This document shows positions 1 to 64,000 of a DNA stretch of 64,000 nucleotides, in pieces. Source of the DNA: Primula veris (taxonomy: Eukaryota; Streptophyta; Magnoliopsida; Ericales; Primulaceae). Both the position numbers and the translations under genes were made by a program. The notes beneath the pieces were generated by a model. That model saw only the letters and a program-made list of their open reading frames with translations, did no database searches and was not told where the DNA came from. How positions within the stretch are numbered: the first letter of the stretch is position 1; each line of letters begins with the position of its first letter. Location of the stretch: the NCBI GenBank assembly GCA_963682055.1, contig OY821746.1, positions 21,642,481-21,706,480 of the forward strand, given 5' to 3'.

Positions 1-562
1 CCGGCTACCACAACAATATTGTTTCCTGTATTCAGGTATTTGCTTTCCGCTTTTCTTATTATTTCACGTGTAGTTTTATATAATTTTTTATTTATCATCA
101 TGTTTTAGTTTTTTACTTTCGTTTTCCATCTTGGTAACTACGGATAAAACTTGTCCGGCTTCTATCTCTATTATATATGTATGTATGTATAGGTTTTCGA
201 TGTATTGGCATGTGTTCGGAGAGTAGAGAGTGAGGTTAGAGACTCTAATAAACCCTTGTTTTGAAGGGCATGATTAATGGGTCGGATTGAAAGAAATTAT
301 TGGGTCAAAACCAGAGTTTTTTTCGGGAGAAAAGTGATAAATTTATACCCAAATAAACCAGTTTTTGTGTTTTTAGCAATATAGTACACAATATACTTGT
401 TTTTCTAAAATATTACTCAAACTTTGTGATGAACATCCAATCAAGGTACTAATGTACAATTAAGCATTAAAGGTTGATACCAATTTTGGTAAAAGTTGGT
501 AAATTTTGGGACCAGTGGTCTCATGTAGTGTAAGATGGGTACTAAACTAGTAAAATATGATA
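1..562. other. Intergenic DNA with first copy of a direct repeat
   Basis: No gene is visible. About 41-262 is a diverged copy of 2779-3012: both carry a TTTTATATAATTTTTT stretch, a TATGTATGTATG run, a GAGAG-rich stretch and end in AAACCCTTGTTTT. The remainder is AT-rich with no coding frame. Confidence 0.5.
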
Positions 563-1386
563 CTCCATCCATTTCTATTTAATTGTCCACTATAAAACTA
601 CGTGTAATTTTGACCGGATCCATTTTTGCTGCCTTGAAAAATTCAAGGCAGCCTGTCTTGAATTGTTCAGGCAGCACAATTTGTAATTTTGTATATTTTT
701 TTTGAAATAATGTAATTTTGTATGTTACATTTTTGTTTTAATGTTTTGGAATCAACATCGAATGATTAACACTACCGTGAATCTAGTATATTATTATTTA
801 GGGCTGTGTCACATACTAAAAACATAACAAATATTAATGAACCCAAAAATATCTATCCTAAAATTAATTCAAAATTAAAACTAAAATATACTAAAAACCT
901 AACACATGTTAATTAACCCAAAAATATCTATTCTAAAATTAATTTAAAATTAAAACTAAAAAATATTATTGGTTGGGACACCCTAAATAATAGTGTATTT
1001 TGGAATGAATACCGAACGATTAACACTATCGTGAATATACTATATTATTATTTTGGTTGTGTCACATACTAAAAATCTAACACTTATTAATGGACCCAAA
1101 AATATACTAAATAGATCCAAAGCGGATTGGTTTTGTCTGCCTTGAAAATTCAAGGCAGGCTGCCTTGAATTTTTCAGGGCAGCCAAAACCAATCCATTTT
1201 TACCGGCCAAGAACTTGTATTAAAATTGTCGGAATAAAAATTTTTAAAAGTTGATTATATAGTTCAAATGTTAAAATTTATGATTAGATTTTAAAAAAAT
1301 TCATTCCGACAATTTTGATACAAGTTATAAGCCGGTCAAAATTGCACGTAGTTTCGTAGTGAACAATTAAATGGGAACGGAGGGAG
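563..1386. mobile_element. Stowaway/Tc1-mariner-like non-autonomous element
   Basis: The ends are inverted repeats of more than 50 bp, beginning CTCCATCCATTTCTATTTAA on the left and the complement of CTCCCTCCGTTCCCATTTAA on the right. Both ends are flanked by TA, the usual mariner target duplication. Inside is a second pair of inverted blocks built on GCCTTGAA/TTCAAGGC (about 630-680 and 1135-1190), and two direct copies of a block containing GTGTCACATACTAAAAA (about 762-860 and 1018-1110). No transposase frame is present. The size (824 bp) is large for a Stowaway MITE, so a nested insertion is likely. Confidence 0.75.
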
Positions 1387-2778
1387 TAGTATATAGGGTA
1401 CCGAACAACGTTTTTTCAATTAGAAAATAGAGCGGCAACAAGAAATAGTGCATTGATTGAAAATAAATCATTAGGATTGGGTACTGTTGGCCCGTAATCG
1501 GCTACACCTTAGAGGGGGTGGATAAGATTTACGTACGATTTTCGCGAAATTAAAATTTACAAACAAATATAACCCAACTAGCGTCAATCTACGATAAATG
1601 AATTGCAACACAAGCAATCAACAACTAAACTATTTTAGCTAACAATATAACAAGCAATAATAAGCAAGCGTAAAGTAAAGAGCAGGAAAAAGATATGACA
1701 CCACGATATATAGAGGTTCGGAAACCCGCTTAGTCCTCTCCCCAGAATTTACTTTACCAGCTATTATCACTATAATCTTAAACCCAAGATTACAACACTT
1801 CAACCCGAGCTTCATACTCTTGATACAAGTGCTTGCGTACACGTTTACGAGTCAACGACCCCCATTTAATCTATGAGTAACCAAGTGTTTAATCTAGAAC
1901 TTTTAACCAACACTTTGGTTTAAAAGTTTCTACCCAAACATTCACTTACAAACGAGCTTATAATTTACTCTTATAAATTTGTTACAAAGTATCACTCACA
2001 AACAAATATTCTATTGGTGTTTATAAGATAACAAATAAGATTACACCCAAGAATTATATATGAAACAAGTGAGAAATATGTAGTATAAGCCTTTTTTGCT
2101 TTTATAATTTTTTTTATAACAATGGAGGTTGGGTTTGTTGATTGGTGATTTTGAGAGAGAGATAAAGGTGTAAATATGGCCCAAAATGACCCTTGGTCAC
2201 ATTATAACCGTTTGGGATGGTTATAGGCTTTAACCAATAGATACAGCCACTTTTCGAAAAACCTAAAAAGTTGTTTTTTTTAATATGTGTACTGGAGCAC
2301 CGGTGTTTGGACAAGTGCTTGGGTTTCTACCAGATTATCAACTTTTGAAGCACTGATACTTGGACTAGTGCTTGGGTTTCTGCCGGATTATAAACTTTTG
2401 ACGCATCAGTGTTTGATTTGATAGCACAGGTGCTAGGCTTACACTTTGCTCAATTTTTCATCAATCTCTCCTATCAATTCCAACTTTTTGAAACGCTTGT
2501 AATTTGCTCGTTCGGACTCCGAATCGATTTCTGTTTAAAACGATGTCTTCGTTATTCAATGCTCTATCATTTTAAGTTCTGAAATATAAATTCTCTCTTT
2601 TTGTAAAAGATCAAGTATTATATTATTGAATCGAAAATTTGTTTATAATTAGTAAAATCATTAAAATACTCATAATCAAAATCAATGATGGAACACATGG
2701 TTCAACAGGTACCAATTTGGAAAATTAGGTAGCTTGAGTCCTAAACTGCTTTAGCATTATTCCCGTATTTTCTGTTTT
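1387..2778. other. Intergenic DNA, no gene seen
   Basis: AT-rich sequence with only short shadow frames. A short block with GCACTGATACTTGGACTAGTG-type wording is repeated loosely at about 2290-2420. Nothing else is recognised. Confidence 0.5.
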
Positions 2779-3012
2779 CAACTACTTGTTTAATACTTTC
2801 TTATTATTCCGCATGTAGGTTTTATATAATTTTTTTTATTACTATCGTGCTTCAGTTTTTCAATTCAGTTTTCCGTCGTGGCAACTTTCTGTAAAACTTG
2901 ACCGACTTCTCTCTCTATTTACCATATATGTATGTATGCATGTATAGGTTTTTGGTATGTGGGTGTGTAGAGAGAGTGAGAGGGTGGGGGTTCTTTAAAC
3001 CCTTGTTTTATA
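2779..3012. repeat. Second copy of the 41-262 direct repeat
   Basis: Diverged direct copy of 41-262, about 2.75 kb away. The ends do not look like LTRs (no TG...CA termini or primer-binding site noticed), so this is read as a segmental duplication or a dispersed repeat. Confidence 0.5.
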
Positions 3013-3189
3013 AAATGGATGGTAAAACCTGACTCATTAACTTTCAACTTTGTTTCGCCTTTCAAAAGTCTCAGTTCTTGTTTTCGGATTCTCTTTTCAT
3101 TCTATTGTTTCACGATTAATTTTTAAACTTCTTTGTTTTGTTTTATAAATTTTTACATTTTCGTTTCTTGCTTTCTATAATTCATGTTT

Positions 3190-3420
3190 TACCCATGTGA
3201 GTATTTGTCAATTGAATATATGATTTGGCTGAATACCGTATATGGTGTTTTGTACTATACACCCAATCGAGTATTTGTCAATTTAATTGATATTTTGGTT
3301 GAATACATGCATCTTGTCAGTTCAACTTATGATTTGGCTGAGTACATACGTATTTGGTGTCTTTGCATTAGACCCAATCGAGTATTTTTTTTCAACTTAG
3401 TTGACGATTTGACTCTCTCT
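3190..3420. repeat. Array of ~85-bp repeat, related to the kinase intron 1 array
   Basis: Roughly three diverged units with the wording ACCCA-TCGAGTATTTGTCAAT-TGATTTGGCTGAATAC. The same wording occurs at about 5160-5510 and many times in intron 1 of the casein kinase gene at 31.0-32.8 kb. Reading frames across it are by-products of the repeat. Confidence 0.7.
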
Positions 3421-3620
3421 CTCTAACACTCTCTCCCTCTCAAACCCTAGTTCCAACCTGTCGCCGCCAACTATCTGGGGTGGGGGAGGAGGCAGCGACG
3501 CCTCCCCTACCCACAGGCTCCGTACCCAGTTTTAACCCATTCTCCTCTGGCATCGCATCCCCTTCTCCGTCACTTTCCTTCACCCCATCTCCGCCTTTCC
3601 CTTTCTCTCCTCCACCACTG

Positions 3621-4060
3621 TAATGACCCGATCTTCTGACCAAACCGGCACCATCTAATTACTACCACCAATATTGTCCGTTTTGACCCGATTTCGTACT
3701 CGCTTCTCGGGCCGTACGACTTTAAAAGTCATTGGTGATAGTAATGAAGATTTTCTTAGCTTATATACCATATAGGTACTCACATATCTAGGCGATGTGT
3801 GACAATATTTTTTCTTGACACCGACATTTTCCTATAAAAATCTAGATTCTTACACTCTTTCCCCCTTCATGCACGACGTTCTTGTCGGACACGCTGTCCT
3901 TCCAGGGGTGGTTCACACACCATCAGCTAGATAGCGGCTCTGATAACAATTTTAACGATCTGGTCCTCTGACCAAACTCACACCATCTGCTTACCACCAC
4001 AAATATTGTCCGATTTGACCCGATTTTGTCCTCGCTTTTCAGGCCACACGACTTTAAAAG
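3621..4060. repeat. TE-like 108-bp direct repeats about 332 bp apart
   Basis: Positions 3621-3728 and 3953-4060 are diverged direct copies; both include AATATTGTCCG, TTTGACCCGATTT and a final CGACTTTAAAAG. The spacer contains GGCTCTGATAAC. The wording resembles a dispersed repeat common in dicot genomes, but I cannot name its family. The GC-rich stretch just upstream (3430-3620) has no convincing coding frame. Confidence 0.55.
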
Positions 4061-6340
4061 GACTTGAGCAATATTTTCTCTTTACACCGGCATTTTTCTA
4101 TGAAAATCCGGATTCTTATAGCCACCCTTCTGATCTATCTCTCCCCATTCGCTCTTTTCTCACCTTCCAACTATCTTTTTCTCTTCGTCCTCCACATCCG
4201 TCCCGATCTCTCTTCTCATCTCCATTCTCTTCTAAATCTCAACCCCTTTTTATATACTCTCTCAATGACCATCTTATAAATTTGTTTGGGCCTAAATTGT
4301 GCCGATCGGGGTGACTTTCCGGTGATCAGAGTCTACAATAGAAATAGTGTGACTACCTTGTACTACGAGTCTTGGACATCATGCCTCCTGCTTAGATCGG
4401 ATTTTAATAGTGTGTTGGCACCCTGCTTATAACTACAGCGCCAGACAGATATGGTTGCTATGGTACCTTTCGGCCCTCGTTTGACATGTAGTCTGGTATG
4501 TTGTCTTTTTTATTCCTGGATGACTCTGTTTGTAGATATGGTCTATCTGAGCAAAACTTTTGACGTGTCAAACATTTTTGGGTAGTTATTTACTTTTTAC
4601 ATCTTTTAGGCATATTTTATGATATAATTTTGTCTCAATTGTATTTTATGAGTATTGACGGGGGTTGTTTAGATTGCAATCGTATGGTGTATTCTGTCTG
4701 GGTGATGTTTTCATGGCTTTGTAAAAATCTTTTGACGTATGGGGTTACTTTTATGGGTCCTTCCTTGTGATTGGTATGATTAGATCGGCTTATTTGTGTG
4801 CTGGCACCCCGATGGTGTTTTTTATTGGACTAGTCTGTGTTAGAACCCTTCTGGATCCTCTAATTCGATTTTGGTTGGCACGACACCTGTAGACGTTTTC
4901 TACTTTCGAACACTCGATTGGCACATTTGACAAGATTTTAGTACTTTTTGGGCTTTTATTTTGATGGAAGGATTTGAAAAGGGTCGTGTTTATGTATTTT
5001 CGTTTTTCTAGCCTTTTGGAGCTTGTTCCATAGACAGTGATCCTTGTATAACCTTGTTATTTTGATTAATGATAAGCACGTTACTTTGTTTGGGGGGGGG
5101 GGGGGGAATTTTGGTATAATTAATGATTTGGCTATATTGTGTACAGTGTGTGTGTTAAAACCCATATGAGTATTTGTCGCTCAAATATATGATTTAGCTG
5201 GATACGTACATATATGGTGTTTTTGTATTACACTCAATTGAGTATTTGTCAATTTTTAATTGAAAATTTGTTTGAACACATGCATATTTGTCAATCCGGA
5301 TACATATGTGTGTATTAGAACCAGTTGGATAGTTTTCAATTAATTGATGATTTGACTGCATTATATACATTTGAGTGTGTGTATATAAAACCCATCTAAT
5401 ATTTTTCAATTGAATGTATGATTTGGCTGGATACATACGTAAATTGTGTTTTTGCATTAGACACAGTCGAGTATTTTTCAATTGACTGATGATTTGGCTC
5501 TATTATATAATGTTTTGGGAAAAAGCAATTTGGGAAAAAAATGTTATTTGGTTTGCTTATTGCTATTGTTATATGAATTGTTGCTAGTATGATTTGAGTC
5601 ACCGACAAGCCTCAAAAAATAGTTTAATTCCGGATAATAAACACACCCTTATCAAACCCATAATGTACGCTAGCAAAAATTTGAAATGGTCATATGAAAA
5701 AAATATTGCCTAAATACAATAAACTAGAGGTATTTACACCGATGATACTATATGGGTAAGTTCACACTTGCTCATGTTACGATCTCAAGTATTCATTAGA
5801 TTTGGTATGGATTAACCTTGTTGTGACGCCATCTTCAATGCATGTATATGCATAATGCATGCTATGCTTGCCTCGCATATATTGCACCCATCTTGCACGC
5901 ACGCCGCAAGATCATGTTACAAACAATTCCCAAAATAGTTAAACGTTAAAAGACAATCTTAACAAAAACAGTTTAATACACGTCGAAGACAATTATTATA
6001 AAATACTAAAAATCTTAATTTTTTAGTGTCGTTATTTTGATCAAATATCTCGTTTATGCCGTTTGACTTCTAAAAAAACATTATGTAACTATTTTAACAT
6101 ATATATATAAAGAAAGAAAAAGACATAGGTAAACATAATTAATTTTTGAAAAACTTTGTTAATAATTTCATGCTACTTTTCCTTTATCCTGTTTATTTCC
6201 CTTTCTTTCGCTTGATATTTTTCGGATACCAAACACACCCTTACCGATTTTATCATGAAAAAAAAATAAAAAAATAAAATATAACAGGTATTTTTCATGT
6301 GTTCTAAAAGTAGTAGTTAAATAATAAAAAGAGCATAGGG
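4061..6340. other. Intergenic DNA with a second ~85-bp repeat cluster
   Basis: No gene is recognised. A run of 14 or more G lies at about 5092-5106. About 5160-5510 holds four or five diverged units of the ~85-bp repeat. About 6098-6360 resembles 19928-20160, including the wording AGAGGGCCAATATT. Confidence 0.5.
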
Positions 6341-6471
6341 AGAGGGCCAATATTATAATTTTCGTAAGCGGTGAGCGGTGGCAGCCGTTAAATAAGTTTT
6401 AGGGTTTTTATTACTTAAAAATAAATTATTTATTATTACCGTCTCTCTCTCTCTCTCCGCCGTACCTCCAG
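6341..6471 (+). promoter_or_regulatory. Likely RPB5 promoter end and 5' UTR exon
   Basis: A TTTTAGGGTTTT telo-box-like motif lies at 6397-6408, as is frequent upstream of plant housekeeping genes. It is followed by a CT-rich leader (6442-6457) and the sequence CCTCCAG ending at 6471 before a GT. A matching acceptor, TTTTCCAG, ends at 8287, leaving a 20-nt leader before the RPB5 start codon. A 5' UTR intron of about 1.8 kb (6472-8287) is therefore inferred. Confidence 0.5.
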
Positions 6472-6540
6472 GTTCTCTCTCTATATATACATATACATAT
6501 ACATGCATAGTGATACTAATAGGAACAAGTGAATATTATA

Positions 6541-7650
6541 ATTTGCTTTTTGTTATTTTATTACCATAATGTATTTTAAAGGCTTAATAGTTAATACTAA
6601 CTGTGGTGTAATAGTTTTTTGGAATATCTCAAGTTTTGATTTTTATTGATTGTTATGGTGTTTGGATAACTGGGTAGGTTTTGGAAAATACTAACCATGC
6701 ATAAATAGGTTTTTGTTACTATTTTATTACCATATTGTATTATTGTTTCTGAAGGCTTACTAATAACCATGGTGTAATAGTTGTTTGGAATATATAAAGT
6801 TTTGATTTTTATTGATTGTTAGGGTGTTTGTATTACTGGGTAGGTTTTGGAAAATACTAACCATGCATAGGTTGTGATTTCATAATGACGTGGGATTCTG
6901 GGAATAGCACAATTGTGATTTTTTGTGGCATTTTTTATGTATTTTTTTGGGTTCTATTTTTGGTGTTCCTGTTTAAAGGAATGGACAATTTGACAACTTG
7001 ATTACAAATATGATTATATGATTGATTGATTGAGTTTTGGTACAAGTATATTTATATTTGAAGTATAATTTTTTAATATTGACTTGCTAAAGGGATCGAG
7101 TTAAGGCCAATTTTTGCACTTTTTGGATACTATTATTCGTGTGTTCTCATTCTAAATGAGTGGACAATTTGACAAATATGTTTCATATGTGCATTGTGTA
7201 TTGAGTTCAGATGAAAGTATATCTTTGTTTGAAGTATATATTGCTAGCGTTGGCTCCAGAAAAAAAAAAAAGAGTTAAGAGCGCTTATGCAATTTTTGGA
7301 TACTGTTACGTGTTTTCTTATTCGAAATGAGTGGACAATTTGACAACTTCATTACGTATTCTTAACTGATCGAGGTTCGATGCTAGTTATTTTTTTTTAC
7401 ATTAAAAGTACCTATTGTTAACATTTATCGTTGTCTCCATAAAAGAAACGGAGTTAAGAGATTTTATTCAAAACAGCGCTTTTCTCATCCTATGTACCTT
7501 GTTCCCTTCACACATGCGTAATTAATGATAGATTGTTGTTCCAAATGCGGATTTTTCCGTCTTGCTACTCCAAATTGTTATTTGGTAAAAGTGTTAAAAA
7601 AGAAGTAAATTTATTTTGTTGAGTTCAATTTGGTGAGGCGAATTTATCTA
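6541..7650. repeat. Block in the RPB5 leader intron duplicated in RPB5 intron 3
   Basis: This block matches about 10702-12075 in order and orientation. It starts with two units of a ~165-bp tandem repeat (TTTGGAATAT, TTGATTTTTATTGATTGTTA, GGTAGGTTTTGGAAAATACT), continues through GTGGACAATTTGACAACTT segments, and ends with the shared wording CACACATGCGTAATTAATGA. Confidence 0.8.
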
Positions 7651-8307
7651 CTTCACAAGCTATATAAATTGACTACTTTAGCCTTCAACTTCCATCATAC
7701 GGTTTATCTCTTCACAATCATTTTTTTTACTTCAAGTTTCTGTACCTTTACTATGTGACACATCGTACCATGAATCGGATATTTAAAGAGCTTTGATTAG
7801 AGGACACCATTAAAGCACTTTTAGAAGCAAAGAATGAAATTTGTCATAGAAGGTTTACTGTGGATTTTAAAGTAAACTGATGTAACAGTCGTTAAACTGG
7901 TAACTTAGAAACCATCATATTGTCACAATTGTTTAAATTACGAAGCTCATATGCATTTACGTGACAATTGTTAGTATACTTTTCAGAGAAATAAATCGTG
8001 GCTTCATGACCAGAAAATTGGTTGGTATATTTTTGTTCATGAAAATTGTATCGTAGGTAGATGCAAGTTAAATATGAATTTCTAAAGCCACTCTCTTCAT
8101 TATTATAGGCTGGGGTTTAGTCAGAGTGAGATTTTAACATAAATTTCATCACCCTTTACATTCTGCTTTTGTGGTATATGCATACTTGAATGTGTGAATA
8201 TATCCTGGTGGATTGAAATAAGAGATTCAGCATCTTCTGCAAGTTTTAGTGTCATACTGGTATAATTAATGATAGGCTATTTTCCAGGGGTTTATTTGTA
8301 GAGCAAG

Positions 8308-11300
8308 ATGTCTGGTTCCGAGGACGAAAGGACGAGGCTTTACCGAATCAGGAAAACAGTTTTGGAAATGCTGAAGGACAGGGGTTACATGGTTTTAGAT
8401 GATGAGATACAGATGACAATGGAGAAATTCATTAGAAAATTTGGTGAAACTATGAAAAGAGAAGACCTCATCGTCAACAGATCTAAGCAAAATGACAGTT
8501 CTGATCAGGTGTGATTCAGGATTTTAATGTTTTAAGGCCTTTGATATCTAAACTTTCGTTTCGTGTTACTTATTTAAATTCATTGTTGGTGGCATTTATT
8601 TAATTTTGATTGTATATATGCTCTGCTTGGCTGGTATATTCACATCTAATTTGTCCTTTTGTCGTGGGCCAGATCTATGTTTTCTTCCCTCAAGAGCCGA
8701 AAGTTGGTGTGAAAACAATGAAGACATATACCGAACGCATGAAATCAGAGAATGTTTTTCGAGCAATTCTGGTGGTTCAACAGAATCTCACTCCTTTTGC
8801 AAGGACTTGTATAACTGAAATCTCTACAAAATTTCACTTGGAGGTTTTCCAGGTAATTATGCATCCTTTGATATGCATATGAACATTTTTATCGGATATT
8901 ACAATTGTTTATTGGTAACGTCTTTATACGGTCAGCAAAATCTGAATCCAGTCTGAGACTCGTAGTTTGAAAAACAAAGTCGTAGTTCTGAAGACAAACT
9001 CGTGGTTCTGAAATCAAAGTCGTACTTCTGAAGTACGAGTCTTGACTTTTCTGGGTTGACTATTTAAATTATGATTATGTAAAGTTATGATTAGTGTTGT
9101 TGTAGTTACGGCATTTTTAATATTTTATTACTTACTTTCTAGTTGTCGCATTTGCTAGAAGAATGAAAAAGAATATATTAAATATTTGGTTGCTTAATGC
9201 GTTATTTCTACTGACTATTTGAGAACATGAAAACAATTTATTAATAAGTCGAAAGTTTTCGCGACCGATCACAAATAAGCTTTGCTTATTTTTGAAATCC
9301 TATAACCAAATAAAACTAAGTGAATCTTTCGTAGTTTCCAACATTATATGACTTGGACACTTGATCATTTTTAAACGGTAATTTAAACTATCTATATTTC
9401 ATTTTAACTGGAGTAATTTCAATATCGATAGTTATACTTAGTCCAACTTGAAAATATTGTCCTAAGAGTCAGATTTTGAAAAATCCGAGTCCTCTGATCA
9501 AAATTTTAAAACCGTCAAATGTGCACTCTCAAATAAATTTGTGAAGATACAACTATTTTTTTAAAGTTTATGTCATCGAGTCTGCTCAATATAGAAAACA
9601 TGCATATGTAACAAACTAGCACATAATAACATATATACTTTCAGCAACAATTTAGAGCTATGAAGTAATTTCAATGTCTATGTAACTGGAGTAATTTCAG
9701 CACATAATATCATAATTTAAATAGTCAACCCAGAAAAGTCAAGCCTCGTATTTCAGAAGTACGATTTTGTTTTTTAAACTACGAGTCTCAGACTGGATTC
9801 AGATTTTGCTGACTGTATAAAGACGCTACCTTGTTTATTCAGATGATGTTACTTCAAACTTCTCTAGAAGTTCTTAATTTTTTATTGTTATGTGAGTTTT
9901 TTACTCATTTTAATGTCCAAAGTCGGTTGCCATATCTGTTAACAGATGAATACAATATTTTGGGAAAATGCTTACACAAATTTTGGCGTATTGATCATGA
10001 ATGGATCAATGCACATGCAAAATACAACGATTATTAGGATATAATGTACATTTCCTTGTACAGGAGGCAGAGTTGTTGGTGAACATCAGTAAACATGTTC
10101 TAGTTCCAGAACACCAGCTCTTGACAAATGATGAAAAGAAGACTTTGTTGGAGAGATATACTGTGAAAGAAACACAGGTCTGATTGAGTTTTTGCGCTAC
10201 TCTTTTATATCAATCTGCCATCTGTAGTTTTACAAATCCTGGTCGAATGTGAGAAAAAAATTATATTATTTATCATCATAATTATCATTTCGACTGTTCT
10301 GCTGTTTGTTGAGCCTATGTTATGCCCATCAACCGTACTGTTAGTTAAATGAAATGCACATTATAACTCTTCTCAATTGCCATGGTTCATTAACTTCTCT
10401 AGGCAGTAAGGAAAGAAACCCAGTGTAAAGCTATGGGGAGATTTGATTGGGTTTCAATTTCTGAACATTGCCTTCTGAGTTCTTTTCCTAAAGACGCACA
10501 TACTCTGTCAGAGGTTTCTTATTTCCATGTTTCATATTTGATTGGGTTTTTGTTTTGACTTTTTTCCTTTTGAGGTTTCCCTGAAAACACACAAATCTAA
10601 TCAGAAGTTTACTATATTCATATATAACAGCATCTCAGATCCTCAAAAATCAGTTTCGGAGAATTCGCGAGACTGAACAATGCAGAAAGTCTTTCTGAAT
10701 TTTTTATTAATTGTTTCTGAAGGCTTAATACTAATTATGGTATAATAGTTGTTTGGAATATCTCAACTTTTGATTTTTATTAATTGTTAGGGTGTTTGTA
10801 TTACTGGGTAGGTTTTGGAAAATACTAACCATGCATAAATAGGTTTTTGTTATTTTATTACCATAATGTATTGTTTCTGAAGGCTTAATACTTACAGTGG
10901 TGTAATAGTTGTTTGGAATATATGAAGTTTTGATTTTGATTAATTGTTATGGAATTTGTATAACTGGGTAGGTTTTGGAAAATACTAACCATCCATAAAT
11001 AGGTTTTTGTTATTTTATTACCATATTGTATTGTTTCTGAAGGCTTAATACTAATTATGGTATAATAGTTGTTTGTAATATCTCAACTTTTGATTTTTCT
11101 TAATTGTTATGGTGTTTGTATTACTGGGTAGTATTTGGAAAATACTAACCATGCATAAATAGGTTTTTGTTATTTTATTACCATATTGTACAGTTTCTGA
11201 AGAGGCTTAATACTTACCGTGGTGTAATAGTTATTTGGAATATATTAAGTTTTGATTTTTATTGATTGTTATGGTGTTTGTATTTCTGGGTAGGTTTTGG

Positions 11301-12567
11301 AAAATACTAACTATGCATAATTTTATGTGATATCATAATCACGTGGGAATAGCAGTATAGCACAATTGTGATTTTGTGTAAAAAAAATTGCAAATTTTTT
11401 GGGGGTACTATTTTGGGTGTTCCTTTTTAAAAAAAGTGGACTGTTTGACAACTTCATTACAAATATGGATGACTGATTGAGTTAGTATTTTTTTATTTTG
11501 AAGTACAGATTTTTAGCATTTACTTGCTAAAAGAATTGGATTGAGATCTGTTTTGCATGATCTTTTGGATACTATTATGCCGTGTTCTCATTCTAAACGA
11601 GTGGACAATTTGACAACTATGTTTCATATGTGCATTATGTATTGAGTTCCGACGAAAGTATATCTTTATTTGAAGTATATATTGCTAGCATTGGCTCCAG
11701 AAAAAATTGAGTTAAGAGCGGTTCTGCAATTTTTGGATACTGTTATGCGTCTTCTTATTCGAAATGAGTGGACAATTTGACAACTTCATTACGTATTCTT
11801 AACTGATCAAAGGTTCGATGCTAGTTATTTTTTATTTATTAAAAATACCTATTGTTAACATTTATCATTGTCTCCATAAAAGAAACCGTGTTAAGAGATT
11901 TTATTCAAAACAATGATACATTTTTTTTCCTCATCCTATGTACCTTGTTCCCTTCACACATGCGTAATTAATGATAGATTTTTGTTCTAAATGCGGATTT
12001 TTCCATCTCGCTACTCCAAATTATTATTTGGTAAAAGTGTTAAAAAGAAGTAAATTTATTTTGAGTTAAATTTGGTGAACATTGCCTTCTGAGTTTTCTC
12101 CTAAAGACACCACACACGATCAAAAGTTTTCTTTTCTTTTCATGTTTGATTCTTAACTTTGTATTTCAGAGAGTATGTGAGACTGACTACTACGGGAAAT
12201 CTTGCTGAAACAAACCGACATTCCTCATGGAAAAAAAAGATAAAAGAAAATTCATATCCCCAAAATTCTTTTTGGAAGCCGTTTCTTTAAATTGTTAATT
12301 TGGGAACCCTACTAATATGGTCCCCATTTTTGTCTGTCATCCTTATAGGATCTACTCTTTAACTCATGATTTCTGCTTCATTTGTTTTATCAACTGATCC
12401 TAAATTCTCTCTTTCTATCCTTTGCTTTTGTTGGATTCCAGCTTCCTCGTATTCAGGTCACCGACCCAGTGGCGAAATATTATGGGATGAAGCGTGGACA
12501 AGTTGTGAGAATTACTCGTTCAAGTGAAACTGCAGGCCGCTATATCACATACCGCTATGTTGTCTAG
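8308..12567 (+). CDS. NRPB5: RNA polymerase subunit RPB5 (RPABC1), shared by Pol I, II and III
   Basis: Four exons, all joined by phase-0 GT-AG introns: 8308-8508, 8673-8852, 10064-10177 and 12442-12567. They encode 206 aa, close to the usual length of about 205. RPB5 is a subunit common to the nuclear polymerases and lies in the lower jaw near downstream DNA. Exons 1-2 give the N-terminal jaw domain (starts [17 protein letters not shown], then [17 protein letters not shown]). Exons 3-4 give the conserved C-terminal assembly domain, with [37 protein letters not shown] and the typical end YITYRYVV. The start is the first ATG after an acceptor at 8287 and begins the conserved N-terminus. Intron 2 contains a MULE MITE, and intron 3 contains a block copied from the leader intron. 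No disabling change is seen, so the gene should be functional. Confidence 0.95.
8914..9830. mobile_element. Non-autonomous MULE (MITE) in RPB5 intron 2
   Basis: A 917-bp element with inverted ends of about 130 bp (GGTAACGTCTTTATACGGTC on the left; the right end is the complement of GGTAGCGTCTTTATACAGTC). It is flanked by a perfect 9-bp TSD, TTGTTTATT, at 8905-8913 and 9831-9839; 9 bp is typical of Mutator-like elements. Inside the left arm are short tandem units based on TCGTAGTTCTGAA. There is no coding capacity. Exon 2 ends 61 bp before the element. Confidence 0.9.
10702..12075. repeat. RPB5 intron 3 copy of the leader-intron block
   Basis: Direct duplicate of about 6541-7650. The tandem part has expanded to four units here; TTGTTTCTGA starts near 10711, 10871 and 11031, and a variant starts near 11191, giving a period of about 160 bp. 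The sequence just before (10440-10700) and just after (12075-12230) the block is also related, sharing GAACATTGCCTTCTGAGTT, which suggests a second, smaller duplication around it. Confidence 0.8.
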
Positions 12568-13142
12568 ATGCATGTGTTTACACCAAGTCAACCTTAGGTA
12601 GGGTTGCAAACCTTTCTTCAAATAAAAAGCAGTGAAACTGTTGATTGGAGGAGCAGGAGCTCCTTGAGAACTATGTAAATTTTTGTACAAGACATTTGAG
12701 AAATTTCGGAACTTGCAATCCTTTTGAGGATGTTATGATTGGTTACAGACCATGGATGGCTCTACCTAATAATGTTAGTAGTAGTAAAATTGAGCTGCAA
12801 TTTTTTTTTGTGTGTGTGTGTGTGACTATGAAGTATGCAAATCAGCACATGTGACTTTTTTTGCTCACATTTTTTGTTCTACCGTCACCTATGAAATATT
12901 CTACCAGCAAATATGATGCTTGTTTTGCAATTGTGGTTCGATTGAAAGGTTTCTTCAGTAAGAAAGAAAGTATCAAGGACAGATTTGTCAAGTTATTTAA
13001 TGTGAGTCCAATTGGGGTCAAATGGTAATGATTTTATGACTTGCAGGGCTATGGATTTACCCAATAATATCTATGCTGCTTACTTTTTGGATCAAAATAA
13101 CACTCCTTGTCTAAGGGGTAGTTATTTTAAGATATAGAAAGG
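12568..13142 (+). other. RPB5 3' flank
   Basis: Presumed 3' UTR and downstream DNA. A short GT run is at about 12811-12823. The frames here have no recognisable protein. Confidence 0.4.
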
Positions 13143-13150
13143 GTATAAAC

Positions 13151-13650
13151 CAGTGTTTTAAATAGCGTTATCGCTATCGTAGCGTTTTTTCGAGAGAAAC
13201 GCTAAAAGCGCTAATAGCGTTGCTATATAGCGCTTTGCGGTGTATTTTTTTTGCCTAAATATGTACTAAACTTTAGAATATATAACAAAAAAAAATAAAA
13301 AAAATATAGTTATATTAGATTGTAATAAAAAAAAAATCAAAAAAAAAATTGTTGTTGGTGAGTTTCGAACCCAGGTCTGCTGGAAATAACAGCACAGTCT
13401 TAACCATTTGGACTGCAAACACTTTTATGAAAATTGCACAATATATATTTATTATTTAAATCCGCTGTTTTTTTTTTAACTCGCTATTTACGCTTTTGGT
13501 CCAGAATTTCGCGCTTTTTGCGCTTTTGGTCCTCTATAGCGCGATTTTAGCGCAATTCCACCTAAAATCGTGATTTTTCGTTGCGTTTTTTACCAAAAAA
13601 GCGCTATTTCACGCTACGTAGCGCTACGTAGCGCGAATTTTAAAACAGAG
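13151..13650. mobile_element. hAT-like non-autonomous element with tRNA-like insert
   Basis: A 500-bp element with short imperfect inverted ends (CAGTGTTTTAAATAGCG on the left; the right is the complement of CTCTGTTTTAAAATTCGCG). A perfect 8-bp TSD, GTATAAAC, lies at 13143-13150 and 13651-13658; 8 bp is the hAT signature. Both arms are rich in AGCGCT/GCGCTA palindromic wording. The middle (about 13350-13430, minus strand) has a tRNA-like region with an A-box-like AATGGTTAAGAC and a B-box-like GGGTTCGAAAC. Confidence 0.88.
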
Positions 13651-14135
13651 GTATAAACCAAGAGGTTTACTGAGGTTTTAAACCTTTGACTCATGAGGTT
13701 TTTTTTCAAGGCAACTTTTCAATGAAGGCAATGGTATGAGAAAAGTTGTGCTTGGGTGTCAAGATACATAGGATAAGAACAGATATTTAAGCTTATGAGG
13801 ATATTTTTCTGAAGCTTTTTGTTTTTGTTTTTGTTGTTTTTAAAAGGCAACTTTTTAAGAAGGACTGGGTATGAAAAAAATTTGTGCTTTATTTTTGCTA
13901 ATTAGCTTGATAATAGATGCAGGTTTGCTGGTGATGATGCTGAGATTTCAGCTTACATGAGCTATTTGGAAGTTTTGTAAAGTTATTATGAGATGTTTGG
14001 CTAGTGATCTAGAACTAGAGATTTTTGTCAATTGGGATATGAGTATCAAAAATCACACCTTAGATCACGACTGATCTATATTCAGAGATATAAGGTTAGG
14101 GGGTATAAGGAGAATGTTGTGTTTTTGTGCTCTCT

Positions 14136-14275
14136 TTCCTTTTGTAACATTAAGTTCTCGGTCTTTAGTCTTAGCTTTACCTATCCTAGTAAGATCATCC
14201 GCACCTTCCTTTTGTAACATTAAGTTCTCGGTCTTTAGTCTTAGCTTTACCTATCCTAGTAAGATCATCCGCACC
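14136..14275. repeat. Perfect 70-bp tandem duplication
   Basis: Positions 14136-14205 are repeated without visible change at 14206-14275; both start TTCCTTTTGTAAC and end ATCATCCGCACC. The identity suggests a recent event. The surrounding 13.7-14.45 kb has no recognisable gene. Confidence 0.9.
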
Positions 14276-14476
14276 AGCTACCTCAACCATTTTCTCAAAC
14301 CTAACACATTTTATATGTTTAAGAAACCGTTTACATTTACACAAAATTACAGCTTCCTTAATAATTTCCTTATAATAACCCTACATTATTTTTTTGTTTT
14401 TTTATTATATTTTAATAATCATAACAATATTACAACCATAAAAATGTGAACCCCATGATAGTTTATTATTATTATA

Positions 14477-14714
14477 CTCTCTCCGTCCCTAAACAAATAT
14501 CCTCTACGAAAATACATGCAATTTTTACCATCAAAATTTTCATATCAAAATTACCGAAACGAAAAAATTGAAAATTTCATCATATAGTTCTAATAACCAT
14601 AAACTACGTGATTAACTTTTAAAATAATTTTTTTCGGCAATTTAAATATGAAAAAATTATCGGTCAAAATTGTACTTATTTTCGTATGATACATTTGTTT
14701 AGGAACGAATGGAG
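14477..14714. mobile_element. Stowaway/mariner-like MITE
   Basis: A 238-bp element with inverted ends (CTCTCTCCGTCCCTAAACAA on the left; GTTTAGGAACGAATGGAG on the right) and TA on both sides. It belongs to the same broad family as 563-1386 and 30247-30471, sharing the inner wording ATTTTGACCG or its relatives. No coding capacity. Confidence 0.8.
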
Positions 14715-14716
14715 TA

Positions 14717-17700
14717 TTAATCTAGGGAATCATATGCATTCCTCATATATGAGGTGAATTTTGTGTTTACTTAAATTTAAGGAATTTATAAGGTTTCTGA
14801 TGCATGTAATTTTTTATACCATAATCATCAAATTTTAAGAAAAAATATGTTTTGAGTAAACAAATGCGGATGCTTTAACTATATGATTGTATGACTGTTT
14901 TTTTTCCGGTCAAGTTTAAAAATAGTTTTTGTGTAATGTAAGGACCACCATGGGGTCTATCATAAATACTTTTTTTTAATGAAATGCACCAGACTTTTGA
15001 GGGGGGGAAAATGTGAGTCCAATTAGTAGACTGAGGCAAGAGTTTCTCACCATTAAAAAGTATGATTTGGTGAAATTAGATTCATGGACAGCAAACTAAT
15101 TACGGACAACTTTGTGAGATCCTCATCCAAAGGTTCAGTTTCTGAAAATTACACGAACCAATGAATTTAATTTCTATTATTAGGGTGAGAAAAAGCTAAT
15201 TCAAAAATTAATTTAAGAATGGAAATTTAGACGTTATATAAATTTTTCTTGCATTGTAAAATCACTGTTCAACTACAAAATAGACCAAATAAACCTGAAA
15301 GAAAAAGTAAACTTTGATATATTAGAAGATTTTGATTAGACTGGAGTTGCAATGGCAAGGTCCCAATTAGCTACCCCTAGCGATATGTATATGTCTGCAA
15401 TATCCTATTTTTCGAGCTCGGTGGGGCCAACTTTTTGAGAAATAGGGTGTTCAATTTGGAGCTTATCATTCTTCTATTACGAATAAAAGGAGTGATCTTC
15501 AACTTACCCTGGATAAAAGTTCAGGTACAAGTAACAAACTGCTGTACTTCGTTTCCGTCAAGGAATTGAAATTGATTAAGGAAAATCGCAAAAGCAGAAA
15601 CATAAAGAAAGGCAGGAGAAACTAATAGATGTAATAAAACAAATGACTTTAATTTTTATACAATGACTTGCTACAAAAATTTAATAGAAGTGCATACTAT
15701 AAACCCTCATAGCTCGAAATGATCAAAGGAGCCGCATTGCTGGAAAAAAGATCCCTATCATATTTAAAAGTCTAAAGGATAAACAAATTTACATTTTCGT
15801 TGCATTGTTACGAAACGACAATGAATAAAACACACTCGTACGTATAAGCTTATTGCCAGACAAGACAGGTTTAACCCGGTCAATTTCTGTTAAAGTACTT
15901 GATTTTAGATCACTATGTTTCCCACTGATATAAATAGGATTTATTTCGGATCATGTCATTTTTGCAATAAATTAGATTAAGCTTATTTGAAATGAAACTA
16001 ACAGCAGTTTAGCACAGGATATAACCTCGCTTGATAATGTGGGAGCAAGGAATTCTCATTTCTCCACCTCACCCGTTAAATTGTTTACTAAATGTGGCAA
16101 ACATATCAACTTCTGACACCATTTTGTTGAGTTAAATGATAACTTAGCAAGTCCAAAGCGTATCAAAATCGCATGTATTCTTATAGTCTGAGTACACCAA
16201 CACCTTTGCCAACCTTGCCAATGTAGTTGTTATAATCCGTTATGGTTGACGTGATCTGAATATCAGGTGCTCGAGTACAATCAAAGACACATTTTTCTAC
16301 GGAAGCTTTCAAATATTAATCAAGTTTGTACTTGGAAATTCCACAGGAACTGACGAACTGTCACATCACAACCTACCAATTACGCAAGTTTTATCATTTT
16401 GCAATCGACGGGCGCTCATTATCTTCCTTAATCCTTACTATTATATATAAAGATATTAGACCATTTAAAAGGAAGTTGAACCATTATTAAAAGTTGGGTA
16501 TCCAGCGGACTCGGGCCTCAGTATTCAATAAGTTGCTTGCACGTTACTCCGGACAATTTCATCGACTCTACATTTAAAACAGCTGATAGTGTGGCAGAGA
16601 ATACACATGATGAGGAAGACTTCTGGGAATAGTCATCGGAAAACCTTACCTCGTATCGACAAATATCTCCACGACTGGCATACATGAAAAGGAGCAACAC
16701 AGTTTTAGCTATGGTTTATCGACGCGACTGCAGACTAGTGACTATCACAACTACACCATTGATTGGAATCCAAGTGAAATTGTGTAAGACACTTCTAGAT
16801 AGTTTTCTTATCTTTTTTAGTATTTCTATCTCCAGGTATATAATATCGACCATCTTTAATGACCTTAAAGTCCATCAAGAACGTTATTGCCAACTCCTGT
16901 TCAGATAGGCCTCGTGTAGTTGAAAATCATTTTTTTTTTCCAGATAACGGGTGAACATACATAAGACCAAAAGGTAAATTTAAACTAGGTTTATGTTTCA
17001 GTACAAGGTTCGAAACTTGTACACATCTAGTGTAATCTACTGAAAACAATTCTCAGGATTGTTTGTTTCCAAAAAAAAATTTCAAGAACAACAGCCCTAG
17101 CTTTGGTATTTGCAATCTGATACAAACTAGGACCGCACTTTTTGCAAGAGTAAACTTAATAACCCGGTTGTCCTACAATGTTATACATATTTTATCTGAC
17201 TTTCATAATGGGACAAGTGCTATTAAGCAATCCAGCCTATTTTGAGAACTTAAGGAGAGATAAATTGGTTTATTATAAATTGTTTTCCCAAATCTTTCAT
17301 CCTCATAAGATTTATCATGACTATTTTACTTTTAAAACACCATATTTCATATCATCTATTATCATTATAGGTGCATGCATGTTGCTTAATTAATTTAGTT
17401 TCATGCTCTCAAAAATATATAATAGTTAGTTTTGTATGATATTAGGTCATTTTCGTTATATTTTCTCTATCCTATTAAAAAGATTCATTTCATTAGATTA
17501 TGTATGTTGTTTAAAACTATTTTGTTGTGCTCAATTAAAATTCATATCGCTAGGTTATGTATTATGTTAATTTTTTAATTGTATGCTATCATAAGTAAAA
17601 ATGTATGCTGTGAAAAACCTAGTTCTAGTTGTATACTCTCAAAATCATAATTGTATTATGTAAAAATCATTGATTTATATATATATTCTCTCAAAATATA

Positions 17701-19898
17701 CATTATAATTAGCTTTTTTATAAGATTATGTCAATTTGGTTGTATAATTGTATTCTCTCAATATATGTTATGCAGTAGCTTATGTATAATGTTAAATGAA
17801 ATCCAAGTCATAAGCTTATCTATGTTGTTTAAACTATTTTGTTGTGTTCTATCAAAATTCATACTACTAGATCATGTATTCTATTAAAATTATTTAATTG
17901 ATTGCTATCAAAACTGTAATTGTATGATGTGAAAAAAAAGGTATAGTTGTCTACCCTTAATATCGTACTTGTACAGTTGTACTCTCTAAAAAACGTTATC
18001 TTTGCACTTATGTATGAAGTGAAAGTAATTTAGTTTTAGGAAAAAATTATATTAATTAGACTGGTCCTCTAATTAATTTTTCAAACCAAAATATGGGTTT
18101 TGAATCATTTGGGATGAATTTTAGTGGGAGAGAATATGAGGATAAATCTTAGAGGGAGAGAAATTATAGGAGATATCTGACAAACTAAAGTGTAGGAAAT
18201 TAATAACCGGGGCATAATATAGGTATATAATTTTTTTAAATGATTAGAAAATAAAAAGACTAAAAACAATGGAAGTCCAAAAGGTAGGTTTTTCACTAAA
18301 TAAGTAAAAAAAGTTATATTTAGAGGTAATTTATCCTATTTTATACTGATGTTGAAGTTTAAAGAAAATAACGGGAAACCCAATTGCCTCATGTACTGTT
18401 CATCCTGATCATGTATGTACCAAAGGAGCACTTGAATATTCCAACAACTGCAAAAGAAATGAAAATATTTATTTTCTTTTCTCTGGGTTTGATATTTCTT
18501 GATGGAAGTATTTCAAAATTATACTATTTAGGTATTGCTCATTACTCTTTTCTGAAAATTGATCAAATTAAGTTAACTATATATTTAGGGGTATATTAAT
18601 TAGATGTATCTAATTGTATGGTTTCGTTACTTCATCCGTTAGAATTTTTACGTATCTGGTGTTGTTACACATATAGTAAGTTGCGTTTGTTATCATTTTT
18701 TGATTCAACTTCAACATTTAAAACACTACTTATAAATGATTCTATGTTTTATACTATTAAACTGCTTTCATAAATTGCACATCTGACTTTAAGTTATTGT
18801 AGCTTTACCCACCTATGTTATTTGCAAGTCAATATATAAAGTATACTCTGTTATTGTTCGACAAACCCAAGCGTATATGTTTAAACTAAGTTGCGCATTG
18901 ACAATCTGGTGTAATAATTACGTGTTTTATATCATTATCCGTCGCAGACGCATGGCGTGTATCACGATTATTATAATATATATAAATATACTAGCATGCG
19001 TGTGTCCACGTGATGTGTGGTGTAGCACATAGATGTGTAAGTTGTTGTGTAATATCAAACAAAAATATTTAGCAACATAAATTCAATTCTAAAAAAGAGC
19101 ACTCCTAACTATAACAAGAAAAATAATGATACATGTAAGGACGAGAGAAAGCGCATCGGATTTTTTTTTTGGTAGTATTGAAATAGTTGGTATTCTAAAT
19201 TTAACCGTGGTTATGCATTTTTTTTTTAAGATTTGAATTTAATCTAACTACTATGTGTGTGGGTAATTTTTAAAACTATATAGGGTTTTTTGTAAATATT
19301 TGTTGTAAGGCCTCTAGACATATAGTCAGGGCCGGATTTTGAGCTAGGCTCAATAGCCACGGGTCTAAAGCTTCCAAAAAAAGTATATTTTAAAGGCCAC
19401 GGTTTTACGAAATATTAAATATATACATATAATTCATTTTGTTTCTCTAATCAATAGTTATATGTGGCATGTGGCCGATTGGTTGGTTTTCTTACTAAAT
19501 AGTCTAGTCAACCTGTGTTCTAATGTTTGCGGAGATAATATTTTATTTTTTATTTCATTATATAATTTAGTACACTAATGAACTCTTTTATTAAAGAAAA
19601 AAATGAAATAATTGCAATTTGTTAAATAAACAACAGATTTGGTCCCTGATTTATTTTTAAAAAAATCATAGTATAATTTTAGGTCGAATGCGAAATTTGT
19701 AAAAAAATTGCTCCGTATCATTGATTTTTTTGTTAAATGTACTCAACTTATTGCATCTAATATTTTCTAACTTAATATTTTACCATTCATTAATCGTATC
19801 TTATAAATTTTATTTAACTACATTTTTTTACGGAGAAAAAAAACCCTCATTTTTAAGATGGCCCAAGACCCTCAAAACTCTCGAAATAGCCATAAATA

Positions 19899-19932
<34 letters not shown>

Positions 19933-21361
19933 TATATAAAGAAAAGGATAATTAAATGTGAACACAATTAAATTTCCGAAAAACTTTGTTAATGATTTCA
20001 CGTTACTTTGTCTTGCATTTTTTCCCCATTACATTTTCGGATACCAAGCCCACCTTTTAACAAGATAAGAGATATTTTTGACGTGTTTGAAAAAATCAGT
20101 AGTCAAATAATAAAAAAACAGCATAGTAAGAGGGCCAATATTGTAATTTCTTTTGAATTTTTAAATTTTACCGTAATTTTCAAAACATGTCATTATACGT
20201 TTCGAAAAAAAAATGCATATTTGCGTTTCCGTCGTGAAACCGTACAGATTTGCAGTAATCAAATCTTGATTTGAAGTGTTTTTACAAAAAAAATGTCAAA
20301 GTTAATGTCTATATAACTTCTCATGTAAGTATATGCATGTGTATGTGTATAAATAGAAAGCACCTATGCGGGTAGAGTACGGTATGGGTGCGAAAATACG
20401 TTGGTTCTGAATTTTTAATGGTATGGGTACCATGGATAGTTAATGTATTTTATACAATATCCGAATACGAAGATAAAAGAGAAAATGACTGAAAAGGGTT
20501 AAGTGGTTGTTACTTTGCATTTCATGAACTGTTGTTTACTTTTTTTTATTGCGTTTTGTTTTTTTCAAATATTTTGTATTGTCCAAAATAAATCATTTTC
20601 AAGATTAGGAGCTTAAATGATCTATAAATGGATGGTTGATATATTTGTTGTTACGTATCAGGATTGTTATAACGGAGAAACGGTACTGTGAAGCCGATCC
20701 ACTATAATTAAGGGTGTGCTAACCAATAGAATTTTTTAGTTTTAATTTTGAATTAATTTTAGGATAGTTATTTTTAGGTTTATTAATATGTGTTGGATTT
20801 TTAATAGATGTCACACCTTAAATTATAATGTATCGGATGTACGGTAGTGTTACTCGTGATAATGCAGATATATGAGTAATCTTTAGACAAAAAGTTCCAA
20901 GTGTATGTTTGTGCAGATTTAGAGGAAAATAAAATGTTTTAAAAATTCACAAAACAAAGCGATTGCCACTGACATGTCATTCTTGTCTTAAATATCAATT
21001 TTTTTATAGTTACGGTCTTTAATGCTGAGATATAGTAAGTTAACCTATTTATAGGATAAATGGTTGATAATCATAATAAAATGAGAAAGATATGAGATAG
21101 CCAATTAATATTAACCAGATAAATAATTTATTGTACTTTATTTTCTGACTAGTTGTCTATTGGTTTTTCTTGTATATGCATCAGATGATTGTCGAGATAA
21201 CCACTGTACTGAACGGCTTGATTTGTGTTTGTTAAAAATTCCTGTTGCGAGCGAGAGATTAACTGGATTGAGGTTTTTGCAACTTGGTTGCTATGAACAA
21301 GAGTGGCACCGATTCTTTCGAGTTGGTGCTCTTTCAGTTTGGTTTATTTTTTAGAATGGAG
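14717..21361. other. Gene-poor intergenic DNA
   Basis: No gene is supported. Items seen: a short acidic frame around 16515-16630 that might be a relic of a TPR-gene N-terminus (weak); AT-rich DNA at 17-19 kb; a CAGGGCCGGATTTTG hAT-like end at about 19327; a TTA run (19900-19925) next to a TA run; a copy of the 6.1-6.36 kb segment at 19928-20160; and, at 20690-20860, an inverted relative of the interior of the 563-1386 element. Confidence 0.45.
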
Positions 21362-21364
21362 GGT

Positions 21365-21557
21365 CACTACAAAAAAATATTCAAATAGCGACGGGATTAG
21401 TGACAGTATTTTTTGTTACGAGCTTATTAGCAACGGTTTTTGTGACGGTTTTGTTACAGTTTAGTCAATTTGCGACAGATTTGTGACAACTTTTTAAATT
21501 AGCGACAGGCTTATGACAGCTTTTAACTCTCACTAAATCAAACATTATTTTGTAGTG
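21365..21557. mobile_element. CACTA-type MITE, copy 1
   Basis: A 193-bp element starting CACTACAAAAAAATA and ending TATTTTGTAGTG, flanked by a perfect 3-bp TSD, GGT (21362-21364 and 21558-21560). Terminal CACTA and a 3-bp TSD define the En/Spm superfamily. The inside has repeated GCGACGG, TTGTGACGG and GTGACAGCTTTT-like wording. It is nearly identical to the copy at 22332-22525. Confidence 0.92.
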
Positions 21558-22214
21558 GGTTAACTAAAAGGGAAATTGTGATGATATTTTCATGAATTGG
21601 AGTAACAAAGGCAAGTATTGATTAATTATAAACAATGACATTTATTTTTCTGAGGAGTAAACAAATGCGTCTAGAGATAATGTTTTACTAAAATAAAAAA
21701 ATCTCTGTAAACCGGACATGCGATTACTGATAGGTACTTGTTCGGTTGTTAAACACGTCAAATCCCTGTATTATTCATTACCATGACTCGCTAGATTTCT
21801 GAAAGCTAGTCTTCAAACGACTAAAATTGACAGCAACTTTCTATTATAGAAAAGGTGAAAAGGGTAACAAAGGAGACATGAGTTGGAAAACATATCAGCC
21901 TTCAGTTGTTTGCCAAAGATGCGAAATTGGTGTCGTATTTCATTCTGTGCATTCTAGTAACTCTAATTTGATTGTTTTCATCTGTACATAGATAATCTGT
22001 ATGTATTTTGTTAGTTACAACGTCGGTTTGTTTGTCACTAGCTATTCTTTGAGTTTGGAATTTTGATTGGACTTTAGCTATGTTCGAATCATTATTGCAT
22101 CTTTCAATGATCTTGATGAGTTTGTACATTATGAATTTATGTTAAATCTTTTCCATATTCATATTCATATTCCTTGTTTCTTGTTTCTTTTTTCTTTTTT
22201 TTTCCTGAAAGCAG

Positions 22215-24069
22215 AAAGCATTAAAAGAAGCAAATGAAGCAAAATTGGAAGGCAACAAACTCTTTGGAAATAGACAGAAGCTTTGTCAAAATATAGATTT
22301 GCTTTACAAGTTGCACCTGATTTCCCCTCATCACTACAAAAAAAATACTCAAATAGCGACGGGATTAATGACGGTATTTTTTGTTACGAGCTTATTAGCG
22401 ACGGTTTTTGTGACGGTTTTATGACAGTTTAGTCAATTTGCGACAGATTTGTGACAGCTTTTTAAATTAACGACAGGCTTGTGACAGTTTTTGACTCTCA
22501 CTAAATCAAACATTATTTTGTAGTGCATCTGTTGAACTACGCTCCATTTGTCACGCTAAATCGCTAATTGTGCAATATATTTCTTAAAAATGGTACTATC
22601 TTCTTTTATCTGGTGTATTATTTTTTTTTATAAAACTCTTTTACTTGTTTTTTTTTAGATTAACTTGCTTTTAGTTGTTCGAGCATTCTCATCAGTGCTC
22701 CTATAGTATTTAAGGTTATATAGCTGTATAGGAGCCACGTGTGGTATAAACTTAAATCTTGCACATCAATGTTATATAAAGAAGCTATATTTCTAATTAA
22801 AATAATAGTATATTTTTTATTTTTTTATTTGTTACTCCTTTCACTGATGTACAGAGTATACGATCATCGTTTATCACCATCACCCATTTTCCCGTTATTT
22901 GCAATTAATACATAATTAACGACATAGAAAATATTATCGACGGATTTTCGTGGAGAAAAGAAAGGATGGAGGGAATAAATTATAATTTTTTATGAGTGTC
23001 TTGACACTTATTATCCCGTTCAGCTTCTTATGTTTTGTTCTATGCCATGATTTAGAGTAAATTATGCAATTATAGATTTTTCATAAGCATTGGAGTTAAT
23101 TATCATCCAATTCAGCAAGTTTGGTGTTTGGTTTCTATTCTTCCTTTATTTTCATTTTTTTTTTAATCTTATTATAAAAGCTCTATATAACTTCCTATTA
23201 GTTGTTCTAAGATGGTTTCTTGGTTCTTCTGTTAGGCCTAGCTATTTATCTCAAGGCGTCATGCATAAATATCCAATTCAGTTTCTTATTTTTGTTATGT
23301 CAAATTTCAGAATAAATCTGACGATGCTGTCAAATAGTGCACAAAAACATTAGAGTTAGAGAAATGATATATGCACAGAGTGAGTTGCACGGTATATACA
23401 CAGAATGGGTACGTGAAATGTAATAACATGTGATATATATAAACAGTGGTAGGGTTACAGTTTGATTTTTTCCCTATGTAATTAGTCATTATATACACCA
23501 TTATGTGTATTTCATTATATGCATATAGTATCTTAGAGTTAAATCCCAGTTATATGAAAGCTCTGTTGAGAATAGCAGAAGCCCATGAAAAACTAGACCA
23601 CTACGAAGAGGCTATTGCTGGTAATTTTATATTCTACTCCATAAATAGTAAACTTGTCATACCTGCTTACTCGGTTTAAAAGATTTTGGACTTGTTTCAC
23701 ATTTTTATATTCTTAATACCTTTTTTCGTTCTCTCACTTTGCCGATTACCTTTTTTGCATTGAAGATTTGAAGAAAATCTTGGAGCTGGATGAGTCACAA
23801 GTCATGTGAGAACGACTATTAAGCGTTCAGAACCCTTGGGTGCTAAAAAGCGAGAAAAGATGAAAAAAGAAATGTTGGGTAGGTTTTTTCAAATTTTGTT
23901 TGCTATGTTGAGTAGGTTTTCATTATTGATATATATATTTTTTATCTATATTCGTAGGTTGCAGGTAAGTTGAAAGAGATGGGGTTGGGCGGTTCGGATG
24001 AGTGTTGTTAACTTCAAAGCGGTGAAAGATTCAAACACAAGATCATATTCGATTTCATTTCAAAAGTAG
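22215..24069 (+). pseudogene. TTC1-like TPR protein pseudogene, 5'-truncated and disrupted
   Basis: Remains of a plant tetratricopeptide repeat protein of the TTC1 type, a small TPR co-chaperone-like family. Exon remnants in order: 22215-22277, reading KALKEANEAKLEGNKLFGNR, then after a frameshift FALQVAPDFPS and, beyond an inserted CACTA MITE (22332-22525), VELRSICHA; about 23536-23620, ELNPSYMKALLR...AEAHEKLDHYEEAIA; 23766-23880, LKKILELDESQ, a further frameshift, then TIKRSEPLGAKKREKMKKEM; and 23968-24069, KLKEMG, a third frameshift, then NFKAVKDSNTRSYSISFQK and a stop. Introns with GT-AG edges remain, so it is a decayed gene copy rather than a retrocopy. The N-terminal exon is missing or unrecognised. 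Confidence 0.82.
22332..22525. mobile_element. CACTA-type MITE, copy 2, inside the TPR pseudogene
   Basis: A 194-bp element with CACTACAAAAAAAATAC and TATTTTGTAGTG ends and a perfect 3-bp TSD, CAT (22329-22331 and 22526-22528). Removing the element and one CAT rejoins the reading PDFPS-SVELRSICHA of the TTC1-like gene, which locates the insertion exactly in coding sequence. Confidence 0.93.
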
Positions 24070-25238
24070 TTTTTTACTCGAAGCATTGTCTTACTTGGTG
24101 ACTTAAGAATCAGTACAGCAAGAGGAATTTCTCTTTATTAATGGAATTTATTGAACCTTGTATCTTTTTGGTTTGTTTATAACTTTAATCGGGTTTCTAC
24201 ATATCCAGGTGATGGAGATGGTTTTTTGTGGGTTCTAAATGTCGATGCACAGAAAAAGACTTTCTATTGTGTCAACATGTCAACGGTAGTCATTAATTAT
24301 CACAAAGATCGATATCACCTACTATGTGACTCTATTCACGTTCTTGTATTTTTAAACTTCAACCACTAATTATATTAGAGTATGCGCCTTTCAATTTTTC
24401 AAATTTCAACATGTAAAACGTATAGTTTGATGTACCAATCGTTAAAAACACATAATTTGGAGTAACCATGTCCTTTTTAGCCTACGATGGTGATTTTGCA
24501 TATATTCCCGTCGACATTTCTCTTTTCATGATACTGTAATTATATTGATCAATTAACTAGAAAGTCTCGGGTCGGGATTTTTTCGGGTTTGGACCGGGTC
24601 AGGACACCGGGATAGGTCGGAGACAGGGACTTTTTCCCATCCCTAGTCTGAATGTACACAACGTAAACCTTTTCAGTACACTTACATTCATTCTCTTATT
24701 GACCAATTTATTTTTCATGACGCGTTTTAGTGAAGCATTTTTTGTGCTCATTTTTAACTTAAGTGTTGCAGGAAAAAAATGGTATTCTATTAGACTGATT
24801 TGCAATTGAGCTGCATTGTATATATTTGTTTATGTGTATACTAAAACGTTAATTTTTCAAAAAAATGGGATTAAATTGATTTGTTTTATACAATATGAGA
24901 ATAAAATGAAAAGTAAACTTAAGTTCCATCAGGGTTACCGAAGTTACAATAAAATATGTAGTTGGTAAAACTGATCGTTTGATACCCAAATTATTATTTA
25001 CCAATAGTTGCGTATATTAAACATATTTTTTTCTCTTCGGAAAACTAGTAGTACTATTTTATAATAGATAGAACCATTTGCAATGAAATAATCATAGTTT
25101 AACTAATAAATTCCTAAAAAAACACTTTAGTACCTTTTAATAATAGACTTTTGTTTTCCATCATACATCTGTAATTACAAATATGTTATATTAAATGTAA
25201 ATATGAAATAGCTAGGGAACTAGATAGGGAGACTGATA
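24070..25238. other. Intergenic DNA, no gene seen
   Basis: AT-rich DNA downstream of the TPR pseudogene. A (TCGGG)-rich stretch at about 24566-24645, ending CCCATCCCTAG, resembles 54660-54835 and is probably a truncated hAT-type repeat. Confidence 0.45.
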
Positions 25239-25246
25239 AATTATAT

Positions 25247-25510
25247 TAGCGCTGGTGAAAAACAAAAAAATCGAACCGAAGAAAAAAGACCGAAATCGAA
25301 AAACCGAAACTTTTTCGGATCGGTTTCGGTTTACAATAAAACCGAACCGAAAAAAACTAGAAAAACCGAAAAAAGTCCGAAAAACCAAAAATAAAACCGA
25401 AAAAACCCGGTTCGGTCCAAAAAATTAAAAGACCGAAAACCGAACCGAAAAATCTGCTCTGTTTCGGTTTCAATTTTGTCAAAAACCAAACCGAATCGGA
25501 CCCAGCCCTA
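25247..25510. mobile_element. Small hAT-like element rich in AACCGA/TCGGTT
   Basis: A 264-bp element. The left end is TAGCGCTGGTG and the right end is the complement of TAGGGCTGGGT. The 8-bp TSD AATTATAT is perfect (25239-25246 and 25511-25518). The interior is made of CCGAAA/AACCGA motifs. No coding capacity. Confidence 0.85.
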
Positions 25511-25518
25511 AATTATAT

Positions 25519-28280
25519 CACATATAAATAACTAGATATAACTTAAACAATATATCATTAACCTTAAATTTAAGTAAAATGATAGAGAAACAGATGTTGA
25601 TGCTTTTATCAATATAATAATTATTTCTTTTTCTTTTTAATCTAAACATTATTCGCTTAGCATTGGATGAAATTCTTATTTATTTACTTTTAATGTCATT
25701 AGATATATGTTATTAAAGCATTATATCGCTTTATATGCTCATCTTCCTAAGGACTTATGCTTAGTTTGCAATCAATATTCCATCTTCATATTTTCCTAGT
25801 ATCTATATAGAGTATGTGATAGAAAACCATTTTGCACGGCGGAAAAAACGTGTCAGATTTCTAGTTTTAATATGTACGTATTATCAAAATTAATCATGTT
25901 TTACCGTATATGTTTATATCATACCGAATAATAGAAGAGAACAGATGAGGGTTGTGAGATGTAACAGATCGCATCAACTCTTTTAACTTATTCTAGCACA
26001 TTGATTCAAGGGGGTGGGCTCTTTCTCTCTCTAGGCAATCTCGAAAATATAGTTATGAAAAACTTATATTTGCCAAGAAAACGGTCGTGCTATATTTAGG
26101 CTAAGTTAGGCACTTGTATGCCGATTATGATATAACTCTTTAAAAAGATTTCGTGTTATCATATCTCCTTAAAACCCGAGATATACACAATCAATTTAAA
26201 TCGTGATTTATTCCACTAAAAAGCACGACTGATATCTTTACAATAATCTGAATATTTAATTCGTTCCAATTGTCAAACATGTTTATTATCTCTCCACGTA
26301 AAAATTAATCAGATACTCATTTATTAAATTAAATCACTGAATGATTTCTTATTTAATAAACGTATAATCCTTAAGTCTGTCCGCTTAACTTATTTGTCGT
26401 GTCAGATTATAAATCCATCTGCAGGGTTTACACGCACAAAACTTATAACCTTTCTCAATGGAGTATCATCAATCACTTACGGGACGTGGATTTCTTTTAT
26501 TACTAATAAACACCGATACGAATAATGCTGTCATCCAACTCATTAAGTTATTGACTCGTGACGAATCTCACCATGTATGAATTAAAATGACAAACACATT
26601 TATACATTGTTTGAATATCAATATATGAATTAAGAACATAAAAATAACCATTACCACGAGTTATGAATCATTTTGTCTAGTCAGTCACCAAATGATTATT
26701 TTGTAACAGTCCTGTTTAATACACACAAAGTGCATTAGTAAATGGAGTTGAAATTTATCTGTTTCCTGTAGTCAAGACAGACCTACTAAGACCATTTACT
26801 ACAAATCTATTGATGGTGTGTCTATTTTCATCTAAAATGGTAAACATATAACTTATATTTCATTAGAAACTACAATCTAATCTTTCGTGTGTAAATTATA
26901 CTCTAAACACTAGACCATCTACTAAATAGAATAATAAACACTTATTTAGTCATTCAGACAATAATGATAAATAACAATTGCTCATATTATTCTCATTAAA
27001 TAAATCAATTCAAAACATTGTCAAATATAAATACAAAAACAAACATGTCTTTTAGTATATTTATAACAGTATGAACCTATGGTTAACAACTTACTATATC
27101 AATGACATCAAAGCAAGTGTGTTTTGGGTATTTGACCGAAAATTGGCAAACAAAAGCGATGAAATAATGCAGATTTGATGGGAAAAAACGAGGCTAACCG
27201 TCCAATCGGAGAACTATAAGGTTGCCATAGGGAGTTGTTTTTTCGTCTATATGTCAAACACAATTTCTAAAATAAATGTGGTGCATGTGGTCATTTGTAA
27301 CAACAACGCAGAAGACCCGCATTCAAGTGGATGCTCGTGGAGTGGAGGCGAGATACGACAAATGGAAAATTAGTTTGGGATGATTAAGAAGAGGATATTA
27401 AGTTAGAATTTTAGAAACTTGAAAACATCCTCGAATGTAGGAGTTGGTAAACACCATAGAACAATGGGAGTGAGCTAGGATTTGCAATAAGAGAAGTTTT
27501 GAAATTACGCCTAAAGAAGCTACAATTTCGAAATTATGTGAATCATTTTCATAGGTGAAGGCGTGAAGTATACAAAAGGCACCAAGCTACTAAAATTGTT
27601 TTTTTAACTGCGACGCCCAAAACTCGATTCTCGGCAACTGAATTGAAATTTAACAATAAAAATAAAGATAAACTTAAAACTACCCAAAAAGAGATGGGAG
27701 ACTTACAAATAAATAAATATCAATCAACTTAATTACTAAAAACTCACATATATGTACTTATTTACAATTAGCTACATATAATTATTTACAATTAGATACA
27801 TATGTCATAAAAAATAACCAAGTATACAAAAATAAAATAAAAAACTAAAATATCAATAAAATCAATAAAAAATTTATACAGGGTTAGACATGATTGGACA
27901 TGATTAAATAATATTAATCAGGATTAGACATGATCAAACATGATTAGACATACATGATTGAATACGACTAGACAAGATCAGATACGATCACACGTATTTT
28001 TTAAAATTTTGGTTTTTAAATTTTATTTTTTTTTTGGATTTTTTAATGACATCTGTACCTATTTGTAAATAAGTTCACAAAATATATTTTTTTAAAAGAG
28101 TCATTAAGTTCAAAACAAGCGGATTTTTTTTTTTGTAAATAAATTTCTAAATATATACTAAATTGTCATTTTTTTCAAAAATGATCGGCAAGTCTCAACG
28201 GTTAGGTTTCAGTCCGACACAGTAAGTCAAACTTCACCCAAGAAAGTTCAAGAGCAACTTTTTTATAATGTTTTCATTTC
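25519..28280. other. Intergenic DNA, no gene seen
   Basis: AT-rich, with no coding frame I can support. A degenerate cluster based on GATTAGACATGAT lies at about 27885-27990. Parts of 26.0-26.75 kb have the mixed, non-repetitive texture of an old LTR, but no paired LTR, primer-binding site or retroelement gene is visible. Confidence 0.35.
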
Positions 28281-28317
28281 TTATGCAGTTGGAAATAAAT
28301 AAACAATTACCACTAAA

Positions 28318-28962
28318 CGATACACATGCGTTGCGTGTGATACACTATAAATTGTGATGATGATATAAATATTTAGAGTAAAAAAAACATAGTATATAAA
28401 AAAAATATGATATAAATTGTGATGATGATACAAATATTTATAGAAAAAAAATATATATAGCACATATATAAGAAATTTTGTGTGGTTAAAGATGGAGAAA
28501 GAGTGTAATTAATTTTTATTTTTTCTATTTTTTATGAAAGTAGTTAATATGATAATTAAGAAAAAAGTATAAGAATATTTATGGAAAAAAATGGTTAAAT
28601 TTGACAGCATCAACTTTTCTTGAGTTCTGTTATATTAATAGTATGATACCCACGCGTTGCGTGTGAGACGTTATAAATTATGATGATGATACAAATATTT
28701 AGAGTAAAACAAAATATATGATATAAGAAAAAAAAATATGATATAAATTGTGAACATTATACAAATATTTAGAGAAAAAAAATATAGGATATATATAAGA
28801 AATTTTGTATGGTTAAAGAGGCAGAAAGAGTGTAATTAGTTTTTATTTTTCTATTTTTTATGAAAATAGTTAATATGATAATTAAGAAAAAAGTATAGAG
28901 GTATTTTTAGAAAAAAAATGGTTACATTTGGGTGGATCAATTTTTATTCGGTTCGATAAAGG
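28318..28962. repeat. Tandem duplication, unit ~325 bp
   Basis: Two diverged units, starting near 28318 and 28645, share GCGTTGCGTGTGA, TTGTGATGATGATA, GAAATTTTGT-TGGTTAAAGA and TTTTATTTTTTCTATTTTTTA. No protein is encoded. Confidence 0.75.
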
Positions 28963-29199
28963 TCGAGAATTGTACTTCGTTCCATAATAGGAAATTAGGG
29001 ATGCAAGTGAATATATTTAGTTAAACTAAAATATTTATTACTCTATCACACAGAATCCAAATTGGTAATAAAATAATTTCATCACTTTTCAAATTTATCT
29101 TACAATAAACTTCCATTTAAAATAAGACATTCTAAAATGAAATGACTAGCAATTAAGGATTGACTATCAATTAAATTGAAGGAAAGACTAATTTACTAA

Positions 29200-30140
29200 A
29201 CGATTCAAAGAAACACCGCATATCACATCTATCTAGAAGCAACGGAAAGCACAAAAGTAAAAAACTTTGCAAGAAAAAAGTACATACATAAATGAAAAAG
29301 GGATGCGTTTTTTTTAGAATCCAGTGCAAACCCGTACCTCAGATTTACAATCGTAACTCACATGACCGACTTTGACCATGGTTGATTTCTTTTTATAAAA
29401 ATATAAAAAAAGGAAAACAGCATTATACAATAGTCAATAGTAGTATCACATTTTTATTTCTTTTGAAAATTAGTATATCATAGACCAGTATATTATTTTC
29501 AAAAAATAAACCTAATTATACTTTCAAAAAGAGGGGTAGTGCAAGGGTTGTGTACAAATAATGAAGTAATTATAAAAAGATCACTAACTTTACAAGAAAA
29601 AAGAACAGACATAAATCATAAATGAAAAAAAATATAAAACTGCATTTATGTATAATATCATAATATTATTTTCAAAAAATACTAGGTACTAGTAGCAGAA
29701 TTTAATATTTAGTTAAAATAATTCAAAGAAACACCACACATCACATTTATCGAAAAACAACGGAAAGCATAAAAATCACAAACCTTGCAAGAAAAAAAAA
29801 CATGCATAAGAAAAAGGGTGCACTTTTATCCGGCGCAAAAAAAAAATGAATCCAGTACAAAACCATAACTCAGAGGTACGAACTTTGACCATGGTTGACT
29901 TTTTTTTTTTTTCAAATAAAAAATATAGAAAAATGAATGAAAAATAAAAACCTCGTCATACAATAGTCAATAGTAGTATCAGACCTTTTTTTTTAAATTA
30001 GTATTATCGTAGACTAGTATATTATTTTCAAAAAATACTATCCGAAATCAGAATTTAATCCAGTGCAAGAGTTGCGTACAAATAAAACCGCATCATACAA
30101 TAGTCGATATTAGTATCGCAGTATCATAAGATTATATATT
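29200..30140. repeat. Diverged tandem duplication, unit ~510 bp
   Basis: About 29203-29530 and 29715-30075 share ATTCAAAGAAACACC, CAACGGAAAGCA, CTTTGACCATGGTTGA, ACAATAGTCAATAGTAGTAT and GTATATTATTTTCAAAAAAT; a third partial copy follows at about 30060-30140. Non-coding. Confidence 0.65.
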
Positions 30141-30246
30141 TTTTTTAAAAATAGTACTAGTATAGTCAATGTTTCGGCAGAAGTTGACCGTCTAGTGCCT
30201 AATCTCACGCTTAATTACCGCTTAATCCTTGTAATTCCACATAATA

Positions 30247-30471
30247 CTCAATCCGTTCCCAATTAATTGTCAATTACGAAATTACATGCAATTTTGACCG
30301 ACTTATAACATATATCAAAATTGTTGAAATGAAAATTTTCAAAACTAAATCATATAATTTAATGTTTGAACTATATGATTAACTTTTAAAAAATTTCATT
30401 TCGAGAATTTTGAATATTTGATAGAATTTATTAACCGATCAAAATTACACATAATTAATTAGTAACGGATG
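30247..30471. mobile_element. Stowaway/mariner-like MITE upstream of the kinase gene
   Basis: A 225-bp element with inverted ends (left CTCAATCCGTTCCCAATTAA; right TTAGTAACGGATG), TA on both sides, and inner GCAATTTTGACCGACTTATAA with its complement-like partner CCGATCAAAATTACAC. It is the same family as 563-1386. Confidence 0.75.
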
Positions 30472-30473
30472 TA

Positions 30474-30815
30474 TTATTTTAATTTAGGCCAGCAGCTGGA
30501 CAAGGCATAATTTAGGACTAAATATGCATTTTATAGTAGTAGGATATAATTATCAAAAAAAAGAGAAAGTATGAGAAATGAGAATTAAATTATTTAATGA
30601 GGTGGCAGGGTTATATCCAATTCAACCCTCGCAGCCACAGAGGAAAGTTCTCTCTCTCTCTCTCTCTCTCTTCCGTCTGTTTCAGTTTCCTTCCTATTCT
30701 TTATTTTCCCGATCCCTTTTTTATTTATTTATTTCTATATATAAATAATAAAAAAGAAGAAATAAAAAAAAGAAAGAAACCCTAGGTTAGTAGACGGTGG
30801 TGGATCTAAGAGAAG
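30474..30815 (+). promoter_or_regulatory. Kinase gene promoter and leader
   Basis: Upstream DNA of the casein kinase gene. A CT repeat (30651-30671), typical of plant 5' leaders, is followed by TTTCAG and an A-rich leader to the ATG at 30816. A TATA box is not clear. The Stowaway-like MITE ends only about 345 bp upstream of the ATG. Confidence 0.4.
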
Positions 30816-36746
<5,931 letters not shown>

Positions 36747-38703
36747 TCATGTTGGGTAAATATACCAATTGTGTTCACTTCAACATACCATACCATATTA
36801 TGGATTATATAAAATGATTCTGGACTGACTAATTTTTTTTTCTTGTTGTCTTGTTGCAGCTTTATTGGATCAGTCATGAACTATGACCGTTTGTTTGAGA
36901 ATATATGGGCTATGGCTTTCATTTGCATTGATATTACCGGCTCAAGTTCAAGTGGCGCGAGACTAAATGTTTGTTGCATAAATCAGCAGTGTGCTCGAGA
37001 TCTTAGTGATGATCATGTCTGGTACTAGAGTGATGAAAAGCTGGATGGTCGAGTGTAAGCATTTCCAAGGTGACTGCATGAATAGTTGATCCTTGAAAAC
37101 CGATCACTCGGTTCTTTGATGTATATATTTGTCAAAAACTGCATAATATGGCCTCATGTTAGATAGGCATGTGTGCTATGTTGTTTCCTTCATACATGGA
37201 TCTGGAATTTTTCTTTAACATTTGTGATTAACAGTGTTTTCTTGAATTGAATATTTGGATCTATAATCTTGTACCATGTACACACCTTTTGGATAATAGA
37301 TATGTTGGAAACATGCTTGCTTTTGATCACTAGATCTCTTAAATTCACCGATATTGGATAACATATGCTAGCCCTGATATATATTACGTCGGAAGGTTTA
37401 TTTAGAGAATTTGTATGATTCAAACTGCTTAATTGATTGTTGCATCCCCGTCGATGTTTATTAGGGAGTTGTTATGGCCATAATCTGACCTTAGTCCGGT
37501 CAAGTAAACATATTCTTCAATTTTGGGGTATGTTTTTGTCGTTTTCTTTTAGTATGTATTTTTTTGTACTAGATCAATTTTATTATGAAAAGACGTGTCA
37601 CTCAGGCTCTTCATCACTCATCTGTGCAGATTCGATGCATACCGCTCTCTGATTTCAGACTGTGATCAAGAATTCTTTGGCACTGAAATACCGAGAATAT
37701 CTCAAATATTTGTTCCAGTAGAGCTGCAACTGAATATATTTCCAATCGACCGGATATTTGCTTTATTCAAAGGGTTCCAAAACCTGTTGTTATCAGCTCA
37801 ATTATCTATTCATGATTGTATGCTTGTTAGAATTATCTTATATAAGAATGAATGTAAACATACAAAATCTAAAATGAACAGTTCAAAACACGACCCATCT
37901 TTTTCCATATACTCACGCAGTATTTGTTTGACATGCTCATTGATATTTTGCACTTGAGATTTTTATTATTTGTATAAAGTAGACTGAAGAACAAAATTAC
38001 AACTAATTTTCATTATAATTTCGGTTTCTAATTGGATAAGATGGAGAGCTGGTCACCCACGATAAAAGGCGTACGCAAGCTTCGTTTAGTCTACAATGGA
38101 CCAAGAAAGCGACACTTTTGGACAATTAAACCATCCTTATAATTAGTTCGATATTTTCATATTTCCATTTCTATAAATATTTTCATTTTTCATTTTTCAT
38201 TTTACATGCTTATATTATATTTTGCAAACTACTGTCATAAGTTTTTAATCAAATAATGTAATGTATTCTACAGGGTTTTAAAAAGAAGAGAAATTTTGGA
38301 TGTCCCGTTTTGGTATTTTGCTACGCTAGAATACATATGAAACTGATTAACTCCTCCCAGTCGAATTTTTGAGGCAGTATTGCCATTATGTAAGGTGACA
38401 AGACCCGTTTCTTAAAAAAAGAAGATAATCTTAACACATTTTCACGTGTATTATACAAATTTAATATCATTCATTGACGAATAGCCGCAACTACTCAGGC
38501 GACACGGTTGTTGAGTTAAGGCTTTAAGTCATTGAAAATCTTAAGAGGGGGTATTCGTATTACGCAGTCTTTTGGTCTTTTCTTCCTGCACTTCCGGTAA
38601 TGAACTTTTTATGTGCTCAAATTTTGAGCTGAAGTGCTTTCGAAAGCAGAAAAGAGAATTCATCAACTTCCAAAGATTTGGCAACTCGTCGAAAAACTGT
38701 GCT
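36747..38703. other. Convergent intergenic region between kinase and methyltransferase
   Basis: Contains the kinase 3' UTR, probably with an intron at 36756-36859 (donor GGTAAATAT, acceptor TTGTTGCAG), and the 3' flank of the minus-strand methyltransferase. No gene is recognised at 37.1-38.7 kb. Confidence 0.5.
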
Positions 38704-41700
38704 TCATTTCCAGAAAGCCAGGATTGGCCTAGCAAATCCAGCTTTAGTGCCAGATAAGCGGGAAGTGATGTTTTCCACCGTTCTGAACCCAATCTGCCAC
38801 CCAGGAAAGATCATAAACATTAATCTATGACATATTTTGGGTTTAAAATCAACGAATAAAGATATAAGAATCTCTTTGTAAGGTTACACCAAGTGTAGCA
38901 GGTACCTTGTCCAGAAGAATTTCTTGGAAACTATCAGGATAGATCTTGATATCACGGTAATTAGTTTGTGACACCTGTGAATATATATTTGCAGAATGTT
39001 AAGGTTGATAACTAAAGAACACAAACGAACAAATGGATCCGGAAACTACTCAGATGCGCTATGTAAAATTTCAATATCAGAAAGTAACACAAACCAAGTG
39101 TTGGATCCGGAAACTACTCGGGGGGTGAACTATGTAAAATTGCAATATCCGTAATATTTGAGCCGCATCATAACTTTAAAAACCGAGATGCATCACATAT
39201 CAAATCCTATTATAGCTTCTCGTTCGGCTTCGGAACATATATTCTTATAATCTATAATGGGCTACTTTTTCACTATTTTGTTCCAAAAATCATTTCAATT
39301 TCGAGTAAGAACGGAATGTCAGAACCATTAGAGGACCCTACACGCTCCCCCTCTTCCTTTCGTTTCTTCATTGGTATATATACTTTATAGAATGGAACAA
39401 AGATAATGTTAAGAGGAAGTTGTACCTCAGATACAAGACGGTTTTTGTAGTAAGATTCCCATGGCTGGGGTTCCAGAATAAAGACTCCACCCTGTTCATT
39501 ATTAGTGCACATGAATATTGATAAGGGAAGGGGAAAACAAGATGATATCCAAAAAAAATAGAGCTTTTTTTTTTGGCAAAAAAGGCCAAAGTAGCAAAGA
39601 GAGTACCGGATGAAGAAGTTTCCAAACTTTTGAAAACAAAGTAATCAGTCCATCATCTCCCCAGTTCAAATGGATCCATTTTGACACACTTAAACTGTTC
39701 GAAGTCAAAACAACAAAAAAGGAAGACAAACTCAATACATGTGAAACATCACAGAGGACGTGAAATTTGATTAATATTCAATGTATACCTAAAATTTGGA
39801 TATTGGAATGATAAAGAGCTGATTTCAAGTGAAATTATGCATTCACAGAAACAAAACCCAACTAAACTTGATTACCCTTGATATCAATGTAGTTTATCGT
39901 TATAAAACAGATGGGTGAATCCGCCAATATTCTTTCTGTATTTTTACCCATATATATTATAAATGCTGAACCATTAATTGTGGCAGAACCAGGATTTACT
40001 TGTGGAAGGGGCTGAACTTCACAAGAACATGTCTATTATGTGGGGGGTTTAGGTAAAATGTGGTAAAACTCAAGTTTTTGCTCAGTATCTGGGGGTTGGT
40101 AATCCCTTTCAGCCTACTCAGAGTTCCTCCGATGCAGCTATAATTCTACTTTTAGAATACTCAAAACGAAAACTCAACCAAATAGACACTTATGTTTATC
40201 AGTATCCCATGTAGCACAGACATTTATTTTAGAATTTGTCCATCACAAGAAGTCCGCCTCATCTATTTTTACATTTACTCTCCAGATTAATACTGGAATT
40301 CACTTCATAAAACAAAATAACTTACCAAAGAATTGTATGGTAGCACTTATCGTCTGGTGATCTCCAATTCTGGACAAAATTTCCCTTTTGGAAAGTGACT
40401 ATGTTGAAAAGATCTTTTCCTTCGGGTACAGAATCAGCACCCGTACTTTTGTTGGTCTCTTCTTTTTGTGATCCAGTGGCAGCATGCTGAGCATCTTTAA
40501 CCACCTCCGTATTTTCTAATTGGGAAATCTTTGGAGAATTCTGGGAATTAGCACCCATACTTTTGTTGGTCTCTTCTTTTTGTGATCCAGTGGCAGCATG
40601 CTGAGCATCTTTAACCACCTTCGTATTTTCTAATTGGGAAATCTTTGGAGAGTTCTGGGAATTAGCACCCATACTTTCGTTGGTCTCTTCTTTTTGTGAT
40701 CCAGTGGCAGCATGCTGAGCATCTTTAACCACCTCCGTATTTTCTAATTGGGAAATCTTTGGAGAGTTCTGGGAATTAGTCACTCGTACAGTTCTTCTAA
40801 GAGTCCAGCAAGCATCCTGTACTCGATCTATGAGAAAAGGAAACACAAGCAACAATCAAATCCCAAAAATATCTTAAGTATATTGGTCGGATGTACAATC
40901 ACCGAATGTTACTACAAACCTAAAATTTTCTTTCGATGTACAATCTATAAACTAATTTCTGAATTGCAATAAATGTAGCAAGTAATTCTGAAAGCAAACA
41001 ATATTTTATAACAAACTAAAACCAATATTAATATAGTGAAGCATTGTCTATCAAGTCCAAGAAACCCCGGTAACCAGATATATATGATTTCTTGCTCAAG
41101 TAAGACATTATAAATAAAATACAAATTTTTGAAGCGACGAGATTATCTAATCATATACTAGTTTGGTGCTTTCTCGTGTACGTATGTGGAAAAGAGACCA
41201 TAACAATTTTTTAAAGTTGGTTTCCAGAGTAAACATACCACCGTCAATGTCGATTCCAAGGATGCTCCTGCAGCCAAACTTTTTTGCTGCAAATAAATAA
41301 ATTTCATAAAAAAAAAACTAAATAAACAAAAAGTTATAACCAGAATCACACTTTAATTTTTTTGGGGGGGCAACTTTAGATTGATCTCATATTAAATTGA
41401 ACTAAATTACAAACAGTGAGATATACAAGTTGAAGAAGAAAAAAGAGAAACTACTACATGAAAGGTCAGAGCCATTCGATTACAAATTCCTAGTTGAGGC
41501 AATTATAATTTCTTTGAATTTTATCAAAACATAAATTCATGTACATTTCAAAATCTATGCTGACATATAAAACAAAAAAAAGTATACATGCCACTACAAC
41601 AGATAGTTACGCGTACAAGTGGCATTTGTAAGACAATAATTATTTTAAAAAAATGCTAGGGAGAACATATAGCATCTTTGCGGAATTTCGACAATAGTCC

Positions 41701-44569
41701 GTAACTCTTATGACTAAGACATCTCCTAATTTGATCCGATCTTTGCCTGATAACTAAAATTTGTCCAAAGATTTTTCCTTATATTTGTCTTATCCATTAT
41801 GTGAAAGCGATCAAAATGGTGGAACCTATGTTGCACGGATACGGATACGGGTATCGTATTCGATACGGATACGCGGATACAGATTTTTTGAAAATTTAGG
41901 ATACGATACGGCTAGGATACGGCAATTATAATTATAATAAAAATTATTATTATATATATATATATATCTACAAAATATACTGCTACAAATTAATTTTTAC
42001 TTATCAAACATTATCTGGAAATACAATTCCCCAAAAGGTGTTCTATAATATGTAAGTACTTATGTATATTTGTACTTTCTTATAAATAGCAAATATATAC
42101 TTTATACTAATATAGCATGTATGACTCATTACTTTAATGAGCTTATAATACTTTGCCTTAAAATTGTAAATAAATATAAATTTTCAACCCCACCGTATCT
42201 TGAAAACTATGGGTGAAGCATCTGTGAAGTATCATTGAAGTATTGGATAGATCAAACTTTTGAAAAGTCAAGGATATGGCATTTGGAGTATCCGATGCGA
42301 GTATCGGATTGGTCAAACCTTTGAAAAGTCAAGGATACGGCATTTGGAGTGTCGGATACGGTATCGGAGTATCGGGGGAGTATCGGTATCCCCCGATACT
42401 CCGATACGGCAATTTTTAAAAAAATTGGAGTATTCGTGCTACATAGGGTGGAACAAGGAGTTGAACGTATAGACAGAAAACTGCACCTAATGTTTAACAC
42501 AATAAGTGAAGATTTTACATTGATGCATGCAAGTCAAGGTAAACCATAAAGTTTAGTGAAATACTTATGCAGTAATCTGAAGGTATGTCACAAGGCCAGC
42601 CAGTTCTATACAATCTCGAGGTAAAAGAATAGAAGACAACACGGAAATTTGGATTTAGCTCCATAGTTTTAATACCTATAGCGATCGTAATTGACCCACT
42701 ATTGCATCCAATGTCTAGACAATCCTTGCCCTCAAACCACTCTTGCTTAAAAACCTTCAATCGAGGATCTTCATCCAAATCCTGACCAACCTGAATAAAA
42801 ATAAAAAATGGATCAAGAAGGTGAAGCCAACTACATCTTTGAATAGAAAGGAAAAGAACTCTAGTATTTATATAATGCAACTAGTATCCACACAGTTAAC
42901 TTTGCAATTGCAAATATACATGAAAAAACTATAAGCACACAAGTTACGTGTTGAAGGACCTCAAAAGCTGCAGATGCTCTCAAATATCAAAGATAAACAT
43001 GAACTGATAAACACAAACATTCAAGTAACAGATGATAATTATGTGATCAAAGAGAATTAAGAAAGTAAAAGGGGCAAACATTATTTATTTGTCTCTCCAA
43101 AGAAATCATGTTCCAAAACACAAACATAGTGCTAATTGTTAACAGCACCAACAATTTACAACTTTTACAAGTTTCTTAATCAAAGCACGTCGATAAGTAT
43201 TCTAGTCGGCCTGCAACTTTTAAGTGAAAGATGTGGTTTATTTAAGACCAAGAAAAAAAAAGATGGATTCAACCCACAAAAATCTTGACGGTATTAAGTC
43301 AGAAACTTAAGACAAAAATCTCAAGTATTTGATACACTGGACAGCTAAATACACTGCCAGTCTGCAATTTATGAAGGAAAAAAAAGGTGAGCTTAAAAGG
43401 TACAACTAAAGCAGCCCACTAACTGGGCATACAAACAAAATCATATAAGACGAATCAAATGAATAAAGGCAAATAACAGTAAACGGCTTACGTTTTTAAA
43501 TAAAACCTCGTCCAAACCAGGGGCAAACTGTTCAGAACAGAAAAACTATAAATTTGCTCAAGTTATAATTAAAAGGACAGGTGATTACATGATAGCTCAT
43601 AAAAGCTGGTCAGTTTATAGAAAATAAAACTATTAGCCTGCAACTTGGTGAGCTTAAAAGCTGCAACCAAAGAAGCCCATAAAGTAAACATACAGACAAA
43701 AACGTTTAGAAATCAGATGAATGAATAAAGGAGATAATCAAGTAAAGGGTCTTTTTCCTCAAAATAAAACTGTCTAAACACGGGGTCAACTATTCATAAC
43801 AGAAAAAAGCTATCAATTTGCACAAATCGTAAATAAAAATCTCGCCTTTTCAAGTCAGAAACTAAAAAACTAAACTAAAGTTTTTGATACTGGACAGCTA
43901 GCTATATATATATATACAATGCAAGTCTGCAACTTATAAAAGGAAAAAAGAACAAATAAGCTGAGCTTAAAAGATGCAACTACAAAAAAGCCCACTACCT
44001 AAACATACAAACAAAGACATTTAAAACTGGAATAATTGAATAATGTCAAATAACAAGGGTCTTTTTCCTCGAAATAAAACTGTGTCCAAAGTCCAAACAC
44101 AGGGATAACGGTCATAGCAGCAAAATCTATCGATTTGCACAAATTGTAAATAAAAATCGCACCTTTTCAAGTCAGAAATAAAAAAAAAGGAAACTAAAGT
44201 TTTCGATTCTGGACAGCTAGCTATAGCCTATATATATATATACAATGCACGTCTGCAACTTATAAAGAAAAGAAAAACAAATAAGCTGCAACTATAATAT
44301 TCCATAAAGTAAACATATAAACAAAAAACATTAATAGAAATTTAGCCTTTCCAAGCCAGAAATAAAAAACCAAACTAAAGTTTTTAAAACCATATAAAAA
44401 TAATGCAAATAAGGTGAGCTTAAAAGCTGCAACTTAAAAAAAGGCACTACCTAAACATACAAACAAAGACATTTAAAACTTGAATAAATGAATAAACTCA
44501 ATTAACAAGTAAAGGGTCTTTTTTCCTACAAATAAAACCACTATTAAATTTACAAATATATGCAGAAAT

Positions 44570-44626
<57 letters not shown>

Positions 44627-44748
44627 GGAATAATTACACGATAGCCGTAGTAGTTTCTGTAATTTCCGAATATTGCAACTTCTTTACGTTTTCTCTTATT
44701 ATTATTATTATTATTATTGGGGTTTTCGATCGAGACTTTTTTGCTCAT
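38704..44748 (-). CDS. Bin3/MePCE-type RNA methyltransferase (5' gamma-methylphosphate capping family)
   Basis: Eight exons on the minus strand: 44748-44638, 42790-42676, 41286-41239, 40827-40326, 39694-39607, 39491-39426, 38974-38906 and 38793-38704. They encode 362 aa with all phases consistent. The family caps small RNAs such as 7SK and U6 with a methyl group on the 5' gamma-phosphate, using SAM. Signatures: GNYRNYYGYR ending at residue 37, SAM motif CLDIGCNSG (61-69), ILGIDID (84-90), KWIHLNWGDDGLITLFSKVW, GGVFILEPQPWESYYKNR, NYRDI, and the C-terminal IGFRTVEN...RPILAFWK. Exon 1 is short, holds seven Asn codons, and is easy to miss because it lies between two microsatellites; an in-frame TAA directly precedes its ATG. 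Exon 4 carries three in-frame 38-aa repeats. Intron 2 holds a hAT element. An 8.9-kb MULE starts 154 bp upstream of the ATG, so expression may be altered. Confidence 0.93.
40436..40777 (-). repeat. Three in-frame 114-bp (38-aa) coding repeats in the methyltransferase
   Basis: Exactly three copies (40777-40664, 40663-40550, 40549-40436; residues 109-222), each reading NSQNSPKISQLENTE then VVKDAQHAATGSQKEETN, with only a few substitutions (E/K, M/T). They sit in the variable linker between the SAM-binding motifs and the FQKGNFVQNW segment. The unit is polar and charged, so probably disordered. Confidence 0.97.
41826..42446. mobile_element. hAT-like element rich in GATACGG, in methyltransferase intron 2
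   Basis: A 621-bp element with inverted ends (CTATGTTGCACGGATAC on the left; the right is the complement of CTATGTAGCACGAATAC). The perfect 8-bp TSD GGTGGAAC lies at 41818-41825 and 42447-42454. The interior has GGATACGG-type repeats and two copies of AAAGTCAAGGATA-GGCATTTGGAGT. No coding capacity. Confidence 0.9.
43360..44560. repeat. Diverged ~270-300-bp tandem repeats in methyltransferase intron 1
   Basis: Four diverged units, anchored by GTCTGCAACTTATAA, GAGCTTAAAAG-TGCAACTA, CTAAACATACAAACAAAGAC, GGGTCTTTTTCCT and TAAAAATC-CCTTTTCAAGTCAGAAA. The last two units are the most alike. Intron-confined and non-coding. Confidence 0.75.
44572..44623. repeat. AT microsatellite at the start of methyltransferase intron 1
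   Basis: About 26 AT units beginning 14 nt inside intron 1, just after the exon 1 donor. Confidence 0.95.
44698..44718 (-). repeat. (AAT)7 coding microsatellite, poly-Asn in exon 1
   Basis: Seven AAT codons on the minus strand encode Asn 11-17 of the methyltransferase. They lie between the start codon and the basic KRKRKE segment. Length polymorphism would be expected. Confidence 0.9.
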
Positions 44749-44779
44749 TTAGCGTTTTTTTACTAGCTCAAAAAAAATA

Positions 44780-44780
<1 letters not shown>

Positions 44781-44822
<42 letters not shown>
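44781..44822. repeat. AT/AG microsatellite in the methyltransferase leader
   Basis: An AT run followed by an AG run (a CT-rich leader on the minus strand), 33-74 bp upstream of the start codon, in the short stretch left between the gene and the MULE. Confidence 0.9.
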
Positions 44823-44892
44823 TCTAAAGTGTTACAGAGAAGAAGCAGTGATTTATTCAATACGTAAATAAAAATAAAATAAAATAAAATAT

Positions 44893-44901
44893 AAAGCTAA
44901 C
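44893..44901. repeat. Left target-site duplication of the MULE
   Basis: AAAGCTAAC directly precedes the left terminus GAGGTGC. The right partner at 53844-53852 is AAAGCTAAT (8 of 9 bases identical). 9 bp is the classic Mutator length. Confidence 0.88.
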
Positions 44902-44944
44902 GAGGTGCACTTATTACACTACATAATTTCTGAAAAAACGCGTG

Positions 44945-45088
44945 AACCGTAGATTAAATCTACGGTTTACAGTGATCCACTGTAAATCGTAGATTTAATC
45001 TACGGTTTGTATTGATTTAATGCAAACCGTAGATTAAATCTACGGTTTACAGTGGATCACTGTAAACCGTAGATTTAATCTACGGTCT
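44945..45088. repeat. Four palindromes at the left MULE end
   Basis: Four near-perfect palindromes of the form AAACCGTAGAT-ATCTACGGTTT at 44945-44967, 44984-45008, 45024-45048 and 45064-45088. Two of the spacers are themselves palindromic (ACAGTGATCCACTGT and ACAGTGGATCACTGT). The right end keeps a single half-site, which makes the left terminus about 110 bp longer. Confidence 0.92.
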
Positions 45089-45748
45089 GTGTAATTTCAC
45101 AGATTTTTTGAAAATAAAAATTAAAATTAAAATTCTAATAATTAAAATTAAAATACTGAATATTTTTTTCAAATTAAACATGATTTTTTTTTTACATAAA
45201 AATGCCTTATATTTAAAATTTGATATTTTTTTCAAGTGTATAAGTTGATATTTTTTTCAAATAAGACATTTTGTTTTTTTCAAATTTAAAAACAAAATGA
45301 CTTATTTTTTAAATTTTACATAAAATAAATTACGAATATTCTAACAATCTGTAAAAATAAACACAAAATTTATACAAATTTACACAAAAAAAGTTGATTT
45401 GATAAATTTTATGTTTTTGGTTCATGTTATATTTTTGTCAAGTGTATAAGTTGATATTTATTGAATCATTAACTAAATCGTCAATTTTTGTGAAGTTTTT
45501 TTGGTTTGTATTTAACACTTGTATAACGCAATATGCAAACATGAATATAAACTTATAAATTTCATTAAACAAATTTATTAAACAAAATTTACAACAAAAT
45601 TTACAACAAAATTAAACAAAATTTACAACAAAATTTCATAGAACTAAATTTCATAAAACAAATTTATTAAACATTTGTTTACATCATATAAATTTACAAC
45701 AAATTGGAAAAAATAGTAATTTACATAAAATTAAAAATAAAAAACCGA

Positions 45749-48304
45749 TTATGGACTTAGGTCTATAGGTTCTTCATTTGCTTTTTTCTTCCCCGATTGC
45801 TTTTCCAGCGCCATATATAATTTGAAATTTGGTCGAAAAAGTTCCTTCCATGGCGCAGCTGCCTCAGTGCGTGTTTGTTCCCACCGTGCTATAATTCCTG
45901 GCATTGGGAAGATCCCTTCTTTAGGAATAACCTGAGCATAGTGACAACTGTTGACGAACACCATTACAGTCGGGATCCAATATGTCGTTCCCTGAGGCGG
46001 ACCAGTATAAAGAGGTAAAAAAGTAGAGTTCCACACGTTTACCTCTCCATTTTGATTTTCCCATAAGGACAACAATACAATTGGCATATTGTAATGAGAA
46101 GCAATTAAAAAACCATACGACGGAAATCTCATCCATTTCTCAGAAGGTGCGGGATTTGTAGCATGATAAAAATTTAAACTTGATAAAATGTAATCATACC
46201 GGTAAGCTTCAAAGTCAAGATTCTCAAACAGCTCATAATAAACACCTTTCATTTGCTGCAGCTCTTGAAACAATTCACATCTTACCGCGTACCAATCATC
46301 TTCCCCATGCTGTTTACCCGTCGCATTTGCAACTACCCGGAACCCACAGTTACCATCCCCACGCACATCATAAACCGTTTCGATGTAACTATGTAACATG
46401 AACCATATTTGGTCACTGTACAGGAAGGTTGGCCTATTGGGGGTGAGTTTAGGGTTCTGGTTTCGCGGCCTCCTAGTTGGGTTTACCCTTACCTCCGGTG
46501 TTTCATCCGCCTTGCCTTTACCCTTGTCCCTACTAGCACCAGCACTTTGTTCCTCCACATACTCCCATCCCGACTTATCCCTCTTACTAGATTTGTCGCC
46601 TTTTCTAGGTCTCCCCCTATTTGCTCTCACTTCGGGGTCACTGACGGATGTTCTGGCTGGTACGGTTATCTCTCGGAGTTGTGTTTTCATACGCCGTTTT
46701 TCAACATTCGTTTTGCTAGCATAAACACTTTTAAACTCTTCTAGATCACCCTCTACCCCATAATCATCGGTGTTCCCATTATCATCAATTACGTCTAATT
46801 TTTTCCAGAATGGATGAATATATTCTAGAGGAAGAGGCTTCCCGAATAAAATATGTTCACTCATAATATGATGACAAGGTAAACCGTGAGACAATTTAAA
46901 ACCGCAAGAACAATTCTCATCAGCCTGGCCACTACATTTTCTGTGTTCTTGGAATAATAAATCAAAGGCATAGTGTGTGATATACGACCTAAGATTTATA
47001 AATAGAGGCGTTTTTTCAGAATGTGGAAAATAAGACTTGCATTTATCCAACTTCGTCTTAATATCCTCAAACTGTTTTTCTAGAATTCTATTCACCTCTA
47101 CCCAAACAGTTTCAAGCGTGCCAGTATTAGTGGAAAGGGATCTTTTCAGCTTAGCATGTTGTTGTTCGGCTCGATTGCTAGTTCTGTTACCTAGATGTGT
47201 TGTGTGGTTGGTATAGCATGCAACAAACTTTTCAGCATAATCATTTAAAAGCTTGTCTACATACTTAATCACAGCAGGGTACGATTTGTAAGAGGTATTG
47301 AAATTAGTTCGGTTATAATTGTACTCCTCTATCGACTCAGAATCAACCAATAAACCCCAATCATCTAAAAACGTTTGCCACTCCTCGTCAGGGATCTTTT
47401 TACGGCAGTTTTTCAAAACATTTTTTGCAATATGAAAAGTGCACAAAATATGATGAGAATCGGGAAAAACAACGGATAAAGCATTTGATAAGGCCATTTC
47501 CCTGTTGGTTACAAACACCCTAGGTAGTATACACCCCTCCAATGTAACTTTAAATTTTTCCAATGCCCATATATAACTTTCTTGTGTCTCGTCACTCATG
47601 AAAACAAAACCTAAACAATATGTTTGGTTCGTTGATGTCATTCCTACGACTTCTAGAAATGACATATTAAAACGGTTTGTCCTATATGTACAATCCATTA
47701 ACAAGACATCAGGAAAAGCTTTGAACATCCTTATAGAATCGGGGTGTGCAAAAAACAAGTTCTCAAGGGAATGGGTTGATGGGTTCATATTATAGTAGAA
47801 CGTGTAGCGATGGCTATCCAACAAATTAAACAGTTCCTGTATCGGGTTTCTACCATATCGTTCTTTAAATTTCAGTCCGGCCAAAAAATTATGTATCGTT
47901 TTAGTGTTTGATACATTGTCAGGATTTCTATTTTTAATGGCCTCTAATATTGCACCAACTTTAAAACTACTTTGCCTTAAAGTTTTAACAATTTCTTTTT
48001 CATCTTGGGTTAAACGAGCACGTCGTGCTTGCCCTTGGAGGTAAGTTGGAGGTGGGTGGTTATGTTGTCCATTTTCTACGTGACACATCCATTCACCATT
48101 AACTACGTAACCTTTAATGAAAAATGGGCAATCTTTTTTCTTTGTACCTGATTTTACGGAAGATGGTTTCTTTTTTTCGTAAACCCCCGATTTATCACAC
48201 ACAATATCAACATACGGTGTTCTGCTCCCATCACCCCCTCCAGACCTACGAATCGTAAGGATGAAACCCCAATTTCCAGCCACATCAGCAAGATCAGCAA
48301 GCAT
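45749..48304 (-). CDS. MULE transposase fused to an OTU cysteine protease domain
   Basis: 851 codons without a stop from the ATG at 48304. The order is: FAR1/WRKY-GCM1-like zinc DNA-binding segment (about 10-85; Cys36, Cys59, HNH at 81-83); MULE DDE domain (about 195-385) with LLMDCTYRTN (D204) and the Glu of NRAEQQH (E380); SWIM zinc finger CSCG...CHH (C465, C467, C477, H479); an AT-hook-like RGRPRK (563-568); and an OTU-like domain (about 640-795) with GDGNCGFR (catalytic C653) and SCHYAQV (H788). The second DDE position, normally Asp in V-T-D-R-E, is Asn267. An upstream ATG at 48445 is in frame and opens an Asn-rich segment (MNYNYGYDNNQW), but a TAG at 48320-48322 interrupts it at codon 42. 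The original protein was therefore probably about 898 aa. Cleavage is likely lost; DNA binding and OTU activity could survive. Confidence 0.93.
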   Translation of the reverse strand: MLADLADVAGNWGFILTIRRSGGGDGSRTPYVDIVCDKSGVYEKKKPSSVKSGTKKKDCPFFIKGYVVNGEWMCHVENGQHNHPPPTYLQGQARRARLTQDEKEIVKTLRQSSFKVGAILEAIKNRNPDNVSNTKTIHNFLAGLKFKERYGRNPIQELFNLLDSHRYTFYYNMNPSTHSLENLFFAHPDSIRMFKAFPDVLLMDCTYRTNRFNMSFLEVVGMTSTNQTYCLGFVFMSDETQESYIWALEKFKVTLEGCILPRVFVTNREMALSNALSVVFPDSHHILCTFHIAKNVLKNCRKKIPDEEWQTFLDDWGLLVDSESIEEYNYNRTNFNTSYKSYPAVIKYVDKLLNDYAEKFVACYTNHTTHLGNRTSNRAEQQHAKLKRSLSTNTGTLETVWVEVNRILEKQFEDIKTKLDKCKSYFPHSEKTPLFINLRSYITHYAFDLLFQEHRKCSGQADENCSCGFKLSHGLPCHHIMSEHILFGKPLPLEYIHPFWKKLDVIDDNGNTDDYGVEGDLEEFKSVYASKTNVEKRRMKTQLREITVPARTSVSDPEVRANRGRPRKGDKSSKRDKSGWEYVEEQSAGASRDKGKGKADETPEVRVNPTRRPRNQNPKLTPNRPTFLYSDQIWFMLHSYIETVYDVRGDGNCGFRVVANATGKQHGEDDWYAVRCELFQELQQMKGVYYELFENLDFEAYRYDYILSSLNFYHATNPAPSEKWMRFPSYGFLIASHYNMPIVLLSLWENQNGEVNVWNSTFLPLYTGPPQGTTYWIPTVMVFVNSCHYAQVIPKEGIFPMPGIIARWEQTRTEAAAPWKELFRPNFKLYMALEKQSGKKKANEEPIDLSP

Positions 48305-48319
48305 TTCATCCCTTGTTTC

Positions 48320-48445
48320 CTAAGTCAATTCATCAACTTCAAAGTGCTCCGAATAATCAGTTAGCTCATCGTTTGAGCCACTGGATGAATTCGCATTGTT
48401 GTTGTTATTCCATTGGTTGTTGTCATAACCATAGTTGTAATTCAT
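48320..48445 (-). pseudogene. Original N-terminus of the transposase, cut off by TAG
   Basis: In frame with the transposase: ATG at 48445, then 40 further codons rich in Asn, Ser and acidic residues, ending DELT, then TAG. Five codons later comes the internal ATG at 48304. A single CAG-to-TAG change would explain the break. Confidence 0.7.
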
Positions 48446-48579
48446 TTTCGAAAAAGTGTTTGTTTGTATATTTTATTGGGGAGAAATGAGGATTTTTTTA
48501 GAGATTTCCGAAATGTGTTTGTGTTTGATTTTATGGTTTGTTAGAATTGGCAAAATTGAGTCATATTTATAGGGTAAGT

Positions 48580-49172
48580 TTACACTACAAACCGTAGATT
48601 ACTTTTACGGTTTGTAGTGAATTTTTGGTGTAGTCATTTCGAAACTTTAATAATGCATTGAGTAGTCATTTTCGGATAGGGTTGTCAAATCATAATAATT
48701 CAAAAGTGATAAGGTGTTGTCGGAATTATTTTGATAGATATGGTATCCAATGTAGTTTACACTACAAACCGTAGATTACTTTTACGGTTTGTAGTGTTTT
48801 TTTTGGAGTAGTCATTTCGAAACTTTAATAATGCATTGAGTAGTCATTTTCGGATAGGGTTGTCAAGTCATAATAATTCAAAAGTGATAATGTGTTGTCG
48901 GAATTATTTTGATAGATATGGTATCCAATGTAATTTACACTACAAACCGTATATTACTTTTACGGTTTGTAGTTTTTTTTTTTTTTTACGTTGTTTACGG
49001 TGATTCAGTGCAAAAAGTACATTCGTAAAACGTCGCTGCTCAAATCAGGGGTACAAACCGTACATTACTTTTACGGTTTGCACAAAATACATGCAAACCG
49101 TACATTTAATGTACGGTTTGTATGAAATCTGTACAAACCGTACATTAAATGTACGGTTTGTATGTATTTCAG
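48580..49172. repeat. Transposase upstream region: 178-bp tandem repeats and palindromes
   Basis: About 2.6 units of a ~178-bp tandem repeat, starting near 48583, 48762 and 48940. Each opens with the hairpin ACTACAAACCGTAGATTACT then TTTACGGTTTGTAGT. Three more hairpins of the AAACCGTACATT/AATGTACGGTTT type follow at about 49052-49165. The core AAACCGTA-AT matches the palindromes at the left end of the element. This lies just 5' of the transposase gene. Confidence 0.88.
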
Positions 49173-49173
49173 A

Positions 49174-49547
49174 ATATTTAGGGTTTTTTAGGGTTTAGGG
49201 TTTAGGGTTTAGGGTTTAGGGTTTAGGGTTTGTAATTTAGGGTTTAGGGTTTAGGGTTTTTAATATAGGGTTTAGGGTTTAGGGTTTGTAATTTAGGGTT
49301 TAGGGTTTATGGTTTGTAATTTAGGGTTTAGGGTTTAGGGGTTAGGGTTTGTAAATTAGGGTTTAGGGTTTACGGTTTAGCTTTTAGGGTTTAGGGTAAG
49401 TGGTTTGTAATTTAGGGTTTAGGGTTTAGGGTTAGGGTTTGTAATTTAGGGTTTAGGTTTTAGGGTTTGTAATTTAGGGTTTAGGGTTTGTAATTTAGGG
49501 TTTAGGGTTTAGGGTTTAGGGTTTAGGGTTTAGGGTTTGTAAAAACT
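49174..49547. repeat. Telomere-like TTTAGGG array inside the MULE
   Basis: About 370 bp of TTTAGGG units (plant telomere type), interrupted at intervals by GTAATTTAGGG-like joints. It lies between the transposase upstream region and the 3' end of the PMD gene. Because it is internal to a transposon and flanked by element sequence, it is not a chromosome end. Confidence 0.93.
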
Positions 49548-49755
49548 CAATATTGGTCATATCAATTAAAATACAGAATATTTTTTACCCTAAAACATAC
49601 AAATCAAACATACGAATCAAATTAAACTTACGAATTTATAACGTACAAATCAAACATAGAAATCAAATTAAACCTACGAATTTATAATATTCCAACCCTA
49701 GCTAATAATAAAACTGACAAATCAAACATAGAAATCAAATACAAAAACAGTGCAT

Positions 49756-52104
49756 TTATTTTTTTTTGTAACGACTAAATGTTTTAAAGTTGGACATAGG
49801 GAGCATCTTTCCCGCCGATGTTAATCTATCGGATGACGGCTCAGCAGACTCTTCGATTTCGTTTAGCTCCGTACGCCGTCTTTGTCGCTGCTGCGATTCT
49901 GGATGCGGCGCACGCTCGTGGGATGTAACTGTCAACCCTCGACTCCAACTGTCGGTTGACTGATGACTAGGATGATGCTCGAACTGGACATCATCCTGAA
50001 CGTAGCCCGACCCAGCAAAAGAAGCACGACGACCATGACCGCTTGAACTCGGACCCGGACCCTGATCTGTAGTCGGGGGTCGACCTCCACTGGTTCTTCT
50101 ACCGCCGCTACTAGATTCGCCTTCCCCTCTGCCTCTTTCGTCGGGACGCCGACAACTTGCCGACCTAGTGTAATTTCTTGGGTCGTAACGTAGGTCGTCA
50201 TCACCATCGTCGTCGTCGTCGTCGTCATCGTCATCCTCCCCCTCCGACTGTTCATCAGCTGACCCATACGGATTCATACCCATTTCAGCGAACTCCTTAC
50301 GTAGTAAGTCCACGTCCGTTTTCATTTTCGCCCGTTTGAACGATTTGAAACTGCGGCGCAACATCGCTTTCTGTAAAAAAAAACAATAAAAAACGATTTA
50401 TTAGTATTGAAATATACATAAAAAGAAGTAACGATTTATTAGTAAAAAACGATTTAGTAGTTACCATTTTATTGAAGACACCCGTATTCTCCCGGAAACC
50501 GTGAGGGGGCGGGGCAAGTTCAGGTGGGTTTATGAAGATGCGGGTCCGCTCTCTATACCATTTCATGTAACCCGGTGACGTCCCCGTGCCATATTCGCCG
50601 TTAATAAGACGGGTGTGGCGGTCATTCCACACGACTATAAATTCTCCGGTTAGTAAAGGCCAGTCGTGTTTTTGCCCAATCCCATATCTTCTATCCTTGC
50701 CGTGACCCTGTCTTGGTTTCCAGATATACGTAGGGACCCGCTACACAAAACCGAACTGCCTCATGAACCTGTCCGCGGGGTGGTACTCAATCTTCTCATT
50801 ACAAATGAGAGGCACAGAACAATGCCACATATACCGGCCCCGCGTGCAGTATTCCGGATACTGATTAAGATCCCCGTAAGGTTGCCACACTATCTGTAAT
50901 CATCAAATTAGAATATATAAACAATGGTTTAAAAATAGACGAGTAATAAATTCTGCGAAGATAAGACCAATGCAAACATATACAACATATAATACGTAAG
51001 TTACATATAATACGAAAATTATAATTTACCTGTTCAGGCGACATATTGTCAAACTGGTCACGTATGTGGACCACATTATGTCCGTAGACATATGGCGTAA
51101 GGTTAGTTTGCCGCCACATCTTCCATCTGTAATATACAAACAAAAACCGATAAACAATAAATATAACCGGCAGCTAAGTAAATGATAGATGACACAATAA
51201 TATAAAAAAGCAAATCCAATTAAAAAACTAAATAAATATCATACCTGTAACCGAGGGGGAACCTAGGCAAGCCCTCCGGTGGCTCGACATCTTCCGGCAG
51301 CTCTTCACACGGTCTAACCGGCAGTAGTCTGGTAATCGCCCACATATCCAGAAACATAACCGCCCCGCTTACTCCGGTTGTCTTACAACGTACCACCCTG
51401 CATAGATTAGCCTCTAACCAGGCCAGAAGAGCTGATCCCCAACTATACTCAGCACATGTGTCAAAATCCTCCAGAAATGGCAGAGGCCAGAGTGGAATCT
51501 GATCACTGCTCTTATCCGAAAACACATGTGCAGCCAGTAATAATAGCATGGCAGCCCTAGACTGATATAGTAAACGCTCCTCACTAGGGTTGGGGGGTAA
51601 TTCACCGAAGGTCTGTAACATCCAATCAAGTCTAACTGTCAGACAGTTTTGATCGACTTGATTGTCAGCCGGCCTAACACCCAACAAACTCTCCATCATA
51701 GCCAACCTGCTCGCCTTCGTGTCATTCCGCTCCGACCGGGTCACAGCAAGACCATCCACCCTCAGACCGAGCATAATCTCTACATCCTGTAAAGATATCC
51801 CCAACTCTCCCCCGACAAAATGGAACGTGTGCGACTCATCACGCCACCTATCAACTAAGGCTGTAATCAACCCTCGGTCTACGGTATAATTACCTATACT
51901 GTAAATACCGTAAAAACCAGCCCTAATGATATTATGAACTACCCTTTCAGGCGTCGGTATCTGCCAACTATAATTATAAACCCTAATCTTATTGGCATCT
52001 CCTCTACCCGCTTCTCTGCCAGCATCCCAAGTCTGATTAGAAATGTGACCGGTCTGTCGTAAAATACCCAACCTCCCTTTAATCTGTGGACCTGGGTCTG
52101 TCAT
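49756..52104 (-). pseudogene. Plant mobile domain (PMD, MAIN/MAIL-type) gene inside the MULE, one nonsense codon
   Basis: Four exons on the minus strand: 52104-51245, 51126-51030, 50893-50465 and 50370-49756, with GT-AG junctions and consistent phase (667 codons including the stop). The start MTDPGPQIKGRLG is chosen over an ATG 21 codons upstream because the preceding residues are hydrophobic and unlike PMD proteins. PMD hallmarks: ALVDRWRDESHTFHF, GELGISLQDVEIMLGLRVDG, YSWGSALLAWLEANLCR, WKMWRQTNLTPYVYG and MSPEQIVWQPYGD. The C-terminal exon is hydrophilic, with a run of 12 acidic residues. A TAG at 50743-50741 (codon 370) follows FGFV where a Gln is expected; the frame continues intact for 296 more codons, so the gene is otherwise well preserved. 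Host relatives (MAIN, MAIL1) act in genome stability and silencing; the function of transposon-borne PMD proteins is not established. Confidence 0.88.
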
Positions 52105-52224
52105 CCTAACTATGATAACCAAATATAACTCAATTAATGATAACCAAAAAAATGATAACATAACCAATTAATGATAACCAAACAATGATAATTCAATGAT
52201 AACCAAACAATGATAACTCAATTA

Positions 52225-53115
52225 TAACCAATTAATGATAACCAAACACACATTTTTTCATAAACCAAACAATAATAATTAAATTTTTTAATGATAACCA
52301 AACACACATTTTTTCATAAACCAAACAATAATAATTAAATTTTTTAATGATAACCAAACACACATTTTTTCATAAACCAAACAATAATAATTAAATTTTT
52401 TAATGATAACCAAACACACATTTTTTCATAAACCAAACAATAATAATTAAATTTTTTAATGATAACCAAACACACATTTTTTCATAAACCAAACAATAAT
52501 AATTAAATTTTTTAATCATAACCAAACACACATTTTTTCATAAACCAAACAATAATAATTAAATTTTTTAATGATAACCAAACACACATTTTTTCATAAA
52601 CCAAACATAATAATTAAATTTTTTAATCATAACCAAACACACATTTTTTCATAAACCAAACAATAATAATTAAATTTTTTAATCATAACCAAACACACAT
52701 TTTTTCATAAACCAAACAATAATAATTAAATTTTTTAATCATAACCAAACACACATTTTTTCATAAACCAAACAATAATAATTAAATTTTTTAATCATAA
52801 CCAAACACACATTTTTTCATAAACCAAACAATAATAATTAAATTTTTTAATGATAACCAAACACACATTTTTTCATAAACCAAACAATAATAATTAAATT
52901 TTTTAATCATAACCAAACACACATTTTTTCATAAACCAAACAATAATAATTAAATTTTTTAATCATAACCAAACACACATTTTTTCATAAACCAAACAAT
53001 AATAATTAAATTTTTTAATCATAACCAAACACACATTTTTTCATAAACCAAACAATAATAATTAAATTTTTTAATCATAACCAAACACACATTTTTTCAT
53101 AAACCAAACAAAAAT
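52225..53115. repeat. 56-bp minisatellite, about 16 copies, upstream of the PMD gene
   Basis: Nearly identical 56-bp units containing AACCAAACACACATTTTTTC and ATAATAATTAAATTTTTTAA. The main variants are TTAATGATAACC versus TTAATCATAACC, and one unit lacks a base. The homogeneity suggests recent expansion. It begins about 120 bp 5' of the PMD start codon. Confidence 0.96.
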
Positions 53116-53159
53116 AATTCAATTTTTTAATCATAACCAAACACATTCTCAACAATTCA

Positions 53160-53470
53160 AATTAACCAAACAAAATAAAAAAACATGCAAAAATGGGACA
53201 AATATCAACAATTATTAAAATTTCTATAATTAATATAAACAAACAACAAACAATTATATATAGCTAAGTGAATTATGGTTTTGCATATTTTATATATTTT
53301 TTCCTATTTTACAAATTAAAATTACAAAAAATAAAAAAACATGCAAAAATGGGACAAATATCAACAATTATTAAAATTTCTATAATTAATATAAACAAAC
53401 AACAAACAATGATATATAGCTAAGTGAATTATGGATTTGCATATTTTATATATTTTTTCCTTTTTTACAA
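53160..53470. repeat. ~160-bp direct repeat in the MULE
   Basis: About 53165-53308 and 53328-53462 are near-identical, sharing AACATGCAAAAATGGGACAA, TTCTATAATTAATATAAACA and TATAGCTAAGTGAATTATGG. Confidence 0.9.
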
Positions 53471-53694
53471 ATTTAAATTACACAAAAAACATAATAAATT
53501 AGAGAATAAAAGATATACCCTTGAATTATGGATAAGTTTGATTGATGATTTGGGGTTTTTTGTTAATAAAGTTGATAGTTAATGTGGTTGATTGATTTGG
53601 GTGATTTTTTGGGTTGAAAATTGGGGGTTTTTGAGAGAAAGAGAGAGAGTGTAGAATAAAATTTAATTTTTTTTAAAAAATTCGTAACTTTCTG

Positions 53695-53790
53695 TTTTTT
53701 CCAGGGACTGTCTGTGTAATTTTTGCAGGGACTGACTGTGTAATTTTGAAAAGCAGGGACTGACTGTGTAATTTTCAAAAAAATTACACA
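53695..53790. repeat. Right subterminal repeats of the MULE
   Basis: Three copies of GGGACTG-CTGTGTAATTTT followed by an inverted ATTACACAGACCGTAG that matches the left-end wording CTACGGTCTGTGTAATTT. Confidence 0.85.
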
Positions 53791-53843
53791 GACCGTAGAT
53801 TGTGCGTTGATACAGAATTTTTGTAGTGCTTTAAGAGCACCTC

Positions 53844-53852
53844 AAAGCTAAT
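53844..53852. repeat. Right target-site duplication of the MULE
   Basis: AAAGCTAAT directly follows the right terminus GCACCTC; it pairs with AAAGCTAAC at 44893-44901. Confidence 0.88.
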
Positions 53853-55126
53853 ATGGGTTTTATAGCCTTTTGGTAATTTCTAGGGTTTACAATTTACGTT
53901 ACATAAGTATAATATAATATATATTTGACCCGCCGTTGAAATATGTTTATCCCGAATCTCCTCACATATTTTTTTTATATCAATAATATCATTTTTTTAT
54001 TAAAAAAAAATCTTTCGAGAAGTAATAAAAAATTCCGATGTTGTTTAAACATAATCATACTTTTGATAACAACACTACTAATGAATGCAAAAAACGATTA
54101 CTGTTTAGTAAAAATAGAGTGATGAAACTAACAAATAATTTAGTTAAATAATAAAATAATTTAAATTGAATAGTTTGTTTTATTAGATTATTTTATTATT
54201 TAATTTTATTCACACAAGTAGTAACTATAATATTAAATGAGATACATCATCATTATAACTTTTATAATCGGTAAATATTCATCATCTATTTTTTTAAAAT
54301 AACAAAGTTGATTTTAAATTTAAGTATATTTTAAATTTTACTAGTCTTTTATATTCAAAACTAGAAATATATAATTTTATAATAATTACGTAACACACAT
54401 GATCCATACACACAAAGTAATGTTGCAAAAAACAAATATTGAATATTATTTATTAACTTCATATATTAAAATAACAATTTTAGTATATTGTCAATTGTAT
54501 AGTTTTTCTTTTTAAAGTAGTTTATATATTATCTTAGTAAAACTAAAATTCCCAAAATGAACATTTAATATAACTATTTAATTCATTTAACTTATAAATA
54601 AAGTCCCAACATAATGTTATTGTGGAATTATAAAAATAAAAATAATTTTTATTTTTTTTGAAAATCGGGTCGGGTCGGGACACCTGTCGGGATTCATCCC
54701 TACACCCGATCCCTATCCCGAAAGTACTTGGGTCGGGACAAATCCCGACTTTTTTGGGACGGGACAACTTTGGGTTGGGACAAACTCGGATTTCGGGTCG
54801 GGGTTTAGGGATTTTTTCCCACCCCTAGTTGTCACAATGACAAATAATAAAATAATGGAAACTGAAAAAGAAACGAGTATCGACATGATTAACCGAATTT
54901 TTTATGATAATAAAAAAGATAACTTTGAGGTTAAGTTAAAAAAATACGGGAAATTTATATTGGAAAACTCGAGCGTTCTTTAAAAAGACATGTTAGTGAT
55001 ATGTGACGGAATTATTTAAATCGTTGATGAAATACAGCGTGTCACGTTGTCTTTTCCAGCTTTCCTTGTTATACTATTACTTGCCAATTCTCATGATTTT
55101 CAATCATGTATTCCGGTGTTTATGGA
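53853..55126. other. Intergenic DNA upstream of the methyltransferase
   Basis: Apart from the TATA/telo-box motif at its start, this is AT-rich DNA. A (GTCGGG)-rich block at about 54660-54835, ending CCCACCCCTAG, resembles that at 24.57-24.64 kb and is probably a truncated hAT-like repeat. No gene is seen. Confidence 0.5.
53859..53888 (-). promoter_or_regulatory. Apparent core promoter of the methyltransferase gene, stranded beyond the MULE
   Basis: On the minus strand, reading toward the methyltransferase: a telo-box AAACCCTA (53888-53881), then GGCTATAAAACCC containing TATAAA (53864-53859), then the MULE target site. The TATA-like motif ends 7 bp from the right TSD. Without the element it would lie about 165 bp upstream of the methyltransferase start codon. 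Assignment as that gene's promoter is inferred from strand, spacing and motif order. Confidence 0.6.
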
Positions 55127-55670
55127 CAGAGGTGTACATAAACCGAAACAAACCGATCAAACCAACCGAATCAAATCGAACGATACAAAACCGATTAGTA
55201 ATTGGTTTGGTTTGGTTTGAAATTTGATCAATCGATTGACTGGTTCAGTTTACAGTTTTAGCGGTTTTTAAACCGAATCAAACCGAACCGAACCAATTAT
55301 TTTATTAATATATAAAACAATATAATTATTTATATATATACATAAATAAGTTAAAATATGATGTTTTACTTGCTATTTGTAGCTATCAATAATATATTTT
55401 GTTAAATTATTTATAATTTACTTATTATTCGATTTTTGGTTCAAAGTTGAAAATAAAATATAAACGAAAATTTTACGAAACTGGTGTAATTTTGAATATT
55501 GTGTTTTTTCTTTGTTAAAGCTCAAACCAACCGAACCAAACCGATTATGACTGGTTTGGTTTGGTTCCGATATTTTTTTGGGTCAAAATCGAACCAAACC
55601 GATTGCTTTTGATTGGTATCGTTCGTATTTTATTCAAAAACCGAACCGAACCGAACGGTGTACACACCTA
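55127..55670. mobile_element. hAT-like element rich in AACCGA
   Basis: A 544-bp element. The left end is CAGAGGTGTACATAAACCG and the right end is the complement of TAGGTGTGTACACCG. The flanks TTTATGGA (55119-55126) and TTTATGGC (55671-55678) match at 7 of 8 bases. Both arms consist of AACCGA/TCGGTT motifs around an AT-rich centre. No coding capacity. Confidence 0.78.
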
Positions 55671-55678
55671 TTTATGGC

Positions 55679-56186
55679 TATGCTACTTGGTGGTTCATCT
55701 GTTGCATTGAATGTAAATTGTAATGAATAAACTTGGTAGTTTTTCAGTTTTCTTCAATTTCGTGCCCCTCTAAGCGCCATATCCCGTGCAGTGGCCTCCC
55801 TTGTAATTACTAACCTATCGTTTCATGTATACAATTTCATCCCCCGACACTGTCGGAAGACATGTAAAATGAACTACTATGTTACTGCATAGAGGCAATT
55901 CTTTAATTCTTATATCGCAATATTTTCTTATTAAAATATGGGAAATTGTTACAAATGAAAGATATCAAAAAGAAAAGTGAAACAAACTTAATAATCCGCT
56001 TTTCTACACTATGCTACATAATGCAGGTGACTGTGGCAGCTCCAAGGACTTCATTTACAAACGAGGACACAAGGCAAACAGTGGTCGACTAGAAATTGGA
56101 GAGAGTGAATTGCAATAGAGGTGAAGATTCTAATCGACGATCTATCCAAAGCCTCATTAAAAATTTAGATGTCCGCTTGCCAGTAA
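55679..56186. other. Glyoxalase gene 3' flank
   Basis: No gene recognised; it includes the presumed 3' UTR of the minus-strand glyoxalase I gene. Confidence 0.4.
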
Positions 56187-59100
56187 TCACTCTAATTCCT
56201 TCAAAAAGTCGACATTATCAACAAAAACCTGCAGAATTTACGAATAAGATTCTTCCTTAAAACAACAGACACAAATGTAGAACTAAATATCCTAATGTGG
56301 TGGGAATAAGGACTTTTGAACTTAAAAGTTGCTTACGACTTTCAAACATAGGCGTACTGTGTTCAAAAATTAAGACCCACAGAGATGGTAAATTCCTTGG
56401 TTAGAGATAATTGCTAAGATGATCAAAAGAAAGACACGCTGGCATAAACCAAATCACGAGTCATGAACCATGTACCAGTCATCTTTTTCAATACTTGAAG
56501 CAAACCAGTTATGTGCACATGCGGCAATGTTATTAACAGTTTCAAAATCCAGTTTGGTTAGTCATACATGGTAAGCCACCATTATATTTGAAAACTTAAG
56601 CAACTTAAAATAGATAAAATAGCATAATCATTATCTCAATACACCACCTCATGTATAACCTTGTTCATTTTCAGTAGTTGGACAACGCATGCAACAATAT
56701 TTTTTAGCGTCGAATAGTGGAACATGAACTCACGATTTCTGTTCCAGAGAAATTGTAAGCCATCGTCCAATTGAAGAGTTTAAATTGTTAGAGAGGTGTA
56801 ATAGTGTACAGAACAATCTTCAACTGGTCAATGTGATCTAGTTATTTGCTAACAGTCATTTTTTTTTAATTTTTATGCAATATTCCTATTGTTGCTAATA
56901 TGCCTATAGCTTGAACAGACATTGTTCGACACAATCAGTGAGCTAAAATGTGATAGAAACCAATGCAAGTCTTTCACATTAAATGTTCCAAATACAAATA
57001 TCATGATCCATCGCAATTGACTCCCAACAAACGAAATAAATTAAGAACCATACCGATTTCCAGCCATCGGGATCTAGACATGCAGTTATCTTGGTTTGGA
57101 GGCCAGGTAATGGTCCAGCTTCTCGTGTAATCTTCCCACCATGGAGCTTTATCGCATCTGCAGTTTTATATACATCATCTGTCCCTATTGCTATCTGCAC
57201 AATATCAAGTTTTGCTTTACTCGGTTCCTTGCAACAAAAAATTATAGCTAGAATGGGGGATGAGGGTTACCTGACCATAGCCATTCCCTTTAGCATACTC
57301 TGTGACCCCATAGTTGTATGTCAACTCTAAGACAGCACTTTTATCCTCAGGACCATAACCCATCATTGCTATTGTATACTGGGGGACAAAAGCAGCACAT
57401 TAAGTTAGCTCTACAGTGGCAAGCAGAGAAAATTACCAAAGAGTTTAATGACCAAATATAATCGGCCCAAAATGGTAAAAGGAAATATAAGTTATATATT
57501 ACTCTTTTTACTTTTTCCGGTCTAATATTAAGAATAGGAAGAAAACAGTGTGCAGTGAGTTATACGAACCCAGGACCTATAAACTAATGTGATGGATTCC
57601 TATCTTGATTCATCATTAATGCTGTTTTCCCGCCTCTTAATTCTATATAATAATCATGCAAGTTTCCTATTGTATACTTTACGGCTTTACCCAAGCAAAA
57701 ATTTCATTATGGAGGAATAGATGAGTGTGAGAAAAACAGTAGGGAAGTAATACGAGAAACTTTTATACAGCAATTTCCAGAAGAAACACAATGCAGATAC
57801 TTAGTAAAGGGAATGTGCATATAATGACACTACAACAGTAACTGGAACTGCAAAAAGCAAAGGCAGTTTAGAGGATCCTTTGCTTTGCATGTCATCAGTG
57901 GAAGTAGGCCAAATCACTCTTTTAATATTTTTCTGTCCTTGCATATCTTTAATTTTAAATTCCGACTTTTGCGCAAAGGAGAAGACATAAGCCAAAAGAT
58001 TCCGAAAGGAGATAAAAAAATATGACAGCTATTATCTCCTCTCCCTTCAAAAGTATCCTACTATTACCACTTTCTTTTCCCTCCCATGCACAAAAAGAGA
58101 AGCATAAAATAAGTATACCATGCATACACTTACCCAAAAAGAAAGGGGAAAAAGCACAATTCTTTCCTACTTTGAAAAGTGAAATCTGCAGCAAATGTTA
58201 TATGTTGCGAAAGAAATTTCAATATTACAATGCCCAAAATCCCAATTATAACAAAAATCATCCATTACAAAAACTAGCATTAAGCCGTAACTTTCCATTG
58301 AATAAGGAGCACAAATCACGTTCTACAGACAGAATTTCAAGTAGAATGAGAACCTGCAAAGTAAGATAACCAACATGTGATCATAAAAAAGCAATTACTT
58401 GTGTATTAGCCTTCCATTTAGCTAATAACCAATCATCAGAATATTACATCTCTTCAAAACTATCTCCAAAAGTAATCGACATGTGATGTTCAATTCAAAT
58501 GTTCCGAACTCGAACAAGTATCTAAATTACATGTCAAATTACCTTTTGTTCAGGGTTGTCCCGAGTTCGAAGAAGCTCCATGCCAAAAGCCTACCAAAAA
58601 AAAAATTGAGTTCCAGTAAACATTGTACATAACTACCTAAACAAGGTACCCTCCAAAAAAAGAACTACCTAAACAAGGTAAAACAAAACAGGTGCAAAAA
58701 ACAATAAGTCAAATGTGCATCCATGATAAGAAAAAGTTTTACCTTCTCATAAAATTTTATGGAACGATCAAGATCACCAACTCGGAGCATGACTTGACAA
58801 AGAGGTTCTGGTGTAGGCTCTCTCTCTAAAAGTTCAAACTTATAACCGTCGGGATCTTCAATGAATGCAATAACTGTCTTGCCACCTTTGACAGGGCCAG
58901 GTTCCCTCGTAACTGTTCCACCTTTAGCCTTAATAAGGTCCACAGTTTTTGCAACCTAAAAAATATAGCATCTCATAATGAGCGTTGTACCATGACCTAT
59001 TATAATGGTAATATAACAAATGCCAACTATCAAAGATTAACACATTAACAATTCTGAAAGAATCAAACTGAAGAGTTTCAGCTGTGATGCTTCTTTGAAA

Positions 59101-62100
59101 ACATACACGGTACTTATTGATGTTTAAGTAACTCCTAAGTTTGCATATCCAGAAAAGCAAATAATAGAACTCGTAAGAAATAATGCTGGAAGTTCCTTTC
59201 TCAGTTTCTCTTAGAGTGGCTAGTTTTTTCTTGGGGTTTCTAAGGAGGTGCTAGCCTGTATATATTCTCCTAGAGTGGTTTGCATCTGAGACTCACTTTC
59301 TGCTTGTTTTCTATATGCATAACATACCCCCAAAACAATCCTTTGATTAAACCCTGATGGATAGCTTATATCTTGTATGCAAGTAAGAGCTACACGCGAT
59401 AAGAGAACTGACAGATGCAATTGGGGTCTCAAGTGTCCACACAGCAGGATAACATGTAACTTGCATTCCATAATATTAACAACTTACATCGTCAACAGCA
59501 ATACCAAAATGACCGAAGCCAGCACCAATATCATACTTGTCAACTCCATAATCTGGCAGCAACATCAATACAAAAAGCAAGTCACACAATAGCATAAGCA
59601 GCAAGCCTTTGGCTGTTCTTTTTAGGCATTGCGAAAGTTACTTTTGTAGATAATTAGACCTACTTTTGTAGGGTTCACAAAAAAAGTTTTAGATGAATAA
59701 CTTTTGAAAAGTGTTATGCTATATATACAACCCGCCACTCCCGACAGCACTCCCTTAGCTGTCAGGTGACGTGGCATGGACTGAATACAATAAGGTTTAC
59801 AGTTAAAGTCGTATAATGTAATTTAACAAAAATTAGAGTTAATTATTGGTTGTTTCAGTTTTTATGCCTTTAGCCTTTAAGTGGTCCCTACTACTAAGTT
59901 ACATGCGAATGAAGGAGAACTTGTTGAGTTTTTTTATCTTTATTTTAAAGTAGAACTTGTTGAAAATGAAGAGTATGGCCATAAAATAAGTCAAAGCTTT
60001 GTAACTTCTTTTTTTGTTGAACAAATACATGTCTGAAAATTCACAATTCATGTTTTCGAACAAAATAATAAGAAAACTCAAGAAAATAAATTCAAACGGC
60101 TAACTAGTTGCTATCATTATTTTTAAGAAAACAAAATTCTGGTTTCATTTAGTCACAATTAAAAATAATAAGGCAAATATTTAAAAGTTCTAAAATTCAA
60201 CATTCAAAGTATATTTGTCTCTATACAGCTTTTATCTCCCTTCAATATACAATTAATTCAATATCCACATCACATGCCACCTAAGGGAGTGTGGTCGGAA
60301 GTGGGAAAGTTGTGGGAATATCTTTTTCCTTTTGAAAAACACTGGTATCCTTTTTTAGTGGTCCTATTATTTTTTTGTTACAAAAATGACAGCTGATAAG
60401 CCATAAACTGGAACATCTAATTAGAAAGCTAAATAGAGTCTAATAATCAAATAGAGAAAGTTTCAAGTGGTTTACTATATGTGAGTTCTATGACAAAGTG
60501 AGAATCTTCTGGTCCATATCCAAGAAAGGCATTTGTATATCTCTCTTCTGGTATATCACGTTTCCGCAATAGCTTCATCCCTAAGCACTCAGTGTAAAAC
60601 CTACATCCACCAGTATTTAATCGAAGTTCTATAAATCATTAAAGAAATCAAGAATCACAAAGCTGTCAAAAGATACACATCAGGGTAAAAAATATATTAC
60701 TTTATAGTCCTATCCAGATCTCCGACTCGATAAACAACGTGGAGCATTCTTCTATTGTCTTTTTTTACCCACTCTAAGGCTTCTTCTTGGGCAATATTTG
60801 TGCTGGCTTGTGCCATATTTCCAGCATTCCGTACTATAATATTGCTTTTTTCTGCTCTCAACACCTTAGATGCCTTTAGGCTGAAACTTTGTGACTGTGG
60901 AATTGCTGAAAAGATATTCAGAATAACATACTTAGTATTTGATTTGTGTGTCAACACGACTTCAAAACAGATATCCAATAGCAGTTAAGAATTTCCGTGT
61001 ACCACTTCATAAATTACAAAAGAATTAGGATAATAGGTCAAGTATTCCAAAACCTACAAGTCTTAGGTTCTGTACCAACATTCAAAATCATAGAAAGAAT
61101 GATTTTGTCTATTTTTTGCGACTAACTAACAAGTAAAGGTCACTTAGATTTAAAGTCAACAACTTGCCAAACTAAAGTAAGCGGTGCAAAAGGCTAGCCA
61201 ACTGAAAATATCCAAACCAGGAAAACTAGAATCAGCAAAAAGTTTCTAATAAGTAAAAGAAGCATATGAAACAGACATAGCAAGATTTTTAAAAGTTATT
61301 AGAATGTGCCCCTTCTCTAAATTTTCTCTACTTTAGAATCTCCTTCTAAAACCAGGCTATGAATAAATGAAGCTATAAAACAGATGCGTATTAGAACTTC
61401 TTTACATATTACCTCTGATAATTAAAAAGAGTATAGAGGATGTTGTACATCCTAATTCTTCACAAATCAAAGTTAGTGATTCAATTTCAATCTTTCCGTC
61501 TTATATATAAGTGCATTGACTGGCATTGCCAGTATATAACCAATAGTCCTACCATAAGGGGTCTGTTTGGGACAAGTTATTTATTTATTATTATCATTAA
61601 TATTATTTAGAATATGCTTTGGACTAGTAGTCCGTCGAGAATTTATCACAATCCCAGTAAGGTGGGACAAGACTAATTAGCCTGAAAATTTCAGCAACCA
61701 CTCTTCGGGAAAGATACCCGGATATAGTAAAAACATAAATAGTTATTACAAGAATAGTGCTAAGCATAAATAATGATGTATGTACTAAAGCTAGCTGCCA
61801 GACTTTTATACACTTTTCTCAGAAGTACAGAACTACAACCAAGAAATACAGAACTGTCACAACTCACACCACAAAACAAGTTACATAGGCAATAATCAAT
61901 GTACATAAGCTAGCAGGCATGAAATTAAATACTCAATCAGAAAAAGAAAATTTTGATATATTCCAAAACAGCCTTTAATAATCACAATAGTATATTTTGA
62001 ATCAAAATTATTTACACATACCAGCTAGTAAAATCACAGTTACATATTTACTACCCTCATAAATATTTACACAATAATTATGCATGAAGACGTTTTTACT

Positions 62101-64000
62101 CTATCAAAATCAGTGTTTTAAAGAGAGAAATCTTGGCTAAAGCGTTTTCGCAAGAGCTACGCTAAAACTGTTAACTTTTAGCGAAAGCGAAAATCGAGCT
62201 TTTTAAGCTTTGAATTGAGGTATTTTTATTACTACGAAGCTCGCTTGTTAAAGCAGTGATAAACAAATAGTCTTAAATAATAAAATTGGGGAAAAACCAA
62301 GTCCAGCAAAAGAAATAAGACTCCCAAATACTCAAAACAACAACAAATTAGCAACACCCAGATAAAAAAGAACATCTGAGGCGGCGAGAGAAGAGAGAGA
62401 CGCTGAGATAAGTGAAGCTCATCGATTCGTAGAGAAGAGAGAGATGTGTGAATCGATGATGCCATTAGCTATATATATATATATATATATAGTATATGTT
62501 TGTGTGTGCATGCATATTTATATGCGAAATCTTAGCTAAAGCGTTTTTGCAAGAGCTATTGAATCGAGCTTTTTTTACTATGAAGCGCTTGTTAATACAG
62601 TGATCAAAATTAGTCTTAAATAACGAAATTCGGTAACAATCAAGTCCAACAAAACAAATAGACTCCCAAACACTCATAACAGCTACAAATTAGCAAAACC
62701 CAGATGATAAAAAATCTAACTTTAACTAATTTAAATCAAAATAAATAGCAAGTAGAAAGAGCAAAATACCACTGCCTAGGTGGCAACATCTGAGATTAAA
62801 TAGGGAATTATCAATGTACAAATCTAGCAGGCATAAAATTAAATACCCAATGAAAAAAGAAAATATATTCAAAACAGACTTTAAAGAACACAAAACTGTT
62901 TATACTTTAAGAACATATCTTTAAAAGAATAGTACTTTACATAAATAAGGATGCATGTACCAAAAGCTAGGTGCCTAATATATTCCAAAACAGACTTTAA
63001 AAATCACAAAACTGTTCCATCATAACAAATTCACACAATAACTATGCATCACAGCGCTTTTATTTTATCATAATTAGTCTTAGACAACAAAATTCGGGAG
63101 CAATCAACTCCAACAAAACAAATGGACTCTGAAACACTCATAACAGCTACAAATTAGCAACACCCAGATATAAAAAACCAACTTAAACTAATTTAAATCT
63201 AAATAAATAAAATGTAGAAAGAGCAATATCACTGCTTAGGTGGCAACATCTGAAGTGCTTTACATAAATAATGATGCATGCACTAAAGCTAGCTGCCAGA
63301 TTTTTATACACTTATCTCAGAAGTACAGAACTGTCACAACTCAAACCACACAAGATTTACATAGGCAATTATCAATGTACATAATCTAGCAGGAATTATA
63401 TTAAATACCCACTATGAGAAGAAAAAAAAGGTGCCTAATATATTCCAAAACAGACTTTAAAACTCACAAAACTGTTCCATCATAACAAATTTAGTCTTAA
63501 ATATCAAAATTTGGGAATAATCAAGTCCAACAAAAACAAGTAGACTCCCAAACACTCATAACAGCTACAAACTAGCAACACCCAGATAATAAAAAAAATT
63601 GAACTGATTTAAATCATAATAAATAATTACTTGTAGAAAGAGAAAAATCTGAGCCGGCGAGAAGAGAGAGAAACGCCAAGACAACGTTTTTATTCAATCA
63701 AAATCAGTGTTTTTAAAAAAGAAATCTTAGCTAAAGCGTTGAATCGAGCTTTTTTACTACGAAGCTCGCTTGTTAAAAACATTGATCAAATTTAGTCATA
63801 AAAAATAAAATTCGGGAACAATCAAGTACACTGTACAAGTGTTCAACAAAACAAATAGACTCGCAAACAGCTACAAATTAGCAACATCCAGATTAAAAAG
63901 AACCAAAATTTAACTAAATTAAATAACAATAATTACTTAATTAGTAGAAAAAGGAAAATACCAGTGCTTAGGTGGCAACATCTGAGGCGGCGAGAGGAGA
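56187..64000 (-). CDS. GLYI: Glyoxalase I (lactoylglutathione lyase), two-domain plastid type; 5' end outside the window
   Basis: It isomerises the hemithioacetal of methylglyoxal and glutathione to S-lactoylglutathione. Exons on the minus strand: partial exon 1 >64000-63962 (tentative), 60905-60701, 60600-60476, 59552-59488, 58955-58743, 58590-58543, 57378-57271, 57194-57054 and 56228-56187; all phases agree. There are two VOC domains. Domain 1: [40 protein letters not shown] and GYKFELLE, with the metal-ligand pattern His, Glu, His, Glu. Domain 2: [42 protein letters not shown] and [16 protein letters not shown], where His is replaced by Gln, so only domain 1 looks catalytic, as in plant relatives. 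The N-terminal part ([20 protein letters not shown]) looks like a plastid transit peptide. Intron 3 holds a MULE MITE. Which of several exon 1 copies is used is uncertain. Confidence 0.93.
59711..60328. mobile_element. Non-autonomous MULE-like element in glyoxalase intron 3
   Basis: A 618-bp element with imperfect inverted arms (ACAACCCGCCACTCCCGAC on the left; the complement of ACAACTTTCCCACTTCCGAC on the right; both arms also share ACTCCCTTAG). It is flanked by CTTTTGAAAA at 59701-59710 and 60329-60338. The TSD length (9-10 bp) suggests a MULE; the extreme ends are poorly conserved. No coding capacity. Confidence 0.68.
62111..62258. mobile_element. Small hAT-like element in unit 1 of the glyoxalase array
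   Basis: A 148-bp insertion with ends CAGTGTTTTAAAG and the complement of CACTGCTTTAAC, preceded by ATCAAAAT (62103-62110). Related insertions with the same target word occur near 62525-62605 (right flank ATCAAAAT) and 63705-63785. Units at about 63070 and 63485 read through the site without an insertion. The ends resemble the 13151-13650 element. Confidence 0.65.
62464..62492. repeat. AT microsatellite in glyoxalase intron 1
   Basis: A TATATA run directly upstream (minus-strand sense) of the decayed ATG-containing exon 1 copy. Confidence 0.85.

Follow-up and report, generated by a model that had tools for sequence, protein, structure and literature searches.

The window analysed here, a 64,000-nucleotide stretch of the Primula veris genome, contains a Mutator-like element (MULE) at positions 44902-53843. 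Its boundaries are marked by inverted repeats at the two ends and by a 9-bp target duplication (8/9), and inside it lie a MULE transposase whose C-terminus is OTU-like, a PMD gene and an array of TTTAGGG-like repeats. Its features, with the strand where one applies, are as follows.

44893..44901, left target-site duplication AAAGCTAAC, 8/9 against the right flank
44902..45100 (+), left terminal inverted repeat with ~40-bp palindromic units (AACCGTAGATTAAATCTACGGTT), found at 40 scored genome places with 95-100% identity
45749..48445 (-), transposase gene, 898 codons, MULE DDE domain and OTU-like C-terminus (Pfam, copy comparison)
45749..46435 (-), OTU-like domain (DVRGDGNCGFR ... NSCHYAQV), Cys and His kept, profile leading to OTU deubiquitinases in PDB
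48577..49165, 5' region of the transposase gene with 178-bp tandem units, palindromes and five CACTACA/TGTAGTG motifs (repeat and motif analysis)
49187..49538 (+), telomere-like array (TTTAGGG)n, degenerate (repeat analysis)
49756..50370 (-), PMD exon 4, acidic and basic tail (frame and copy comparison)
50465..50893 (-), PMD exon 3, with a TAG at 50741-50743 in the window copy (frame and copy comparison)
51030..51126 (-), PMD exon 2 (GT-AG introns)
51245..52104 (-), PMD exon 1 (Pfam PMD), matching at 136 scored genome places
52232..53145, tandem array with a 56-bp unit, 16.3 of them in the window copy, lying upstream of the PMD gene (repeat analysis)
53172..53488, 156-bp repeat, two units (repeat analysis)
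53696..53843 (-), right end with 24-28-bp repeats, missing the palindrome units of other copies (repeat analysis, copy comparison)
53844..53852, right target-site duplication AAAGCTAAT (flank comparison)

A pattern describing the ends matched the window twice, at 44902 (+) and 53843 (-), and had no match in 100 shuffles. The terminal inverted repeats of the window copy are identical at 31 of their first 40 bases without gaps, and the local score of the two ends, 22, was reached by none of 3000 random pairs (best random score, 20). The flanks AAAGCTAAC and AAAGCTAAT agree at 8/9 positions, which has a random chance of about 0.0004. These results bear out the matching inverted ends and the 9-bp duplication that an initial annotation of this DNA had proposed, and the coordinates of the element are exact. 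In one other copy (L037), the ends are longer and near-mirror. Across the family, palindromes are arrayed at either end, with 2-5 of them in the last 330 bp of all 17 other copies whose right end was located; the window copy has none in its last 330 bp.

The 856-residue frame at 45749-48319 (-) matches the Pfam MULE domain (PF10551, 4.2e-27). In the window copy, the transposase gene has an in-frame TAG at codon 42 (48320-48322) and encodes Asn in place of the second catalytic Asp (47504-47506), a residue kept in 17/17 other frames of the same length, and the PMD gene has an in-frame TAG at codon 370. With a premature TAG in both genes and the second catalytic Asp replaced, the window copy is coding-dead, and its earlier description as structurally complete holds for the ends only. 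A common origin of the two TAGs, from one and the same codon lying in a CHG-methylation context, was considered but is set aside for the transposase, because a 98% identical protein carries a different residue at that position. Sequences from Puccinia, Rhododendron and Phlomoides, as well as an FHY3-like protein, are among the relatives of the transposase in the databases. Pfam called no FAR1 domain in the window transposase, nor in the 98% identical protein P0001 at E<=5, and a putative FAR1 relation is based on these relatives. The window transposase lies far from two Vitis MuDR-type PMD proteins in a tree; in the transposase tree, built without named members of the groups of Dupeyron et al., long branches meet and the relatives agree in kind with groups 35/36.

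The initial annotation had described the transposase as fused to an OTU domain. A four-sequence profile of the C-terminus matched 8 PDB sequences at E<=1, namely VCPIP1 (three, best 4e-4), OTUD5 (two), OTUD3 (one) and two viral RNA polymerase entries, which we take to be OTU-bearing. The segment DVxGDG[NH]C and a downstream His are invariant in the underlying alignment. In OTU peptidases, Cys and His are catalytic, and both are kept in 18/18 frames of the same length, window copy included, as well as in sequences from Puccinia (P0005) and Phlomoides (P0003). Pfam OTU gave no match for the C-terminus of the window transposase at E<=0.01 or for P0001 at E<=5, and an OTU protein search returned its query, P0001, as the sole hit. 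The AlphaFold2 model of the domain, with a mean pLDDT of 41, is too poor for a confident fold, and a Foldseek search with this low-confidence model gave 0 PDB matches at E<=0.001. The sequence profile, on the other hand, favours an OTU fold.

In the second gene, the frame at 51220-52167 (-) matches Pfam PMD (1.3e-41). The PMD gene claimed for the element is therefore real, and so is the proposed arrangement of two genes on one strand with introns in the second: PMD is a separate gene with GT-AG introns on the strand of the transposase. Exon 1 is 98-100% identical at the best 136 of 1303 candidate places, which were scored with the window included, and is stop-free at 134 of these 136, a share biased upward by this choice. 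In PMD trees, the window protein sits on a long branch within no starred grouping. On a possible membership of PMD clade C, the tree separates three long-frame PMD genes found in this genome from a side that holds the window protein, PP7-long-form-like proteins and Vitis MULE PMDs, with a support (100/100) that refers to a long branch in a tree without named clade A/B/C references. Two PMD groupings were tested after the first tree; one was already present at support 33/13 and the other was not rejected (p-AU 0.39). No close host parent was found among six other PMD places fetched (best identity 36%) in a search that scored the best 117 of 1944 candidates, and a close host parent may exist.

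From the same 436.5-Mb genome, we fetched 24 other copies picked by high left-end identity. The left end was scored at 40 genome places, 17 of them (window included) at 99-100%, and the right end also matched at 40 scored places. All 24 copies contain the transposase and 22 the whole PMD region; the exceptions are L015, deleted in the PMD region, and L011, which keeps only the PMD 3' end. The family thus does not have the Pack-MULE structure of gene fragments with no transposase. Both ends were located in 19 of the 24, and 17 of these 19 carry 9/9 duplications, all mutually different. Full copies with the same ends, both genes and unique 9-bp duplications, proposed earlier as the sign of a family, were looked for and found, which excludes the converse case that no second locus pairs these ends with both genes. 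PMD is retained in 4/4 less similar copies too. Among the first 20 copies, 13 have a full open transposase, 14 an open PMD gene with ATG and 9 both (lists crossed by hand), shares biased upward by the choice of copies through left-end identity. Transposase genes of subfamily A differ by a mean of 0.23%, from which the family appears young; PMD types do not track the transposase subfamilies. No related loci were found in viral contigs. The noncoding architecture is shared as well. The telomere-like array, which the initial annotation had recognized and which holds 32 of the 38 plus-strand TTTAGGG occurrences in the window, is present in 20/20 copies of the first set (17 measured, 3 read), the unit number of the 56-bp array differs among copies, and the CACTACA/TGTAGTG motifs of 48577-49165 recur at both element ends. 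The locus is a degenerate member of a MULE family that spread recently and is probably autonomous.

We compared variable sites among copies with neutral expectation, bearing in mind that these sites are not independent owing to shared ancestry. In open copies, 39 of 82 variable PMD sites are nonsynonymous (expected fraction 0.73; 0/20000 simulations as low), as are 26 of 55 in transposase residues 1-679 (0.72 expected, p 5e-5). The depletion is weaker for PMD 1-470 when broken copies are included (30/52 vs 0.72, p 0.02). The pN/pS ratios are 0.215 (0.12-0.43) for PMD 1-470 and 0.205 (0.11-0.40) for transposase 1-580. At the level of sequence comparison, purifying selection on PMD, like that on the transposase, is indicated. 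Because PMD sites appear to have been under purifying selection during the spread of the family, PMD most likely serves the element instead of riding along as cargo.

The OTU-like domain is the least constrained coding part, with a pN/pS of 0.715 (0.33-1.74), and its variable sites show no departure from neutral expectation in open copies (nonsynonymous 20/29 vs 0.79 expected, p 0.12) or in all copies (24/36, p 0.07). It may no longer be an enzyme and instead drift as a structural tail, a tentative reading to which we give somewhat less than even odds. This ratio is consistent with it. So are the differences fixed between subfamilies, which number 11 nonsynonymous and 4 synonymous in the domain but 3 and 8 elsewhere in the gene (Fisher 0.045), and two database relatives that lack the Cys segment (P0004) or the His region (P0002). 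However, the Cys and His kept in every same-length frame and in the Puccinia and Phlomoides sequences argue against it, rapid change with a kept active site would also fit diversifying selection, and fixed and polymorphic counts within the domain do not differ (Fisher 0.72). Tentatively, the OTU part would most likely take ubiquitin-like tags off the transposase or off its neighbours; alternatively, it may be a decaying accessory. The earlier suggestion that it serves host manipulation is favoured by the kept residues and disfavoured by the low constraint and the lack of a confident fold model, and we put it forward with reserve.

Our working model, to which we assign a probability of roughly 0.6, is that of an autonomous MULE whose PMD protein most likely counters host silencing or supports expression of the element. 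The palindromic/CACTACA motifs, present at both ends and in the 5' region of the transposase gene, would be the binding sites of the transposase, which would cut and insert the element, with the observed 9-bp duplications as the outcome. The PMD protein, whose sequence evolution points to a working part, would mimic or compete with host PMD complexes (MAIN/MAIL1-PP7L), thereby countering silencing or aiding expression, and may be guided by the repeat arrays in the way that VANDAL repeats guide VANC. Purifying selection is thus indicated for the gene that the initial annotation linked to manipulation of silencing, and that manipulation itself is what we infer. In the parts considered here, Ikeda et al. 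2017 (PMC5418596) speculate that PMD proteins encoded by transposable elements counter silencing, and Nicolau et al. 2021 suggest the same.

It is possible, though unlikely, that transposition itself requires PMD as a helper like mudrB of MuDR, and that anti-silencing is not its role. PMD and the transposase are under purifying selection of about equal strength, and an integration role is reported for this second MuDR ORF in the relevant part of PMC6446971; by contrast, PMC5418596 connects MAIN and MAIL1, the PMD proteins of the host, with silencing, and its pertinent sections contain no link to DNA cutting. Rather unlikely in its entirety is a scenario of independent PMD uptake by a ZSWIM/FAR1-related, OTU-armed MULE, in which PMD would be a counter-silencing protein for the element's own palindromic, telomere-like and 56-bp arrays and the OTU domain would diversify against host ubiquitin-like control. 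Capture of PMD as a passenger of no use to the element (Pack-MULE-type transduplication) is very improbable: MULEs often capture host genes, and the introns are as expected after DNA-level capture, but the nearly universal stop-free state of exon 1 at the 136 best of 1303 candidates, the depletion of nonsynonymous sites and the retention of the gene in the less similar copies all speak against it. The palindrome block in mid-element (48577-49165) would fit two elements nested by chance, or a MULE lying next to a host PMD gene, but this reading is refuted by other copies with the same gene order between the same outer ends, which the 9-bp duplications flank.

PMD coding regions in angiosperm MULEs are known from Ikeda et al. 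2017 (PMC5418596, in the part used here) and Dupeyron et al. 2019 (PMC6446971, Table 1, groups 42 and 45-50), and MuDR-6_HM is entered in the same table as one MULE group with an ovarian-tumour gene. As far as the portions drawn on go, those elements share with ours a MULE carrying a PMD coding region and a 9-bp duplication, whereas their PMD forms a fusion with the transposase in Ikeda et al. or is often antisense in Dupeyron et al., in groups such as MUDR, MDR and VANDAL. The Primula element instead combines a ZSWIM/FAR1-related transposase and an OTU-like domain with a separate, intron-bearing PMD gene on the same strand. In the kinds of its transposase relatives it resembles, in a likening made without named reference members, the Dupeyron group 35 sub-group 'plants, Phytophthora, Puccinia and Fungi' (Hop) or group 36 (Jittery), for which neither PMD nor OTU is entered in the table (PMC6446971), while the Primula element has a PMD gene and an OTU-like domain. 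PMD is thus paired here with a transposase type for which this broad survey lists none. In open-licence literature on OTU or PMD in MULEs and on telomere-like arrays in MULEs, we did not find the combination described, and none joined PMD, OTU and transposition. The 'may be undescribed' of the initial annotation therefore applies to the combination only, PMD in MULEs being common in print on the evidence of the sources above; what is apparently new is a ZSWIM/FAR1-related transposase fused to OTU together with a PMD gene that stands apart from it and is under selection. The anti-silencing idea becomes directly testable in a family this young, with its many near-identical copies, open frames and purifying-selection signal on PMD.

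Two further systems are comparable, each as far as the portion of its source used here describes it. VANDAL/VANC of Arabidopsis (PMC10398659) likewise comprises MULEs that carry an additional gene and whose noncoding DNA contains variable tandem repeats, whereas the extra protein here is a PMD by Pfam. The KIU/ULP1 MULEs (PMC13317346) similarly carry a protease domain of the ubiquitin-like system, which is ULP1-type in those elements and OTU-type, fused to the transposase, in the Primula element.

The MULE at 44902-53843 proved to be real, with exact boundaries. The matching inverted ends and 9-bp flanking duplications reported by the initial annotation were recovered, with identity between the two ends at 31 of 40 positions and between the flanking 9-mers at 8 of 9, and the element end pattern has two matches in the window versus none in 100 shuffles. 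The two same-strand genes described there also proved present, both on the minus strand:

48445-45749, minus strand: transposase gene, 898 codons, MULE domain
52104-49756, minus strand: PMD gene, four exons, GT-AG introns

The interval between the two genes holds a TTTAGGG-like array together with a block made up of palindromes and 178-bp repeats, and the PMD gene is preceded upstream by a 56-bp array.

Searches of one 436.5-Mb genome, which contains the window, revealed a real and young MULE family that is probably autonomous. Among the best 40 scored of 1305 candidate places matching the left 199 bp, identity was 100% for the window, 99% at 16 places, 98% at four and 95-97% at 19. We fetched the 20 others at 98-99% (the first set) and four of the 19 less similar copies, with five right-hand extensions. 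Transposase, telomere-like array and PMD sequence occur in 20/20 first-set copies, with the whole PMD region in 18; L015 has a deletion within it, and L011 retains only its 3' end. We located the right end for 17 of the 20, and exact ends flanked by identical 9-mers were found in 16 of these, the flanking 9-mers being offset from the exact ends in L016. All four less similar copies carry PMD exon 1 as well as the transposase. A 9/9 target duplication flanks L035, no clean target duplication was found for L037, in which both ends were located, and in the other two no right end was found in the fetched stretch. The expectation of a family sharing ends and both genes, each copy with its own 9-bp duplication, was thus borne out: the transposase is present in 24/24 copies, and 17 of the 19 with both ends located have duplications, each one different. 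PMD exon 1 was found at 98-100% identity at the best 136 scored of 1303 candidates (window included), stop-free at 134; because L037 is missing from these places, they represent the best matches only.

With copy numbers as lower bounds and shares of open frames skewed upward, the transposase is fully open in 13/20 first-set copies, PMD is open with an ATG in 14/20 and both are open in 9/20. An 898-aa protein in an ENA contig (P0001) is 98% identical to the window transposase and differs by 11-17 residues from the 18 transposase frames of this length, window included.

The PMD gene of the family appears to be selected, and the element most likely maintains it as one of its own parts. Using expected nonsynonymous shares computed from the same base changes and 20000 simulations, we found 39 of 82 variable PMD sites in open copies to be nonsynonymous versus 0.73 expected (0/20000 simulations as low). 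The corresponding values were 26/55 versus 0.72 (p 5e-5) for transposase residues 1-679 and 20/29 versus 0.79 (p 0.12) for the OTU-like C-terminus. Adding broken copies gave 30/52 for PMD 1-470 (p 0.02), 35/68 for the transposase (p 0.0002) and 24/36 for OTU (p 0.07). Mean pairwise pN/pS across open and broken copies was 0.205 (0.107-0.402) for transposase 1-580 (leaving out L011, L017 and L023), 0.215 (0.116-0.428) for PMD 1-470 (leaving out L011 and L015) and 0.715 (0.333-1.741) for OTU. Between the two transposase subfamilies, transposase 1-679 has 3 nonsynonymous and 8 synonymous fixed differences versus 11 and 4 for OTU (Fisher 0.045 for the two regions); neither region showed a significant difference between fixed and polymorphic counts (p 0.10 and 0.72, respectively). 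In L037, itself broken, the same contrast gave 0.19 for transposase residues 304-679 versus 0.93 for OTU, and PMD exon 1 scored 0.38 by this measure. PMD showed no fixed differences between the subfamilies, and PMD types do not track them among the first-set copies, which suggests that these elements are mosaics formed by gene exchange.

The window copy itself is broken. In-frame TAG codons interrupt its transposase (codon 42) and PMD (codon 370), and Asn occupies the position of the second catalytic aspartate of MULE transposases; this position is Asp in 17/17 other copies of equal frame length and in 5/5 aligned database relatives. The end asymmetry noted earlier is present in this copy, whose right end has no palindromes within the last 330 bp, but does not hold for the family: 17/17 other copies with a located right end carry 2-5 palindromes there, and the asymmetry is therefore best read as palindrome loss in the window copy. 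At 15 of 40 scored right-end places the last 43 bases form a separate match, reflecting additional sequence at the point where query bases 147 and 148 adjoin, and palindromes were present at this point in all six copies inspected. L037 has near-mirror ends, palindromes included.

Within the window, all 13 matches to AACCGTA[GC]ATT, on both strands, fall inside the element. CACTACA/TGTAGTG occurs 15 times; two of these occurrences are at the element ends, while the transposase gene has five in its 5' region and one within its coding sequence. All first-set copies (20/20) have the telomere-like array (238-1045 bp in 17 measured, the other three read directly), and the number of units in the 56-bp array ranges from 0 to 27 by strict count. 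Sasaki 2023 reports that VANC proteins bind tandem repeats in the noncoding regions of VANDAL elements. The noncoding repeats of this family may have binding or regulatory roles. Past the 3' end of L010, a related palindrome-like stretch close to the end of the fetched DNA in which the right end was expected may belong to a second element that is either nested or close by.

The OTU-like domain was assigned from sequence. Its Cys and His are retained in 18/18 same-length frames, while the rest changes fast. Pfam returned no OTU in the window transposase or P0001, and a weak sub-threshold otubain match (0.041) in P0002, a Puccinia relative. A profile built from four C-termini, one from a Puccinia relative, matched eight PDB sequences at E<=1, VCPIP1 first (4e-4), followed by OTUD5, OTUD3 and two viral RNA polymerase entries. 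An AlphaFold2 model of the domain was poor (pLDDT 41), and a structure search with it gave no significant match. The Puccinia striiformis MULE proteins P0002 and P0005 have the same type of transposase as this plant element and likewise end in an OTU-like domain (partial in P0002), so the fusion may either be ancient or have spread horizontally.

FAR1 scored above the Pfam cut-off in relatives P0002 and P0011, and not in the window transposase. In the transposase tree, the window protein groups with all 13 database relatives versus two Vitis PMD fusions (100/100), Phlomoides proteins being nearest after P0001 (85/99, not starred); long branches meet in this tree, which was built without named group references, and the Puccinia rows have only a tentative place in it. 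PMD-carrying MULEs are already known, and this young family is a fresh variation on them. As far as the cited part of Dupeyron 2019 (PMC6446971) goes, PMD is given for MULE groups 42 and 45-50, groups 35 and 36 stand without it, and an ovarian-tumour gene is given only for MuDR-6_HM. Among 43 PMD database matches, three have a MULE or MuDR domain in the precomputed Pfam column. TE-encoded PMDs have been suggested to counter silencing (Nicolau 2021, part cited here), and for the MULE-borne PMD we infer such a role as the best reading, not as a result.

The same genome contains other PMD sequences, and three of them that have long single frames group in a clade of their own (100/100). Match clusters unlike the element PMD lie on contigs C7 (~5.95-6.2 Mb), C12 (~1.04-1.08 Mb) and C6 (~23.4-23.7 Mb), those on C7 and C12 having long single open frames in part; all three are possibly tandem host families. 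At two further places (L041 and L042) the PMD frames are shorter (265 and 281 aa; 35-36% identity to the element PMD); comparable frames occur at several more places, and these possibly belong to another repeat family of this genome. Elsewhere in the window, a 114-bp repeat (40431-40779; 3.1 units, 97% alike) lies within a 177-aa minus-strand open frame that has no Pfam family above cut-off, and tandem repeats of 160 bp (3.8 units) and 71-112 bp occupy 10710-11320 and 31926-32606, respectively.
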